Shown here in pieces: positions 1 to 41,961 of a DNA stretch of 41,961 nt. The notes beneath the pieces are model-generated. The model searched no databases and was not told the origin of the DNA. It worked only from the letters and a program-made list of their open reading frames with translations. Positions within the stretch are counted from its first letter, which is position 1. Every line of letters begins with the position of its first letter. A program made the translations under genes and the position numbers. Origin of the DNA: an uncultured bacterium (GTDB lineage: Bacteria; Patescibacteriota; Patescibacteriia; Patescibacteriales; UBA12465); assembly GCA_903945435.1 (NCBI GenBank), contig CAJAVM010000008.1, forward strand, positions 67,812 to 109,772. Direction: 5' to 3'.

Positions 1-146
1 AGAATTAAATCGTAGCCTCCAGTACGAGCTAGAAAGGCTCCTCGTTCGCCGTCAGTTGCTGATTCAACTAGAAAAAAATGAGCGTTGAGACTTTTTTTTA
101 AAAATTCGACGATGCTTATTTCATCATCGATAATAAGAATTTTCAT
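1..146 (-). CDS. Response regulator, receiver domain (partial, runs off the left edge)
   Basis: The leftward reading frame begins at the ATG complementary to 144-146 and stays open to the window edge, giving 48 residues. It starts MKILIIDDEISIVEFLKK, the beta1-loop-alpha1 of a CheY-like receiver domain, with the paired acidic residues (D7, D8) that bind the metal for phosphorylation. The following segment (VESATDGERG, then GGYDLI) matches the second strand and the approach to the phospho-acceptor aspartate, which lies outside the window. The output domain and any partner histidine kinase are also outside. It is divergent from hisS. A dyad sits over its probable promoter, which suggests autoregulation (inference). 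Confidence 0.85.
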   Translation of the reverse strand, partial: MKILIIDDEISIVEFLKKSLNAHFFLVESATDGERGAFLARTGGYDLI

Positions 147-182
147 ATTTTTCAGATTGTTATTTGTTTAATTACATAGTAG

Positions 183-188
183 ATTATA
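183..188 (-). promoter_or_regulatory. Candidate -10 of the response-regulator gene
   Basis: On the minus strand TATAAT lies about 37 nt upstream of the ATG at 146. No good -35 hexamer is present 16-18 nt further upstream; that place is occupied by the dyad at 199-215. This fits a promoter that needs an activator, or one controlled by its own product. Confidence 0.4.
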
Positions 189-198
189 GCGGGAGTAG

Positions 199-215
199 CT
201 TAAATAATATTTAAG
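199..215. promoter_or_regulatory. 17-bp dyad (possible operator) between the response regulator and hisS
   Basis: CTTAAAT-AAT-ATTTAAG is a perfect 7-bp inverted repeat with a 3-bp centre. It covers the -35 position of the minus-strand TATAAT at 183-188. Dyads placed like this are typical binding sites for dimeric response regulators. The sequence is AT-only apart from its ends, so chance is possible. Confidence 0.35.
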
Positions 216-268
216 TTTTTTATTGAAAAAAAATAAATTTCCTGTCCGAGTGCCTAAAATTAAAAAAT

Positions 269-297
269 TTGCGAAAAACGGAATAAAATAGTAATAT
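269..297 (+). promoter_or_regulatory. Candidate promoter for hisS
   Basis: TTGCGA (269-274), a 17-nt spacer, then TAATAT (292-297). This predicts a start near 304 and a leader of about 39 nt. The -35 is a partial match and the -10 has one mismatch. Confidence 0.35.
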
Positions 298-342
298 TAA
301 GCCAGATAGTAATCGATAAATATCAGGTAAGATTCTAAAATT

Positions 343-1632
343 ATGTCTAAAGTGTTATCAAAACAAGAGCCAAAGGGAACTAGCGATTGGCTACCAGATG
401 AATTTGCGACTCGCAAATATATTTTTGATTGTTGGCGTCGCGTTTGTTTACGTTATGGTTTTGAAGAATATTTAACTCCGATTGTTGAAAATGCTGATAT
501 CTATCGGGCTAAATCCGGGGAAGATGTTGGTGGAAAGGAGTTAGTTACTTTTACTGACCTTGGCGGTCGAGAACTTTCTATTCGCCCCGAGATGACTCCT
601 TCAGTTGTAAGGATGGTTTCTAAAATATATGGCGCTAGCCCAAAGCCATTGAAATATTTTTCGATTGCGAATTTCATGCGTAATGAGAAACCGCAACGCG
701 GCCGTAATCGTGAATTTTGGCAGCTTAATTGTGATATCTTTGGGAGTGCGAATGAGGCGGCTGATTTAGAAATTTTATCTTTAGCACTCGATTTAGTTCT
801 GGAGTTTGATCCGCCCACTGATTCATTTGCACTCTGTTTAAATAGTCGTCGTTTGATTGATGGTGTTTTAGAACTGGTTAGCGCTAATAAATTAAAATCA
901 AACGGAAAGTCTTTAGTTGTTAGAACCTTGGATAAATGGAAAAAATTGCCACAAACTGCAATTTCTGAACGTTTACAAGAAGCAGGTTTAAAAAAAGAAG
1001 CAATTATTATTTTAGAACAGTTTATGTCCTGTCGTAGTTTAGAGGAAGTCGCGGAAAAGATACCAGATTTAAAAAATAATTTAGGATTCTTAGAAATAGA
1101 TAATGCTATTAAAGCTTTAGCCGATTTAGGCTATGGAGATTTTATAGAATTTGATCCTTCGGTAATTCGTGGTTTTGATTATTATGACGGTTTAGTCTTT
1201 GAAGTATTTGATAAGCATCCTGATAATAACCGCGCTATGTTTGGTGGTGGTCGTTATAACGGTTTAGCGGAAATTTTTGGAGAGAAGAATTTTCCGGCGG
1301 TTGGTTTTGCTCCTGGAGATGAAGCGGCTAAATTATTTTTAGAAAGTTGGAAGTTATTGGATAGGGGTCGTTATGGTTTGCAGGAAAAATATTATTTACC
1401 GCTATTATCAAGCGACCTTATTCTAGCTACTCGTAAACTTGCTAAGCGTTTGCGTTCTTCTGGATTCAATATTTTTTCTGGATTAGAAGAACAAAAAATC
1501 GCTAAAGCTTTAGAGTTTGCAAATAAGAAAGGATTTGAGAAAATGATTATCTTTGGGGCTGATGAGGGTAAGATTGGAAAATATAAAATTAAGGATATGA
1601 AAACTGGCGCTCAACTTGAAAAAAGGGTATAA
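343..1632 (+). CDS. hisS: Histidine--tRNA ligase
   Basis: HisRS charges tRNA-His with histidine. The 429-residue length is normal. The N-terminus KGTSDWLPDE opens the class II core. The segment LSIRPEMTPS (about residues 77-86) corresponds to the usual LRPEGT region. Motif 2 is RNEKPQRGRNREFWQLNCD (about 113-131). The histidine-binding loop reads IRGFDYYDGLVFE (about 274-286), and motif 3 begins at GGGRYNGL (about 301). The last 90 residues form the anticodon-binding domain. The start at 343 fits the conserved N-terminus; no Shine-Dalgarno sequence is visible. The stop codon overlaps the next start as TAATG, so the two genes are probably translationally coupled. The MTPS replacement for GTA is a mild departure from the commonest bacterial form. 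Confidence 0.95.
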   Translation: MSKVLSKQEPKGTSDWLPDEFATRKYIFDCWRRVCLRYGFEEYLTPIVENADIYRAKSGEDVGGKELVTFTDLGGRELSIRPEMTPSVVRMVSKIYGASPKPLKYFSIANFMRNEKPQRGRNREFWQLNCDIFGSANEAADLEILSLALDLVLEFDPPTDSFALCLNSRRLIDGVLELVSANKLKSNGKSLVVRTLDKWKKLPQTAISERLQEAGLKKEAIIILEQFMSCRSLEEVAEKIPDLKNNLGFLEIDNAIKALADLGYGDFIEFDPSVIRGFDYYDGLVFEVFDKHPDNNRAMFGGGRYNGLAEIFGEKNFPAVGFAPGDEAAKLFLESWKLLDRGRYGLQEKYYLPLLSSDLILATRKLAKRLRSSGFNIFSGLEEQKIAKALEFANKKGFEKMIIFGADEGKIGKYKIKDMKTGAQLEKRV

Positions 1633-1829
1633 TGAAGTATATTAAAATATATATGGAAAATTTACAAAATGATTTTGTTTCTAACGAAAAAAAGTCATAC
1701 AAATGGAGTTTTGGTAAATTATTAGCTTCGTCTTTATCTGGTTTTATCGCCGGAGTAATCGTCGCTAGTTTATTCTTCTATGCTCTATTTGACCTTGCTT
1801 GGAAAGCAAATATAGGCTTAGGGATGTAA
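1632..1829 (+). CDS. Small single-pass membrane protein, unknown function
   Basis: A 65-residue product that starts inside the hisS stop codon (TAATG). Residues about 32-56 (LLASSLSGFIAGVIVASLFF and following) form one hydrophobic helix after a lysine-containing N-terminal stretch, suggesting an N-in, C-out membrane protein. An in-frame ATG at 1653 would remove seven residues (MKYIKIY) and is an equally possible start. I do not recognise a family. The tight overlap with hisS argues that it is real, but the function is open. Confidence 0.6.
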   Translation: MKYIKIYMENLQNDFVSNEKKSYKWSFGKLLASSLSGFIAGVIVASLFFYALFDLAWKANIGLGM

Positions 1830-1896
1830 TTGGTTTAATTTTAGCCTTTTGTTATAAAATCGGTACTAAAATCGGTAAGTTTTAGCTATTTTTTGC

Positions 1897-1925
1897 TTGA
1901 CAAGAGATTATTTATATATTATTAT
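1897..1925 (+). promoter_or_regulatory. Strong promoter for typA
   Basis: TTGACA (1897-1902), a 17-nt spacer and TATTAT (1920-1925). The predicted start is near 1932, so two hairpins (1942-1967 and 1973-1992) fall inside the typA leader. Confidence 0.7.
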
Positions 1926-1941
1926 TAATAAATAGTTCGTC

Positions 1942-1967
1942 AAAAGCGCGACTAACGGTCGCGTTTT
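1942..1967 (+). terminator. Terminator-like hairpin 1 in the typA leader
   Basis: The stem CGCGAC (1947-1952) pairs with GTCGCG (1958-1963) around loop TAACG. It is flanked by AAAA on the left and TTTT on the right, so it could work in both directions. It lies about 10 nt after the predicted typA transcription start, so it may attenuate typA rather than just end upstream transcription. Confidence 0.55.
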
Positions 1968-1972
1968 CTGTT

Positions 1973-1992
1973 GGCCGAATTACGGCCTTTTT
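1973..1992 (+). terminator. Terminator-like hairpin 2 in the typA leader
   Basis: GGCCG (1973-1977) pairs with CGGCC (1983-1987) around AATTA and is followed at once by TTTTT. It ends 20 nt before the typA ATG. The 12-bp palindrome GCTTTTAAAAGC (1995-2006) follows and could present an alternative fold near the ribosome entry site. Confidence 0.55.
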
Positions 1993-2012
1993 AGGCTTTT
2001 AAAAGCAATTTT

Positions 2013-3797
2013 ATGGAAATAAGAAACATCGCCATTATCGCTCACGTTGATCATGGTAAAACAACCTTAACTGATTCACTTCTACGTCAGACCGGCATGG
2101 TTACTGATAATACTACTATGGATAGTAATTCCATAGAGCAAGAAAGAGGAATTACGATTTATGCAAAAAATGCTAGTCTTTTTTATAGGGACTCAAAAAT
2201 AAATATTGTTGATACTCCAGGCCATGCCGATTTCAGTTCTGAAGTTGAGCGCGTTTTACGTTCTATCGATTCGGTTCTTTTAGTTGTTGATGCTCAAGAA
2301 GGTCCTATGCCTCAGACTAAATTTGTTTTAAAGAAATCTTTAGAATTAGGTTTGAAACCGATTGTTGTTATTAATAAAGTAGATAAGCCAGCCGCTAGAC
2401 CAGCTGAAGTTGCGGAAATGGTTTATGAATTATTTTTAGATTTAGGTGCTAATGATGAACAGCTTGATTTTCCAGTTGTTTATACAATTAGTAAGGGCGG
2501 CTTAGCCGGACTTAAGGCTGATGAATTATCCGATAATCTTAATCCGCTTTTAGATACAATTTTAACTCATGTTCTACCAGCCTCTAATCCTAGTGTTGAA
2601 GAAGAAGCATTACTCGCTCAACCTTTTAATCTAGCTTATGATAATTTTTTAGGTAGGTGTGCAATTGCTAGAATTTATCAAGGAAAAATTCAGAGTGGCC
2701 AACAAGTAATAGTTAAGGATTTGGAAAATAAAGATAGAACGGGGAAAATTACCAAGTTATATACCTTTAAAGGTTTAGCTAGACAAGAAGTTCAAGAAGC
2801 TTCTGTTGGTGATATCGTTTTAGTCGCTGGTTTACCTGATATTTATATTGGAGAAACTATTTGTGTTAATTCCAATCAAACTCCTTTACCAGCAATTAAT
2901 ATTGATGAGCCAACTATTTGTTTAAGCTTTTTAGTTAATAATTCACCACTTGCTGGACGTGAAGGAAAATTTGTTACCAATCGTCAAATTAAAGAACGTT
3001 TAGAAAAGGAATTAGAAGTTAACGTTGGTTTAAAAATTGATTTTTCCGACATGAACTCTTATAAAGTTTATGGTCGTGGCGAATTACATATCGCTGTTTT
3101 ATTAGAAAATATGCGCCGTGAAGGCTTCGAACTTCAAGTTTCTCAACCTCAAGTAATTGTTAAGGAAGAGGACGGTGTGAAGATGGAGCCTTTTGAAGAA
3201 GCTAGTATTGATATTCCTGAAGCATCTTCTGGGGTTATTATTGAGAAGATGTCGAAACGTCGTGGCCAAATGACTGATTTAAAAACTCATAACGGTCAAA
3301 CCAGAATTATTTTTGCAATTCCAACTAGAGGGCTTCTTGGTTATCGTGAAGAATTTGTAGTTGATACTCGCGGTGAAGGTATTCTGTGCTCTCACTTTTT
3401 AGGATTCAGAGAAATGGCTGGCGATATTGAAAGATCAGCGCTTGGTTCTATGGTTTCAATGGTAACTGGAAAAGCCTTAGCCTTCTCTTTGTGGAATTTA
3501 CAGGATAGAGGTGTTTTATATATTCATCCAAATACTGAAGTCTATGAAGGAATGGTAATTGGGAATGTTGCTAAGGGAAATGATTTAGCAGTTAATCCGA
3601 TTAAAGGTAAGAAGCTAACTAATGTTCGTGCTTCCGGTTCTGATGAAGCAATTACTTTAACTCCACCTTGGGAACTTAGTTTAGAGAGAGGTTTAAGTAT
3701 TATTAATGACGACGAATATCTTGAGGTTACTCCAAAAAGTATCAGAATGCGTAAGAAATTTTTAACTGAGAACGATAGAGCAAAGGCGAAGAGATAA
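2013..3797 (+). CDS. typA: Ribosome-associated translational GTPase TypA/BipA
   Basis: TypA binds the ribosome like EF-G and assists ribosome assembly and stress or cold adaptation. At 594 residues it is full length. The G domain motifs are all present: AHVDHGKT (10-17), RGIT (45-48), DTPGHADF (67-74) and NKVDK (121-125). Domain II follows, then the EF-G-like domains III and V (SFLVNNSPLAGREG; GRGELHIAVLLENMRREGFE) and the TypA-specific C-terminal domain, marked by RGLLGYR and NVRASGSDEA. The ATG at 2013 starts the conserved MEIRNIAIIAHVDHGK. It is a single-gene unit with its own promoter, a hairpin-rich leader and a terminator. Confidence 0.97.
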   Translation: MEIRNIAIIAHVDHGKTTLTDSLLRQTGMVTDNTTMDSNSIEQERGITIYAKNASLFYRDSKINIVDTPGHADFSSEVERVLRSIDSVLLVVDAQEGPMPQTKFVLKKSLELGLKPIVVINKVDKPAARPAEVAEMVYELFLDLGANDEQLDFPVVYTISKGGLAGLKADELSDNLNPLLDTILTHVLPASNPSVEEEALLAQPFNLAYDNFLGRCAIARIYQGKIQSGQQVIVKDLENKDRTGKITKLYTFKGLARQEVQEASVGDIVLVAGLPDIYIGETICVNSNQTPLPAINIDEPTICLSFLVNNSPLAGREGKFVTNRQIKERLEKELEVNVGLKIDFSDMNSYKVYGRGELHIAVLLENMRREGFELQVSQPQVIVKEEDGVKMEPFEEASIDIPEASSGVIIEKMSKRRGQMTDLKTHNGQTRIIFAIPTRGLLGYREEFVVDTRGEGILCSHFLGFREMAGDIERSALGSMVSMVTGKALAFSLWNLQDRGVLYIHPNTEVYEGMVIGNVAKGNDLAVNPIKGKKLTNVRASGSDEAITLTPPWELSLERGLSIINDDEYLEVTPKSIRMRKKFLTENDRAKAKR

Positions 3798-3818
3798 TCA
3801 CTATTATATTTAAAAGTA

Positions 3819-3855
3819 AAAGAGCTGCTTTTTTAGCGGCTCTTTATTTTTTTGC
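3819..3855 (+). terminator. Intrinsic terminator of typA
   Basis: A 10-bp stem (3819-3828 with 3836-3845, one G-U pair) has a 7-nt loop and is followed by a T-rich tract. The lemA promoter begins within about 20 nt of it. Confidence 0.85.
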
Positions 3856-3862
3856 TTTTTTA

Positions 3863-3871
3863 TGCTATAAT
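3863..3871 (+). promoter_or_regulatory. Extended -10 promoter of lemA-TPM
   Basis: TGcTATAAT is a perfect extended -10 element without a clear -35. The start near 3878 makes the in-frame ATG codons at 3852 and 3873 unusable and supports translation from 3918. Confidence 0.6.
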
Positions 3872-3917
3872 AATGAGAACAAAATTAGTATTTATTTTAT
3901 TTAAAAATGAAAAAATT

Positions 3918-4484
3918 ATGAAAAAAGGTATTATTGCCGCGATAGCTGTTGTGGTTATTGTCGGCGCTTGGTTCTGGATGTCTTATAATAAATTAATAAC
4001 CGTTAACGAGGCTGTAGATAATCAATGGGCTCAAGTTGAGGTTCAATATCAACGTCGTTTAGACTTGATTCCAAATTTAGTGGAATCAGTTAAAGGGGCT
4101 ATGGGTCAGGAACAAGATATTTTCACGGCTTTAGCGGAGGCAAGGACTCGTTATGCTGGAGCTACTAGCGGGAATGATAAAGTTGCCGCTGCTGGCCAAG
4201 TTGAAAGTGCTCTTGGAAGATTATTGGTTGTGATGGAAAATTATCCGCAGTTAAAATCAATTGAGACTGTTCAAACTTTAATGGCTCAACTTGAGGGAAC
4301 TGAAAATCGTGTGAGTGTTGAAAGAACTCGCTTTAATGATCAAGTTCGATTGTTTAATGTAATGGTGAAACGTCTACCAATGAGCTTAATCGCTGGTTCA
4401 TTAGGATTTGCTGAAAAGATTTATTTTCAAGCAGCTGATGGTTCAGAGAATGCTCCTAAAGTAGATTTACAGTTAAATAAATAA
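3918..4484 (+). CDS. lemA: LemA family membrane protein
   Basis: The product has 188 residues: an N-terminal signal-anchor helix (about residues 4-22), then the LemA helical domain with YNKLITVNEAVDNQWAQVEV, the hallmark RRLDLIPNLVESVKG and VERTRFNDQVRLFNV. The frame is open further up, to an ATG at 3852, but that ATG lies before the predicted transcription start and would place a non-conserved stretch before the anchor; 3918 gives the typical MKKGIIAAI start. The cellular role of LemA is poorly known. It is very often next to a TPM-domain protein, as here, 35 bp upstream of one, so the two probably act together at the membrane. Confidence 0.92.
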   Translation: MKKGIIAAIAVVVIVGAWFWMSYNKLITVNEAVDNQWAQVEVQYQRRLDLIPNLVESVKGAMGQEQDIFTALAEARTRYAGATSGNDKVAAAGQVESALGRLLVVMENYPQLKSIETVQTLMAQLEGTENRVSVERTRFNDQVRLFNVMVKRLPMSLIAGSLGFAEKIYFQAADGSENAPKVDLQLNK

Positions 4485-4519
4485 TCGTTTTAGCTCGATA
4501 ATAATTTTCTCATTTTCAC

Positions 4520-5422
4520 ATGCTAAAACGTTTTTTTCTCATTTTAAGTTTAGTTTTTATTGTAACCGTGAGTTCGGCCGGGGCTTATTTTAGTCCCGGT
4601 AAACCGACTGGCTTTGTTAATGATTATGCGCTTATTTTAAGCGGAGAACAAAAAATTGCTCTTGAAAATAAATTAACTCAATTTTCGCAAGCGAGTAGCA
4701 ATGAAATATCGATCGTAACGATTAAGAGCTTAGACGGCGATACAATTGAAAACTTTGCTAACAAATTGTTTGAAGAATGGGGAATCGGTAATGCTAAAAA
4801 AGATAATGGAATTTTATTGCTTATTGCCCTTGATGATAAAAAGATGCGTCTTGAAGTTGGCTATGGCCTTGAAGGCGCTGTTCCAGACGCAACTGCCTTT
4901 CAGATTATAAACAAAACGCTTAAGCCAGCTTTTCAGAGTAGTGATTATTATGGCGGAATCGATAAAGCAGTTGATCAAATTATTGCTGCGACTCGTGGTG
5001 AGTATCAGGCGGAAACAAGTAGTCGTGCTGGAAGTTTATTTTCAAGGTTAAATGCGGATTCGATTTTTACTATAGTTCTAATTGTTTTTTATTTGCTTGC
5101 TACTTTACGACGTTATCTTGCTAAAAGTAAGTCTTGGTGGGAGGGCGGAGCTTTTGGTCTTGTGTTTGGTTTGATTATTGCGGCTATTTTTTTCAGTACG
5201 GCTTTATATTTTATTGTATTACCGTTTATACTCGCACTGTTAGGATTATTTTTTGATTATTTAGTTTCTCGAGTTTTACCACAACCTAAAATAGGAAAAA
5301 AGGACGGAGGCTTTTGGATTTTTCCGGGTGGCGGCGGATTCGGCGGCGGTTCATCTGGAGGCGGATTCGGCGGATTCGGCGGAGGCTCTTCTGGTGGAGG
5401 CGGTTCATCTGGAGGCTGGTAA
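4520..5422 (+). CDS. TPM-domain membrane protein (YgcG-like) with glycine-rich tail
   Basis: 300 residues. A signal peptide (about 1-22, ending near SAGA-YFSP) leads into a TPM domain (about 33-158) with the conserved VNDYALIL start, the NEISIVTI strand, KDNGILLLIALDDKKMRLEVGYGLEG and the YGGIDKAVDQII helix. Two or three membrane helices follow (about 182-197 and 211-246), then a cytoplasmic or surface tail of almost only glycine, serine and phenylalanine, ending GGW (269-300). Plant TPM homologues act in photosystem II repair and some have phosphatase activity; the bacterial role is unclear. It forms a unit with lemA, a pairing seen in many bacteria, and ends at a shared convergent terminator. 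Confidence 0.9.
   Translation: MLKRFFLILSLVFIVTVSSAGAYFSPGKPTGFVNDYALILSGEQKIALENKLTQFSQASSNEISIVTIKSLDGDTIENFANKLFEEWGIGNAKKDNGILLLIALDDKKMRLEVGYGLEGAVPDATAFQIINKTLKPAFQSSDYYGGIDKAVDQIIAATRGEYQAETSSRAGSLFSRLNADSIFTIVLIVFYLLATLRRYLAKSKSWWEGGAFGLVFGLIIAAIFFSTALYFIVLPFILALLGLFFDYLVSRVLPQPKIGKKDGGFWIFPGGGGFGGGSSGGGFGGFGGGSSGGGGSSGGW
5331..5420 (+). repeat. GC-rich low-complexity repeat coding the Gly/Ser/Phe tail
   Basis: Short units such as GGCGGATTCGGCGG and GGCGGTTCATCTGGA recur in a far more GC-rich patch than its surroundings. They encode the glycine-rich end of the TPM protein. Such a tract is prone to length change by slippage. Confidence 0.75.
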
Positions 5423-5463
5423 GCTTAATATTTTGGTAAACAATTTTGAAGTAGTTGGTCAGT

Positions 5464-5487
5464 AAAAAGAGGCTAAGGCCTCTTTTT
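5464..5487. terminator. Bidirectional terminator between TPM gene and rnhB
   Basis: AAAAAGAGGC and GCCTCTTTTT pair around a TAAG loop. The left A-run gives a U-tract for leftward transcription and the right T-run for rightward. It includes the rnhB stop codon (5473-5475 on the minus strand), so the convergent genes share one compact terminator. Confidence 0.9.
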
Positions 5488-6123
5488 TGATGGTATGGTT
5501 TTTATTGGTTTAATTTTTATTGGAGCGAAAGATAGGCGATGGATGGGGCAGGGGCCAAATTCTTTTATTTTTTCGAGATGAACTTTTGTTCCATATCCTT
5601 TATGCTTTGCAAATAAATATTCTGGGTATTTTTTATCAAGCTCGCTCATGAGCCAATCACGGCTTACTTTAGCGATTATAGAAGCGGCGGCAATGACCCA
5701 AACTTTAGCATCGCCCTGGATAATGGCGGTTTGCGGGGTATCAATTTTAGGAATTTTAAAACTACCGTCAGTTAAAATATATTCAGGTTGCACTTTTAAT
5801 TTTTTTATAGAGCGACGCATAGCCAAGAAACTTGCCTGCAAAATATTTATTTTATCAATATCTTCATTATTTACGATTCCGATTTCAACGGCTAAAACTT
5901 TTTCACGAATAGCTTTAAATATTTTCTCCCTATTTTTAGCGGTTAATTTTTTTGAATCGGCGACCAACTCTAAATCCCCAGGCTCTATTTGAAAATCTTG
6001 ACCAATAACAACACAGGCTGCCACAACGGGTCCAGCGAGCGGTCCGCGACCAGCTTCGTCTACCCCACCTATATATTTATAGCCTAATTCGAGAAATTTC
6101 TTTTCGGTTTCAAGATTTAACAT
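5473..6123 (-). CDS. rnhB: Ribonuclease HII
   Basis: RNase HII cuts the RNA of RNA-DNA hybrids and removes misincorporated ribonucleotides. The 216 residues contain the family signature VDEAGRGPLAGPV (21-33, catalytic D22 and E23), VADSKKLT (54-61), LTDG with the third acidic residue D119, and GDAK with D138 followed by AAASIIAKVSRD. All four metal-binding acidic residues are present. The C-terminal KHKGYGTKVH and HRLSFAPI motifs are intact, and a short basic tail follows. It is a single leftward gene whose stop lies in the terminator shared with the TPM gene. Its closest promoter would give a nearly leaderless mRNA. Confidence 0.96.
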   Translation of the reverse strand: MLNLETEKKFLELGYKYIGGVDEAGRGPLAGPVVAACVVIGQDFQIEPGDLELVADSKKLTAKNREKIFKAIREKVLAVEIGIVNNEDIDKINILQASFLAMRRSIKKLKVQPEYILTDGSFKIPKIDTPQTAIIQGDAKVWVIAAASIIAKVSRDWLMSELDKKYPEYLFAKHKGYGTKVHLEKIKEFGPCPIHRLSFAPIKIKPIKTIPSKKRP

Positions 6124-6131
6124 ATAAGTTC

Positions 6132-6140
6132 AGTATAGCA
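6132..6140 (-). promoter_or_regulatory. Extended -10 promoter of rnhB
   Basis: On the minus strand TGcTATACT lies so close to the ATG at 6123 that the predicted start gives a leader of only about 2 nt. A second extended -10, TGcTAAAAT, at 6151-6159 would give a leader of about 20 nt. Either could be used. Confidence 0.5.
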
Positions 6141-6208
6141 TATTTGGCTGATTTTAGCATATAATATTAAAAAATAGGCCTAATTTATCAAAATAGTTCA
6201 GTTTGCTA

Positions 6209-6237
6209 TTGACATATGTTTTTATTTGTTCTATAAT
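6209..6237 (+). promoter_or_regulatory. Consensus sigma-70 promoter of an RNA gene
   Basis: TTGACA (6209-6214), exactly 17 nt, then TATAAT (6232-6237): both hexamers are perfect. The predicted start is near 6244. It drives a region with no ordinary reading frame. Confidence 0.85.
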
Positions 6238-6243
6238 GTTATC

Positions 6244-6419
6244 CAGCGATTAATTATGCTTTGTTAATAAGGAGGTGCTTAATTGGTTTCCAGATAAGGA
6301 CAAAACACAGAAAGGCAAGGAAACTAATTCAAGGAGCGGCGATACAGAACCGCCCCAGGGACAGGAATGTCTCTTTAAATTTGTGAAGGGTTGAATGAAT
6401 TCCATTCAACCCTTTTTTT
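6244..6419 (+). ncRNA. Strongly expressed structured RNA of unknown family, about 175 nt
   Basis: The unit runs from a perfect promoter to a perfect terminator. It contains TAAGGAGGTG (6268-6277), which is fully complementary to the usual 3' end of 16S rRNA. It then has an 11-bp stem AATTGGTTTCC/GGAAACTAATT (6281-6291 with 6319-6329, one G-U) closing a purine-rich 27-nt loop, a GCGG/CCGC stem (6336-6339 with 6350-6353), and a 7-bp hairpin (6357-6363 with 6368-6374) capped by a GNRA tetraloop GGAA. It does not show the signature sequences of tmRNA, RNase P RNA, the small SRP RNA or the end-to-end pairing of 6S RNA. A 34-codon frame beginning with ATT at 6282 also fits the Shine-Dalgarno spacing, so a leader-peptide or small-protein mRNA cannot be excluded. 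Confidence 0.65.
6386..6419 (+). terminator. Intrinsic terminator of the 6244 RNA
   Basis: AAGGGTTGAATG (6386-6397) pairs perfectly over 12 bp with CATTCAACCCTT (6403-6414) around a 5-nt loop, followed by a seven-T run. Confidence 0.93.
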
Positions 6420-6474
6420 ATTTTTTAGGATAGTCTCTTCAGATATTTACTTTTTTTTATTCGTGTGTTAATAG

Positions 6475-6562
6475 GAACTTAGAGGATGCTTTAGTCTAAC
6501 CCCCATGGTTGATGCACCCAAGTTAAACAGCGGAGCCCGTTTCTGAAAAGAGCGGGCTTTTT
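6475..6562 (+). ncRNA. Second structured RNA or leader element upstream of the Gmad2 gene
   Basis: A nested fold can be drawn: AACTT (6476-6480) with AAGTT (6520-6524), GGATGC (6484-6489) with GCACCC (6514-6519, one mismatch), and TAACC (6497-6501) with GGTTG (6507-6511) around CCCAT. A terminator hairpin follows at 6534-6562. This aptamer-then-terminator layout looks like a riboswitch or a small RNA, but a separate extended -10 for the next gene lies downstream of the terminator, which favours an independent RNA. The promoter is weak (TTTACT 6446-6451, 16 nt, TTAATA 6468-6473). No known family is recognised. Confidence 0.4.
6534..6562 (+). terminator. Intrinsic terminator of the second RNA
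   Basis: AGCCCG (6534-6539) pairs with CGGGCT (6553-6558). The stem can extend inward through TTCT/AGAG to a GAAA tetraloop with one bulged T. TTTTT follows. Confidence 0.85.
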
Positions 6563-6591
6563 ACTTGGCTCGTGATTATTTTAGTGGGATA

Positions 6592-6600
6592 TGTTAAAAT
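6592..6600 (+). promoter_or_regulatory. Extended -10 promoter of the Gmad2-cysS-dus-tsaB unit
   Basis: TGtTAAAAT, an extended -10 with one mismatch, lies 16 nt before the ATG at 6617, giving a leader of about 10 nt. No matching -35 is seen. Confidence 0.45.
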
Positions 6601-6616
6601 AATGAAATAAAACTAT

Positions 6617-7144
6617 ATGAAAAAAGAATATTTTTTATTTATTATTGTTATTGTAATCGTGATATCGGCTATTATTTTGCGTATTCTACCGTATAAATTA
6701 TCTGTTCCCAAGATAGAAGTCCCGAAAATAGAGTTGCCGGCTACTTCAACTAGCCCAGAAATCATTCCTCCGGTATCTTCAGTCGCTTCAACTAGTCCGG
6801 AAATTTTACTACCGACTGCCTCAACTAGTCCGGAAGTAATTATGAAAAATCCTATTCCCGGAATGCTTGTTTCCTCGCCGTTAACCGTTGAAGGCCGAGC
6901 TCGAGGTGGTTGGTTTTTTGAAGCAACATTGCCAGTTAAATTAATTGCACAAAATGGTGATATTATTTTAGCTAGTTATGGTAAGGCGCAGAGCGATTGG
7001 ATGACGACTGATTTAGTTCCATTTGTTTCAGTTTTAGAATTCACGACAACGGCAACGAGTGGTCATGTGGTGATATCAAAAGATAATCCATCCGGATTAC
7101 CAGAATATGATGCTTCAATTTTAATTCCAGTTTTGTTTCAATAA
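6617..7144 (+). CDS. Membrane-anchored Gmad2-domain surface protein
   Basis: 175 residues. Residues about 5-24 form an N-terminal membrane anchor. A linker (about 30-74) carries three imperfect copies of an A-T/S-STSPEI/V unit rich in Pro, Thr and Ser. The rest (about 76-175) matches the Gmad2 immunoglobulin-like domain first described in spore-germination proteins: PGMLVSSPLTVEGRARGGWFF, then ATLPVKLI, SDWMTTD and KDNPSGLPEYDASILIPV. The protein should be displayed outside the membrane; a binding role is likely but the ligand is unknown. It opens a unit with cysS 17 bp downstream, a link that looks like genome compaction rather than function. Confidence 0.85.
   Translation: MKKEYFLFIIVIVIVISAIILRILPYKLSVPKIEVPKIELPATSTSPEIIPPVSSVASTSPEILLPTASTSPEVIMKNPIPGMLVSSPLTVEGRARGGWFFEATLPVKLIAQNGDIILASYGKAQSDWMTTDLVPFVSVLEFTTTATSGHVVISKDNPSGLPEYDASILIPVLFQ
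6736..6840 (+). repeat. Three imperfect copies of a Ser/Thr/Pro linker unit
   Basis: ACTTCAACTAGCCCAGAAAT, GCTTCAACTAGTCCGGAAAT and GCCTCAACTAGTCCGGAAGT occur in frame in the Gmad2 protein. They encode T/ASTSPEI/V units separated by short proline-rich spacers, making a flexible stalk. Confidence 0.75.
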
Positions 7145-7161
7145 TATTAATACTGTATATT

Positions 7162-8568
7162 ATGTTAGACCTTTATTTGTATAATACTTTAAGCCGCAAA
7201 AAAGAAATTTTTCAACCGATTAATAAAAATCAGGTTGGGTTGTATACTTGCGGACCAACAGTTTATAATTTTGCTCATATCGGAAATTTGCGTACTTATT
7301 TATTCGAAGACTTTTTGAAAAGAGTTTTGGAATATAATAAGTATAAAGTAAAACATATCATGAATATTACCGATGTCGGTCATTTAACTGGTGATATGGA
7401 TATGGGCGAAGATAAGATGGAAAAAGGAGCGCAAAGAGAGGGAAAAAGTGCTTGGCAGATTGCTGAACTTTATACAGAAGCATTTAAAGAGGATATCCGT
7501 CTTTTAAATATTTTAGAACCAAGTGGTTATCATAAAGTAACTGATAATATTCCTGAACAGATTGCATTAATAAGTAAGCTAGAAAAAAAAGGTTATACCT
7601 ATAAAACTAGCGATGGAATTTACTTCGATACAGCAAAAATAAAAAACTATAACAAGCTCAGCCATCTTCCTCTGGAAACATTAAAAGAAGGAGCAAGAGT
7701 TGAAAAAAATCCTGAGAAAAAAAATCCGACTGATTTTGCACTTTGGAAATTTTCTCCTATTGGCGCCAAAAGACAAATGGAATGGAGCTCTCCTTGGGGG
7801 GTCGGTTTTCCTGGCTGGCATATCGAATGTTCGGCGATTAGTTTAAAATATTTAGGTAAAAATCTTGATATTCATTGCGGCGGAGCTGATCATATAAATA
7901 TTCATCATACTAACGAAATTGCTCAATCGGAAGCGGCAACGGGCAAGACATTTTTTAATTATTGGCTTCATGGCGCTTTCTTAAATATTGTTGGTGGTAA
8001 GAAAATGGCGAAGAGTGAGGATGGCTTTTTAACTTTGAAGAAGGCCTTAATTGATAAAGGTTTAAATCCATTAGCTTATCGTTTTGCGGATTGCCAAGTC
8101 CATTATCGTAAGCCGATGGAATATAGTGAAGATAATTTGCGCCAAGCCGAACAAGGTCTAGATAAATTATGGGAGCAAGTTGCGACTTTGGGCTCTGTAA
8201 AAGGAAAAATTGATTTAGACTTACAAGAGAAATTTGTTAAAGCCGTTAATGATGATTTAAATATCCCTAAAGCACTGGCTGTTTTAGCATCGATATTTAA
8301 AGCTAAAATAAGTTCGGCCGATAAACTAGCGACAGTTTTAGATTTTGATAAGATATTTGGTTTTGATTTAAAAAATTCTGTTAATTATATTAAGGGGGAG
8401 GTAAGCTCCTCAGCCTTACCTGTTAAGATTCAAGAGTTAGCAGCGGCTAGGCTTAAGGCTCGTTTAAATAAAGATTGGAAAGAATCTGATAAACTTAGAG
8501 ATGATATAAAGGCGGCCGGATATTCAATCGAAGATACAGCCGCAGGTCAGAAAATAAAGAAAAATTAA
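7162..8568 (+). CDS. cysS: Cysteine--tRNA ligase
   Basis: A class I synthetase of 468 residues, normal length. The start MLDLYLYNTL leads to YTCGPTVYN with zinc ligand C30, then HIGN (39-42) as the HIGH motif. GWHIECSAIS supplies the second zinc cysteine, and HCGGADHINIHHTNEIAQ supplies the remaining ligands. GGKKMAKS is the KMSKS loop, with A replacing the first S. The C-terminal DALR-like helical region ends with AARLKARLNKDWKESDKLRDDIKAAGYSIEDT, as in other CysRS. It lies between the Gmad2 gene and dus. No Shine-Dalgarno sequence precedes it. Confidence 0.96.
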   Translation: MLDLYLYNTLSRKKEIFQPINKNQVGLYTCGPTVYNFAHIGNLRTYLFEDFLKRVLEYNKYKVKHIMNITDVGHLTGDMDMGEDKMEKGAQREGKSAWQIAELYTEAFKEDIRLLNILEPSGYHKVTDNIPEQIALISKLEKKGYTYKTSDGIYFDTAKIKNYNKLSHLPLETLKEGARVEKNPEKKNPTDFALWKFSPIGAKRQMEWSSPWGVGFPGWHIECSAISLKYLGKNLDIHCGGADHINIHHTNEIAQSEAATGKTFFNYWLHGAFLNIVGGKKMAKSEDGFLTLKKALIDKGLNPLAYRFADCQVHYRKPMEYSEDNLRQAEQGLDKLWEQVATLGSVKGKIDLDLQEKFVKAVNDDLNIPKALAVLASIFKAKISSADKLATVLDFDKIFGFDLKNSVNYIKGEVSSSALPVKIQELAAARLKARLNKDWKESDKLRDDIKAAGYSIEDTAAGQKIKKN

Positions 8569-8580
8569 GAGAGTATTGAA

Positions 8581-9573
8581 ATGAGAGATAATAATTTTTG
8601 GAAAAAATTAAAAGCAAGCGGTAAGCCGATTTTAGCTTTAGCGCCGATGGCTGGATTTACCGATTCTGCTTTTCGGCGTATCTGTAAGGGTTATGGTGCT
8701 GATGTTTTATATAGTGAGATGGTTTCAGCAACAGCGTTATATTATAGCGATAGAATTGGTACTCAAAAAAAGGGGAAGAATTCTAAAAATCCGACCATAG
8801 AGTTGATGGATTTTAAAAAAAGAGCCGAAAAATATTATGTAGTTCAGCTTTTTGGTTCTAAGCCAGAGCATTTTGCTGCGGCCGCTAAACTCATTACCGC
8901 TAAAATAAAACCAGACGGGATTGATATTAACTTTGGTTGTCCAGTGAGTAAAATTATTAAACAAGGTGCTGGTGCTGATTTAATGAAGAATCTCGCTCAA
9001 TCACGAGCAGTAATCGAAGCGGTCTTAGCAGAAACTAATTTGCCGGTTTCTATTAAAATACGAGCTAAGTCGGGCGAGATGGGAGCGATTGAGTTTTTAA
9101 AAAATATTTCCGATTTAAATATTGCAGCCGTGATGATTCATGGGAGAACTTTGAGTCAGGGCTTTGCTGGTAAGCCTGATTTTAAATTAATTAAGGAAGT
9201 GCGTAAATATTTTCCCGGCGTTGTTATCGCTAATGGGGGAATTATTGATTTAGCAAGTGCTCAGGAAGCCTTAAAAGAAAGTGGGGCCGATGGTTTAGGA
9301 TTAGCTCGAGGAATATTGGGTAGACCATGGCTATTTAAAGAGATAAAAAAGAATAAGCAGCTAGATTTAAAGATTTCTCAAATTTTTAAGTTAATTATTA
9401 GCCATGCGACCAGAGTTAGTAAAATTAAAGGTAAAAATGCGATGATAGAATTACGTAAACATCTTGTTTGGTATGTGCAGGGTTTAGAAGGGGCGAGTAA
9501 AATGCGCGAAAAGTTGGTTACTGTTAACAATCTCCAAGAATTAAAAAAAATAATTAAGGAATATAAAAAATAA
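8581..9573 (+). CDS. dus: tRNA-dihydrouridine synthase (DusB-like)
   Basis: An FMN-dependent enzyme that reduces uridine to dihydrouridine in tRNA. 330 residues. The TIM barrel begins with LALAPMAGFTDSAFRRIC (FMN binding). DINFGCPVSKIIKQGAGADLM holds the catalytic cysteine (near residue 120) that protonates uridine. KIRAKSG, MIHGRT, VIANGGI and GLGLARGILGRPWLF are the phosphate- and FMN-binding segments. The C-terminal helical domain (KHLVWYVQGLEGASKMREKLV) contacts tRNA. The upstream context GAGAGTATTGAA gives at most a weak ribosome site. It sits between cysS and tsaB, so the unit is devoted to tRNA function. Confidence 0.94.
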   Translation: MRDNNFWKKLKASGKPILALAPMAGFTDSAFRRICKGYGADVLYSEMVSATALYYSDRIGTQKKGKNSKNPTIELMDFKKRAEKYYVVQLFGSKPEHFAAAAKLITAKIKPDGIDINFGCPVSKIIKQGAGADLMKNLAQSRAVIEAVLAETNLPVSIKIRAKSGEMGAIEFLKNISDLNIAAVMIHGRTLSQGFAGKPDFKLIKEVRKYFPGVVIANGGIIDLASAQEALKESGADGLGLARGILGRPWLFKEIKKNKQLDLKISQIFKLIISHATRVSKIKGKNAMIELRKHLVWYVQGLEGASKMREKLVTVNNLQELKKIIKEYKK

Positions 9574-9575
9574 TT

Positions 9576-9956
9576 ATGACTCTCTATATTAACACTGCCT
9601 CTCAGGATGAAATAATTATTGCAATTTCTGAGGGAACTAAAAAAATCGCTCAAAAAAAATTTAAAGCTGGAAGGGCACAGGCTGAGAAATTATTACCAGC
9701 GATTGATAGGCTATTAAAATCAAAAAAAATAAAGTTAATCCAATTAAAAAAAATATTGGTTGCTGATTATGGTGGAAGTTTTACTTCTTTAAGAATTGGC
9801 GTTGTGACTGCAAATGCTTTAGGTTATGCTTTAAAAATTCCAGTTGAACCAGAAGCAGGGATTAAAATCGCTAAAAAGTTTTCTAGCTATTCAATTGTTG
9901 AACCAATATATAGCGCTGAACCGAACATTGGTAAGAAGAAAACCCCTGTGCACTAG
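9576..9956 (+). CDS. tsaB: TsaB-like protein, N-terminal lobe only (t6A37 tRNA modification)
   Basis: 126 residues, against about 220 in typical TsaB. The start MTLYINTAS matches the first ASKHA strand (usual ILAIDTS). KAEKLLP-type residues read AQAEKLLPAIDRLL. The family hallmark is GGSFTSLRIGVVTANALGYAL (usual PGSFTGLRIGVATAKGLA). The second lobe is missing: the frame ends after KKKTPVH without a frameshift relic that I can see. TsaB is the scaffold for TsaD and TsaE in threonylcarbamoyl-adenosine synthesis; neither partner gene is here. It is 2 bp from dus. It could be a functional minimal form or a decaying copy. Confidence 0.8.
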   Translation: MTLYINTASQDEIIIAISEGTKKIAQKKFKAGRAQAEKLLPAIDRLLKSKKIKLIQLKKILVADYGGSFTSLRIGVVTANALGYALKIPVEPEAGIKIAKKFSSYSIVEPIYSAEPNIGKKKTPVH

Positions 9957-10000
9957 CTGTTGAAAACTTTTTACAATTTTGTCAAAAAATTTCCAATTAA

Positions 10001-10031
10001 AAAAGCTACTTGTTGATAAGTAGCTTTTTTT
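10001..10031 (+). terminator. Intrinsic terminator after tsaB
   Basis: AAGCTACTT (10003-10011) pairs with AAGTAGCTT (10018-10026) around GTTGAT, extended by flanking A and T runs. It separates the tRNA-function unit from the mraZ promoter. Confidence 0.92.
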
Positions 10032-10067
10032 ATTGTTTTTTCTCTTGTTTTAGGCTAAATAAAAGTG

Positions 10068-10096
10068 TTGACCATAGGGGGCTCGTGGTGTATAAT
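10068..10096 (+). promoter_or_regulatory. Promoter of the mraZ cell-wall cluster
   Basis: TTGACC (10068-10073), 17 nt, TATAAT (10091-10096). The predicted start is near 10103, directly before the MraZ-type repeats. Confidence 0.8.
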
Positions 10097-10107
10097 TGAA
10101 CTTGTAA

Positions 10108-10133
10108 GGTGAATTGTGGGGAACAGAGGGGAA
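10108..10133 (+). promoter_or_regulatory. MraZ operator: three G-rich repeats with 10-bp period
   Basis: GGTGAA (10108-10113), GGGGAA (10118-10123) and GGGGAA (10128-10133) recur every 10 bp, on one face of the helix, just after the predicted start of transcription. MraZ is known to bind tandem G-rich repeats of about this spacing upstream of its own gene and to repress the cluster. The first copy has one mismatch. Confidence 0.7.
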
Positions 10134-10160
10134 ACATAAAATAATTTTTGTTTTGAGAAT

Positions 10161-10592
10161 ATGTTCATCGGTGAATACAATCACAGCTTAGATGATAAAG
10201 GGCGTTTAGCTATTCCAGCTAAATTCCGTATCATCTTAAAAAAAGGAGCAGTTGTAACTAAGGGTTTAGATAACTGTTTGTTTTTGTATTCAAAAGAACA
10301 ATTCGAAATTATTGCGAAAAAATTTGCCGCCCTACCACTTAGTCAATCAAAAGCTCGAGCCTTCGCGCGGCATATGCTAGCGGGAGCGATGGATGTTGAA
10401 TTTGATAATCAGGGAAGAATTACTTTACCGGAATATTTAAGAAAATTTTCCAGTCTTAAGAAAAAAATTATTGTTGCCGGTTTATATAATCATTTAGAAA
10501 TTTGGGATGAAGCGGCTTGGAATAGATATAAGATAGAATCCGAAAAGAATAGTAACGCTATTGCTGAAGAATTAGGGGACTTAGGAATTTAG
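10161..10592 (+). CDS. mraZ: Transcriptional regulator MraZ
   Basis: 143 residues, family length. It has two SpoVT/AbrB-like halves: GEYNHSLDDKGRLAIPAKFR near the N-terminus, and FDNQGRITLPEYLR in the second half. Both DxxGR motifs, which contact DNA in the ring-shaped oligomer, are intact. MraZ autorepresses the division and cell-wall cluster through G-rich tandem repeats, and three such repeats lie at 10108-10133. Only 1 bp separates it from rsmH, the usual order. Confidence 0.97.
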   Translation: MFIGEYNHSLDDKGRLAIPAKFRIILKKGAVVTKGLDNCLFLYSKEQFEIIAKKFAALPLSQSKARAFARHMLAGAMDVEFDNQGRITLPEYLRKFSSLKKKIIVAGLYNHLEIWDEAAWNRYKIESEKNSNAIAEELGDLGI

Positions 10593-10593
10593 T

Positions 10594-11481
10594 ATGGAAT
10601 ATAATCATATCCCGGTGATGCTAAGTGAAATAATAGAAGCACTTAATCCAAAAATAGGCGGGAAATTTATTGATTGTACTTTAGGTGGTGCGGGATATAC
10701 TATGGCGATTGCTAAAATGGTTGGAGCTAAAGGAAAGGTGTTGGGGATTGATCTTGATGTAAATGCCCTTAAAAATGCAAGTCAGAAAATTAAAGATAGT
10801 AAGTTGAAAAATGTTATTCTAGCTCAAGGAAACTTTAGAAATCTAAAGGAACTAGCGGTTGAAAATTTTAGTGAAAAACAGAAATTTGATGGAATAGTTT
10901 TTGATTTAGGACTTTCATCATTTCAACTTGATGACGAAAGCCGCGGATTTTCCTTTAAAGGCGAAAGACCATTAAATATGGCTTTTGGTCCTAAATCGGA
11001 AAACGATACCATTAGCATTATTAATAATTATCCCTTACTGGAATTGACTAGAATTTTTAGAGAATATGGTGAAGAAAGGATGGCATATCAGATTGCTAAG
11101 GCTATTGTTGACGCACGTAGAACTAAAAGAATCGAAAAGACTTCTGATTTAGTTAGTATTATTGAAGATAAAATACCTTTACGTTTTAGAACTAAAATTC
11201 ACCCCGCAACTAGAATTTTTCAAGCTTTAAGAATGGAAACTAATACGGAACTTAAAAATTTAGAAGAAGTTTTACCAAGTGCGATTGCGTTATTGAAAAA
11301 AGGAGGAATACTCGCAGTTGTTTCTTTCCATAGTGGTGAAGATAGAATTGTAAAATGGTTTTTAAGGAATAATTTGGAAGTAAATATTTTAACTAAGAAG
11401 CCCTTGATTCCTTGCGCTCAGGAGGCTGCCGAAAATCCTCGAGCAAGAAGTGCGAAACTTAGAGTTGCCACTAAGTTATAG
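10594..11481 (+). CDS. rsmH: 16S rRNA (cytosine1402-N4)-methyltransferase RsmH
   Basis: RsmH methylates N4 of C1402 in the ribosomal P site. 295 residues. The N-terminus YNHIPVMLSEIIEAL is canonical, followed by the SAM site DCTLGGAGYT and GIDLD, then DGIVFDLGLSSFQLDDESRGFSF. The motif normally written DGPLDMRMD reads ERPLNMAFG here. ATRIFQALRMETNTELKNLE and FHSGEDRIVKWFL (usual FHSLEDRIVK) follow, and the C-terminus NPRARSAKLRVA is standard. Overall identity is certain; the PLNMAFG change near the active site is unusual. It is the second gene of the mraZ cluster. Confidence 0.96.
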   Translation: MEYNHIPVMLSEIIEALNPKIGGKFIDCTLGGAGYTMAIAKMVGAKGKVLGIDLDVNALKNASQKIKDSKLKNVILAQGNFRNLKELAVENFSEKQKFDGIVFDLGLSSFQLDDESRGFSFKGERPLNMAFGPKSENDTISIINNYPLLELTRIFREYGEERMAYQIAKAIVDARRTKRIEKTSDLVSIIEDKIPLRFRTKIHPATRIFQALRMETNTELKNLEEVLPSAIALLKKGGILAVVSFHSGEDRIVKWFLRNNLEVNILTKKPLIPCAQEAAENPRARSAKLRVATKL

Positions 11482-11520
11482 ATTGAATAATTTTTAAATT
11501 AATTATATTTTTGAAGTCTT

Positions 11521-11862
11521 ATGACTAAGATTGTAAATTGCTACAACGCTCAGCTTAAACCAAAAACCAAGAAGCATTCTGTGAATTTAAAAATTTTTAA
11601 TTTTTGTTTGTTTGCAGCTTTATTTTCTCTCGGTTTTGCTTATCTTATTGGCATTAGCGATTTAACAGTTAAAGGTTTCGTTTTGCAAGAAATGAAAAAT
11701 CAATCTTCTAACTTGGCTTCCGAAAAAAGAGATAATGAGCAACAAGTTGATTCTCTACAATCATACTATGCTCTTAATTCTAGGGCACAGAAGCTTGATA
11801 TGGTTGTTATAAATGATATTGAATATTTATCAGCTGGGAGTCATGTAGTTGCTAAGAAATAA
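11521..11862 (+). CDS. ftsL: FtsL-like division protein
   Basis: 113 residues with a basic cytoplasmic segment (1-24), one membrane helix (about 27-47, FNFCLFAALFSLGFAYLIGI) and a periplasmic part with coiled-coil character (about 60-90, MKNQSSNLASEKRDNEQQVDSLQSYY). Sequence alone is weak, as FtsL diverges fast, but size, topology and position between rsmH and ftsI are those of FtsL. FtsL joins FtsB and FtsQ to activate FtsWI septal synthesis. FtsB and FtsQ genes are not in the window. Confidence 0.8.
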   Translation: MTKIVNCYNAQLKPKTKKHSVNLKIFNFCLFAALFSLGFAYLIGISDLTVKGFVLQEMKNQSSNLASEKRDNEQQVDSLQSYYALNSRAQKLDMVVINDIEYLSAGSHVVAKK

Positions 11863-11892
11863 TCCAGTGTTAAAAAAATTCGGCTAGCTTTT

Positions 11893-13851
11893 ATGTGGCG
11901 AGACCCTAAAAACAATGGTCGCTCTCTCAGAGACGCGGTAAATAATAATCGTCTGCGCGTGGTCGTGGCGGTTATTTTTTTATTAATGGGGTCTTTGTTG
12001 TATAAACTTTATAGTGTTCAAATTGGGCAGTTTGATTTATATACGGCGATGGCCTCTTCTCAGCATCAAGTTTATAGTAAATTAAAGCCTGAGCGTGGAA
12101 AGATATTTTTAAGTGAGGAAATAAAGGGAGTAGAAAAATTTTATCCGTTAGCTACTAACAAAGATTTTGCTGAAGTTTTTATTGTTCCCAAAGATATTAC
12201 TTATCCGGAAATTTTTGCTGAAAAATTGTTTAACTTTTTAGACAAGCCAAAGCTAGAAATGGGGGGTAATAATCCAGCAACAGGAACGAAAGTTACCGTC
12301 TCTACTACAACTAAAGAAGAAATTATTGCAAAATATTTAAAAAAACTTGATAAACCTGGCGATCCGTATGAGCCCTTGGTTAGTAAATTGTCTGGCGAGG
12401 ATTTAATTAAACTTTTTTCTTATCTTTCTTCTGTTGATAATTCGTCAACCTCTTCGCCGGCTTTAGTAGTTCCTGAGGAATTAGAATTGAAGTTAGGTCG
12501 ATTAGTCTATAAGAGTGACCCAGAAAAAGAGTTCGAAGTTCCTGGATTTGGTTTTGATTTACAAAAATATAGATATTATCCTGAAAATGAAATCGCTGCT
12601 CATCTTTTAGGCTTTGTTACTTATGTTGACGGTGAAGGTCAGGGTAAGTATGGCTTGGAAGAATTTTTTAATGAAGAACTTTTTGGAAAATATGGTTCAC
12701 TGAAATCAGAAAAGGGAGGTAGGGATAGTATGATGATTGTAAACGATAGAGAATATATAAAACCTGAAGCGGGGAGTGATTTAGTTTTAACGGTTGATCG
12801 TAATATTCAATTTGCTGTTTGTGATAAATTAAAACAATCAGTTAAAAAACTGAGCGCAGCTGGTGGTTCAGTAATAGTAATGGAAGTAAAAACAGGAGCG
12901 ATTATTGCAATGTGTTCTGAGCCGGCTTTTAACCCTAATGATTTTAAAGAAGTACATGATATTTCTTATTACAATAATCCCGCGGCTTATTATCAATATG
13001 AACCGGGCTCGGTATTTAAAACGGTAACCATGGCGATTGCAATTGATCAAGGGAAGGTTTCTCCGTCAACGACGTATAAGGATGAGGGGCAGATTATGAT
13101 TAATGGTTGGCCTAAACCAATTAAGAATGCTGATTTTTCTACATTCGGTCCGCACGGTGTCGTTGATATGACCGTTGTGTTGGATAATTCTCTTAATACG
13201 GGAGCTATCTTTGCCATGAATCAAGTTGGCCCTAAAGTTTTTGCTGATTATGTAAAAAAGTTTGGTTTTGGAGAGAGGACGGGTGTTGAGCTTGGTTCGG
13301 AAAGTGCGGGGAATATTGATAACTTATTAAAAAATAAAGTAAGAGAAATTGATGCTGCGACTGCTTCCTTCGGCCAAGGTATAGCGGTTACTCCGCTGCA
13401 GATGATAATGCCTTATCAAGCGATTGCTAATAAGGGGATGATGATGAAGCCCTATATTATTAAGAGTATTCTTCGTCCTAATGGTAAGCGCGATGAGATT
13501 ACACCCAAACAAGCAGGCCGCGTGATTTCCGAAAAAACAGCTTCAACTATTTCGGGCATGTTAGTTAATGTGGTTGAAAAGGGCCATTCAAAAGGAGCGG
13601 CTATTCCGGGATACTATATAGGAGGTAAAACGGGGACGGCGCAGGTTGCAACTATGGGAGGATATAGTACTAGTGATTATGTTCATACTTTTATTGGCAT
13701 TGCGCCAATTGAGGAACCGGCCTTTGTAATGCTAACTAAAGTTGACAGTCCTAAGGGTATCCAATATGCTGAAGGTTCAGCTGTTCCTTTATTTAAGGAT
13801 ATTGCTGATTTCATTCTAAATTATTACGCCGTTCCCAAAACTAGGAAATAA
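11893..13851 (+). CDS. ftsI: Penicillin-binding protein, FtsI/PBP2 transpeptidase
   Basis: 652 residues. A short cytoplasmic tail and membrane helix (about 22-42) lead into the PBP dimerisation domain with the usual KLYSVQIGQFDLY start. The transpeptidase domain holds SVFK with nucleophile S373 and K376, SLN with S433, and KTGT with K579, so all three active-site motifs are intact. FGFGERTGVELGSESAGN and ATASFGQGIAVTPLQM are typical of monofunctional class B PBPs. The dimerisation region is long (about 55-290). It sits between ftsL and murF, the expected place for the septal enzyme. No PASTA domain is present. Confidence 0.94.
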   Translation: MWRDPKNNGRSLRDAVNNNRLRVVVAVIFLLMGSLLYKLYSVQIGQFDLYTAMASSQHQVYSKLKPERGKIFLSEEIKGVEKFYPLATNKDFAEVFIVPKDITYPEIFAEKLFNFLDKPKLEMGGNNPATGTKVTVSTTTKEEIIAKYLKKLDKPGDPYEPLVSKLSGEDLIKLFSYLSSVDNSSTSSPALVVPEELELKLGRLVYKSDPEKEFEVPGFGFDLQKYRYYPENEIAAHLLGFVTYVDGEGQGKYGLEEFFNEELFGKYGSLKSEKGGRDSMMIVNDREYIKPEAGSDLVLTVDRNIQFAVCDKLKQSVKKLSAAGGSVIVMEVKTGAIIAMCSEPAFNPNDFKEVHDISYYNNPAAYYQYEPGSVFKTVTMAIAIDQGKVSPSTTYKDEGQIMINGWPKPIKNADFSTFGPHGVVDMTVVLDNSLNTGAIFAMNQVGPKVFADYVKKFGFGERTGVELGSESAGNIDNLLKNKVREIDAATASFGQGIAVTPLQMIMPYQAIANKGMMMKPYIIKSILRPNGKRDEITPKQAGRVISEKTASTISGMLVNVVEKGHSKGAAIPGYYIGGKTGTAQVATMGGYSTSDYVHTFIGIAPIEEPAFVMLTKVDSPKGIQYAEGSAVPLFKDIADFILNYYAVPKTRK

Positions 13852-13878
13852 ACCAATTTCTCAATATATAAGAGGGCT

Positions 13879-15165
13879 ATGAAGAAGATACTGCAGTTAA
13901 AACTGAAAATCGCCGCCAAACTTATTCTGCACAAGTATAAGCCGGTTGTTGTTGGAATAACTGGCTCTATTGGAAAAAGTAGTGCTAAAGAAGCGATATA
14001 TCATGTTTTACAAAAAAAGCTTAACGTGAGGACGAGTTTTAAGAACTATAATAATGAAATAGGGTTACCGCTTACCGTTATTGGTCTCGAGTCTCCAGGT
14101 AGGAATATTTTAGGCTGGATTCAGGTTTTTGCAAAAACACTGAATCTTTTGTTTTTTAAGGATGAATTATACCCCCAAGTTTTAGTTTTAGAGATGGGGA
14201 TTGATAGGCCGGGCGATATGGAATATTTAACTTCCATTGTTAAGATTGATATTGCGGTTGTAACTTCAGTGAGTTATTCTCACTTAGAGTATTTTGGAAA
14301 TTTACAAAATATAAAGAAAGAAAAACAAGTTTTAGTTGAGAAATTAGATAGCCAGGGATTAGCAATTTTAAATTATGATAGTGAGTCAGTAAAGGAGATG
14401 GCGGAATTTAGTAAGGCGAGAATTTTAAGCTACGGGTTAAAAGATGGAGCAGATTTGAAGGCTCAAGATATTGTTTATAATTTTACTCGTGGTTCTTATG
14501 AGCTCTCTGGGATTAATTTCAAGTTAAATGATAAGGGCTCAATTGTCCCGGTTTTTATGCATAATATTATGTCGGAGCCGGCTTTATATTCTGCTTTAGC
14601 CGCCGCCGCAGTTGGTTTATATTTTAAAATGAATTTAGTAGAGATTGCTTCGGCTTTAAGTGACTTTAGTTTACCGGCAGGGAGGATGAATCTCTTGCCT
14701 GGGATTAAACATTCCTTCATAATAGATGATACTTATAATTCATCACCAGAAGCGGCTATTTCGGCAGTAAATATTTTGGGTGAAATTAGTATCGATAAGG
14801 GCGCTCATAAATATGCGGTGATGGGCGATATGCTGGAGATTGGTTCTTATACTGAAGAAGGGCATCGTTTGGTTGGAAAAACTATTAGTGAACGTAAAAT
14901 AGATTATTTAATTTCTGTTGGCGAGAAAGCGCGTGATTTTATGCGAGGTGCTAAAGATGCGGGGCTAGATGCGGATAATATATTTTATTTTGATAAACCG
15001 GAAGACGCAGGACGTTTTTTGCAAAATAAGATTAAGGAAGGAGATGTCTTATTGATTAAAGGGTCACAAGGAGTTCGCATGGAAAAGATAGTGAAAGAAT
15101 TAATGGCTGAGCCAGAAAGAGCGGCTGAACTCTTAGTAAGACAAGATAAAAAATGGCAGAAGTAA
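13879..15165 (+). CDS. murF: MurF-type UDP-MurNAc-tripeptide--D-Ala-D-Ala ligase
   Basis: 428 residues. The ATP loop is GITGSIGKSS (26-35). NNEIGLPLTVIGL (about 55-67), EMGIDRPGDMEYLTSIV, DDTYNSSPEAAISAVNIL and GDMLEIGSYTEEGHRLVG are specific to MurF among Mur ligases. It joins D-Ala-D-Ala to the UDP-MurNAc tripeptide in the cytoplasm. Compared with E. coli MurF the substrate-binding N-terminal domain is short: the P-loop begins at residue 26, so this is a two-domain form. AAGAGGGCT before the ATG is one of the few possible ribosome sites nearby. murC, murD, murG and mraY do not follow. Confidence 0.92.
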   Translation: MKKILQLKLKIAAKLILHKYKPVVVGITGSIGKSSAKEAIYHVLQKKLNVRTSFKNYNNEIGLPLTVIGLESPGRNILGWIQVFAKTLNLLFFKDELYPQVLVLEMGIDRPGDMEYLTSIVKIDIAVVTSVSYSHLEYFGNLQNIKKEKQVLVEKLDSQGLAILNYDSESVKEMAEFSKARILSYGLKDGADLKAQDIVYNFTRGSYELSGINFKLNDKGSIVPVFMHNIMSEPALYSALAAAAVGLYFKMNLVEIASALSDFSLPAGRMNLLPGIKHSFIIDDTYNSSPEAAISAVNILGEISIDKGAHKYAVMGDMLEIGSYTEEGHRLVGKTISERKIDYLISVGEKARDFMRGAKDAGLDADNIFYFDKPEDAGRFLQNKIKEGDVLLIKGSQGVRMEKIVKELMAEPERAAELLVRQDKKWQK

Positions 15166-15174
15166 ATTATATTT

Positions 15175-16035
15175 ATGAAGATAATTATTCTTGGTGGGCA
15201 GGGAAATCTTGGATCGCAAATAGTAAAAATATTTGAACAGGACCATGAGGTTTTTTCTTTTGATAGAACTGACTTTAACGCACTTGATAAAGAAGTGCTT
15301 TTTTCCGTGGTTAATAAAATAAGGCCAGATATTTTAGTTAATTGTGTTGCCTATAATGCGGTTGATAAGTGCGAAGATAAAGATGGCTATTCCGATGCTC
15401 TAGCACTTAATCGCGATTTACCAGCTAATTTAGCTGAATTAGCTTTAAAATTAGATTTTGTGTTGATGCATTTTTCGACTGATTATGTTTTTAGTGGTTT
15501 AGAAACAAAGCGCGAATTTTCTGAAGATGATACACCAAACCCAATTAATAAATATGGTGAAAGCAAATTTCTAGGAGAAAGAGAAATTGAACGTCAGGCT
15601 GAAAGAGGTCTTAAATATTATTTAATTAGGACTTCTAAACTTTTTGGTCCTAAAGGCGATAGCCCTCAGGCAAAGCCGAGTTTTTTTGACATAATGTTAT
15701 CTTTGGCGCAAGATAAAAAAGAGTTAACCGTAGTTAATGAAGAACTTAGCTGCTTTACATATACACTTGATTTAGCAGCTGCTACTGCACGTTTAATTTC
15801 TTCCCGAGCTCCACTTGGTATTTATCATTTGGTAAACGAGGGGGCAGTTACTTGGTATGATGGAGCCTTGGAGCTTTTTAAACAAACCAAGATGGACGTA
15901 TTGATTAGGCCGATTAGAAGTGAAAATCTGTATCGAGCCGCTCGCCGTCCTAAATTTTCAGTTTTAAAAAATAATAAAGTAAAAAAATTGCGTTCTTATC
16001 AGGAGGCGCTTAAAGACTATCTACATAATAAATAA
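15175..16035 (+). CDS. rmlD: dTDP-4-dehydrorhamnose reductase
   Basis: A 286-residue extended short-chain dehydrogenase. The NAD(P)-binding motif is GGQGNLG (about 7-13). NCVAYNAVDKCEDK, the STDYVFSG motif with catalytic Thr, and YGESKFLGE (YxxxK) are all RmlD features, as is the late KLFGPKG. It performs the last step to dTDP-L-rhamnose. It lies 9 bp after murF and 4 bp before rmlA, so sugar activation appears co-transcribed with cell-wall genes. rmlB and rmlC are not in the window. Confidence 0.92.
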   Translation: MKIIILGGQGNLGSQIVKIFEQDHEVFSFDRTDFNALDKEVLFSVVNKIRPDILVNCVAYNAVDKCEDKDGYSDALALNRDLPANLAELALKLDFVLMHFSTDYVFSGLETKREFSEDDTPNPINKYGESKFLGEREIERQAERGLKYYLIRTSKLFGPKGDSPQAKPSFFDIMLSLAQDKKELTVVNEELSCFTYTLDLAAATARLISSRAPLGIYHLVNEGAVTWYDGALELFKQTKMDVLIRPIRSENLYRAARRPKFSVLKNNKVKKLRSYQEALKDYLHNK

Positions 16036-16039
16036 AAAT

Positions 16040-16765
16040 ATGCGAGGAATTATTTTATCTGGTGGTAGCGGTACGAGATTAAGACCGTTAACTAAGATAA
16101 CTAGCAAACAATTATTACCAATTTATAATCGACCAATGATTTATTATCCGCTTAATACTTTGATTAAAGCGGGGATTAAAGAAATTCTAATTATTGTTTC
16201 CCCGGAAAGAGCAGGGGATTATCTCAATCTACTCGGTTCAGGAAAAGAATTTGGGGTAAAGTTTACTTACGAAATTCAAGACAAGCCCGAAGGTTTAGCT
16301 CAGGCTTTTATTATTGGAGAAAACTTTATTGATAATGAGGATGTCGCGATGATTTTGGGTGATAATATTTTTGAAGATGATTTCTCAGATGATATCAAGA
16401 ACTTTAAAGGCGGTGCTAAAATCTTTGCTAAACATGTTCCTGATCCAGAGAGGTTTGGAGTTGTAAAATTTGGAGAGGATATGAAAGCGGAAAAAATAAT
16501 TGAGAAGCCTCAAGAGTATTTAAGTAATTATGCAGTTACTGGGCTTTATGTCTATGATAAACGCATTGTTGAGGTTGCAAAAAATACCAAGCCAAGTACT
16601 AGAGGAGAACTGGAAATTACAGATGTTAATAATTGGTATTTAGAAAAGGGCGAGCTCGATGTTGCTATGGTTGAAGGTGAGTGGTTAGACGCGGGAACTT
16701 TCGACAGCCTTTTAAAAGCGCAAAATTTTGCTAAAGAGAAACTAGATGGAAAAATGTTGATATAA
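16040..16765 (+). CDS. rmlA: Glucose-1-phosphate thymidylyltransferase, short form
   Basis: A nucleotidyltransferase of 241 residues that starts MRGIILSGGSGTRLRPLT, with the signature GGSGTRL and KQLLPIYNRPMIYYPL typical of RmlA. MILGDNIFEDDF holds the metal-binding aspartate. FGVVKFGEDMKAEKIIEKP, NYAVTGLYVYD, TRGELEITDVNNWYL and EWLDAGTFDSLLKA follow in order. Classical RmlA has about 290 residues and an additional C-terminal allosteric segment, which is missing here; feedback control by dTDP-rhamnose may therefore differ. It is the last gene of the mraZ-to-rml unit. Confidence 0.9.
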   Translation: MRGIILSGGSGTRLRPLTKITSKQLLPIYNRPMIYYPLNTLIKAGIKEILIIVSPERAGDYLNLLGSGKEFGVKFTYEIQDKPEGLAQAFIIGENFIDNEDVAMILGDNIFEDDFSDDIKNFKGGAKIFAKHVPDPERFGVVKFGEDMKAEKIIEKPQEYLSNYAVTGLYVYDKRIVEVAKNTKPSTRGELEITDVNNWYLEKGELDVAMVEGEWLDAGTFDSLLKAQNFAKEKLDGKMLI

Positions 16766-16795
16766 AAAAAGCAGGACCAGAAAGGTTGGCCCTGC
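16764..16795 (-). terminator. Intrinsic terminator for the leftward 94-aa gene
   Basis: Read on the minus strand, GCAGGGCCA pairs with TGGTCCTGC with one mismatch, and is followed by a seven-T run. The T run abuts the rmlA stop. Rightward the hairpin is followed only by GAATTTTG, so it would work less well for rmlA. Confidence 0.8.
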
Positions 16796-16825
16796 GAATT
16801 TTGTTCAGTTGAACTTAAAAGATTG

Positions 16826-17110
16826 TTAGGCGGGAACAGGTACCGGGACAGGCTTTTTGATAATTTTGGACACAATTCCGTGTTCGACTATGCTGCCGTC
16901 GAAACTGAAGGCTATATAGAATTTTACCTCATTTTGCCACGTTCTTTGGGTGACAACAATTTTGGTTAAATTTTTAGATTTTAGCAAAGCGATGATTGTC
17001 GCTTCGCATTCTTCTGGAGCCTTAGTAGCAATGGTTGTTCTAATGGAATCAAGAATTCCGGATACTTGATGCTCAGCCTGAGCGTCTAACGTTACTTTTT
17101 TTACGTTCAT
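16826..17110 (-). CDS. Small conserved-looking protein, unknown function
   Basis: 94 residues starting MNVKKVTLDAQAEHQVSG. The pattern is alpha helix (about 10-45), then beta strands (about 51-82: TKIVVTQRTW, VKFYIAFSFD), ending with a proline-valine repeat KKPVPVPVPA. No signal peptide or membrane helix is seen, so it is probably a small cytoplasmic alpha/beta protein. I do not recognise the family. Evidence that it is real comes from its own perfect consensus promoter upstream and a terminator just after it, which together suggest strong expression as a single gene. Confidence 0.75.
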   Translation of the reverse strand: MNVKKVTLDAQAEHQVSGILDSIRTTIATKAPEECEATIIALLKSKNLTKIVVTQRTWQNEVKFYIAFSFDGSIVEHGIVSKIIKKPVPVPVPA

Positions 17111-17165
17111 GATGCGATTTTTTTTGATTGTTAAAAATAAAAAGGACTAAAACACTAATAAAATG

Positions 17166-17194
17166 ATTATAAACTTTTTTTAAGCTTTTGTCAA
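17166..17194 (-). promoter_or_regulatory. Perfect sigma-70 promoter of the 94-aa gene
   Basis: On the minus strand TTGACA (17194-17189), 17 nt, TATAAT (17171-17166). The predicted start near 17159 gives a leader of about 50 nt. The -35 lies 3 bp from the start codon of the divergent glycosyltransferase. Confidence 0.85.
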
Positions 17195-17196
17195 GT

Positions 17197-18153
17197 ATGA
17201 AATTAGTAGTTGGATTTGTAACTTATAATGAGTCTAGCACCAAATATTTAGGTGATTTTTTGTCTAATTTAAAGTATTCTTTAGAGTTTTTAAAGCCTGT
17301 GGATAAACAAATTCTAGTCGTTGATAATAGTAGTTCTGATTATAATCTTAATCGCTTAGCTCTTGAATATTTTAATCGTGAGAATAAGCCAGAAATGCTT
17401 GTTTTTCCTCAAAAAGAGAATCTTGGATTTGGTTCGGCTTATAATATTTTGATTAAAAAAGCTCAAGAATTAGGAGCGGAATATTTTCTGATGGTTAACC
17501 CAGATGTTTTATTAGAGGTTGATGCTATTCATCAGCTCCTCATTAAAATAGAAGCGGACAAAACTTTGGCTTCAGTTAGCCCGAAGATTATGCGTTGGGA
17601 TTTTGAACATAAACTTAAGACAAAACAGCTTGATTCTTGTGGGATTATCTTAAAATCTGGGCTAAAATTTAATGATTTAGGCCAAGGAGAGCTCGATGAA
17701 GGGCAGTATGATGAGATGGATATTTTAGGTCCGTCTGGCGCAGCTGGGTTATTTAGGCTCAATGCTTTAGAGAAAATAAAGGATGAATATGGCTATTTTG
17801 ACTCCCGGTTTTTTATGTATAAGGAAGATTGTGATTTAGTTTATCGTTTACGGGCTACTGGGTTTAAATCTGCCTTAGTGCCAGAGGCTTTAGCATATCA
17901 TGACAGAACTGTGGGCTTTTATGGTCAAGGATTAGGCCAATTTATTACTCATAGACGCCGGATTAGTAAGCAAGCTAGGTCTTGGTCCTTTAAGAACCAA
18001 CACCTGCTTTTTGTCAAACATTTTCAAAAAGAGAAAATAGGAAGCCGTTTGCTTGTCCTAGGCAGGGTATTGAGTTTACTATTTTTTTCTCTTATATTAG
18101 AGCAATTTAATTTAAAACAGTATCCTAGCATTTTTCGGTTTTTAAAGGCTTGA
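17197..18153 (+). CDS. Family 2 glycosyltransferase (rhamnosyltransferase-like)
   Basis: 318 residues from the ATG at 17197; an in-frame TTG at 17188 would overlap the divergent -35 and add nothing conserved. The GT-A fold shows VVGFVTYNES, ILVVDNSSSD, NLGFGSAYN, MVNPDVLLE (the DxD-like NPD), GPSGAAGLFR, FFMYKEDCDLVYRLRATGF (catalytic acid region) and the AYHDRTVGFYG tail. This set resembles WbbL-type rhamnosyltransferases. With rmlD and rmlA just upstream, a role in placing rhamnose on a surface glycan is plausible but inferred. The C-terminus has a hydrophobic patch (about 290-305) that may touch the membrane. Its TGA stop supports the standard code. Confidence 0.9.
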   Translation: MKLVVGFVTYNESSTKYLGDFLSNLKYSLEFLKPVDKQILVVDNSSSDYNLNRLALEYFNRENKPEMLVFPQKENLGFGSAYNILIKKAQELGAEYFLMVNPDVLLEVDAIHQLLIKIEADKTLASVSPKIMRWDFEHKLKTKQLDSCGIILKSGLKFNDLGQGELDEGQYDEMDILGPSGAAGLFRLNALEKIKDEYGYFDSRFFMYKEDCDLVYRLRATGFKSALVPEALAYHDRTVGFYGQGLGQFITHRRRISKQARSWSFKNQHLLFVKHFQKEKIGSRLLVLGRVLSLLFFSLILEQFNLKQYPSIFRFLKA

Positions 18154-18179
18154 CTAATATAAAATAATGTGATAAATTA

Positions 18180-18235
18180 AATAAAGTTTGAATGAGCTTA
18201 CGTTTCTATAATAAATAATCAAGCTTTATTTTTTT
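18180..18235 (+). terminator. Hairpin plus U-run immediately before the sigma-like gene
   Basis: AATAAAGTTTGA (18180-18191) pairs over 12 bp with TCAAGCTTTATT (18219-18230), with one G-U and a 27-nt loop, and seven Ts run to 2 nt before the ATG at 18238. It can end the GT2 transcript. Because candidate promoters lie both before it (18150-18178) and in its loop (TATAAT 18207-18212), it could also act on the downstream gene. The long AT-rich loop makes it weaker than the other terminators. Confidence 0.5.
18207..18212 (+). promoter_or_regulatory. Candidate -10 of the sigma-region-4/HARE-HTH gene
   Basis: TATAAT in the loop of the hairpin would start transcription near 18219, leaving a leader of about 19 nt. 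An alternative is TTGACT (18150-18155), 17 nt, TAAATT (18173-18178), whose leader would contain the whole hairpin. No -35 suits the inner one. Confidence 0.35.
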
Positions 18236-18237
18236 AT

Positions 18238-19275
18238 ATGGATAATTTACTAGAAAAAATAATTAAAGAGGCCAAAAGTGAAGAATTGGGGCGTTTAGAT
18301 GCTCTTAATATAGTAAACTCTCTTTTTGCGGAGTTACTGGAAAGAGAGCGTGACGTTTTAAATAGGCGCTTTGGTTTAAAGGGTGATAAAAGTGAAACTC
18401 TGGAAAAGATTGGTAGTCTTCATAAACTTACTCGTGAAAGAGTTAGGCAGATTGAGGCGGCTAGTATTAGAAAGATAAAAAAACTTGAAAGCCTGGAGAG
18501 CTGTGTTTCTTCTTTGAAACAAGCGGTATGTAAAATTTTAGAAGAACATGGCGGTTTAATTCGACGTGATTATTTACTTGATATCTTAACTGTTATCTCT
18601 TTAGAATTAAATACTGAAAAGTCTGGATTAGCTGATGATGATAAAACTCGTCAAGCTTATAAAAATCATTTTAACTTTTTGATTTCTAAGTTGATGGCTG
18701 ATGATTTAGAATTAGTAAACAATAATGATAAATTTACTTCTTCTTTTAAGTTAAAAAATAGCGAAGTCCCCCACTTAGAAGAAATGGCTGATGATGTCGT
18801 AAAGAAAGTTGAAGATTTGAACAAAACTCAAACTACTGAAGAACTTTTGGATATTTTAAAAAAATTAGATTCTTACGATAAACATTCAGAAGCTTTTAAT
18901 AGGGCTGATGGTCTCGATATTGAATCTGTGTTCAAGAGTAAGGCGTTCCCGGATAAGGGAGAATTGATTAATAGTAATAAGATTCTATATTCTCTAATGC
19001 AATCAATTAAAAATTTAGAGCAAAACAAATACGGAGACTGGGGAATTGCTAATTGGCAAGAGATTAAACCTAAAACGGTTAATGATAAGATTTATTTAGT
19101 TTTAAAGCATGAAGGAAAGCCTCTTCACTTTACTGATATCGCTGGTAAAATTAATGATGTTAAATTTGACAAGAAAAAAGCTAATGCCGCTACTGTACAC
19201 AATGAACTTATTCTTGATGATCGCTATGTGCTTATTAGTCGCGGAACTTACGGGCTGAAGGAATGGCAGAGATAA
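18238..19275 (+). CDS. Sigma-region-4-like and HARE-HTH DNA-binding protein
   Basis: 345 residues. Residues about 28-85 match sigma-70 region 4: LLERERDVLNRRFGLKG, then ETLEKIGSLHKLTRERVRQIEAASIRKIKKLE, which is the -35-binding helix-turn-helix. Regions 1-3, including core-binding and -10-melting region 2, are absent. A helical middle (about 90-275) follows. The C-terminal part (about 280-345: NDKIYLVLKHEGKPLHFTDIAGKI, then NAATVHNELILDDRYVLISRGTYGL) matches the HARE-HTH winged helix of the RNA polymerase delta subunit. It cannot be a full sigma factor; it is more likely a regulator or polymerase-associated factor. Similar proteins occur in CPR genomes. A hairpin abuts its start. Confidence 0.85.
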   Translation: MDNLLEKIIKEAKSEELGRLDALNIVNSLFAELLERERDVLNRRFGLKGDKSETLEKIGSLHKLTRERVRQIEAASIRKIKKLESLESCVSSLKQAVCKILEEHGGLIRRDYLLDILTVISLELNTEKSGLADDDKTRQAYKNHFNFLISKLMADDLELVNNNDKFTSSFKLKNSEVPHLEEMADDVVKKVEDLNKTQTTEELLDILKKLDSYDKHSEAFNRADGLDIESVFKSKAFPDKGELINSNKILYSLMQSIKNLEQNKYGDWGIANWQEIKPKTVNDKIYLVLKHEGKPLHFTDIAGKINDVKFDKKKANAATVHNELILDDRYVLISRGTYGLKEWQR

Positions 19276-19301
19276 ATTGCCTCACTACAATTATAAAATT
19301 T

Positions 19302-19338
19302 AAGAAACTCGATGCTGGTTATCGGGTTTCTTTTTTTT
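19302..19338 (+). terminator. Intrinsic terminator of the sigma-like gene
   Basis: AAGAAACTCGAT (19302-19313) pairs with ATCGGGTTTCTT (19321-19332), 12 bp with one G-U, loop GCTGGTT, then a run of eight Ts. Confidence 0.92.
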
Positions 19339-19347
19339 ATAAAAATA

Positions 19348-19356
19348 TGATAAAAT
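19348..19356 (+). promoter_or_regulatory. Extended -10 promoter of the 19382-27746 envelope operon
   Basis: TGaTAAAAT, with no clear -35. The predicted start near 19363 gives a leader of about 19 nt, which coincides with an inverted repeat. Confidence 0.45.
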
Positions 19357-19381
19357 CTTAAGGTAACAATACTCTTAAGAT
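19355..19381. promoter_or_regulatory. Perfect 8-bp inverted repeat between the -10 and the start codon
   Basis: ATCTTAAG (19355-19362) and CTTAAGAT (19374-19381) are exact inverted copies with an 11-bp spacer. The first arm overlaps the -10 and the second touches the ATG at 19382. The arms are about 19 bp apart centre to centre, close to two helical turns, as in a repressor operator. If the transcript begins at or before 19355 it could also fold as a hairpin that hides the start. Confidence 0.45.
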
Positions 19382-20827
19382 ATGGATATAGTTATCAATA
19401 CTTCAGGGATAGACAGATTCTTAGCGCTAGCGCCGGAACAGATGTTTTGGTCTTTTATCGCTAACTTTGGCTGGATGATAATCGGCGTATTTTTTATTTA
19501 CGGAGTCCTGCAAGTTTATCTTTTTTGGATTAGAAATAAATGGGCCGATACTCATAAAAATATTCTTTTAGCAATTGATATCCCTAAGGGTAACGAACAA
19601 TCACCAAAGGCGGTAGAAAACATGTTTACTTATTTAGCCGGTGCTCATGGTTCCATTAATTTTTTTGAAAAATGGTTTGAGGGTAAATTTCAAAAATCTT
19701 TTAGTTATGAGATTGCTAGTATTGAGGGTTACACACAGTTTTTAATTAGAACGCCATCCGAATATCGAAATTTAATTGAGTCCTCAGTTTATTCTCAGTA
19801 TCCCGATGCGGAAATTTCTGAGGTCGATGATTATACGGAAGTTGTGCCCCAGAGATATCCCGATGAAGAATATGATGTTTGGGGTACGGAATTTATGCAA
19901 TCGGCGCCCTGGGTCTACCCGATTAAAAGTTATAAAGAATTTGAACATCAAATGGGCCCTAGCGAAACTCAATTTAAAGACCCGATGGCGGCGCTCATGG
20001 ATTTATGTGGTTCTTTGCGTCAGGGTGAGCAATTGTGGTTTCAAATGATTGTTATCCCTATGGGTTTTGATTGGGTTAAAGACTCTGAGGCGGAAATCAA
20101 TAAAATTTTAGGAAGAAAGGCTAAGATTAAAAAGGGGTTGGGGATGCAGGGACTTGAAGCTCTTGGCGAGGCTAGTGAAGCACTTTATAGTATTTGGGGC
20201 GATATTGATGCTAAACCTAAAGAGGAAAAGGCAAAAACTATGATGGACCTTAATCCTTTGGAAAAAAGAAAAATTGAAGGTGTCCACGAGAAACTGTCTA
20301 AGTTATCTTTTGAGGCGAAAATTAGAGTTGTGTATGTTGCAAAAAAGGACGTTTTAAATAAGGCTAAAGTTGCTAATGGTATAGTTGGTTATATGAAGCA
20401 GTTTGCTTCCCTTGATTTGAATAATCTTAAGCCTGATGTTAAAAAAACAATGACCAAAACCGTTTATTTTACTCAAGCTCCGCGGTTAATAGTAAAAAAG
20501 AATAAAATTTTTAATGCTTATATTTTGCGTTCCGATGGTCGTGGTATTAGTCCTGGGATTTATAATATTGAGGAACTGGCAACTATCTGGCATTTTCCCG
20601 TTGAAGCGAATGTTAAAGCTTCAATGGTTCAGAAGGCTCCGGGTAGAAAGGCGGATGCGCCATCCTCTTTACCGCTAGCCTCAGATTTAGTTGCACCGAC
20701 GGAAAGTTTTTTTAAGACGGGAATTTTTAGTAGTAATTTAGATTCAAATAATAAACCTAAAGAAGAGTTAAGAGAATCTTTAAATGATATTAATTCTAAA
20801 CCTCCTGAGAATTTACCTTTTGTTTAA
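19382..20827 (+). CDS. Membrane protein resembling the N-terminal part of conjugation/HerA-type ATPases, ATPase domain absent
   Basis: 481 residues. One membrane helix (about 25-50, FIANFGWMIIGVFFIYGVLQVYLFW) precedes a large cytoplasmic part. The first section (YTQFLIRTPSEYRNLIESSVYSQYPDAEI) and the later ILRSDGRGISPGIYNIEELATIWHFP and APGRKADAPSSLP look like the region that comes before the Walker A motif in VirD4/HerA-like ATPases of CPR and archaea. After that point the protein ends with a short polar tail and has no Walker motif. So it may partner an ATPase elsewhere, or be an independent membrane family (possibly the one Pfam lists as a DUF). It starts an operon with GT4 and two large surface proteins. 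The family resemblance is from memory and needs testing. Confidence 0.55.
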   Translation: MDIVINTSGIDRFLALAPEQMFWSFIANFGWMIIGVFFIYGVLQVYLFWIRNKWADTHKNILLAIDIPKGNEQSPKAVENMFTYLAGAHGSINFFEKWFEGKFQKSFSYEIASIEGYTQFLIRTPSEYRNLIESSVYSQYPDAEISEVDDYTEVVPQRYPDEEYDVWGTEFMQSAPWVYPIKSYKEFEHQMGPSETQFKDPMAALMDLCGSLRQGEQLWFQMIVIPMGFDWVKDSEAEINKILGRKAKIKKGLGMQGLEALGEASEALYSIWGDIDAKPKEEKAKTMMDLNPLEKRKIEGVHEKLSKLSFEAKIRVVYVAKKDVLNKAKVANGIVGYMKQFASLDLNNLKPDVKKTMTKTVYFTQAPRLIVKKNKIFNAYILRSDGRGISPGIYNIEELATIWHFPVEANVKASMVQKAPGRKADAPSSLPLASDLVAPTESFFKTGIFSSNLDSNNKPKEELRESLNDINSKPPENLPFV

Positions 20828-20850
20828 TGGCTAAGGAGCCTTGTTGTGTT

Positions 20851-22035
20851 ATGAAAATTGGCATTGATGCGCGTTTTTACGGTCCCGTTGGTAAAGGATT
20901 GGGACGTTATACGCAAGAAGTAGTTGATAATATAATTAAAATAAATAACGTTGAAGACGGTGATGGTTTTGAATTTGTTATTTTTTTAAGTCCTGACAAT
21001 TATGATGAGCTAATTGTAGGGGATTTACGTATCAAGAAAGTGATGCTTAATATTCGCTGGTATTCTTGGCGAGAACAGATTTTTATGCCATTTTATATCT
21101 GGCGTGAAAAATTAGACTTAATTCATTTTCCTCATTTTAACGTCCCAATTTTTACACCAGTAAAATTTGTATTGACTCTTCATGATTTAATTCTTACCCA
21201 TTTTCCGACAGTAAGAGCAACAACAAAACATATTTTTATCTATCATTTAAAAAATTTAGCTTACCGTCTAGTAACAAAAATGGCTGTTAAGCGTGCCGAA
21301 AAAATTATTACCGTATCCGAGTTTACTAAAAAAGATATAATCTATAATTTTAAAATTGCAGCCGAAAAAATTATTGTTACCTATGAAGGGGTTGCTAATC
21401 TAGCTCATGGACGCGACTCTTTATTTGTTGCGAAGTTAGATAGTCGTGAGATGTTGAATAAGTATCACATTAATGAAAATTTTTTACTTTATGTTGGAAA
21501 TGCCTATCCACATAAAAATTTAGAAACTTTGATTTCTGTTTTTGGCAGGTTGCATTCACTGAGGCCGGAAATGAAGTTAGTTTTGGTTGGGAAAGAAGAT
21601 TATTTTTATGATCGTATTCATAATTATGCTTCATCTTTAAATCTTTGGCAAAAAGAAAATGTTAATAGCCCTATTGTATTTGCTGGATATGTTCCCGATT
21701 CTCAACTGGAAATTATGTATCAGGAGGCTAAGGCTTATGTTTTTCCTTCTCTTTATGAAGGGTTTGGATTACCACCTCTAGAAGCTATGGCTAAAGGCTG
21801 TCCAGTTGTTAGTTCTGATAGGGCAAGTTTACCTGAAATTCTTGGAACCGCCGCTGTTTATTTTAACCCTGAAGACGAGGATGATATGTTTTCTAAAATA
21901 AATAATGTTTTAGATAGCAGGGCATTCAGAGAAGAGCTTAAATTAAAGGGAGTAGAGCAATCAAAAAAATATAGTTGGTGGGAGTGTGCTAATAAAACTC
22001 TTGATGTATATAAACAGATTTTGTTAAAAAAATAA
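20851..22035 (+). CDS. Family 4 glycosyltransferase (GT-B)
   Basis: 394 residues from the ATG at 20851, which begins the conserved MKIGIDARFYG. The frame is also open from 20827, where ATG overlaps the previous stop (TAATG), adding eight residues MAKEPCCV; AAGGAG at 20833-20838 lies 12 nt before 20851 and favours the later start. GKGLGRYTQEV, HFPHFNVPI, LTLHDLI, IITVSEFTKKDI, LLYVGNAYPHKNLETLI, LVLVGKEDYFYDRI and FPSLYEGFGLPPLEAMAKGCPVV (the EX7E motif) are GT4 marks. It should transfer an NDP-sugar, as mannosyl- or rhamnosyltransferases do, at the inner membrane face. It sits in the envelope operon. Confidence 0.92.
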   Translation: MKIGIDARFYGPVGKGLGRYTQEVVDNIIKINNVEDGDGFEFVIFLSPDNYDELIVGDLRIKKVMLNIRWYSWREQIFMPFYIWREKLDLIHFPHFNVPIFTPVKFVLTLHDLILTHFPTVRATTKHIFIYHLKNLAYRLVTKMAVKRAEKIITVSEFTKKDIIYNFKIAAEKIIVTYEGVANLAHGRDSLFVAKLDSREMLNKYHINENFLLYVGNAYPHKNLETLISVFGRLHSLRPEMKLVLVGKEDYFYDRIHNYASSLNLWQKENVNSPIVFAGYVPDSQLEIMYQEAKAYVFPSLYEGFGLPPLEAMAKGCPVVSSDRASLPEILGTAAVYFNPEDEDDMFSKINNVLDSRAFREELKLKGVEQSKKYSWWECANKTLDVYKQILLKK

Positions 22036-22038
22036 AAC

Positions 22039-24588
22039 ATGATAAATAATAATCAGAAAATTAGAAAAGAAGATTTAGAAAGAGAAAGGTACTCTAGTTT
22101 TGTTGTTGACTTAAGAAAACAAGTCTCTCCCTTAAATCAGTCTTCTGAAAACTTTTCGAGAAAAGCAATCAAAAAACCTAAATTTTCTTTAGCATTTAAG
22201 CCTAAGAAAACTTCACTTTTTTATGATTTTAGAAAGCTATTTTATAAAAAACAAAATCGCGTTGGTGATAAATTTAAAGATTTTAGTGATTCAGTTATTG
22301 ATTCTATTAAAAAAACCGATTTTTCATTTTCAAAAAAAGATTTTTCTTTTTTAAAAAATCTTTTAAAAATAAAATGGAGAAAAAAGCAAAATTTTTGGCA
22401 AAGAGAGATTTCTCGTCAACATCGAATTCTTAGTTCTCGATTTAAATTAAATAAGGCCGAAAGATTGGGGGTAGCTGAAGCGAAGGTAGTTTGGTATCAG
22501 TCAATTTTTTCATTTGTGATAGTTTTAGTTTTAATTATCATGCCGATTAAATTGCTATCCTATTTTGAATTATTAGATATAAGTAGTTTGGAGGCCAAGG
22601 TGATGAATAAATCTAAGGCAGCCTTCAATAATTTATTGGCGGCGACTGATTCTGTCTCTACCCTTGATTTTAAAGAGGCCGATGCTGAGTTTTCTAAAGC
22701 TGGACAAGGGTTTTTAAAAGCCCAGGATGATCTAAGTATTATTAGCGATTCGTTATTATTTTTAGCTTCTTGGTCTAGTGACCCTAAAATAAAATTAGCA
22801 GCTGAAAGTAAAAAATTTTTAGCAGCCGGCGCAGTTAGTTCTTCTTTGGGAAGAAATTTAGTGCTGGCAACAGATAGTCTTTTTAATCAAAAGGATAAAG
22901 ATATTGATTTTATTGTTGCTCTGGAAAATTTTTCTAAATACGGCCATCTAGCGGTAGCCGACGCCAAAGAATTAGATAGAATAGTTGCGAGTATTAATTT
23001 TAAAAATTTACCCTTGGAATATCAAGAGCAGTTTATTGCCTTATCTGCTCAAGCTCGACTTTTAAGTTCTAATCTTGATAGTTTTGTTTCCGTGGTTGAT
23101 AAAACAAAAGACATTCTTGGTTTAACTAGGGATAAAAGATATTTACTTATTTTTCAGAACAATGCTGAGCTCAGGGCTTCGGGGGGATTTTTAGGTAGCT
23201 ATGCTTTGGTTGATTTGAGTGGCGGTAAAATTAAAAATTTAGAAGTTCCTGGTGGCGGTTCTTATGATACGGAAGGAGCGATGAAGGTTAAAGTAAAGGC
23301 GCCTGAACCTTTATGGCCCGTTAATCCTTTATGGCATTTCTGGGATGCAAATTGGTGGCCAGATTGGAAAACTACTTCCAAAAATTTAATGTGGTTTTAT
23401 GAAAAAAGTGATGGCCCAACGGTTGATGGAGTTATTAGTTTAACACCAACCGTAGTCGAAAGACTTTTAGGGATTACTGGGCCGATTGATTTAACGGCCG
23501 AGTATGGGATTGTGATAGATAGTCAAAATTTTTGGGAAACCATTGAAAAAATTGTTGAACATAAAAATTTAGTAAAGACTAATCCCGAAGCGACGGTTGT
23601 CTTTAAAGATTCTAAAGAAGAGATTAAATCTTCTATCCCTCTCGAACAAGGCTTAGCAGAAAATTCCGAAAATAAACCTAAAAAAATTATTGGTGATTTG
23701 ATGGCAAAAATTTTAGAAGTTTTACCATCTAAACTTACTCAGGATAATTTAATTAAGATTATTTCTTTGTTTGAAGAGAGTATGGCTGAAAAACAGATTA
23801 TGTTTTATTTTACTGATCCAGTATTGCAACAAGAAGCTAGTGATAGAAATTGGGCCGGGGAAGTTAAATCTACAAATCGCGATTATTTAATGGTAGTAAA
23901 TACAAATATCGCCGGTCAGAAATCAGATAGAAAAATGACTGAAAAAATAGAACATATTTCTCGAGTGAGTGTTGATGGAAAAATTATTAATACTGTTAAA
24001 ATTATAAAAAATCATACCGGAACAGCAAATGAAGCTTTAACTGGAGTTCGAAATATTAATTGGCTTAGAGTTTATGTTCCGGCTGGTAGTCGTTTAATAT
24101 CTAATTCTGGTTTTATCACTCCTGATTTTTCTACAGCAGAAAAACCAGATAGTTCATGGGAAGATAGTGAATTTTTACAAAACGAAAGAGAGGCTAAAAC
24201 TGACTCAGCTACTGGATTAAAGATTTATTCAGAAAGCGGAAAGACTGTTTTTGCTGGTTGGGTTGTAGTTGATCCAGGGGAGATTATTGAAATAAATTTA
24301 GAATACGAATTACCTTTTAATTTCTTTGATGATAATAGTGAAAATTCAAATTTTCTTAATCGTTTGAATAAACTTCTTAATCCAGAATCAAGTAATTTGT
24401 GGCCGTATTCATTGTTGGTTCAAAAACAACCGGGTGCTAAACCAAGTGATTTTTATAGTCATCTTTATCTCCCTGTAGGAATTGATGCTTTTTGGAAACA
24501 TCCAGAAAATTTAAATTGGGCAGATGGCTGGGAAATTTCTAATCAGATTAACGCTGATAAATATTTTTCCGTTTTGCTTAAGAAATAA
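22039..24588 (+). CDS. DUF4012-domain membrane protein
   Basis: 849 residues. An unusually long, very basic N-terminal tail (1-150, many KK and RK pairs) should stay in the cytoplasm. A single membrane helix follows (about 152-175). The outside part has a helical stretch (about 185-350), then the DUF4012 core beginning YLLIFQNNAELRASGGFLGSYALVDLSGGKI (about 369-399) and continuing through WDANWWPDWKTTSKNLMWFYEKS. The function of DUF4012 is unknown; members are common in CPR and Actinobacteria and lie near glycan genes, as here between GT4 and another large surface protein (3 and 12 bp gaps). A role in glycan or adhesin assembly is inference. Confidence 0.88.
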   Translation: MINNNQKIRKEDLERERYSSFVVDLRKQVSPLNQSSENFSRKAIKKPKFSLAFKPKKTSLFYDFRKLFYKKQNRVGDKFKDFSDSVIDSIKKTDFSFSKKDFSFLKNLLKIKWRKKQNFWQREISRQHRILSSRFKLNKAERLGVAEAKVVWYQSIFSFVIVLVLIIMPIKLLSYFELLDISSLEAKVMNKSKAAFNNLLAATDSVSTLDFKEADAEFSKAGQGFLKAQDDLSIISDSLLFLASWSSDPKIKLAAESKKFLAAGAVSSSLGRNLVLATDSLFNQKDKDIDFIVALENFSKYGHLAVADAKELDRIVASINFKNLPLEYQEQFIALSAQARLLSSNLDSFVSVVDKTKDILGLTRDKRYLLIFQNNAELRASGGFLGSYALVDLSGGKIKNLEVPGGGSYDTEGAMKVKVKAPEPLWPVNPLWHFWDANWWPDWKTTSKNLMWFYEKSDGPTVDGVISLTPTVVERLLGITGPIDLTAEYGIVIDSQNFWETIEKIVEHKNLVKTNPEATVVFKDSKEEIKSSIPLEQGLAENSENKPKKIIGDLMAKILEVLPSKLTQDNLIKIISLFEESMAEKQIMFYFTDPVLQQEASDRNWAGEVKSTNRDYLMVVNTNIAGQKSDRKMTEKIEHISRVSVDGKIINTVKIIKNHTGTANEALTGVRNINWLRVYVPAGSRLISNSGFITPDFSTAEKPDSSWEDSEFLQNEREAKTDSATGLKIYSESGKTVFAGWVVVDPGEIIEINLEYELPFNFFDDNSENSNFLNRLNKLLNPESSNLWPYSLLVQKQPGAKPSDFYSHLYLPVGIDAFWKHPENLNWADGWEISNQINADKYFSVLLKK

Positions 24589-24600
24589 CCAATTATATAT

Positions 24601-26643
24601 ATGTCGGAAACAAGAAAAATAAAAAAAACAATTCGGATTGACCAAGAAAGTGCCTCAGGGCTTTCAGCTTTTACCGAACGACCTATGCCGACTGAACATG
24701 AAGTTGCTAGTTTTGAAAGAGTTGTTGATCGCGAAGTTCGGGAGCAAGAAATGGAATCTCACTTAACGGAAATATATCGCGATAAAAAAGGGAGGATGGT
24801 TGATGTAAAGAAAATGACTGTTAAAAAAAGACAGTTAGTTGTTATTAAAATGTTTAAGAGATTATTGATTGTTAGCTTGCTATCACTGGTTTCTTATTTC
24901 GCTTATTTTTATTTTTTTGCTCGTGGTAATGATATGGGTGGCTTGGAATTTTCTATTTCTGCTCCAGAAAGAATGGTTGCTGGCGAAGAAATATCGTATG
25001 AAGTCGAGTATTACAATCCGACTAAGTTTGCTATGTCGCGTATTAAGTTGGAATTAACATATCCAGAGAATTTTATTTTTTCTAGCTCATCAATAGCACC
25101 AACAAATAGTAATTACGGTTTTGATTTACCTAATTTACCATCTGGCGGGAGATATTCAGTAACAGTGAGAGGAATTATTATTGATAAAACTGATGCGGTT
25201 AAAATAATTTCTGGTCGTTTAAATTATATACCGCTGAATTTTTCTAGTGAATTTAAAAAAGAAAGTTCAGACGCTACGATTGTGAGTGGTAATGGTTTTC
25301 AAATTGGAGTTGATTCTCCGGGGATGGCCTTTGTGAATCAAGACAATGAACTCAGTCTTTCATTTTTTGATGTTAGTAATAATTATTTCGGGGATTTTAA
25401 TTTGGAATTTGCTTTACCAGAAGGGGCGACTATTAACTTGGATAATGGTAGTAATGAAAAGAATGCGAGCTCTAGTGATGATAAGGCGGTAAATACAGCT
25501 GGTATTTTTGTGGCGACGCCATCATCTACTAAAATGTTGATTACGCCAGATGTTTCTGGCAAATGGTTATGGTTAATTTCCAATTTAGATAAAAATACGG
25601 CGTTAGAAAAAATCAATTTTAAATATCAGATGAAGAATCAACCAGTTGATGCACAAATTATAATTAGACTTAGTAAAAAATTAGCTGATGGTAAGAAAAT
25701 CGTATTTTGGGAACAGGTAATTAGTCCGGAAATTATTAAGAGTGATTTAAATTTAACCTTATTTTTAAATGGTTCAAAAAATAATGGAGCCGCTAGTTTC
25801 GGAGATACTTTAAGTTATACTTTAAACTATAGTAATAAAGGGGAGAATACTTTCAAGGATGCAGTTATTATGGCAGTTTTAACAAATCCTTTTCTTGATT
25901 GGACGGCTTTAAAAATGGAGCAGGATGGTGATGTAAGAACGGGAAAAATGATTGTTTGGACCAAGAAAGATATTCCGGCGCTAGCCGAGGTTAGGCCTGG
26001 AGACGAGGGAGAAATTATTTTTACGATTCCAATTAAAAATTATCAGGATGGAGATTTCGGTAAGGATTTGCAAATCTCTGCTTACTCACAGTATGGCGTT
26101 AATAATAAGGAATCTGCCGAAGGTCAAAATAAAAGCAATGTAATTCTTACAAAAATAAATAGCGACCTTTCTTTAGCTGAGGAAATAAGATATTTTGATG
26201 ATAATAATTCTCCGGTTGGCTCAGGTCCTTTACCACCTATAGTCGGTCAGAAAAGTAGTTTTAAAGTTTATTGGACTGTAAAAAATAATTTACATGAAAT
26301 AAGAGGCGCGGAAGTAGTTCTAAATTTACCGGCTCAGGTTAAATGGGATGCACAGTCGTCTGTTAGTACTGGAAGTATTTACTATGACGAAAATAAACAT
26401 GCAGTTATTTGGAATATAGGTCTTTTGCCAGTTTCTATTTATCAGGCTAACGCTTCTTTTTCTATTTCGGTTACGCCATCAATCTCTGACCAGGATAAAA
26501 TTTTAATTCTTTCTCCCGGAGCAACGATTACCGCGTCAGATAATGAGACACAATCGCTAATTATTAAAAAAACAACTCCCAAAACAACTAGATTAGAAGA
26601 TGATGATATTGCGAATTTAAATAACCCTGGTAGAGTTCAATAG
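24601..26643 (+). CDS. Large Ig/DUF11-like repeat membrane protein
   Basis: 680 residues. A charged cytoplasmic tail (1-85) precedes a membrane helix (about 86-107, FKRLLIVSLLSLVSYFAYFYFF). The outer part carries beta-rich units reading like DUF11 or CARDB domains: ISAPERMVAGEEISYEVEYYNPTKFAMSRI (about 118-147), NNGAASFGDTLSYTLNYSNKGENTF (about 395-420) and VGQKSSFKVYWTVKNNLHEIRGAEVVLNLP (about 546-575). Such domains act as extracellular stalks. The tail organisation mirrors that of the upstream DUF4012 protein, which suggests that both are contacted from inside the cell. Precise function unknown. It ends ARLEDDDIANLNNPGRVQ-like, polar and without a sorting signal. Confidence 0.8.
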   Translation: MSETRKIKKTIRIDQESASGLSAFTERPMPTEHEVASFERVVDREVREQEMESHLTEIYRDKKGRMVDVKKMTVKKRQLVVIKMFKRLLIVSLLSLVSYFAYFYFFARGNDMGGLEFSISAPERMVAGEEISYEVEYYNPTKFAMSRIKLELTYPENFIFSSSSIAPTNSNYGFDLPNLPSGGRYSVTVRGIIIDKTDAVKIISGRLNYIPLNFSSEFKKESSDATIVSGNGFQIGVDSPGMAFVNQDNELSLSFFDVSNNYFGDFNLEFALPEGATINLDNGSNEKNASSSDDKAVNTAGIFVATPSSTKMLITPDVSGKWLWLISNLDKNTALEKINFKYQMKNQPVDAQIIIRLSKKLADGKKIVFWEQVISPEIIKSDLNLTLFLNGSKNNGAASFGDTLSYTLNYSNKGENTFKDAVIMAVLTNPFLDWTALKMEQDGDVRTGKMIVWTKKDIPALAEVRPGDEGEIIFTIPIKNYQDGDFGKDLQISAYSQYGVNNKESAEGQNKSNVILTKINSDLSLAEEIRYFDDNNSPVGSGPLPPIVGQKSSFKVYWTVKNNLHEIRGAEVVLNLPAQVKWDAQSSVSTGSIYYDENKHAVIWNIGLLPVSIYQANASFSISVTPSISDQDKILILSPGATITASDNETQSLIIKKTTPKTTRLEDDDIANLNNPGRVQ

Positions 26644-26648
26644 ATTTT

Positions 26649-27746
26649 ATGTTTAAAGTATTAAAAATAAAAAAGAATGGTTTACGCCAAGGGGAGCTTA
26701 AAACTCCTCATGGTCTTTTAAAGACCCCCTTTTATATGCCAGATGCGACTAGAGGGTTTGTGAAGTTAACTAATAACGAAGAAATAAAAATGACTGGAAC
26801 GCAAGCATTGGTTGTTAATACTTTTCATCTTTATTTGCAGCCGGGATTAAAAATAATTAATCAAGCGGGCGGAATACATAAATTTATGAATTGGTCCGGT
26901 CCCTTACTTTCTGATTCCGGCGGATTTCAGGTTTTTTCCTTGATTCATAAAAATAGCCAGATGGGGAAAATCACGGATGATAAAGTTATTTTTAAATCGC
27001 CGCTAGACGGCTCTAAGCACGAGCTTACTCCTGAGAAGTCAATTCAGATTCAATTTGATTTAGGGGTTGATATGATGGTTTGTTTAGATGATTGTCCGCC
27101 TAATGAATTTTCACGTTCAGATTTAGAAAAAGCAGTGGTGCGTACTCTGGCTTGGGCAAAAAGATGTAAAATTGAATACGAAAAACAGATAAAAAAACGT
27201 AAATTAAAAGGTGTAAAACGTCCACTTTTATTTTCCGTTATTCAAGGTGGGGCTGAAATAGATTTGCGTGAGCATTGTGCTAAGGAGTTAGTTAAAATTG
27301 GTTTTGACGGATATGGTTTTGGTGCTAGGCCGGTTGATAAAGAGGGAAATTTTTTGGAAGAGGTTTTAGCAAAAACGGCTAGTTTTATTCCGGCTAATGC
27401 CTTGCGATTCGCCCTGGGTATAGGAACTCCGGAAGATATTAGACGTTGTGCTTTGATGGGTTGGGATATGTTTGATTGTGTAATTCCAACGCGCGAAGGT
27501 CGCCACGGAAAGCTATTTCTTAATACGCAAAAATTAAAATACGAAACAATTAATATAAATAATGCTAAGTTTGCCCTAGATTTTAAGCCAATTAATATAA
27601 AAAGTTGTCTCCCGGGGCTCAAACAACATTCCCGAGCTTACTTGCACCATTTATTTCGTTTACAGGAGCCTTTAGGGCATAAATTAGCTAGTTTAAATAA
27701 TCTCGAATTTTATCAAAATATTATTAAAAGTCTTGATAAAATATAG
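26649..27746 (+). CDS. tgt: tRNA-guanine transglycosylase family protein, divergent
   Basis: 365 residues, bacterial length. Conserved parts: FYMPDATRGFVK (28-39), NTFHLYLQPG, LLSDSGGFQVFSL with general acid D89, CLDDCPP (146-151), VIQGG (197-201), ALGIGTPEDI and MFDCVIPTREGRHG with nucleophile D276. Two departures stand out. The loop normally YAIGGLSVGEP reads YGFGARPVDKE (222-232), altering residues that hold preQ1. The zinc motif CxCxxC before SRAYLHHLF is replaced by S319, L321 and L324, with only one nearby cysteine (C320), while H333 remains. So it may use another base or be structurally stabilised differently. It ends the envelope operon, 5 bp after the Ig-repeat gene. No queuosine genes are present. 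Confidence 0.88.
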   Translation: MFKVLKIKKNGLRQGELKTPHGLLKTPFYMPDATRGFVKLTNNEEIKMTGTQALVVNTFHLYLQPGLKIINQAGGIHKFMNWSGPLLSDSGGFQVFSLIHKNSQMGKITDDKVIFKSPLDGSKHELTPEKSIQIQFDLGVDMMVCLDDCPPNEFSRSDLEKAVVRTLAWAKRCKIEYEKQIKKRKLKGVKRPLLFSVIQGGAEIDLREHCAKELVKIGFDGYGFGARPVDKEGNFLEEVLAKTASFIPANALRFALGIGTPEDIRRCALMGWDMFDCVIPTREGRHGKLFLNTQKLKYETININNAKFALDFKPINIKSCLPGLKQHSRAYLHHLFRLQEPLGHKLASLNNLEFYQNIIKSLDKI

Positions 27747-27761
27747 TTTTTACATTATACT
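27733..27761 (+). promoter_or_regulatory. Promoter of pyk-eno
   Basis: TTGATA (27733-27738), 17 nt, TATACT (27756-27761), giving a start near 27768 and a leader of about 24 nt. The -35 lies inside the last codons of tgt. Confidence 0.7.
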
Positions 27762-27791
27762 AGCTGGGTAATTAATAATTTATAATTTACT

Positions 27792-28820
27792 ATGAACACC
27801 AAAATTATCGCTACCATCGGACCAAAAAGTGAGGCTCCAGAAAAATTAACTGAATTGCTTAATGCCGGAGTTGATATTATTAGAGTTAACTTCTCTCATG
27901 CTAGCTATGATCAGTATAAGAGAATTAGAACTTTTATTTTGAATTTTAACAAAGAATATAAAAGAAATGTTGCTATTTTACTAGACCTTCAAGGTCCGAG
28001 GATTAGAGTTGGAAAAATGCCGGAAGGGGGAATAACTATGGAAGAGGGGGGTATATATAATTTTATATTTTCTTCAGAACCACATAAAAAAGGTGGCGTT
28101 ATCCCAATTGATAACAAGGAATTACATCTTGATATCAAAAAGAATCAACCTTTATTTTTATGTAATGGAGAAATAGAACTAGTTGTTACTGCGGTTAAGG
28201 GAAAAAATATTACTGCTAAAGTTATTCACGGCGGATTGCTTACCTCTAATAAAGGTATTAATGTTCCTGATACTAATATGCGTAAGGGAGGGCTTACTCC
28301 TAAAGATGTTAAAGATTTAAATTTTGGTTTAAAAGTTGGAGTGGAGTATGTTGGTTTATCTTTTGTGCAGACTGCAACTGACGTTTTAAAGTTAAGAAAA
28401 CTAATTGGTAAAAATAAAAATGTTAAAATAATTTCTAAAATTGAAAGAGCTATTGCCTTAAAGAATATTGATAAGATTATTATTGTCTCCGATATGATTA
28501 TGATTGCGCGTGGCGATTTGGGAATTGAAACTCCGATTGAAGAATTACCGCTCGTACAAAAGAATCTAATTAGACATGCTCATTGGCATAGAACTCCTGC
28601 TATTATTGCGACTCAAGTTATGACCTCAATGATTAAAAGCCAAAGTCCAACCAGGGCGGAAATTAGTGATATTGCAAATGCAGTTTTAGATGGAGCTGAT
28701 ATTGTTATGTTATCTGATGAAACAGCAGTTGGCGACCATGCTCTTGCAGCCGTGAAGATGTTAAAAAAAGTTATTAACAGAACTGAACAGTATGTTAATA
28801 AGACTCATATTAATTTTTAA
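27792..28820 (+). CDS. pyk: Pyruvate kinase, short form without the C-terminal domain
   Basis: 342 residues, against about 470 in the usual enzyme. The barrel is present: TKIIATIGPKSE, IIRVNFSHASYDQY, ILLDLQGPRIRVG, the small B domain (about 70-160), ISKIERAIALKNID with the catalytic lysine, MIARGDLGIETPIEELPLVQKN, IIATQVMTSMIKSQSPTRAEISDIANAVLDGADIVMLSDETAVG. The frame stops shortly after the barrel, so the C-terminal domain that carries allosteric sites and tetramer contacts is missing. It should still turn phosphoenolpyruvate and ADP into pyruvate and ATP. It is 9 bp upstream of eno, which makes its substrate. Confidence 0.94.
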   Translation: MNTKIIATIGPKSEAPEKLTELLNAGVDIIRVNFSHASYDQYKRIRTFILNFNKEYKRNVAILLDLQGPRIRVGKMPEGGITMEEGGIYNFIFSSEPHKKGGVIPIDNKELHLDIKKNQPLFLCNGEIELVVTAVKGKNITAKVIHGGLLTSNKGINVPDTNMRKGGLTPKDVKDLNFGLKVGVEYVGLSFVQTATDVLKLRKLIGKNKNVKIISKIERAIALKNIDKIIIVSDMIMIARGDLGIETPIEELPLVQKNLIRHAHWHRTPAIIATQVMTSMIKSQSPTRAEISDIANAVLDGADIVMLSDETAVGDHALAAVKMLKKVINRTEQYVNKTHINF

Positions 28821-28829
28821 TTATTACTT

Positions 28830-30119
28830 ATGAAGATTATATCAATTACCGCCAGAGAAGTTCTGGACTCAAGAGGGAATCCAACAGTGGCTGCTAAAGT
28901 AACTCTAGATAATGGAGCGATGGGAACCGCCATGGTTCCAAGTGGAGCTTCAACTGGAAGTTATGAAGCAGTTGAGTTGAGAGATGGTGATAAGAAATTT
29001 TATAATGGCCAGGGAGTATTAACCGCGGTTAAAAATGTTGAAACTAAAATAGCACCCGCCTTAGTTGGTTTAAACCCGGAAGACCAGAAGCAAATAGATG
29101 AAATTATGTTGGCTTTAGACCATACTGAAAATAAGGCTAATTTAGGCGCTAATGCAATGTTAGCAGTCTCCATTGCAGTTTCTAGAGCGGCGGCGGCGGG
29201 ATTGGGTCAGCCTTTATATAAATATTTAACCAAGTTTAATCCAGATTTTTCCGGAGTATATAATTTACCAATGCCGATGATGAATGTTCTAAACGGCGGT
29301 AAGCATGCTGATTGGGCGACTGATATTCAGGAATATATGATTTTACCGGTTGGTGCTCAAACAATGTCTCAGGCAGTAAGAATGTGTGCGGAAATATATC
29401 AATCATTGAAGAAAGTTCTAAAAGGAAAAGCATACGCTATTTCTGTTGGTGATGAAGGTGGTTTTGCGCCAGCAGTAAAAAGTAATGAAGAAGCTTTTGA
29501 ATTGTTAGCAGAAGCAGTGAGCGCGGCAGGCTATCAATTAGGAACTGATATAATTTTTGGTATTGATGCAGCGGCAACTGAATTCTATGCTGAAGGAAAA
29601 TATAATTTACATAAAGAAGGGAAGTCTTTGAATAGCTCTGAATTAGCTGATTTTTATAAAGATTTAATGACTAAGCATCCAATTTATTCTTTTGAAGATA
29701 TTTTTGCTGAAGATGATTGGAGTGGTTTTCAGGATTTCTTAAAAAATAATCCCGATAGACAATTGGTTGGCGATGATTTGTATGTAACTAATGTTAAAAG
29801 ACTAGAAAGAGGTATTGCTGAACATACTTCGAATTCTATTTTGATTAAATTAAACCAAATTGGAACTTTATCGGAGACAGTTGATTCGATTTTGCTTGCT
29901 CGCAGAAATAATATGACTTCAGTTATATCTCATCGCAGTGGTGAGACCGAAGATTCTTTTATTGCCGACTTAGCAGCTGCTATGGGAACCGGCCAGATAA
30001 AGACTGGTGCTCCCGCTCGTTCAGAAAGAACGGCTAAGTATAATCGATTAATGGAAATAGAAGATGAGCTTGAGGGCAAGTCGGTGTTATCTAGCTTTCC
30101 ATTTTTCTCTAAAAAATAA
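28830..30119 (+). CDS. eno: Enolase
   Basis: 429 residues, complete. The start MKIISITAREVLDSRGNPTVAAKV is typical. The moving loop GASTGSYEAVELRDGD, the signature LLKLNQIGTLSET-like segment (here ILIKLNQIGTLSETVDSI), VGDEGGFAP, the Mg-binding FGIDAAA, SFEDIFAEDDW and GDDLYVTN, and SHRSGETEDSFIADLA are all present. It converts 2-phosphoglycerate to phosphoenolpyruvate. Co-transcription with pyk joins the last two steps of glycolysis. A terminator follows directly. Confidence 0.98.
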   Translation: MKIISITAREVLDSRGNPTVAAKVTLDNGAMGTAMVPSGASTGSYEAVELRDGDKKFYNGQGVLTAVKNVETKIAPALVGLNPEDQKQIDEIMLALDHTENKANLGANAMLAVSIAVSRAAAAGLGQPLYKYLTKFNPDFSGVYNLPMPMMNVLNGGKHADWATDIQEYMILPVGAQTMSQAVRMCAEIYQSLKKVLKGKAYAISVGDEGGFAPAVKSNEEAFELLAEAVSAAGYQLGTDIIFGIDAAATEFYAEGKYNLHKEGKSLNSSELADFYKDLMTKHPIYSFEDIFAEDDWSGFQDFLKNNPDRQLVGDDLYVTNVKRLERGIAEHTSNSILIKLNQIGTLSETVDSILLARRNNMTSVISHRSGETEDSFIADLAAAMGTGQIKTGAPARSERTAKYNRLMEIEDELEGKSVLSSFPFFSKK

Positions 30120-30122
30120 ACT

Positions 30123-30148
30123 AAAAATCGCCTTTTATAGGCGATTTT
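30123..30148. terminator. Intrinsic terminator after eno
   Basis: AAAATCGCC and GGCGATTTT pair around TTTTATA (stem within 30123-30148). The T tract is only four long but the stem is strong. It ends 6 nt before the next start codon. Confidence 0.75.
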
Positions 30149-30154
30149 AAATAT

Positions 30155-31264
30155 ATGATGCAATTATTATTTTTTGCCGTTTCGGCGTTAATGTTGTTAT
30201 TCGGTCATTTTATCGCTTGGTTAGCAATTGTAAAGTTTTTTGGTTTAGCTACCGTTAATGCCAAGATTATTTCTGCGGTAATAATTTTAGCCTTATTCAT
30301 TTCGGCTATTCTTGCTTCTTATTTAATTCATAAATGGGATAATTTAGCAACGCGCTGGTATTATATGGTTGCCGGTTTCTGGATAGGAGTTTTACTTAAT
30401 CTTGGTTTAATGATTTTAGTTGTATTGGCTATTAAATTATTTGGCTTTTGGTTTGGATTTACTCCCGGAACACAGTTATTACAAATAATTTTAATTTTAG
30501 GAACAATCATTATTTCTGCTCTTGGTTTATTTAATGCTTTTACTCCAAAAGTAAAAGAATATGAAGTTAAGATAAAGGATTTACCAGTTTCTTGGTATGG
30601 AAAATCAGTTGTTCAGATTTCCGATGTACATCTCGGTCCAGTATATCGTAGACATTTTTTATCTCGAGTCGTTGATAGGGTAAATAATCTTGAACCAGAG
30701 GCAGTGTTTATTACTGGAGATTTGTTTGATGGAATGGAGGCAGATTTTTCATGGATGCACGAGCCATTTGCAAAATTAAAAACCAAGAAAGGTGTTTATT
30801 ATTCTTTTGGAAATCATGATTTATATTTAGGTTTTAACCGAGTCAAAGATTTATTAAAGGATGGTCAGGTTCAAATTCTTGATAATAAACTAGTGGTCGT
30901 TGACGATTTGCAGATTATTGGCATCAATTATTCGTTTAATCAGGATTTTGATTTATATGAAGCGATTTTAGAGAACTCTGGATATAGTGAAGCTAAACCA
31001 AGCATCTTGTTGTATCATGAACCAAAAAATATTAACCTTGCCTCAAAGGCCGGTATTGATTTACAGCTTTCCGGTCATACTCATCGCGGTCAACTCTTTC
31101 CTTTCGGGGCTCTAGCCAAATTAGCTTATAAGGGGTATGGTTATGGGTTGTTTGTGCGTGATGGCTTTTCGCTGATAGTAAGCAGCGGTCTTGGTACTTG
31201 GGGCCCACCGATGAGAACTCCTAATCGTAGCGAAATCGTAAAAATAACATTACAGCCATTATAA
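30155..31264 (+). CDS. Membrane-bound metallophosphoesterase (YkuE/YaeI-like)
   Basis: 369 residues. Four hydrophobic helices fill about residues 1-130. The C-terminal calcineurin-like domain carries QISDVHLGP (metal-binding D and H), FITGDLFDG, FGNHDLY, LLYHEPKN and LQLSGHTHRGQLFPF, the full metal set. YkuE-type enzymes are thought to cut phosphoester bonds of lipid or cell-envelope substrates; the substrate here is unknown. Two ATGs stand in tandem at 30155 and 30158. It is 27 bp upstream of rlmN. It begins only 6 nt after the eno terminator and no own promoter was found, so it may rely on read-through. Confidence 0.9.
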   Translation: MMQLLFFAVSALMLLFGHFIAWLAIVKFFGLATVNAKIISAVIILALFISAILASYLIHKWDNLATRWYYMVAGFWIGVLLNLGLMILVVLAIKLFGFWFGFTPGTQLLQIILILGTIIISALGLFNAFTPKVKEYEVKIKDLPVSWYGKSVVQISDVHLGPVYRRHFLSRVVDRVNNLEPEAVFITGDLFDGMEADFSWMHEPFAKLKTKKGVYYSFGNHDLYLGFNRVKDLLKDGQVQILDNKLVVVDDLQIIGINYSFNQDFDLYEAILENSGYSEAKPSILLYHEPKNINLASKAGIDLQLSGHTHRGQLFPFGALAKLAYKGYGYGLFVRDGFSLIVSSGLGTWGPPMRTPNRSEIVKITLQPL

Positions 31265-31291
31265 AAAGAATTTATTAATATTTTAATCAAG

Positions 31292-32374
31292 ATGAAATTA
31301 AACAACCTATCAAAAGTCTTAAAAGACCAACCTAAATATCGTTATGTTCAGGTAAATAAATTTCTTTTTCAAGATTATATTTCTGATTGGAGTGAAGCCT
31401 CTAGTTTACCGAAAACTTTAAGAGAGGAATTAACTTTAGAATGTCCTTTAGAAATTAAAGCTGATATTTTTGAAACTGGAACTCGTAAATTAAGCAAGAA
31501 AGCCTTAATTTATTTAGAGGACGGAGAATCTGTAGAAACCGTTTTGATTCGACAAAAAGCGGACAAAAAAACAGATGAGGAAAAAGGAGGCGATTCTAAA
31601 TCCGATACCAGGGCTCATCGCAATACCATTTGCGTTTCCAGTCAGATTGGTTGTCCTCTTGATTGTGCTTTTTGTGCAACGGGTCAATCAGGTTTTCAGC
31701 GAAATTTGTTATCAGAAGAAATAGTCGAACAGGTAGTTTTTTGGCAAAGACTTTTAAGAGAAGAATCGGCCGAAGAGAAGGTTGATAACATTGTTTTTAT
31801 GGGAATGGGCGAACCATTTTTAAATTATAATGAATTTATCAAAGCGGCGAAGTTCATTAATAATCCTGAAACGTTAAATATCGGTGCCAGAAGAATGTCT
31901 GTTTCTACCGCTGGGATAACAGAAGGTATTAAAAGATTGGCGGGAGAAAAATTACAAATGAATTTAGCAATTTCTTTGCATGCGGCAACTGACAATTTAC
32001 GTCGTAAGTTGATGCCAATTGCTAAGAAATATGAATTAGTTGATATTTTTAAATCCGTTGACGACTATATTAAAAAGACGGGCCGCCGGGTGATGTTTGA
32101 GTATTTAATGATGAAGGGGGTAAATGATAGTCAGGCTGATGCTGAAGAATTATCTATTTTGATGCGCAAGCCTTTATATATGATTAATTTAATTCCATAC
32201 AATGAAACTGGGCGTTTTCAAGCTTCGACCAGGGAAACAATTGACCATTTTAAAAATACTTTAGAGAAAAATGGTGTATCAGTTACGGTTCGTCTTAGTT
32301 TTGGTTCCGATATTTCAGCTGCGTGTGGTCAATTAAAAAGAAACCCTACTGGAAAAAAACAGATGTTTGATTAA
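31292..32374 (+). CDS. rlmN: Dual-specificity RNA methyltransferase RlmN
   Basis: A 360-residue radical-SAM enzyme that methylates C2 of A2503 in 23S rRNA and A37 in tRNAs. The N-terminal domain is followed by a charged insert (about 88-107, RQKADKKTDEEKGGDSKSDT). CVSSQIGCPLDCAFCATG holds the CxxxCxxC cluster motif. NIVFMGMGEPFLNY, ISLHAATDNLRRKLMPI, VMFEYLMMKGVNDS and INLIPYNE are typical. The second catalytic cysteine is in SAACGQL near the C-terminus. The insert is longer than in most RlmN proteins and looks like a flexible loop. Confidence 0.95.
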   Translation: MKLNNLSKVLKDQPKYRYVQVNKFLFQDYISDWSEASSLPKTLREELTLECPLEIKADIFETGTRKLSKKALIYLEDGESVETVLIRQKADKKTDEEKGGDSKSDTRAHRNTICVSSQIGCPLDCAFCATGQSGFQRNLLSEEIVEQVVFWQRLLREESAEEKVDNIVFMGMGEPFLNYNEFIKAAKFINNPETLNIGARRMSVSTAGITEGIKRLAGEKLQMNLAISLHAATDNLRRKLMPIAKKYELVDIFKSVDDYIKKTGRRVMFEYLMMKGVNDSQADAEELSILMRKPLYMINLIPYNETGRFQASTRETIDHFKNTLEKNGVSVTVRLSFGSDISAACGQLKRNPTGKKQMFD

Positions 32375-32410
32375 TGATTGCTTAACAACTAAGATAACTT
32401 TAATAAAATA

Positions 32411-32442
32411 AAAAACCCGGCCGTTTTATTGGTCGGGTTTTT
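32411..32442. terminator. Bidirectional terminator between rlmN and a leftward gene
   Basis: AAAAACCCGGCC (32411-32422) pairs with GGTCGGGTTTTT (32431-32442) with one G-U and an 8-nt loop. A and T runs on either side allow use from both convergent genes. Confidence 0.9.
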
Positions 32443-32470
32443 CGTAAGTTTATATCAAGAATTTTATTTC

Positions 32471-33322
32471 CTATGATACATGGAGTAGTCTTTCGGCCGC
32501 TCTAATGCGAGTCGTCGCTTGGCCGAGATTTTCAGCGTAGGACTTTCTGAACATTTCATCATTTTTAATGTAGATGTAATGTATTCGTCCGCGGCAGTAG
32601 TATTCAACAACAAACCGTTTGATTTTTTGTTTGAAAAAATCTATTAGTTGTTTGACGTCAAGAAAATTATCAATTTCTTTCCCATCATTTAGAGTTAGTA
32701 GGGCAGTCGCTTTGAAAGGATATCCTTTTAAGGAAGAGCTTTTTAAGTCAATCGAATTCCAGTGATACAAAGCTATTACGAGAGCTTCTTCTGATTTTCG
32801 TTGAAAATTTGCAAGAGCGCTAATCTCTCGATCAGTTTCTCCGGCAATAATTTCATTGATGAGTTTAGCAACAAAGTCATGTTTATGATGACTGTCTGTA
32901 TTAAAATCAAGGGTGAGGTAAGCTTTGTACGCACGGATAATTCTGTTCGCCTCGGCATCATAAACTGCGGGATCATTTTTTGCAACCGCAGTAGAAGTTT
33001 TTTTCCAAGATTCTGGAGTCTGAAATCCGCTTTTAGCCATTTCTAGCCAACAGTTTTGGTTCGTTTCGGTTTCTGGGTGAGCCCAAAATTTAATTTTGCC
33101 TTCATTTTTTTCTTGAAAAGCTGTCCAATTGCGACGCTCTTCGGCTGTTAAAGGCGAAATGTCGAGGATGTAAGCCTCTTCTCTAAGTTCTAACTCAATT
33201 CCGCTTAAGCGTTTTGCGCTAGTTGGCTCAATTTGGATTGAGCCATCAAGTTGCATGAGTAGCGCGGCGGCATGAAAAGCCAAGTAAGGCTTAGTCTGAT
33301 TTACAAAGATAATTTTTTTCAT
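32471..33322 (-). CDS. Hypothetical protein, possible degenerate DHH-like fold
   Basis: 283 residues. No signal peptide or membrane helix. The N-terminus KKIIFVNQTKPYLAFHAAALLMQLDG and the nearby EAYILDISPLTAEERRNW follow the strand-helix-strand rhythm of DHH phosphoesterases (usual ...DGDGxxAAxLL... and ...xxDxxP...), but the catalytic aspartates are replaced or missing, apart from the aspartate in ILDISP. The rest (about 120-283) is helical and then beta (KATALLTLNDG, IKRFVVEYYCRGRIHYIYIKND). I cannot assign a function. It is a single gene with a good promoter, divergent from and overlapping that of the YgjP-like gene. Confidence 0.7.
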   Translation of the reverse strand: MKKIIFVNQTKPYLAFHAAALLMQLDGSIQIEPTSAKRLSGIELELREEAYILDISPLTAEERRNWTAFQEKNEGKIKFWAHPETETNQNCWLEMAKSGFQTPESWKKTSTAVAKNDPAVYDAEANRIIRAYKAYLTLDFNTDSHHKHDFVAKLINEIIAGETDREISALANFQRKSEEALVIALYHWNSIDLKSSSLKGYPFKATALLTLNDGKEIDNFLDVKQLIDFFKQKIKRFVVEYYCRGRIHYIYIKNDEMFRKSYAENLGQATTRIRAAERLLHVS

Positions 33323-33380
33323 GATTTACTAGATTTTTTGTGAATTTATTTTAAAAGTTCTGTGTCTATTTATTCTTAGG

Positions 33381-33409
33381 ATACTACAACCTTTTCTATT
33401 AGTTGTCAA
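33381..33409 (-). promoter_or_regulatory. Promoter of the leftward 283-aa gene
   Basis: On the minus strand TTGACA (33409-33404), 17 nt, TAGTAT (33386-33381). The -35 hexamer is the same DNA as the -35 of the rightward promoter, offset by one base. Confidence 0.7.
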
Positions 33410-33432
33410 ATACGATATGGAGCGAGTATAAT
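33403..33432 (+). promoter_or_regulatory. Promoter of the YgjP-like gene
   Basis: TTGTCA (33403-33408), 18 nt, TATAAT (33427-33432), with a leader of about 14 nt. It shares its -35 with the divergent promoter, so the two cannot be occupied at the same time. Confidence 0.65.
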
Positions 33433-33452
33433 GATTTTATAAACAATATAAC

Positions 33453-34016
33453 ATGCTAAAAAAACAGAAAAAAATATTATTAGCTAATCAGGAAATAATC
33501 TATAATCTTAAGTCATATCGCTTATCACGTCGTTTGCGTTTGATGATTTATGGTAATGGAGAGATATCGGTTACGAAACCGATTTTTGTTAATGAAAAAA
33601 CGGTTGAAGATTTTTTGATGAGTAAAGCAGACTGGATTTTGAATAAACTTGCGACTCAAAAACAATCTCCTTTAGCCCTGGGCGCAGAAGATTCGCTTGA
33701 AAGTTATAGGTTAAATAAAAAACGAGCGGCAATTTTTATTAAAAGCCGTTTAGAATATTTGAATCAGTTTTATGGTTTTAAATATTATAATATCAGTGTC
33801 AGAAAACAGAGGACTCGATGGGGAAGCTGTTCTAAAAAAGGGAACCTGAGCTTTAATTATCGTTTAATATTTTTACAGCCAGCGGAGGCGGATTATATTA
33901 TTGTACATGAGCTCTGTCACTTGAAAGAGTTTAACCATTCCTCTAAATTCTGGACTTTAGTTGCACAAACAGTCCCAAACTATAAAGAACTTAGGAAAAA
34001 TTTAAAAATGGCTTAA
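33453..34016 (+). CDS. YgjP-like (DUF45) zinc metallopeptidase
   Basis: 187 residues. The family signature runs from about residue 114: VRKQRTRWGSCSKKGNLSFNYRLIF, then ADYIIVHELCHLKEFNHSSKFW, where HELCH gives the two zinc histidines and the catalytic glutamate, and NHSSKFW the third ligand region. YgjP-like proteins resemble M48/SprT peptidases; the natural substrate is unclear. It is cytoplasmic by appearance. It is alone between a divergent gene and the sod promoter. Confidence 0.9.
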   Translation: MLKKQKKILLANQEIIYNLKSYRLSRRLRLMIYGNGEISVTKPIFVNEKTVEDFLMSKADWILNKLATQKQSPLALGAEDSLESYRLNKKRAAIFIKSRLEYLNQFYGFKYYNISVRKQRTRWGSCSKKGNLSFNYRLIFLQPAEADYIIVHELCHLKEFNHSSKFWTLVAQTVPNYKELRKNLKMA

Positions 34017-34028
34017 TATCATTATATT

Positions 34029-34037
34029 TGTTATAAT
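34029..34037 (+). promoter_or_regulatory. Extended -10 promoter of the sod unit
   Basis: TGtTATAAT is a perfect extended -10, with a start near 34044 and a leader of about 30 nt. No convincing -35. Confidence 0.6.
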
Positions 34038-34073
34038 TTATAAGTTGATAAATTACAATTAATTTAAAAATAT

Positions 34074-34667
34074 ATGTTTACTTTGAAGCCATTGCCTTTT
34101 GCGCAAAACGCTCTTGAGCCTCATATGTCGGAGAAAACTCTTAGTTTCCATTATGGAAAACATCATCAGACCTATGTTGATAATTTAAATAAACTGATTA
34201 CTGGAACTGAATTAGAAAATACATTTTTAGAAGAAATTATTATTAAAGCCGCTAATCAGCCTGAATTAGCTACGATATTTAATAATGCCGCTCAAGTTTA
34301 TAATCATGATTTTTTTTGGGGGAGTCTGAGTGCTAAGCCGGAAGATAGAATAATATCTGAGAAAACAATGAGCCTGATTAATGCTTCATTTGGTTCTTTA
34401 GATAATTTTTATGAACAATTTAAGGTAGCGGCACTTGGCCAATTTGGTAGTGGCTGGGCCTGGCTAGTTAATGGAGAAAATGGTTTAGAAATTATTAAAA
34501 CCGCTAATGCTGATAACCCTTTAGCTCGCGGTTTAAAGCCGTTACTAGCAATTGATGTTTGGGAACATTCATATTATCTGGATTATCAAAACAAGCGAGC
34601 TGATTATGTTGAGGCGGTTATGAAAAATTTATTTAATTGGAGTTTTGTTGAAATTAGTCTCTCATAA
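34074..34667 (+). CDS. sod: Iron/manganese superoxide dismutase
   Basis: 197 residues. The ligands are H26 in LSFHYGKHHQTYV, the histidine of VYNHDFFWGSL, and the Asp and His of AIDVWEHSYYLDY. LPFAQNALEPHMSEKTL at the start and FGSGWAWLV are typical. The enzyme turns superoxide into peroxide and oxygen in the cytoplasm. Iron or manganese use cannot be decided by eye. It opens a unit with a histidine phosphatase (6 bp), a secreted transglutaminase-like gene, rlmH and alkD. Having SOD suggests the host meets oxygen, although CPR bacteria usually ferment. Confidence 0.96.
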   Translation: MFTLKPLPFAQNALEPHMSEKTLSFHYGKHHQTYVDNLNKLITGTELENTFLEEIIIKAANQPELATIFNNAAQVYNHDFFWGSLSAKPEDRIISEKTMSLINASFGSLDNFYEQFKVAALGQFGSGWAWLVNGENGLEIIKTANADNPLARGLKPLLAIDVWEHSYYLDYQNKRADYVEAVMKNLFNWSFVEISLS

Positions 34668-34673
34668 TAAAGT

Positions 34674-35357
34674 ATGTATAAAAATCCCTACATCAAGATT
34701 CAGCCAAAAACGAATCGGCCTTATACCGAAATACTTTTAATTCGTCATTGCCATCCTGATTATAAATTAGAAAAGAAACTTGGGGATAAAGAGATGCCTC
34801 TTTCTAAATTTGGTTTAGAACAAAGAAAATATTTAACCAAGAGATTATTGCAATCAAGAATAGATGTTGCTTTTTCAAGTGAGCTAGCTCGTGCCAAAGA
34901 AACAGCGGCGGATTTTATTAAAAAATCAGGGAAGCAACTAGTCATTAATCATCGCTTGAATGAATTTAATTGGGTTGATTGGTATAGAATTAAGTATTTT
35001 AATATGACAGAGAAAGAGCGTGAAAAACGCTTGAAACGTCATGAAGTTCTTGATAGGGAATTAGATAAAATGCAAACGGCAACTAGACGCGCTTTAGCCG
35101 ATATCTTTCGCCAGAACAAAGGAAAACGTATTGCAATTTTTTGTCACGGAAATTTTATTAAATCTTTACTGACCGGAATTTTAAATGCTGATATTATTGG
35201 TTTTTTGTCTTTAGAAATTTTTCAATCATCGATCAGTAAAATAATTGTTGATAGGGATGGTTATATTAAGATTGTGGGAATTAATGATGTAAGCCACCTT
35301 CCTTTTCCGCCAGATAAAGATGTGTTTGTAACTTTACTTGATTATGAAGAAAAATAA
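34674..35357 (+). CDS. Histidine phosphatase (phosphoglycerate-mutase-like) family protein
   Basis: 227 residues. LLIRHCHPDYKL gives the phospho-accepting histidine motif (RHC instead of the common RHG). LSKFGLEQRKYLTKRL, VAFSSELARAKETAADF and NEFNWVDW follow, and IAIFCHGNFIKSLLTGIL holds the second catalytic histidine. The substrate could be a sugar phosphate, nucleotide or other phosphoester and cannot be told from sequence. The end overlaps the start of the next gene by 14 bp, so coupling is likely. Confidence 0.88.
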   Translation: MYKNPYIKIQPKTNRPYTEILLIRHCHPDYKLEKKLGDKEMPLSKFGLEQRKYLTKRLLQSRIDVAFSSELARAKETAADFIKKSGKQLVINHRLNEFNWVDWYRIKYFNMTEKEREKRLKRHEVLDRELDKMQTATRRALADIFRQNKGKRIAIFCHGNFIKSLLTGILNADIIGFLSLEIFQSSISKIIVDRDGYIKIVGINDVSHLPFPPDKDVFVTLLDYEEK

Positions 35358-36675
35358 TTTTAAATTATTATCTTTTTTATTTTTCCTGGTAGTAATCGGG
35401 ACAAGTTTTGTAATTAATCAGGCTGAGGCGGCTAATTTGAACGGGCGCATTCTACTTCAGGTTCAAGATAGGGGTCAGGCTTGGTACGTTGAGCCAACAA
35501 CTGCTAAACGTTATTACCTCGGTCGAGCAGATGATGCTTTTCAGATAATGCGTAATTTTGGCTTAGGAGTATCTACTAAGGATGTAGATACTTTTCTTTC
35601 GTCAAAAGCACCGGCTAGATTATCGGGAAAAATAATTTTAAAAGTTCAGGACAAGGGTCAGGCCTATTATATTAATCCCCAAACACTTAAGTTACATTCC
35701 TTGGGTCAACCAAAGGAAGCATTTGAGGTAATTAGAAGTTTAGGTTTAGGAATTAGTAATAGTGATTTAAATAAAATTCAAATTGGAGCAAATTCAATTG
35801 CTCAAGTTGTGGTTGCTCCAAAAACATCCTCAACCTTAAATAATGTTGAAAAATATTTTTCTTTTAAATATAAAAATATTAATCGTGAAATAGGTATTAA
35901 ATTATCATCTTCCCTGTACTCCAGCTATACAAAATCTCTAAAAGTATATAGTTATCCCGCTGATAATCCGCCCGCTAATTTACGCGAAGCTTTTTATAAT
36001 TTATTTTTTCAAACTAAAAATAGCGATACTGCCGTTACAGATTTAGTTAATAGTTTAAAAGAATTGGCTAAGAATAATAATTGGTCTGAAGATGAGTTGG
36101 CGGAAAGCGCTTTAGCCTTGGTTCAGTATATTCCTTATGATCAGGCAAAAGTTGATTCTGGATTAACTAATCCTTATTATCCATATGAAACTTTATATTT
36201 AAATAAAGGAATTTGTTCGGATAAAACTTTTTTAGCACTTTCGATTTTAAAAAAGCTTGGTTACGGTACAGCTATTTTAGATTTTCCCGATATTAATCAT
36301 AGTGCTATTGGAATTGCTTGCCCAGTTGAGTATTCACTTGCTAATTCTGGATATTGTTATGGAGAAACAACAAATTATTTTCCGATTGGTGTTATTCCTA
36401 ATAGCATAAATGGTCAAGCAAAATCTGGCGACTATTCATTTGCGGAATTATTTGATGCTTCAAAATTAGGTAGTATTGAAATTTTAAGAAAAAGCTCCGG
36501 TAAGTTGTATCAGGGAGTAGCAATTAATCAGCAAAAAGTAGAAGAGTTGATTTTAAGATATGATGAATTAACTCGTGCTAAAGCGGCTGGTACTTTTGAT
36601 TATGAGTCTGCCTTAGCCTATAATCAAAAAGTCGAAATTTTTAATCAACTGCTTAGGAATTTTTATCAACAATAA
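35344..36675 (+). CDS. Secreted protein with two surface repeats and a transglutaminase-like domain
   Basis: 443 residues from ATG 35344 (an in-frame TTG at 35338 is less likely). A signal peptide (about 1-29, ending QAEA-ANL) precedes two copies of a repeat of about 65 residues: GRILLQVQDRGQAWYVEP with YYLGRADDAFQIMRNFGLGVS, and GKIILKVQDKGQAYYINP with HSLGQPKEAFEVIRSLGLGIS. The C-terminal half contains a transglutaminase/protease core: LVQYIPYD, LYLNKGICSDKTFLALSILKKLGY with the catalytic Cys, INHSAIGI with His, and GETTNYFPIG with a likely acidic partner. It should act outside the membrane, perhaps cross-linking or cutting proteins or peptides. The repeat is frequent in CPR exported proteins and may bind the cell wall (inference). 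Confidence 0.85.
   Translation: MKKNNFKLLSFLFFLVVIGTSFVINQAEAANLNGRILLQVQDRGQAWYVEPTTAKRYYLGRADDAFQIMRNFGLGVSTKDVDTFLSSKAPARLSGKIILKVQDKGQAYYINPQTLKLHSLGQPKEAFEVIRSLGLGISNSDLNKIQIGANSIAQVVVAPKTSSTLNNVEKYFSFKYKNINREIGIKLSSSLYSSYTKSLKVYSYPADNPPANLREAFYNLFFQTKNSDTAVTDLVNSLKELAKNNNWSEDELAESALALVQYIPYDQAKVDSGLTNPYYPYETLYLNKGICSDKTFLALSILKKLGYGTAILDFPDINHSAIGIACPVEYSLANSGYCYGETTNYFPIGVIPNSINGQAKSGDYSFAELFDASKLGSIEILRKSSGKLYQGVAINQQKVEELILRYDELTRAKAAGTFDYESALAYNQKVEIFNQLLRNFYQQ
35431..35769 (+). repeat. Two diverged copies of a ~65-residue surface repeat
   Basis: Copy 1 runs near 35431-35590 and copy 2 near 35620-35769. Both read G(R/K)I(L)L(Q/K)VQD(R/K)GQA(W/Y)Y followed by LG(R/Q)...AF...(L)GLG(V/I)S. 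The copies are similar in protein but diverged in DNA, so this is an old duplication. Confidence 0.8.
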
Positions 36676-36681
36676 AGAAAT

Positions 36682-37143
36682 ATGTTTGATTTAACTATTT
36701 TGGCTTTTGGTAAATTAAAAGAGGAATATTGGCGAGTCGCAGGAGATGAATATTTAAAAAGACTAAAACCTTATGCCAGAATAAAAATTGAAGAATTAAA
36801 AAGTGAAGCTTTTTCTAAAACGGGCCACGCAACTGCTAAAAATGAAGAAGCTAAGCGTTTAGAAAATTATTTAAGCCGTAAGCCGGAGGCGACGGTTTTT
36901 TTGTTAGCTGAAAAAGGAGAAGAATTTGATTCTTTGCAGTTTTCTATGAAGTTGAGTCAAATTAAGGGCCCCATTATTTTAGTGATTGGAGGTAGTCTGG
37001 GATTTAGTGAAAAAATTTTTAAAACTTATCAAAAAATATCTTTATCTAAATTAACTTTTCCTCATGAGCTTGCTCGCGTTGTTTTATTAGAACAGCTTTA
37101 TCGAGCCGCAACTATTTTAAATAAAAAAGAATATCATTATTAA
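36682..37143 (+). CDS. rlmH: 23S rRNA (pseudouridine1915-N3)-methyltransferase RlmH
   Basis: 153 residues, a SPOUT-fold enzyme. FDLTILAFGKLKEEYWRVAGDEYLKRLKPYARI at the start, LLAEKGEEFDS, ILVIGGSLGFSE (SAM knot) and the C-terminal KLTFPHELARVVLLEQLYRAATILNKKEYHY, which ends at the typical YHY. It methylates N3 of pseudouridine 1915 in helix 69. It lies 6 bp after the transglutaminase gene and 9 bp before alkD. Confidence 0.96.
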   Translation: MFDLTILAFGKLKEEYWRVAGDEYLKRLKPYARIKIEELKSEAFSKTGHATAKNEEAKRLENYLSRKPEATVFLLAEKGEEFDSLQFSMKLSQIKGPIILVIGGSLGFSEKIFKTYQKISLSKLTFPHELARVVLLEQLYRAATILNKKEYHY

Positions 37144-37152
37144 AATTTATTT

Positions 37153-37890
37153 ATGGTTTCCAATTTTAAAAATATTGAAAAAGATTTAAAACAATTAGCT
37201 AATAAAGAAAAGGCACTTATTTTGCAGCGCTTTTTTAAAACTGGTCCCGGGGAATATGGCGAGGGTGATATTTTTTTAGGGATTCAAGTTCCTGAGTCTC
37301 GAAAAATTGCCGTTAAATATAAGGCGGCTCCGCTTACTGATATTACTAGACTTTTAATTAGTAAAATTCACGAATATCGTTTAGTGGGATTTTTAATTTT
37401 AGTTAGTAAATACGAAAACGCAAAAACTGAACTAGAACGTCGAGAAATTTTTGATTTTTATTTAGAAAATTCTCATGCAGCTAATAATTGGGACTTGGTT
37501 GATTTAAGTGCGCCTAAAGTGATTGGTCATTTTTTATTTAATTATTATAAAAAAAATAAAGAGCGTCCTTTGGATTTATTAAAAAAACTAGCCGCTTCGG
37601 AAAATCTCTGGGAAAAAAGAATTGCAATTATTTCCACTTTTTATTTTATTTATCAAGGTAAGACAAAAGAAACATTTTTAATTGCTAAAATTTTGTTAAA
37701 TGATAAACATGATTTAATTCATAAGGCAGTTGGTTGGATGTTACGAGAGGTTGGTAAGCGAGTTAGTCGGGAAGAATTAATAATTTTTTTAAATACTCAT
37801 TTAAAAAATATGCCGCGGACAACTTTGCGTTACGCTATTGAGCATCTTCCAGAAAAACAAAGAAAAGCCTATCTAGATTGTCGTTTTTAG
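37153..37890 (+). CDS. DNA alkylation repair protein, AlkD-like
   Basis: 245 residues of helical HEAT-like repeats. Markers are FFKTGPGEYGEGDIFLGIQVPESRKIA, ANNWDLVDLSAPKVIG (the tryptophan and aspartate of the base-excision site), WEKRIAIISTFYFI, DLIHKAVGWMLREVGKR and MPRTTLRYAIEHLPEKQRKAYL. AlkD glycosylases remove positively charged alkylated purines without base flipping. It ends the sod unit. The next gene has its own extended -10. Confidence 0.92.
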   Translation: MVSNFKNIEKDLKQLANKEKALILQRFFKTGPGEYGEGDIFLGIQVPESRKIAVKYKAAPLTDITRLLISKIHEYRLVGFLILVSKYENAKTELERREIFDFYLENSHAANNWDLVDLSAPKVIGHFLFNYYKKNKERPLDLLKKLAASENLWEKRIAIISTFYFIYQGKTKETFLIAKILLNDKHDLIHKAVGWMLREVGKRVSREELIIFLNTHLKNMPRTTLRYAIEHLPEKQRKAYLDCRF

Positions 37891-37896
37891 CGTTTG

Positions 37897-37905
37897 TGCT
37901 ATAAT
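37897..37905 (+). promoter_or_regulatory. Extended -10 promoter of the SIMPL gene
   Basis: TGcTATAAT, a perfect extended -10 without a -35, begins 8 nt after the alkD stop and gives a leader of about 26 nt. Confidence 0.6.
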
Positions 37906-37937
37906 TTCATTACTTATTAAGTATTAAATTAAAAAAT

Positions 37938-38714
37938 ATGTCAGAAAACAATTTGCAAGTTTCAGCCTGGCGCCAGGCAAAGTTTTGGCTAATGTTAGTC
38001 GGTATCGTTTTAGTCGCCGGCATAGCGGTTATTTCTTTGCTTAGAGATAGAATAACTAATAGACCGTTTCAGCAAGTTACTATCACAGGTCAAGGTAAGG
38101 TGGCTTATACTCCTGATTTAGCAATCGTTACGCTTGGAGTTCAAATTGATAAGGTTGTTAAAGCTGAAGACGCTTTGAATCAGCTAAATGCTAAGATGGA
38201 TAGCATTATTCAGGCAGTTAAGGGCATAGATATTGTAAGCTCTGATATTCAAACTCAAAATTATTCTCTTTATCCTCAATATGATTATAAAGATAATATT
38301 TCTTCAGTTTCTGGTTATAATGCTAATCAACAGTTAGTAATTAAGGTTGCTAATTATGATAAAGATCCAGCAAGATTAAATAAAGTAATAGCCGCCGCTT
38401 CTAAGGCAGGAGCTAATCAAGTTGCCGGTTTAACATTTGACTCTTCTATTCTGAATGATTTAAAACAGCAAGCTAGAGTAAAAGCAATCGAAGACGCAAA
38501 AAATAAAAGTGGAGAATTGGCCGCCGCCGCGGGAGTTCAGTTAAAAGAAGTTAGCGGTTGGTGGGAAAACACTATTCAACCTTTACCTTATTCTTCTTAT
38601 GGTTATGAGAAGGGCGGCATGGGTGCTGGTGGTGCTATGACAACTGACCCTCAGATTACTGGTGGTAGCCGTGAGGTGATTGTTGAAGTAGGCGTAACTT
38701 ATAATCTTAAATAA
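37938..38714 (+). CDS. SIMPL (DUF541) domain membrane-anchored protein
   Basis: 258 residues. A membrane helix (about 14-34, KFWLMLVGIVLVAGIAVISLL) anchors a SIMPL domain: VTITGQGKVAYTPDLAIVTLGVQ, DIQTQNYSLYPQYDY, VSGYNANQQLVIKV, GANQVAGLTFDSS, and the helix ARVKAIEDAKNKSGELAAAAGVQLKEVSGWWE. A glycine/methionine loop (GGMGAGGAM) precedes the last strand. SIMPL proteins form ring-like oligomers in some bacteria and bind partner kinases in eukaryotes; the bacterial role is uncertain. It should face the outside of the membrane. Single gene. Confidence 0.9.
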   Translation: MSENNLQVSAWRQAKFWLMLVGIVLVAGIAVISLLRDRITNRPFQQVTITGQGKVAYTPDLAIVTLGVQIDKVVKAEDALNQLNAKMDSIIQAVKGIDIVSSDIQTQNYSLYPQYDYKDNISSVSGYNANQQLVIKVANYDKDPARLNKVIAAASKAGANQVAGLTFDSSILNDLKQQARVKAIEDAKNKSGELAAAAGVQLKEVSGWWENTIQPLPYSSYGYEKGGMGAGGAMTTDPQITGGSREVIVEVGVTYNLK

Positions 38715-38736
38715 TTAATTTTAAATAATTTAAAAT

Positions 38737-38760
38737 AGCTCTTCAATTGAGACTTTTTTT
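38737..38760 (+). terminator. Weak intrinsic terminator after the SIMPL gene
   Basis: AGCTC (38737-38741) pairs with GAG-A-CT (38749-38754, bulged A) around TTCAATT, followed by seven Ts. It ends 8 nt before the next ATG. A TAAAAT just upstream (38731-38736) is a possible -10, which would start transcription inside the hairpin and free the downstream gene from it. Confidence 0.5.
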
Positions 38761-38768
38761 CTTCTTAT

Positions 38769-41237
38769 ATGAATGGAAATGATAACCCTGATCAGCATAA
38801 ATCTTCTTTAACTGGAAAGACTATTCTGATAGTTAATAGTAATTCCGCCAGTGATCCTCTTCATTCCAAAAAACTTTTTATCAGAAAGGCAAAAAATTTG
38901 GGAATGAAAATAATTTTACTTGGTAGTGAGGCGGCAACATTTCAGCCCTATACTGATTATTGCGTGAGTACTAATACTTCAAATTATGTTGAAGCACTTA
39001 CTACCCTTGAATCATTTCTGCAAGATAATCAAAATATTAAGTTAGATGGAGTAGTAACGTTTTTAGAAGATGACGTTTTATTAGTATCTAAAATCGTTGA
39101 TCGCTATAAATTAATTGGTATTCCTTATCGGGTTGCAAATCGCGTAAGAAATAAATTTTCTTTTCGTGAATTTTGCGAACAAAATGGCGTTCCGGTTGTA
39201 AAATTCCGAGAACTAAAAAATAGTAAAGATATTGATGAGGTTATCAAGAATTTTTCTTTTCCGCTTGTAGTAAAGCCAGCTTATGGTGCCGGGAGTGCTT
39301 TTGTGATGCGTGTTAACGATGAAGAGGAATTAAGAGAGAGCTATGAATATATAAAGAAAGAGATGTCGCCTAAAGTTGAATCGGCTCTATCTGACGGTCT
39401 TGGCGTTTTTGTTGAAGAGTATATTGATGGCGATGAAGTTGATTTAGATATTTTAGTTCAGAATGGAAAAATAAAATTTTGTGCGATTTCCGATAATGGT
39501 CAAACCAAAGAGCCATTCTTTATTGAAACAACTAGAATGACACCTTCTAATTTACCGGCTAAACATCAGGCACAGCTTTTAACCATGGCGGATGAAACTT
39601 TAGAAAAGCTCGGTATTCTAAACGGTTGCATTCATTTTGAAGCAAAATCTACCCCTCAAGGGCCGATGCCTTTAGAAATTAATATGCGACTTGGTGGCGA
39701 CGAGGTTTATGCTAGTGTAAAAGCGGCTTGGCGTGTTGATTTAATTGAAAATTATTTAAAAATTGCATGTGGAATTTATATTCCAAAATTTGAATTTCCT
39801 TCCGGACCCTATCAGTATTTAGTAGCTGAAACTTTTTCATCGCCGCATTCTGGCATTTTAGTTAATTTAGAAATTGATGATAATTTAAAAAAATTACCAT
39901 ATTTAGAAGAATTTCAGTTTGAAAAAAAGATTGGCGATTCAGTTATGTCTCCACCAGATGGTTATGAATATTTGGGTTGGATTTTAGTTTCCGGTCACAA
40001 CCCTCTCGATGCTCAAGATAATTTACGTTTAGCTACTGGAATGATAAATTATGAAGTAGCTAAATTTCATCCTTCATCTTCAATCGGAAAAACTGCTCGT
40101 AAAACTCCGTTTTCGATTTCCGCCGTTAATCGAGAAATATTAAAACGTGGTTCTAAAATTGAAAAAATTAGACGGATGGCAATTTCTAACCAACGCAATC
40201 TTCATATCGGAATCGCTTGTAATTTATATGATGAGAGCGCTCAAGATCAAGAAACAACAGTCGAGAATGATTTAACGATAATCGGAAAAGAAATTGAGGA
40301 GGCCTTAAGGGCTCGTGGTTATAAATTAACTTTTTTTGATTTTAATGATTTACCTAAAGTTTTTAATGAGCTGAAAAATAGTGACGTTGATTTAGTGTTT
40401 AATGTTTGTGAGAGAATTAATAATTCTAGTTTATTAGAACCGCACGCGGCTTCTATTTTTGATGTCCTTCAGATTCCTTATACCGGCTCTAACCCGTTTA
40501 CCCTGGGATTATGTATTGATAAAATTAGAGTGAAGAAGCTTTTAAACTATCATAAGATTCCGACTCCAGAATGGGATTACATTTATTCGCTTGATGATGA
40601 TATTCGAGATGATTTGCGTTATCCATTAATTGTTAAACCGGCCAATACTGATAATTCCATTGGTATTACCAATGATTCAGTTGTAAAAAATGAAAAGGAA
40701 TTGCGTCGTCAATTGGAAAAAGTTATTGGGGAAATTGGTCGTCCGGCTTTAATTGAAGAATATATTGAGGGGGATGAGTATGATGTTCCGATTATTGGTC
40801 GTGATGATGATGATTTGCGCGTTTTACCTCTATCACGTTCTATTTTTGATGATTTACCTTCTGATAAATGGCATATTTATCCTTTTGAAGCGAAATATAC
40901 TGATGACCCGGTTTATAAAAAGATTATTGTTCAAAGACCACCAAAAAATATTTCTAAAAAGTTAGAAACACTTTTAGGTGAAATTGCCCTTGATACTTAT
41001 AAAATTTTAGACTGTCATGATTATGGCCGTATTGAAATCAGAGTAGATAAAAATAATAATCCTTACGTTTTAGAATTAAATCCTAACCCATCACTGGATA
41101 AAGAAGGCTGTTTTTCTGCATCCGCGGAAGTTGTTGGTTTAGATTACGGTGATTTTTTAGAAGAAGTTATTCGCTTAGCGATTAAGAGATATAAGGACAA
41201 CCCTCCATACTATCATCTTCAGCCGAATATTCTTTAA
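38769..41237 (+). CDS. Fusion of two ATP-grasp ligases: carnosine-synthase-like plus D-Ala-D-Ala-ligase-like
   Basis: 822 residues. The first half (about 15-340) is an ATP-grasp module with GVVTFLEDDVLLVSK, VRNKFSFREFCEQNGVP, FPLVVKPAYGAGSAFV, VEEYIDGDEVDLDILV, CAISDNGQTKEPFFIETTRMTPSNL and PLEINMRLGGDE. This set resembles carnosine synthase and related L-amino-acid ligases. The second half (about 475-822) resembles D-Ala-D-Ala ligase: VFNVCERINNSSLLEPHAASIFDVLQIPYTGSNPFTLGLCIDKIRVKKLL, IPTPEWDYIYS, YPLIVKPANTDNSIGIT, IEEYIEGDEYDVPIIG and GRIEIRV-NPYVLELNPNPSLDKEG. Both keep ATP- and metal-binding parts. The protein could join amino acids in two steps to make a small peptide or modify a cell-wall peptide (inference). 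A FemAB-like gene follows 3 bp later. Confidence 0.88.
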   Translation: MNGNDNPDQHKSSLTGKTILIVNSNSASDPLHSKKLFIRKAKNLGMKIILLGSEAATFQPYTDYCVSTNTSNYVEALTTLESFLQDNQNIKLDGVVTFLEDDVLLVSKIVDRYKLIGIPYRVANRVRNKFSFREFCEQNGVPVVKFRELKNSKDIDEVIKNFSFPLVVKPAYGAGSAFVMRVNDEEELRESYEYIKKEMSPKVESALSDGLGVFVEEYIDGDEVDLDILVQNGKIKFCAISDNGQTKEPFFIETTRMTPSNLPAKHQAQLLTMADETLEKLGILNGCIHFEAKSTPQGPMPLEINMRLGGDEVYASVKAAWRVDLIENYLKIACGIYIPKFEFPSGPYQYLVAETFSSPHSGILVNLEIDDNLKKLPYLEEFQFEKKIGDSVMSPPDGYEYLGWILVSGHNPLDAQDNLRLATGMINYEVAKFHPSSSIGKTARKTPFSISAVNREILKRGSKIEKIRRMAISNQRNLHIGIACNLYDESAQDQETTVENDLTIIGKEIEEALRARGYKLTFFDFNDLPKVFNELKNSDVDLVFNVCERINNSSLLEPHAASIFDVLQIPYTGSNPFTLGLCIDKIRVKKLLNYHKIPTPEWDYIYSLDDDIRDDLRYPLIVKPANTDNSIGITNDSVVKNEKELRRQLEKVIGEIGRPALIEEYIEGDEYDVPIIGRDDDDLRVLPLSRSIFDDLPSDKWHIYPFEAKYTDDPVYKKIIVQRPPKNISKKLETLLGEIALDTYKILDCHDYGRIEIRVDKNNNPYVLELNPNPSLDKEGCFSASAEVVGLDYGDFLEEVIRLAIKRYKDNPPYYHLQPNIL

Positions 41238-41240
41238 TAT

Positions 41241-41961
41241 ATGATTGAAATTAAGCTGATTAGTGATTTGAAAGCTGCTCAAGAAGTTTGGGAAAAGCTA
41301 GCATCAAAAGAAACGCTATATGATTTATGGGAAGTGAGATATTGTTTTTATAAAAACGACCCTCAGCCTCTTTATTTTTATGTTGCTTACGAGGGTGGCG
41401 AAGCGGTTGCGCTTTTGCCTTTGCAGTATAATGAGAAAAAAAACTTTCTCGAATTTTTAGCTGAAGCTTTTATTGAAGGGAACCGCCCATTTTTTAAAAA
41501 GGGCTATGAATATTTATTACCAGAATTATTTAAAATAAATTTTCCTCATCCGGTCCAGATTTATGATTTAACAGGCGAAGACGAATTTATTTCTGCGCTT
41601 CCGTTAGAGGATTATGTTTATTTAGTTGATATTTCTACGTTTACTACTTTTAATGATTATTTAAATTACGCTTTTCCTAATGGACGTAAGCGTTACAATT
41701 TTAAGCGCTTATTTGCCTTACTTGAAAAAGAGCATGAGGTAAAAGTTATCTATAACGATTTTTCGGGGCTAGAATCATTAATGGATTTGAATGTTAAAAA
41801 TTTTGGTGAGGAATCATATTTGAATACTAAGAAGGAACGTCAAGCATTTTTTGATTTAATAGAACTACCACTTGATTTTAAGATGGTTGCGATTGAGGTT
41901 GATGGAATAAAATTAGCTTATTCGCTTTCAGTTATTTATAATAATATTTATTATTATTTAA
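41241..41961 (+). CDS. Acetyltransf_6/FemAB-like (GNAT-fold) protein, partial
   Basis: The frame is open from ATG 41241 to the window end, giving 240 residues. It reads MIEIKLISDLKAAQEVWEKL, then DLWEVRYCFYKNDPQPLYFYVAYEGGEAVALLPLQY, EFLAEAFIEGNRPFF, ALPLEDYVYLVDISTF, FPNGRKRYNFKRLFALLEKEHEVKV and FGEESYLNTKKERQAFFDLIELPLDFKMVAIEVDGIKLAYSLSVI. This is the pattern of the BioF2-like/CelD acetyltransferase family, close in fold to FemABX aminoacyl-tRNA-dependent peptide ligases. The donor (acyl-CoA or aminoacyl-tRNA) cannot be told. It follows the dual ATP-grasp gene by 3 bp, so the two should act on one pathway. Confidence 0.75.
   Translation, partial: MIEIKLISDLKAAQEVWEKLASKETLYDLWEVRYCFYKNDPQPLYFYVAYEGGEAVALLPLQYNEKKNFLEFLAEAFIEGNRPFFKKGYEYLLPELFKINFPHPVQIYDLTGEDEFISALPLEDYVYLVDISTFTTFNDYLNYAFPNGRKRYNFKRLFALLEKEHEVKVIYNDFSGLESLMDLNVKNFGEESYLNTKKERQAFFDLIELPLDFKMVAIEVDGIKLAYSLSVIYNNIYYYL

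Follow-up and report, generated by a model that had tools for sequence, protein, structure and literature searches.

A conserved, probably non-coding structured RNA beside rnhB, a candidate new family in a reduced-genome bacterium

Transcription unit and predicted fold

The stretch of DNA analysed here (41,961 nt, hereafter the window) carries beside rnhB what is, judged by its sequence, a real transcription unit of about 175 nt. Its product is probably a conserved, structured, stand-alone and non-coding RNA that contains an incidental match to the Shine-Dalgarno (SD) sequence, a judgement that concerns this whole class of RNA and not its partner. The RNA is a genuine candidate for a new family with a narrow distribution, covering a few species of one genus in a small-genome order. 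The unit lies on the plus strand and would be transcribed from a TTGACA-17-TATAAT promoter at 6209-6237. As the original prediction had stated, this promoter agrees with the consensus at 12 of 12 positions; the whole genome (979 kb, 31.6% GC) has 14 such perfect promoters. The RNA is taken to span 6245-6419, with its 5′ end placed 7-8 nt past the -10 element, and is classed as a stand-alone structured RNA on its fold, a covariance model and the negative outcome of the Rfam comparison. The unit is closed, again as predicted, by an intrinsic terminator with a U tract (6386-6419). The terminator stem (6386-6397/6403-6414), given as 12 bp in the prediction and measuring 12-13 bp, was recovered by a mechanical search at 6386-6414.

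The predicted fold of the RNA was stabler than those of 200 out of 200 shuffled sequences (z -3.3) and comprised three separate hairpins, found at the positions previously given for them. P1 (6281-6329) joins the arms 6281-6291 and 6319-6329 across a 27-nt A-rich loop. P2 (6334-6355) is formed by the arms 6334-6339 and 6350-6355, whose pairing in the window copy includes a single A.C mismatch, and presents the conserved 10-nt loop YGATAYAGAR, while P3 (6358-6373) is capped by a GGAA tetraloop. Upstream of the hairpins are the leader TTAATTATGCTTTGTT (6250-6265), which is a candidate contact site, and the SD-like stretch TAAGGAGGTG (6268-6277).

Conservation in related species

The interval between rnhB and cysS was compared among relatives of the window's genome (G000). 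G003, another species of the genus, has the unit at the same place, between rnhB and a Gmad2-domain gene and cysS. The promoter region (6209-6243) is identical at 31 of 35 bases, and P1, P2, P3 and the terminator are re-formed from different sequence, the terminator keeping AAGGGTTGRAT.../...ATTCAACCCTT. Five P1 pairs are changed on both sides between the two species, P2 contains one double-sided change from C-G to U-A, and in P3, whose tetraloop is TTCG in G003, every letter-bearing cell of the alignment is paired in both. Altogether, 95.7% of the cells are paired, compared with 37-49% when the partners are slid against each other, and six pairs are altered on both sides, compared with 0-1 in the slid alignments; these values come from two sequences in a structure-fitted alignment. 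When the same pairs were shuffled, 11 of 500 shuffles scored as high as the real pairing, and this control is weaker than sliding because only two sequences are compared. The comparison of the two copies thus shows selection on the fold. The unpaired segments were nearly unchanged: the 16-nt leader TTAATTATGCTTTGTT is identical in G003, as is AGAAAGGCAAGG (6309-6320), which makes up the 3′ side of the P1 loop and the start of its 3′ arm, and the P2 loop is almost the same. The leader TGCTTT and AAGGCA of the P1 loop, both invariant in the two species, could pair as a pseudoknot.

A covariance model (R1) was built from the two copies, the G003 sequence being trimmed of bulge and loop bases for the seed, while the pair counts above refer to the untrimmed loci. 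Across 111 genomes of the order it matched only G000 and G003, which are also its two seed sequences (E 1.4e-24 in G003). A further match in G032 (E 0.0048) was discarded since it falls within an RNA-methyltransferase-like ORF. DNA BLAST against 60 relatives returned mostly short AT-rich chance hits to the promoter and leader, and its sole real match was contig C88 of G003. Leader-like stretches in G001 and G022 came without the rest of the RNA and were likewise set aside, and a pattern scan across GTDB was too unspecific.

Two further species, G002 and G008 (loci L052 and L053), also carry a promoter, an RNA and a terminator at this place. Beyond its 5′ end this RNA differs from that of the window and has another predicted fold, and its tie to the window RNA lies in position, promoter and 5′ end. 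The leader segment TGCTTTGTTnATAAG is common to both types at 14 of 15 positions near the transcript start, for which a rough chance estimate is 2e-4. Between G002 and G008 the RNA is identical at 163 of 164 aligned bases (99.4%), not counting an indel of 19 nt in the leader. Identity is lower around it, at 82% in rnhB, 75% in the next gene (gene X), 86% in the terminator with spacer and 85% in the downstream region, so that the RNA is better conserved than any other part of the locus. Such near-identity would indicate strong constraint on the RNA itself; recent exchange of the RNA stretch between the two species is a possible alternative source. G010 and G005 have a shorter RNA at this place, which is tied to the window RNA by position and promoter, with homology resting on position; all of its stem positions pair in both genomes, with one double-sided change, which does not exceed what shuffles give. 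Similar promoters occur at this place in all four of these genomes, and the covariance model detected neither the G002/G008 nor the G010/G005 RNAs.

Comparison with known RNA families

The original prediction had suggested an RNA class without a name, and had listed an Rfam match, missing covariation and codon-wise conservation as findings that would speak against a structured RNA. We encountered none of the three. No match reached the Rfam 15 gathering score anywhere in the window, and over the unit nothing came near threshold even with E values up to 10 admitted. The highest of the weak scores there, both at chance level, belonged to GibS (RF04182; 26 bits against a gathering score of 115) and the ribosomal L20 leader (RF00558; 18 bits against 58.7). 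Rfam matches were also lacking at the G008 and G010 loci, the stems covary in G003, the related RNA of G002 and G008 is extremely conserved, and no conserved coding pattern was detected in the unit.

Several known RNAs were considered and rejected. The genome has its tmRNA on contig C10, on which ground a tmRNA fragment was also dropped, its RNase P RNA gene on C3, and its 16S, 23S and 5S RNAs elsewhere; the full Rfam scan covered all of the genome but about 80 kb in small contigs. A 6S RNA was dismissed because RF00013 gave no match at E up to 10 and the unit forms three separate hairpins instead of one long hairpin with a central bubble. The SRP 4.5S RNA (RF00169) is likewise a short stable RNA, and P3 carries a GGAA tetraloop. 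However, there is no model match at the unit, the tetraloop is TTCG in G003, and no SRP RNA was found in the genome or in 60 relatives, a regular expression for the SRP core being far too loose. Ffh and FtsY domains were absent from 61 genomes of the order including that of the window, which therefore has no Ffh partner, with controls mostly positive. Absence of the SRP has already been reported for Parcubacteria (PMC4508563), and the present RNA is therefore no SRP RNA in disguise. The closest resemblance is to stand-alone structured small RNAs identified by comparative genomics in bacteria (e.g. PMC2864571), which share their own promoter and terminator, an intergenic location, covarying stems and conserved loops; in contrast to these, the window RNA is so far known from six species of a single genus at most and is absent from Rfam 15.

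Possible functions of the RNA

The original prediction had regarded a perfect 10-nt SD sequence in an apparent non-coding RNA as striking, and had proposed that TAAGGAGGTG might let the RNA pair with the 16S rRNA 3′ tail and modulate initiation or hibernation. The stretch is present, and the 16S gene of this genome, which ends in GGATCACCTCCTTTCT, has an intact anti-SD and keeps CACCTCCTT; however, the match to this tail is the 9-nt AAGGAGGTG, the leading T of TAAGGAGGTG being unpaired. The companion statement that ordinary genes rarely carry an SD was borne out, as 9 of 754 ORFs have an SD of at least 6 nt upstream in a crude count that takes the first start codon of each ORF as its start. 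Against the proposal, the genome contains a single TAAGGAGGTG against an expectation of 0.97, and five copies of AAGGAGGTG against an expectation of 3.5, a caution that a perfect 10-nt SD match should arise about once by chance even here. The stretch sits in a fast-changing linker, pairs in part with the 5′ GCUUU in the predicted fold, and is missing from the RNAs of G003 (which reads GTGTGCGAGGTTTTG at this position), G002 and G008. The 16S mechanism fails because the stretch is not conserved, which leaves this pairing highly improbable and suggests that the resemblance to an SD is coincidental.

Other functions were weighed against the same data. The seed of known small RNAs usually lies in a conserved, unpaired 5′ end. 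The 16 nt of leader identical between two species, followed by a 3′ terminator, would suit a trans-acting antisense RNA that base-pairs with mRNA start regions, a reading that we consider possible though rather unlikely. The best duplexes in the 754 start regions of one genome were no better than those of shuffled seeds, so that no target rises above background, and no Hfq- or CsrA-like protein was detected with E. coli queries, a weak test. That the RNA is a cis-acting leader, riboswitch or attenuator of the downstream gene is quite unlikely. Three hairpins before a terminator do look leader-like and their loops are conserved, but gene X has its own promoter-like stretch past the terminator in G003, G002 and G010 (by eye) and has been lost from the window while the RNA was retained, both of which speak against control of the next gene by a leader; moreover, the terminator stem is without an obvious competing partner. 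An mRNA for a very small protein or leader peptide is less probable still. Short ORFs do exist, of 39 codons from the GTG at 6275 in the window, 16 codons in G003 (by eye) and 22 codons in G008 (MFIRMPTPSAFRDKKRQKICLK), and the single substitution between G002 and G008 is synonymous in the last of these (by eye). Nevertheless, these ORFs have different lengths, starts and stops, conservation between G002 and G008 extends about 90 nt past the ORF, and the P1 changes are compensatory across its arms.

We therefore favour a stand-alone RNA acting in trans, since a leader acting in cis is argued against, the short ORFs share neither length nor stops, and antisense targets do not exceed background. 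Transcription would start at the RNA's own strong promoter and stop at a terminator of its own, and the product would most likely act in trans. Its three hairpins may serve as a scaffold that presents conserved segments to a partner, the putative contact sites being UUAAUUAUGCUUUGUU in the 5′ leader, the P1 loop strand AGAAAGGCAAGG and YGAUAYAGAR in the loop of P2. We tentatively and only slightly favour a protein or ribonucleoprotein as this partner over the plain antisense mode. It is conceivable, albeit unlikely, that the locus encodes the RNA of a lineage-specific ribonucleoprotein whose chromosomal place, promoter and 5′ end are fixed but whose body was remodelled, within one genus, to give at least two and perhaps three different folds, each under strong selection. 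Such remodelling at a fixed place would be a usable case of fast RNA-structure evolution. Few small RNAs from these reduced-genome bacteria seem to have been described, and a narrow search of the open-access literature found no descriptions; a constrained, strongly promoted and uncatalogued RNA could thus be an entry point to RNA regulation in them.

Other candidate RNA sites

In the relatives, gene X encodes an ExoX-like protein by eye, with no Pfam match. At the corresponding place of the window (6440-6565), a promoter-like stretch is kept, as is a GC-rich hairpin followed by a run of T, together with ATGCTTTAGT, which is close to ATGCTTTGTT of the first RNA; a second short transcript may have replaced the lost gene here. 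Elsewhere in the genome, a candidate for a second orphan RNA lies on the minus strand of locus L223 at about 2950-2820 (C10:2981), where a perfect promoter with a 16-nt spacer is followed by about 130 nt devoid of ORFs of at least 100 codons and ending in AACCGCTCATAAGCGGTTTTTTT. The only RNA that Rfam names on L223 is the 23S rRNA, which ends near 2679. Finally, a perfect TTGACA-17-TATAAT promoter on the minus strand of the window at 17194 is followed by a leader into a short ORF starting with MNVKKVTLDAQAEHQ.
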